DNA of 8,580 bases from NCBI GenBank assembly GCA_024655865.1, contig JANLFM010000041.1:1-8580 (forward strand). The letters are read 5' to 3'. Both the position numbers and the translations under genes were made by a program. The notes below the pieces were generated by a model that saw only the letters and a program-made list of their open reading frames with translations, was not told the origin of the DNA and searched no databases. This document shows, piece by piece, positions 1 through 8,580 of this stretch (positions are counted from its first letter, which is position 1; every line of letters starts with the position of its first letter). Origin of the DNA: Caldisericota bacterium. Its GTDB lineage: Bacteria; Caldisericota; JANLFM01.

Positions 1-11
1 GAAATTTCCAT
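1..11 (-). CDS. 5' end of an unidentified gene, cut by the window edge
   Basis: Only the first codons (Met-Glu-Ile) are inside the window. The start is supported by a perfect AGGAGGTGG ribosome binding site at 16-24, with the same spacing and the same surrounding sequence as the one in front of the 113-aa gene starting at 967. It is the fourth gene of the minus-strand operon that begins at 1349, separated from the DUF2922 gene by a hairpin-rich gap of about 290 bases. Nothing can be said about its product. Confidence 0.6.
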
Positions 12-66
12 TTTTCCACCTCCTTAGCTATGCCCCAGGGAAATGCTTCACATTTCCCTGGGGACC
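12..66 (-). promoter_or_regulatory. Structured translation leader, copy 1 (hairpin plus ribosome binding site)
   Basis: Read on the minus strand, this has a 13-bp perfect stem (33-45 with 51-63, 5-nt loop). It is followed by GGGGCAT, a short linker and AGGAGGTGG (16-24), then ATG at 11. It aligns without gaps to the leader at 968-1022. Stem positions that differ between the copies change in pairs (A-T to T-A, and G-C to A-T twice), which preserves the hairpin. A role in controlling translation or mRNA stability is inferred. Confidence 0.6.
33..63. repeat. Perfect 13-bp hairpin of the CCCC/GGGG family
   Basis: CCCCAGGGAAATG at 33-45 pairs with CATTTCCCTGGGG at 51-63 around a 5-nt loop. It lies 9 nt beyond the ribosome binding site of the partial gene. 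Confidence 0.85.
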
Positions 67-78
67 CCATTCCTGGGG
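65..78. repeat. Short hairpin CCCCA/TGGGG
   Basis: CCCCA (65-69) and TGGGG (74-78) form a 5-bp stem with a TTCC loop, one base away from the larger hairpin at 33-63. On its own it would be unremarkable. Confidence 0.5.
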
Positions 79-108
79 CAGATTCCTTTGCGGAAGCACG
101 CCTCCCCC

Positions 109-131
109 TTGAGGCTCTCACAGAGCCTCAA
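109..131. repeat. 10-bp hairpin
   Basis: TTGAGGCTCT (109-118) pairs with AGAGCCTCAA (122-131) over a 3-nt loop. CCCC at 105-108 and GGGG at 136-139 can extend the stem past a 4-nt bulge. Confidence 0.8.
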
Positions 132-152
132 TCAAGGGGCGGGATAGCGGGT

Positions 153-184
153 CCCTGGAAAAACGCGCAAGCGTTTTTCCAGGG
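153..184. repeat. Perfect 14-bp hairpin with tetraloop
   Basis: CCCTGGAAAAACGC (153-166) pairs with GCGTTTTTCCAGGG (171-184). The loop reads GCAA on the plus strand, a GNRA-type tetraloop, and TTGC on the minus strand. It shares the C-rich base and A-rich arm with the other hairpins of the region. Confidence 0.85.
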
Positions 185-215
185 TGCCTAACTCCGCCCC
201 TCTCCCCCATGACAT

Positions 216-242
216 CCAGGGAAAACATGCATTTTCCCCTGG
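216..242. repeat. Hairpin with one bulged base
   Basis: CCAGGGAAAA (216-225) pairs with TTTTCCCCTGG (232-242), leaving one unpaired C. The inner 6 nt form the loop. It belongs to the same CC(C)NGGRAAA family as its neighbours. Confidence 0.7.
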
Positions 243-260
243 AACCCCGCATACCTCTCA

Positions 261-278
261 GGAATTCCCTCGAATTCC
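261..278. repeat. 7-bp hairpin GGAATTC/GAATTCC
   Basis: GGAATTC (261-267) and GAATTCC (272-278) are separated by CCTC. It lies about 25 bases past the stop codon of the DUF2922 gene. Confidence 0.6.
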
Positions 279-303
279 CGGACCTTGTTTCCCTCGAGTC
301 TCC

Positions 304-528
304 TTAAGGCAGAAGCGGTGTGACTGTCGTTCCCGAGATGTAGGCCTCCTTGATCCCTGAAAGCTCCCCCGTGTTCGCCAGGATGATGTTCCTCTGAATG
401 ATGTTCTGCATCACCTGGGAAACCTCCTGGCTTGTGAGGTTCGCCTTGGGATCCCGGAGGGAGATGGTGTGCGTCCCACCTCCCTGAGTGGTGAAGACCA
501 GCTTCAGGTAAGTCCTGGTTTCCGCCAT
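304..528 (-). CDS. DUF2922 family protein
   Basis: This 74-aa protein has a Lys-Leu-x-Phe-x-Thr strand, a central Ser-Leu-Arg-Asp-Pro-Lys-x-Asn-Leu-Thr segment (about residues 23-32), then a helix running to Val-Met-Gln-Asn-Ile-Ile. That pattern is what I know from DUF2922, a small family of unknown function found mainly in Firmicutes. The length is normal for the family. The start ATG is preceded by AAGGAGAG at a suitable distance. It is the third gene of the minus-strand operon and accompanies a DUF1659 gene upstream, a pairing I recall from other Firmicutes genomes. No signal peptide or membrane segment is visible. The family call is from memory of the motif; the function is unknown. Confidence 0.85.
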   Translation of the reverse strand: MAETRTYLKLVFTTQGGGTHTISLRDPKANLTSQEVSQVMQNIIQRNIILANTGELSGIKEAYISGTTVTPLLP

Positions 529-625
529 CTTTTCTCTCCTTTCCTTTCTTTCCCTTCCCCCCGATATTTCCCCCTCCCCTTTTAAGGGTTCAAAGGGAGC
601 AGAAGCGGAGCAAAAAGGGAGTTAA
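529..625 (-). other. Intergenic gap with ribosome binding site for the DUF2922 gene
   Basis: These 97 bases hold a polypurine (minus-strand) stretch leading to AAGGAGAG ahead of ATG at 528. Unlike the gaps on either side, there is no long hairpin here, only a 5-bp CCCTT/AAGGG inverted repeat near 579-590. Confidence 0.5.
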
Positions 626-967
626 CTACTCCGTAGTAGGCGTGAAGGGAATCGCCGGAGTCTGCCACATGTGTCCCTTGGCCCACTGGATGAACTTTCC
701 CACATACAAGTTGAAGGCGCTCATGGGGCGGCCCGCAGCCTGAGCGGCAGCCTCCCATAAAGCCTTAGTCTGGGCGTCTTCCTGGTGCCACTGGTCCACA
801 GCAACAGCGAAGGCGTTCCTCACGTTGAGCTGCTCTGAAGTCCGGGGGTTAGTCGGGATCACGTGATTCCTCACATACCTGATCCCCTTCCACTTGGCGT
901 AGGTCAGCTGGTTGGCGTAAGTCCCGGATGCGTCAATGGACATCAATGGAGCGTATACCTTGGCCAT
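626..967 (-). CDS. Phage-like conserved hypothetical protein (113 aa)
   Basis: The ATG at 967 was chosen over an upstream in-frame ATG at 1009. A perfect AGGAGGTGG (972-980) lies 4 nt before it (7 nt counted from the AGGAGG core), and the upstream ATG falls inside a hairpin. Residues about 9-48 read Ser-x-Asp-Ala-Ser-Gly-Thr-Tyr, then Tyr-Ala-Lys-Trp-Lys-Gly, Tyr-Val-Arg and Ile-Pro-x-Asn-Pro-Arg-Thr. That resembles a family of short proteins I associate with phages and phage-derived operons (Lys-Trp-Lys-Gly followed by Val-Ile-Pro-x-Asn-Pro). The C-terminal half is helical and Ala/Trp-rich, with Ser-Ala-Phe-Asn-x-Tyr-Val near residue 83. The function is unknown. It is flanked by DUF1659 and DUF2922 genes in one operon, so a common role is likely but unproven. 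Confidence 0.75.
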   Translation of the reverse strand: MAKVYAPLMSIDASGTYANQLTYAKWKGIRYVRNHVIPTNPRTSEQLNVRNAFAVAVDQWHQEDAQTKALWEAAAQAAGRPMSAFNLYVGKFIQWAKGHMWQTPAIPFTPTTE

Positions 968-1022
968 CTTTCCACCTCCTTTCGAATGCCCCTGAAAAAT
1001 GTGGAACATTTTTCAGGGGACC
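968..1022 (-). promoter_or_regulatory. Structured translation leader, copy 2 (hairpin plus ribosome binding site)
   Basis: The layout matches the leader at 12-66: GTCCCC, hairpin, GGGGCAT, short linker, AGGAGGTGG (972-980), then ATG at 967. The stem is perfect for 14 bp (989-1002 with 1006-1019). The lengths are identical in both copies, and three of the four stem pairs nearest the CCCC base differ by compensatory changes. Confidence 0.65.
989..1019. repeat. Perfect 14-bp hairpin of the CCCC/GGGG family
   Basis: CCCCTGAAAAATGT (989-1002) pairs with ACATTTTTCAGGGG (1006-1019) over a 3-nt loop. No T-run follows on either strand. Confidence 0.9.
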
Positions 1023-1033
1023 CTCTATTGCCA

Positions 1034-1063
1034 CCCTGAGAAAGTCTCCCCCTTTTCTCAGGG
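1034..1063. repeat. 10-bp hairpin CCCTGAGAAA/TTTCTCAGGG
   Basis: The arms 1034-1043 and 1054-1063 are perfectly complementary around a 10-nt loop. The stem begins with CCCTG and has an A-rich inner end like the other hairpins. It lies between the DUF1659 gene and the leader at 968-1022. Confidence 0.8.
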
Positions 1064-1124
1064 GCCTGGCCTCCTTAATTCCGAAAAGACCCTTTAAAAC
1101 CAGAGGCCTTTTCCAGAGCCTTCC

Positions 1125-1349
1125 TTAACCCTCCAAGAGCTCCACTGTACTCACTACCTGCACGTCGACAAGCGGATAGAGGAGTAACCCGGCTACATCG
1201 TTGGCAGTAGTCAAGAGAGCATCCGCCGAAGCCTCGCTCTTCACCTTGGAGATGGAGAGGGATCCTATAATCACCTTCCCCGTCTCCGGATCGGTCCCCT
1301 TGTTCAGCTTCAGGGTGAGCCTCTTTCCTATTGGATTTTCAATTGCCAT
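1125..1349 (-). CDS. DUF1659 family protein
   Basis: This is a 74-aa protein. An N-terminal strand Lys-Arg-Leu-Thr-Leu-Lys-Leu-Asn-Lys-Gly is followed by Asp-Pro-Glu-Thr-Gly-Lys and a Ser-Leu-Ser-Ile-Ser-Lys-Val-Lys segment. The helical part is Ala-Asp-Ala-Leu-Leu-Thr-Thr-Ala-Asn-Asp-Val-Ala-Gly-Leu, near residues 42-55. This matches the DUF1659 pattern known from Bacillus and Clostridia; the function is unknown. The start has AAAGGAG upstream at a normal distance. It is the first gene after the promoter at 1460-1487, with a leader of about 100 nt, and heads an operon with the 113-aa and DUF2922 genes. The LexA box in the promoter suggests expression during DNA damage. Confidence 0.85.
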   Translation of the reverse strand: MAIENPIGKRLTLKLNKGTDPETGKVIIGSLSISKVKSEASADALLTTANDVAGLLLYPLVDVQVVSTVELLEG

Positions 1350-1459
1350 TTCCCTTTTCTCCTTTCCTTCCTTAAAAAGTTCCCCTAAAACAAAAACAGA
1401 GCCGACTTGCGCCGACCCTGTAGGGAGAAGCTTGGGGAGGCCTGCTTCCTGCCCCTTAC

Positions 1460-1487
1460 TTTAGAATATCGAACAAATGTTTGTCAA
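1460..1487 (-). promoter_or_regulatory. Promoter of the DUF1659/DUF2922 operon
   Basis: On the minus strand a consensus -35 TTGACA (1487-1482) and a -10 TCTAAA (1465-1460, 4 of 6 bases) are separated by 16 bp. Transcription would start near 1453, leaving a leader of about 100 nt before ATG at 1349. A LexA-like palindrome fills the spacer. Confidence 0.65.
1470..1483. promoter_or_regulatory. LexA (DinR) SOS box overlapping the promoter
   Basis: CGAACAAATGTTTG matches 13 of the 14 positions of the Gram-positive LexA/DinR consensus CGAACRNRYGTTYC; only the last base differs. It sits inside the promoter, touching the -35 and filling most of the spacer, where bound LexA would block RNA polymerase. 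Regulation is inferred from the sequence match and the position. Confidence 0.65.
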
Positions 1488-1496
1488 GAGGGTTTA

Positions 1497-1530
1497 AAGA
1501 GGTTCCTTTGACAGGTCAAAGGAACCTCTT
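1497..1530. terminator. 16-bp perfect inverted repeat, probable terminator or insulator
   Basis: AAGAGGTTCCTTTGAC (1497-1512) is repeated in reverse complement at 1515-1530, with 2 nt between the arms. On the minus strand the stem ends in CTCTTTAAA, a weak T-run. Its position between the DUF3800/putative-RNase operon and the promoter at 1487 fits a terminator that separates the two minus-strand units. A protein-binding palindrome is the alternative. Confidence 0.5.
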
Positions 1531-1599
1531 GTTTGGAGAGGATTCTACAAAATTTATTAGAGGTCAATGCAATCCACTGGGAAAAATTTTTTCAACTTA

Positions 1600-1628
1600 T
1601 TGACAAAAATAATAAAATAGTTCATATT
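1600..1628 (+). promoter_or_regulatory. Putative promoter of a short plus-strand RNA
   Basis: TTGACA (1600-1605) is followed after 17 bp by CATATT (1623-1628, 4 of 6 consensus bases). An alternative pairing is TTCAAC (1591-1596) with TAAAAT (1613-1618). The region is AT-rich, so chance matches are possible. What supports it is the intrinsic terminator only about 40 bp downstream. Confidence 0.4.
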
Positions 1629-1634
1629 TCAATT

Positions 1635-1695
1635 AGCTCATCTACCTAAGGTAGAAGGAGTTGGGCCGTCGCTCCGCGTCGGCCTTTTTCTTTTT
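1635..1695 (+). ncRNA. Candidate small RNA of about 60 nt converging on the putative-RNase gene
   Basis: Between the putative promoter and the terminator the RNA would hold a small hairpin (CTACC at 1642-1646 with GGTAG at 1650-1654), a single-stranded purine stretch AAGGAG, and the terminator stem. There is no open frame of useful length. Its last bases overlap the stop codon of the convergent 162-aa gene. It could be a regulatory RNA, a remnant of a longer transcription unit, or simply a terminator left over from a lost gene. Confidence 0.3.
1664..1695 (+). terminator. Intrinsic terminator, plus strand
   Basis: GGCCG (1664-1668) pairs with CGGCC (1680-1684), and CGC pairs with GCG inside it after one T-T mismatch, with a TCC loop. 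TTTTTCTTTTT follows directly at 1685-1695. The T-run exists only on the plus strand, so it ends rightward transcripts, although no plus-strand gene precedes it. Confidence 0.75.
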
Positions 1696-2182
1696 ATTGA
1701 ATGCGGTTTTTATATTTCTTAATTAATTTTTCCTTAAAATGTACATATTCAATCCAGAATGCAGTGACTAGCCTGCGTGTAGAATCCTGGTATTTTTTCA
1801 TTATTATTAAGTAATCGTAGTCCTTTAGCCAGATATAGGTTTTAATATCACCATTTCCTTCAAGATAGTCCCATGCTAATATTTCTGGTTCCTGGCAATT
1901 ATCAATCATTGCTCTTGCCCAAGGAAGGCGCTCGGCTCGCCTAGGGTCTGGAATTCTTCCTCCTTGTTTGCCTACCTCGTGGGATGTGAGATGCCAAAAT
2001 ATTATTTCTTTTCCGTTTTCTTTCTCCCGAAAGAACCATACAGAATTCCCTTGGTAATAAACATGATTCTCAAGGAAGTCTCTTCGGAAAATCTGATATA
2101 GAAGGTCATAGGTCTTATCTGTCCATGGATTTACTGGAAACATATCTGGTAACCATGCAGGATAGAGATTGCTCATCATCAT
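1694..2182 (-). CDS. Putative RNase/toxin of the phage P1-related (BECR-like) family
   Basis: The product is 162 aa when started at ATG 2182. That start overlaps the stop of the DUF3800 gene as ATGA, a sign of translational coupling. A TTG at 2224 in the same frame is a weaker choice. Two further ATG codons follow at once, and GAGG lies 8 nt before the third. Visible motifs are Phe-Trp-His-Leu (residues 62-65), Arg-Arg-Ala-Glu-Arg-Leu-Pro-Trp-Ala-Arg (81-90), Ile-Trp-Leu-Lys-Asp-Tyr-Asp-Tyr-Leu (117-125) and Thr-Ala-Phe near 140, with a basic Lys-rich tail. I recall this order from proteins labelled phage P1-related and from phage-type barnase/EndoU/colicin E5/RelE-like nucleases. RNA cleavage is inferred; conserved His and Arg residues are plausible catalytic ones. 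It could instead be the regulator of the upstream gene. Confidence 0.6.
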   Translation of the reverse strand: MMMSNLYPAWLPDMFPVNPWTDKTYDLLYQIFRRDFLENHVYYQGNSVWFFREKENGKEIIFWHLTSHEVGKQGGRIPDPRRAERLPWARAMIDNCQEPEILAWDYLEGNGDIKTYIWLKDYDYLIIMKKYQDSTRRLVTAFWIEYVHFKEKLIKKYKNRIQ

Positions 2183-2877
2183 GGCCTCGGATAGAAGTGG
2201 AAGAGGTTGAATTTCTTTTGCCAAAGAGGAGTCGATTCGAGCAAGCTATAACCTAATGATTTTTCAAGCAGTTGAATGACTTTTGTTTTCGTTTGATTTG
2301 TATTCAGACCGCGGTTCTTATAAGAGACAGCCCCTAAGAGAAAATCGGCTAATTGCATTAACTCAGATTCCCGAGATGCAATACTCTGGATGCGAAGAAT
2401 CATCTGGCTAGTGAAATCATATTGGTCCCGACATAGAATATGCCTTAATTCCTGGATTTTAATTCGACTTCGCGTATCTTTGATGTCAAGATAGATATTG
2501 TATTGCGAGTCTGGACTCAGGATTTTGCTCAAGAGGGAAAAATACATTTTGTAATAAAAGACATCGTGTGAACCTTGATTATAAGCCTCATGATTTAAAA
2601 TTTTTTTATCATGGACTATTAAGGCCCTGAAAAAAAGATCTTTTTGCTCTAAAAACCAGCTTGTCAAGCTTAGATAAAATTCTTGACGGGATGCTGAAAC
2701 CTTGACCCATTTTAATTCACCAATGGCGTTGTAAGCTGATTTCAACTTTCTAATGTCAATCATTAATTCGGTGGCTCGATCTTTTGAACACCATAATGCT
2801 CCCTGTAACATGATCGGCTGCCAATCATGTTCTAAGTGACAGCTTTCATCGCAGTAAATATTAATTATTTCCTTCAT
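2179..2877 (-). CDS. DUF3800 family protein (RNase H-like fold)
   Basis: This is a 232-aa protein. Tyr-Cys-Asp-Glu-Ser (residues 8-12) is the family's N-terminal acidic motif. It is followed by Glu-Leu-Lys-Trp (54-57), Tyr-Leu-Asp-Ile-Lys-Asp (129-134) and Leu-Ala-Asp-Phe-Leu-Leu-Gly-Ala (176-183). The Asp/Glu residues at 10, 11, 54, 131 and 178 are spaced as expected for an RNase H-like metal site. ATG 2877 is preferred over ATG 2928 because the promoter -10 at 2914-2919 lies downstream of the latter. No clear ribosome binding site is seen at either. The gene forms an operon with the 162-aa putative RNase. DUF3800 genes are often found in mobile and defence regions. Activity on nucleic acid is inferred, not shown. 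Confidence 0.8.
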   Translation of the reverse strand: MKEIINIYCDESCHLEHDWQPIMLQGALWCSKDRATELMIDIRKLKSAYNAIGELKWVKVSASRQEFYLSLTSWFLEQKDLFFRALIVHDKKILNHEAYNQGSHDVFYYKMYFSLLSKILSPDSQYNIYLDIKDTRSRIKIQELRHILCRDQYDFTSQMILRIQSIASRESELMQLADFLLGAVSYKNRGLNTNQTKTKVIQLLEKSLGYSLLESTPLWQKKFNLFHFYPRP

Positions 2878-2913
2878 GTTTTGATTATTCTTAAATTTGC
2901 CTATTCTGTAGGA

Positions 2914-2943
2914 ATTATACCAAATCATGTAAAAAATTCTCGA
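2914..2943 (-). promoter_or_regulatory. Extended -10 promoter of the DUF3800 operon
   Basis: On the minus strand a perfect TATAAT (2919-2914) is preceded by TGG, giving an extended -10, with a weak -35 TCGAGA (2943-2938) at 18 bp. Transcription would begin near 2907, about 30 nt ahead of ATG 2877. Confidence 0.65.
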
Positions 2944-2997
2944 GGAGCTTGCTGCCGGCTTTAATTTGGAATATCAAAAACAGTTTTCAAGGCATTT

Positions 2998-3033
2998 GAG
3001 TTTATAAGTGAAAGGTCTTTTACTTATAAACTC
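2998..3033. repeat. 17-bp inverted repeat between divergent genes
   Basis: GAGTTTATAAGTGAAAG (2998-3014) pairs with CTTTTACTTATAAACTC (3017-3033), including one G-T pair, with only 2 nt between the arms. It lies between the DUF3800 promoter and the promoter of the 218-aa gene and has no T-run. A protein operator or a recombination site fits better than a terminator. Confidence 0.6.
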
Positions 3034-3127
3034 TCTCAAATTAGCTGGATGGAATTCTTAAGGAGTTAAGCTATTTACAAAACGCCGACACTATGTCTTT
3101 ACGGCCCAAGGGCTCTGATAATTTGCT

Positions 3128-3156
3128 TTGGGAATTTTGACAGCATGCGTTAAAAT
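3128..3156 (+). promoter_or_regulatory. Putative promoter of the 218-aa gene
   Basis: TTGGGA (3128-3133) and TAAAAT (3151-3156) are 17 bp apart, and a start near 3163 would give a short leader. A consensus-like TTGACA at 3138-3143 has no good -10 at the right distance. GAGG at 3164-3167 serves as a ribosome binding site 10 nt before ATG 3178. Confidence 0.4.
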
Positions 3157-3177
3157 AATTCCTGAGGCCGATTCATT

Positions 3178-3834
3178 ATGTTTGGAAAAGAATTTTTTCA
3201 AAATATTTTTAACGAGTTCCCTTTAAAGATCACTGTGGATTGGTCAAAGAAACCCTCGCCGGAAAAATATTTGAAGGTAAACACATTCTTGTTAGTTCTT
3301 TTATTTTTTCATTCAATTGGTGCCACTTTTTTAGAATTTGATGGTAAACCCCTTGAACTTATAAAGGTATATGTCTCGAAGAGGAAAGTATTCGAAAGGG
3401 GCAAGCCCGATAGCTACAAATTGATATCTCCTAATTCAAAGCCAACACTTTTGATAAAAGTAAAGGATATGTTTTTTAAGCTATATTTTGAACACTGTCT
3501 ATACATTGATACTGAGACTGGTTTAAAAGAATATTTCCCTTTCTCAACAATTGTTTTAATCGGTTCAGGTCGTGCTGGTAAAAATCCCTCTGGTTTTGAG
3601 GATTTCTTAATTATAGAGACTGTACCTAGCCAGCTCTCCACAAAAATGCGCAGGCGCTTTAAAGGTTTTAAATATTTACCATGCCCGAACAAATATGCGC
3701 TGATCAATCCATATCTGCCGAAGTCAGAACTTCAGTTTCTGAAGAATAACTCATTCAAGGTTATTTACATAGATGATTCTATCCGCGAAAAGGTCTTCAC
3801 GATTTTGGAGAGCTTCATAAGCAGTATGCGATAA
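3178..3834 (+). CDS. Hypothetical protein of unknown function (218 aa)
   Basis: I do not recognise this family. The start ATG has GAGG at a 10-nt spacing and is the first codon of the frame. The protein is rich in Lys, Phe, Leu and Ile. It has one hydrophobic stretch at about residues 35-52, which could be a membrane segment or a buried strand. A glycine-rich loop Gly-Ser-Gly-Arg-Ala-Gly-Lys at about 128-134 looks like but does not match a Walker A motif (no final Ser/Thr, wrong spacing). A basic cluster Lys-Met-Arg-Arg-Arg-Phe-Lys lies at 156-162. No signal peptide is obvious. The gene is clearly more AT-rich than the restriction-modification genes downstream, stands alone, and is divergent from the DUF3800 pair across a palindromic intergenic region. 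It may be an accessory gene of the island; no function is assigned. Confidence 0.7.
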   Translation: MFGKEFFQNIFNEFPLKITVDWSKKPSPEKYLKVNTFLLVLLFFHSIGATFLEFDGKPLELIKVYVSKRKVFERGKPDSYKLISPNSKPTLLIKVKDMFFKLYFEHCLYIDTETGLKEYFPFSTIVLIGSGRAGKNPSGFEDFLIIETVPSQLSTKMRRRFKGFKYLPCPNKYALINPYLPKSELQFLKNNSFKVIYIDDSIREKVFTILESFISSMR

Positions 3835-3845
3835 AGTGTACTCTC

Positions 3846-3861
3846 AAAAAGAGCTCTTTTT
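3846..3861. terminator. 16-bp palindrome after the 218-aa gene, possible terminator
   Basis: AAAAAGAGCTCTTTTT is a perfect palindrome 12 bases after the stop codon and ends in five T on the plus strand. With no separate loop the hairpin would be short, so termination would be weak. Confidence 0.4.
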
Positions 3862-4309
3862 CCAACACAGAGCAAATTTAGTCCAATTTCTTTCTTAAAG
3901 CTATCCCTTTTCTCTTCGTGAATACTTACCAATCACGTCTAACTCTTTTCAAATATTCTTCACTTTTCTCAATTAGTTTCTGGTCTTGGTTACGATTATC
4001 TCAGGCCTGGGAATGGATTTGAAATCTCCCCTTGTACTAATAGTGCATGGTGAAGGAGTTCACCCGTTCCGTGGCAGGCTTCTGAGACGTCCTTCAATGC
4101 TTCCGCAAATTGGAGCAGGCTCAGTGGCTAGGCTAGTTATCCTGTGCGCTGGGATCGGTATAATTTCCTCCTTCTACGACTTTCTTATTTAGTAAATGGA
4201 AAATATTGCCCTTTAAGATGAAAGTTGGTCATTCAGATTATCCAAATATAGGTGATTCAACCAAATTTTTTCTGCGGAAAGAGTCTTGGGTAAGTTTTTC
4301 GCTGGATAG

Positions 4310-4346
4310 GCGGAATAGGAATCTGAAGTGCTTATTCTGCTTTTTT
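4310..4346 (+). terminator. Probable intrinsic terminator in a gene-free region
   Basis: GCGGAATAGG (4310-4319) pairs with CTTATTCTGC (4331-4340) over 10 positions, two of them G-U, with an 11-nt loop. TTTTTT follows directly at 4341-4346. The upstream transcript is unknown; no good gene precedes it. Confidence 0.5.
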
Positions 4347-4448
4347 ACCTTTGCTGATACTTGTCATACATTGGCATCCCGAGGACCTTTTAGCACCTCT
4401 TCTAACAACGTGGTTTTAGGACTTAGGAGGAAACGGGCGACGTTTCAC

Positions 4449-4477
4449 TTGACCTTTTAGTGTTATATTCATTTAAT
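4449..4477 (+). promoter_or_regulatory. Promoter of the restriction-modification operon
   Basis: TTGACC (4449-4454) and TTTAAT (4472-4477) are 17 bp apart, each matching 5 of 6 consensus bases. An alternative extended -10, TGT-TATATT (4461-4469), overlaps it. With the first, transcription would start only about 3 nt before ATG 4487, giving an almost leaderless message. This fits the absence of a ribosome binding site there. TTAATTAA at 4473-4480 is a palindrome over the -10 and a possible operator. Confidence 0.55.
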
Positions 4478-4486
4478 TAATTGAAA

Positions 4487-4702
4487 ATGAAAAGACTAAG
4501 AAGGTACATTGCAAAAGCTGGGAGCAAATCAAATATACGGAATAAGGCTATTGAACCCACCGACGAGCAGTATTCTTTCTTGAAGGAGAAAGCTCTGGAG
4601 CTTCAGAAGCAGAATCAGAACGCCTCCATCGTCTCCATCATCCGGGACCTGATTGAGAAGGATCGGCAAAAATGGGCAAAAGAGAATAAGGAAAAGCGGT
4701 GA
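4487..4702 (+). CDS. Small ribbon-helix-helix-like regulator preceding the restriction-modification genes
   Basis: This is a 71-aa basic protein. After a Lys/Arg-rich start, residues about 20-61 read Asn-Lys-Ala-Ile-Glu-Pro-Thr-Asp-Glu-Gln-Tyr, then a helix Phe-Leu-Lys-Glu-Lys-Ala, then Ala-Ser-Ile-Val-Ser-Ile-Ile-Arg-Asp-Leu-Ile-Glu-Lys. That is the strand-helix-turn-helix order of CopG/Arc-type DNA-binding proteins. The ATG at 4487 is chosen over an in-frame TTG at 4481. There is no ribosome binding site, consistent with a leaderless start. Its stop overlaps the GTG start of the methyltransferase gene. By position it probably controls expression of the operon, replacing the helix-turn-helix C protein of many type II systems. 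An antitoxin-like role is an alternative. The fold is inferred from the pattern only. Confidence 0.65.
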   Translation: MKRLRRYIAKAGSKSNIRNKAIEPTDEQYSFLKEKALELQKQNQNASIVSIIRDLIEKDRQKWAKENKEKR

Positions 4703-6588
4703 GGATGACTGGCATGCAGGGCAACCAAAAAATTAACACAAATCTCCTTGACAGAATTTTCCGGGACCCTGAGACTAGGCACGGCCTAAAGATTTTTGAA
4801 TCCTCCGAACTTGGAAAGCTCGAGCTTACCGAAGATGACGGTAAAGTCTATGTCAAGTGTGCTGTCACCGGCAAGAAACGACTGGCCAAGCCCGAAGAGA
4901 TTATCCGCCAACTTACCGTTTACAAGCTTACCGCCGACCTCCACTATCCACTGAGCCGGATTGATATTGAGGTTCCCATCAAAATGGGGTCGGCCTATGC
5001 CAGCAAAAAGGCCGATGTGGTGGTCTACAAAGAAGATACCAAGCTGACCCTTCAAATCATCATCGAAGTTAAGAAGCCCCTTCGCAAGGATGGTCTGGAG
5101 CAGTTACATTCCTACATGAACGCCACGGGGGTTTACTACGGAGGCTGGATCAATGGCAATGATGCCGTCTATCAATTGCGCATTGAACCGAATCTCTTCG
5201 AGGAGCTTCAGCGGCTTCCCGCTGTGAATGAAGACCTTGACGATGTCAAGACGCCCATCAAGAAGAATCAGCTCAAGCCGATCCACAATCTCAAGGAGGA
5301 GGTCCAGTACTTAGAAAACACTGTCTTGGCCAATGCAGGCGTATCGGCCTTCGAGGAGATCTTCAAACTGATCTTCGCTAAGCTCTACGACGAATTCAAT
5401 AAAGCGGATGACGAGCCAATGGAGTTTCGAACTACGACTGCTACCCCGCAGGAGCAGTACAAACGGCTTAATGGACTTTTCAAGAAAGCATCCGGCGAGT
5501 GGTCCGACATCTTCTCCGGCGCTGACAATATAGAACTCACCCCAGAAGCCCTGATCGCTGTGGCCTCAGCCTTTCAAACTAAGAAATTCTTTGACGCCGA
5601 CCTCGACGTGATGGACGCTGCCTTCGAGTACATGATTAACCCGGAGCAGAAGGGGGATAAAGGCCAGTACTTCACTCCTCGTCCGGTAGTCAAGATGTGC
5701 GTTAAGATGCTCAACCCCAAGCCCGAGGAGCGGGTGCTTGACCCCGCCTGCGGCCCTGGTGGGTTTCTCATCCATTCCCTCCACTGGGTGTTTGAGCGCT
5801 ATCTCAAGCTGCGCTTCCAGAACAATCTTGCCAAACGGAAGTTCGACTATGCCAATTCTCGGTTGTTCGGGATTGATTTTGACCCACGGCTTTCACGAGT
5901 AGCCAAGGCGATGATGCTGATTGCGGGTGATGGCCGGAGTAATGTTTACCGCGTCAATTCTCTCGACCCAAGGGAATGGAAGAACCGAACGGACGGCCTT
6001 GTGGGGGCGGTCCAGGATGGAAGATTTGACATTGTGATGACAAATCCCCCTTTCGCAGGCAATATTTCCCAGCCGGAAATCCTAGGTTGTTATGACCTTG
6101 CCTACAAAGGCGATCATACGAAGCACAAGCGCGTTAATAAGCTGACTCGAGATGTGCTTTTTATCGAGCGGTGTTTGAGATTTTTGAAACCCGGTGGCCG
6201 CATGGCGATTGTCCTGCCTCAGGGCAACCTGAACAACACTAATGCTGAGTACATCCGTACCTGGGTTATGGATAAGGCCCGTATCTTGGCGGTAGTGGGC
6301 CTCCACGTTAATACTTTCAAGCCCTTCACCGGCACCAAAACGAGCGTTCTCTTTCTTCAGAAATGGGCCGAGAATGAAGAACCCGATCAGGATTATCCCA
6401 TTTTCCTGGCGGTCAATGAGAAGCCGGTCAAAGACAACAGCGGCAGCTATGTTTTTAAAAAGAACCCCGACGGTTCCTATGTTACCGACGCGCAGGGGAA
6501 GCGCATCATAGACCACGACCTGGACGATATAACCGAGGGTTTCATTGAATTTGCCCAGGAACAGGGTTTTGACTTCTGGAGGACATAA
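4699..6588 (+). CDS. Restriction-modification fusion: PD-(D/E)XK nuclease plus N6-adenine DNA methyltransferase
   Basis: This is a 629-aa protein. The N-terminal part (about residues 60-175) resembles the HsdR N-terminal nuclease domain: Ala-Asp106-Val-Val-Val-Tyr, then Ile-Ile-Glu123-Val-Lys125-Lys-Pro, then Leu-Glu-Gln-Leu-His-Ser-Tyr. These are the D...ExK residues of a PD-(D/E)XK nuclease with a following Q motif. A helical linker leads to an HsdM-type domain: Gly-Gln-Tyr-Phe-Thr-Pro (322-327), motif I Asp-Pro-Ala-Cys-Gly-Pro-Gly-Gly-Phe (348-356), Gly-Ile-Asp-Phe-Asp-Pro (391-396), and catalytic Asn-Pro-Pro-Phe (449-452). It should methylate adenine and cut DNA in one chain, guided by the S subunit encoded 3 nt downstream. 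The length is close to that of BcgI subunit A (637 aa as I recall). GTG 4699 overlaps the previous stop; ATG 4705 or 4714 are possible starts. Confidence 0.9.
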   Translation: MRMTGMQGNQKINTNLLDRIFRDPETRHGLKIFESSELGKLELTEDDGKVYVKCAVTGKKRLAKPEEIIRQLTVYKLTADLHYPLSRIDIEVPIKMGSAYASKKADVVVYKEDTKLTLQIIIEVKKPLRKDGLEQLHSYMNATGVYYGGWINGNDAVYQLRIEPNLFEELQRLPAVNEDLDDVKTPIKKNQLKPIHNLKEEVQYLENTVLANAGVSAFEEIFKLIFAKLYDEFNKADDEPMEFRTTTATPQEQYKRLNGLFKKASGEWSDIFSGADNIELTPEALIAVASAFQTKKFFDADLDVMDAAFEYMINPEQKGDKGQYFTPRPVVKMCVKMLNPKPEERVLDPACGPGGFLIHSLHWVFERYLKLRFQNNLAKRKFDYANSRLFGIDFDPRLSRVAKAMMLIAGDGRSNVYRVNSLDPREWKNRTDGLVGAVQDGRFDIVMTNPPFAGNISQPEILGCYDLAYKGDHTKHKRVNKLTRDVLFIERCLRFLKPGGRMAIVLPQGNLNNTNAEYIRTWVMDKARILAVVGLHVNTFKPFTGTKTSVLFLQKWAENEEPDQDYPIFLAVNEKPVKDNSGSYVFKKNPDGSYVTDAQGKRIIDHDLDDITEGFIEFAQEQGFDFWRT

Positions 6589-6591
6589 CCA

Positions 6592-7965
6592 ATGGCGGTC
6601 TGGTCTATCGTGAAAGTGTCGGAACTTTACACTGGGAGGCGCCTCGGGGCGGAATTCTATCATCTTGATAAGTTAAGAGCACTCGGATTGCTTAGAAGCC
6701 GGTCTTTACATTACGTTCAGGATTCTTTCGCTCACGTACGTAGAATCCTCAATACGTCAACAGCAGAGCCCGGGTTTGCTGTTCCCACATTTGTCTTCGA
6801 TCTGTCGGATATAGAGGCTCATTTCCTCGGCGAGGGATTGCGAGTGAGTGGCCCTGCTGAAATTGGTAGCGCCAAGAAGATTTTTAAGTCGGGAGACGTT
6901 GTGATCTCTCGACTCCGGCCATACCTTCATGAGATTGCCTTTGCTGACCATGACGGAATGCTCCTTGGGTCAACCGAATTCATAGTTCTTCGGCAGAAAA
7001 AGGGATCGGACATTCCTGCGGAATTTCTCTTTGTTTTCCTGATGACAAAAGAAGTTCAGAACGTTCTTCTCTGGAGCCAGGAGGGAACCAATCATCCCAG
7101 ATTCCCAGAAAGTGTTCTCCTTGAGATTCCGCTGCCAAAGCCAGATGAGTCTACGATGACACAGGTTATTGAACTGGTACGGAAGGCCAACCAAGCTTTT
7201 CGCAACTCGCGGGAAAGTTATCTCCAAGCCGAGCGGATGGTGCTGGAGGAGATCGGGCGGGACAAGCTTGACCTTTCCCAACCAAAGTGGTGGACAGTAT
7301 CCCTCTCCAGGGCGCAAGCGGGTCACCGTATCGACGCCGAGCACTTCCAACCTAAATACGATAAACTTATAGCCCACTTGAAGAAGAAAGGGAAGGTGAA
7401 ACGAATCCATGATCTTCTGTCGGAGCCGATCCAAAAGGGTGTTACCCCAGAATACAATCTCGATGGTTCCATTGTAGTTGTAAACAGCCAGCATCTGGGC
7501 CGATACTGCCTGAACTTTGAGGCAACAGATCGCACAACTGAGACTTTTTGGAAAACCAACAGGCGAGCGCAGATATGTCCAAATGATGTGATGATCTACG
7601 CCACCGGAGCATATATTGGACGAGCTAATGCCTACTTGGAAACGGCCCGCGCCCTTGCTGGGGTGGACATCCTTTTAGTGAGGCCAACTGGCGAATGTAA
7701 TCCCCTATACCTCGCCGTATTCCTAAATGCCCCACCCGGTCTCATGCAGTCAAGGATGTTCGCCAGCGGGTCAGGTCAGGCTCATATTTACCCAGAAGAT
7801 GTTTCCTGCTATTGGGTGTTCTTACCATCGGGGAATTTCCAACAGCGGATAGCCGACCTGGTGCGGCAATCCTACCAAGCTCGCCAGAAAGCCAAGGTTC
7901 TTTTGGAGGAAGCTAAGGCAAAGGTAGAAGCGCTCATTGAAGGAAGGGGGATTAACCTATGCTAA
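6592..7965 (+). CDS. hsdS: Restriction-modification specificity subunit (HsdS-like, two target recognition domains)
   Basis: This is a 457-aa protein built from two similar halves. Each half opens with a related motif: Arg-Leu-Gly-Ala-Glu-Phe-Tyr at 17-23 and Arg-Ile-Asp-Ala-Glu-His-Phe at 246-252. Each contains a strand near Gly-Asp-Val-Val-Ile-Ser-Arg-Leu (101-108) or Asn-Asp-Val-Met-Ile-Tyr (331-336). Each ends in a helical conserved region (about 191-222 and 417-451). This is the usual duplicated layout of specificity subunits, with each target recognition domain reading one half of a bipartite site. The start ATG has GGAGG (6578-6582) at a 9-nt spacing and lies 3 nt after the methyltransferase stop, so the two are co-translated. 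It should guide both cleavage and methylation by the fusion partner. The recognised sequence cannot be read from the protein. Confidence 0.9.
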   Translation: MAVWSIVKVSELYTGRRLGAEFYHLDKLRALGLLRSRSLHYVQDSFAHVRRILNTSTAEPGFAVPTFVFDLSDIEAHFLGEGLRVSGPAEIGSAKKIFKSGDVVISRLRPYLHEIAFADHDGMLLGSTEFIVLRQKKGSDIPAEFLFVFLMTKEVQNVLLWSQEGTNHPRFPESVLLEIPLPKPDESTMTQVIELVRKANQAFRNSRESYLQAERMVLEEIGRDKLDLSQPKWWTVSLSRAQAGHRIDAEHFQPKYDKLIAHLKKKGKVKRIHDLLSEPIQKGVTPEYNLDGSIVVVNSQHLGRYCLNFEATDRTTETFWKTNRRAQICPNDVMIYATGAYIGRANAYLETARALAGVDILLVRPTGECNPLYLAVFLNAPPGLMQSRMFASGSGQAHIYPEDVSCYWVFLPSGNFQQRIADLVRQSYQARQKAKVLLEEAKAKVEALIEGRGINLC

Positions 7966-8132
7966 GACACCGAAACCTAAATCTAAAGAAGTTTATAGAT
8001 TCAATCCCTTAGGCGCTGATTGAGGAATACTTTAAGCAAAGGCTTGTGGGTGGGGCTCCTGTTTTCCTCTTCCTACTGCATCCCTCTGTTTTCCTGGGGA
8101 ACCCGGGCCTGTGGAATTCATTCCCTTTGTAA
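7959..8132 (+). pseudogene. Possible small gene overlapping the S gene, broken by TAG
   Basis: An ATG at 7959 overlaps the last codons of the S gene. It has GGAAGGGGG 8 nt upstream, a good ribosome binding site. The frame codes for 17 residues, then meets TAG (8010-8012), and stays open for 39 more codons until TAA 8130. The stretch after the TAG begins Ala-Leu-Ile-Glu-Glu-Tyr-Phe-Lys-Gln-Arg-Leu, which looks like real protein. The later part is Phe/Leu/Pro-rich and less convincing. It may be a decayed third gene of the restriction-modification operon or a chance frame. No family was recognised. Confidence 0.25.
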
Positions 8133-8195
8133 TAATTGAAAATGTTTTTCAAGTGGCACGCTCTGAAGGGACTAAAATTATTGTTAAGAGGAGGG

Positions 8196-8422
8196 GTGAA
8201 GATAAAAAAGATTTTTCTTTTGGACAACTTCCTTTTTATTTTGCTTGCCTTAATTTTGTCGTTTTTAGTGCCAGATGTAATGAGTGTTAAGCAAAAGGAT
8301 TTAAAAGCAAGATTTAAGATTGGCGATAAAAGCCGTCTTATAAATGGGCAGAATGTTACCTTGTTTAGCCTACCTTTCATCAAAAATGCAAGGCATTTGT
8401 CCCTATTAGGGGCTTTTTATAA
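8196..8422 (+). pseudogene. Frameshifted copper amine oxidase N-terminal (stalk) domain protein remnant
   Basis: The conceptual product starts Lys-Ile-Lys-Lys-Ile-Phe-Leu-Leu and continues as a signal-peptide-like hydrophobic stretch up to Leu-Val-Pro. The next segment is Phe-Lys-Ile-Gly-Asp-Lys-Ser-Arg-Leu-Ile-Asn-Gly-Gln and then Leu-Pro-Phe-Ile-Lys-Asn-Ala-Arg. This is the opening of the stalk domain (consensus roughly VNG...PYIKNGRTFVPVR), common in secreted proteins of Clostridia. After Arg (8391-8393) one base seems lost. Reading from 8396 in the next frame gives Phe-Val-Pro-Ile-Arg-Gly-Phe-Leu and then TAA (8420-8422). AGGAGGGG at 8189-8196 is placed for a start at 8202, where an ATA stands instead of ATG; GTG 8196 is the only nearby alternative. 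It is therefore truncated, frameshifted and probably start-damaged. Confidence 0.65.
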
Positions 8423-8580
8423 CTACTAAAATATACAAAGAAATGAATTTAGAGTTAGAAATAGTAAAATATAGACGGAAAACGCTCTAAGGAGAGTTGA
8501 AATGGAAAGAGAGAACGAAACCATAGATACATCTATGAAAAGGTAGCCTCTGTCAAGAGCATCCTTTCCTTTTTAACTCT
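8423..8580 (+). other. Window end with unresolved short frames
   Basis: AAGGAG (8489-8494) precedes ATG 8502 at a good distance, but the frame stops at TAG 8544-8546 after 14 codons. A second frame from about 8528 reads Tyr-Glu-Lys-Val-Ala-Ser-Val-Lys-Ser-Ile-Leu-Ser-Phe-Leu and is open to the window edge. Together they could be a frameshifted gene or a short leader peptide followed by another gene. It cannot be decided here. Confidence 0.3.

Follow-up and report, generated by a model that had tools for sequence, protein, structure and literature searches.

Leader hairpins of a Caldisericota cassette as probable copies of a dispersed, tagged REP-like repeat

The cassette and its leader hairpins

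The window (the whole stretch of 8,580 nucleotides analysed, from a Caldisericota bacterium) contains a DUF1659 / DUF6266-like / DUF2922 cassette with two similar leaders on the minus strand, at 12-66 and 968-1022. For the gene that follows the 968-1022 leader, the match to DUF6266 stays below the cut-off. The gene that follows the 12-66 leader codes for an 85-aa protein that has no family match and an apparent membrane segment; it runs on into contig C20, which shares 55 bases with the window; the next gene encodes an amidase with an SLH domain, whose product matches phage endolysin families. The contig break (window 1-55) lies inside leader copy 1, and since C20 begins with the same 55 bases, it represents an assembly overlap in repeated sequence. 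Paralogous cassettes are found on contigs C39 and C42, with partial ones on C13 and C34. The DUF1659 / DUF6266-like / DUF2922 / 85-aa protein / amidase-SLH cassette is multi-copy (L009 45-1191; L010 4960-7100; L011 4000-6640) and resembles a lysis-type module or one of phage origin. Within its promoter-like site, at 1470-1483, lies an exact LexA/DinR-type box, CGAACAAATGTTTG; it had no matches in 200 shuffles of the window and is kept in four cassette paralogues, which makes SOS control of the cassette a possibility. The window also carries type I restriction-modification genes at 4481-7965: behind a small ORF come an HsdM-like gene, whose product matches HSDR_N_2 at its N terminus, and an HsdS-like gene. 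The features of the leaders and their surroundings are as follows.

19-24, minus strand: Shine-Dalgarno (SD) sequence AGGAGG of the 85-aa protein gene, recognised from sequence, with its ATG at 9-11
28-68, minus strand: repeat copy 1, with tag GGGGT at 64-68, hairpin at 33-63 and 3' flank CATAG
148-189, plus strand: repeat copy 3, a perfect hairpin of 14 bp nested between GGGGCGG and CCGCCCC arms
216-242, minus strand: probable degenerate copy, preceded by GGGGT; direct repeat; folding z-score -2.6; not reported by the models
975-980, minus strand: SD sequence AGGAGG of the DUF6266-like gene, recognised in the same way, with its ATG at 965-967
984-1024, minus strand: repeat copy 2, with tag AGGGT at 1020-1024, hairpin at 989-1019 and 3' flank CATTC
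1034-1063, minus strand: probable degenerate copy adjoining copy 2; 11 bp, loop of 8; folding z-score -1.9; not reported by the models
1458-1487, minus strand: promoter-like TTGACA-18-TAAAGT of the cassette; four cassette copies retain it

An earlier note, made from the sequence of the window, had described a gapless alignment of the two leaders up to the ATG, a perfect stem of at least 13 bp and three stem differences that are all compensated, and each of these observations was borne out. The alignment of 8-67 with 964-1023 spans 60 nt at 75% identity. The hairpin of copy 1, which separates the intergenic region from the SD of the 85-aa protein gene, has 13 perfect pairs and a loop of 5, its 14th pair being T.G, and that of copy 2, upstream of the DUF6266-like gene, has 14 perfect pairs and a loop of 3. 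Between the copies, the compensated pairs are A-T/T-A, G-C/A-T and G-C/A-T, and the innermost pair shows a one-sided change only (T.G/T-A). Folding z-scores of the leaders were -3.7 and -3.2; no shuffled sequence out of 200 was equally stable, and the hairpin leaves the SD unobstructed in both folds. An Rfam scan of window positions 1-1800 returned no family at gathering score, all matches lying far below it.

Two covariance models were used to follow these hairpins, R1 built from eight hairpins of the genus of this genome and R2 built solely from 39 distinct copies of a Stahlbacteria metagenome-assembled genome (MAG), G069. Copies 1 and 2, both of which belong to the R1 training set, were retrieved by R1 with E-values of 1.4e-15 and 1.1e-13, and by the Stahlbacteria-only model R2 with E-values of 4e-11 (51 bits) and 3.3e-4, respectively. 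Copy 3, which like the degenerate hairpins at 216-242 and 1034-1063 had not been listed by the earlier note, lies outside the training set and was found by R1 (E 2.8e-6) and R2 (E 6e-4). The window further contains long inverted repeats at 1497-1530 and 2998-3033 (16-17 bp, 2-nt loops) whose sequence is unrelated to the tagged repeat. Short iterated units, AAGCGGAG / CTCCGCTT, occur near several hairpin copies (window 597-620; L012 16990-17020; L040 1470-1500), and similar units occur at other places in the congener.

The earlier note had offered chance or a recent duplication as the outcome that would undo its proposal. The 75% identity of the leaders over 60 nt would suit chance similarity or a recent duplication of one leader within the operon, an origin that is nevertheless contradicted by the unrelated flanking genes, by the three compensated stem pairs and by a family that extends genome-wide and into another phylum, so that we give it scarcely any credence.

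Distribution of the repeat and its presence or absence at individual sites

An exact search with the leader pattern matched only the two leaders in this genome, which is why a covariance model was needed. A covariance search with R1 located about 18 places in the genome at E<=0.01 (some 18-19 copies), mostly away from start codons. Among relatives, R1 found eight copies in the congener G001, also a Caldisericota MAG; a different genus of the family gave a single weak match, and the other relatives sampled almost none. The earlier note had looked to Clostridia for relatives; as far as can be judged, the organism is not one of them. The copies lie between unrelated genes, at CRISPR arrays, and in tandem or inverted pairs; by gene names read from translations, the intergenic settings include aminotransferase/glyoxalase-like, tsaB-like/sigma-factor-like and kinase-like/EamA-like pairs. 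At CRISPR arrays of G001, inverted pairs about 55-60 nt apart stand beside the repeats of the array. In both this genome and its congener the repeat, frequently arranged as an inverted pair, occupies a spacer position or an array end, beside or between CRISPR repeats (L014 2632-2751; L017 884-1617; L019 1506-1536). The copy number in this genome is low for a REP, and the tags vary (AGGGT, GGGTT, GGCCC), so some of these copies are possibly only distantly related.

Five copies of the genome lie directly before an SD, all of them in paralogues of the one cassette, where the hairpins come and go between junctions. Before the DUF6266-like gene, C35 has hairpins, C39 passes from DUF1659 to the SD with only a few bases between them, and C42 shows filler of unrelated sequence. 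Hairpins precede the 85-aa protein gene in C35 and C42 (several in C42, mostly degenerate) and not in C39, and before the DUF1659 gene, C42 and C13 have one hairpin each, C35 and C39 none. The leaders of C39 are otherwise similar, yet lack both leader hairpins. A comparison of orthologous sites was made with one congener, in which two sites could be aligned and a third, that of the copy on C44, could not: in the tsaB-sigma and aminotransferase-glyoxalase intergenic regions of G001, both sides align and the hairpin is absent. At the copy of G001 next to an M28-peptidase gene, the upstream gene content differs from that of the present genome. The hairpins are optional units at these sites. Copies are gained or lost at intergenic sites, and presence or absence fits insertion or precise loss alike.

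These observations bear on the proposal of the earlier note that the leaders form a selected cis-regulatory RNA, possibly an mRNA stabiliser. The paired structure itself proved real, is kept across a wider family and covaries far above controls (see below), but the notion of an operon-specific element did not hold, because most copies lie elsewhere, C39 has neither leader hairpin, two sites of the congener are empty and the orientation to flanking genes in Stahlbacteria is mixed. Similarly, further copies directly before SDs do exist, as the note had anticipated before start codons, but only in paralogues of the same cassette. We regard a selected cis-regulatory or mRNA-stabilising leader, including a repeat copy that was put to use, as unlikely. 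Such a leader would agree with the five copies before SDs, with the SD left free in both folds and with reports of REPs as mRNA stabilisers in other bacteria (PMC3733652, PMC6006769). It is difficult to reconcile with the location of most copies and with the paralogous leaders, among which the structure is variable: C39 lacks both hairpins, and C35 lacks the DUF1659 hairpin of C42 and C13.

We consider it highly probable that the two leader hairpins are copies of a dispersed, tagged REP-like repeat and not required parts of the leaders. Five copies before SDs exceed what random intergenic landing would give, which counts against this explanation, though all of them belong to paralogues of one cassette. 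Copies would have landed just upstream of the ribosome-binding sites in several paralogues of the LexA-box cassette, where they are probably transcribed and able to fold, and they may incidentally affect mRNA stability. As a warning of more general use, two leaders in the same operon may covary because they hold copies of a dispersed palindromic repeat and not because they form a riboregulator.

The repeat reaches beyond Caldisericota. A pattern scan that covered 84,980 species, with a single genome per species, led to G069, a member of another phylum with about 50 copies, and R2, built from this genome alone, detects not only copy 1 of the window (28-68) but many other copies of the present genome. 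Of the 147 genomes in the phylum of G069, 11 had R2 matches and 136 had none; among the carriers, seven had at least 40-47 matches, with about 44 candidates scored per genome, and two had 28 and 16. In the Burkholderiales family of G061, matches occurred in one genome of 120 and in none of the other 119, from which we conclude that the repeat is rare in that family. The zero counts in most genomes indicate that R2 rarely fires by chance. Pattern matches in Flavonifractor, Oscillospiraceae and Ruminococcus relatives were left out: what they have in common is the GGGGTYCCC...GGGG frame, itself a requirement of the search pattern, and they may belong to another family. The census rests on capped model searches and on MAGs, which are incomplete, the ORF calls for Stahlbacteria are crude, and the Stahlbacteria copy sets were selected by tag.

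Several other repeats were observed alongside these scans. In L201 (2009-2075), some 25 additional bases split the stem of a repeat copy, apparently as an insertion into the repeat. In Stahlbacteria (L149, L150, L142, L136), many copies are followed by (G)TGGACAAAAG-like iterations, which constitute a second repeat family. The viral contig L100 (7072-8001) contains several near-identical in-frame duplications, two with a GGGGTCCCC-type hairpin, a sequence also found in a Flavonifractor plautii contig (L095).

Anatomy, covariation and strand polarity

The element consists, in order, of an unpaired GGGGT, a CCCC foot, a variable stem, a GGGG foot and T(A/G), often followed by AAAA. The hairpin measures 31 nt, its CCCC/GGGG foot is near-invariant and the loop region often reads CGAAGC; tag, length and foot are conserved, and the stem varies but stays complementary. 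GGGGT precedes the foot in most copies obtained with models that do not demand the tag, and is looser in the present genome; the Stahlbacteria sets were chosen with the tag, so its invariance there is partly built in. Some copies stand in tandem on the same strand at a spacing of 45-46 nt, and their stems differ.

Stem covariation among the 39 distinct Stahlbacteria copies amounted to 0.560, against a mean of 0.237 for shuffled sets, a value reached in none of 500 shuffles, and to at most 0.133 when the pairing partner was slid. For eight copies of the genus of this genome it was 0.329 against 0.179 after shuffling (0/500). Covariation is here a property of the dispersed repeat class and, alone, no proof of selection on these two mRNAs. 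Pairing irregularities are distributed unevenly between the strands: the tagged strand of the Stahlbacteria copies has 42 G.T against 3 A.C, mainly owing to a G.T just above the foot. With that pair left out, the counts are 12 against 3 (6 against 0 in G128). Of two sets of 46 and 40 copies, 29 and 27 have the G.T just above the foot; further up the stem, G.A mismatches are recurrent.

Perfect short-loop palindromes are a known substrate of template-switch correction, by which quasi-palindromes are made perfect during replication. The compensatory changes might then have arisen without selection for pairing, both arms being matched in one step with no function needed, and such correction is compatible with the repeat explanation as a source of stem variation. 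Full correction, however, would erase the persistent G.T pairs and the recurrent G.A mismatches, and the conservation of tag and foot exceeds what correction explains; as an account of the compensated stems it appears improbable to us.

The Stahlbacteria copies show no preference for the orientation of flanking genes (8 ++, 9 --, 10 convergent and 6 divergent). In G069, eight of 48 copies fall inside a crude ORF call and the remainder are intergenic. Eleven Stahlbacteria copies have a stop codon 3-8 nt away, a position that, together with the G+C-rich foot and the stable hairpin, might point to intrinsic transcription terminators. We judge this very improbable, given that neither leader hairpin has a T run on either strand or is called by a terminator scan, that the usual 3' tail is TAAAA, and that the two leader copies stand directly before SDs within the cassette. 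Strand polarity and indifference to the direction of transcription would suit recognition of a folded single-stranded DNA better than a role in mRNA. For the dispersed repeat, the most likely course would be folding of the tagged strand whenever it becomes single-stranded, after which a strand-specific enzyme would cut and join it, as TnpA-REP does for GTAG REPs.

The mobiliser question and comparison with known repeats

REPs are palindromes of 20-50 nt that follow a tag, most often GTAG, and of which TnpA-REP recognises one strand (PMC8266576; PMC6006769). The present repeat agrees with this broad plan, as a dispersed intergenic palindrome with an unpaired, one-sided tag that is present or absent between relatives. 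Mobilisation by the Y1 (RAYT/TIRYT-type) transposases of the genome itself would be conceivable, with a tag and hairpin on the REP plan, two Y1 genes in this genome and one in the congener. We find it very doubtful: neither Y1 locus of this genome has a match to the repeat, and the carriers G069, G115 and G116 gave no Y1 match, which is to be read with their incompleteness as MAGs and with the partial coverage of TnpA-REP by PF01797. One of the two Y1 genes is instead flanked by AAAAATAGGGACAGTCCCTATTTTT palindromes in a TIRYT-like arrangement (L029 1190-1214, 1887-1911, 2188-2210). Where other carriers have Y1 genes, these are accompanied by different flanking repeats and stand at a distance of several hundred bases or more from the present repeat. 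The mobilising enzyme is thus probably other than a Y1/RAYT transposase, and the high-copy Stahlbacteria genomes are one place to seek it.

Searches of open-access full text for the GGGGT tag sequence yielded nothing relevant among the matches listed, and the same was true of Stahlbacteria palindromes and Caldisericota palindromes. The tag GGGGT was not encountered in the REP classes checked. The repeat resembles a REP and probably works like one, without demonstrated membership in the GTAG or CGTC class. More tentatively, and with somewhat less than even confidence, it may represent a third tagged-REP superfamily that Caldisericota share with Stahlbacteria and a few Burkholderiales, that has multiplied in some Stahlbacteria and that moves in the form of folded single-stranded DNA through an enzyme other than Y1/RAYT. 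It would add a tag class to the REPs and, like the CGTC REPs, looks orphan, with high copy number in a few Stahlbacteria genomes.

With GTAG REPs, BIMEs and REPINs, the repeat shares a hairpin with an unpaired 5' tag on one strand, an intergenic and dispersed location, single or paired occurrence, and a pairing irregularity kept on the tagged strand (PMC8266576). It does not belong to the RAYT-associated GTAG REPs, since its tag is GGGGT and not GTAG or GTGG and no cognate Y1 gene is closely flanked by it. CGTC-tagged REPs form a second superfamily, spread over several phyla without a known transposase (PMC3733652). What the repeat has in common with them is a tagged palindrome that is distributed across phyla and for which no dedicated transposase is known, but tag (GGGGT), stem length (13-14 bp, against 8-9) and 3' flank (T(A/G)A-rich, against CCA) all differ, which places the repeat outside this class as well. 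Terminal inverted repeats of TIRYTs, with their GGGGWSAS motif, likewise have GGGG in palindromes; GGGGTCCC falls outside GGGGWSAS, and the repeat does not closely flank Y1 genes. Finally, a hairpin that precedes an SD inside a cassette recalls the intercistronic mRNA-stabilising REP hairpins of E. coli; for the present repeat an effect on RNA is putative, and it differs in that window 1-1800 has no Rfam family at gathering score.
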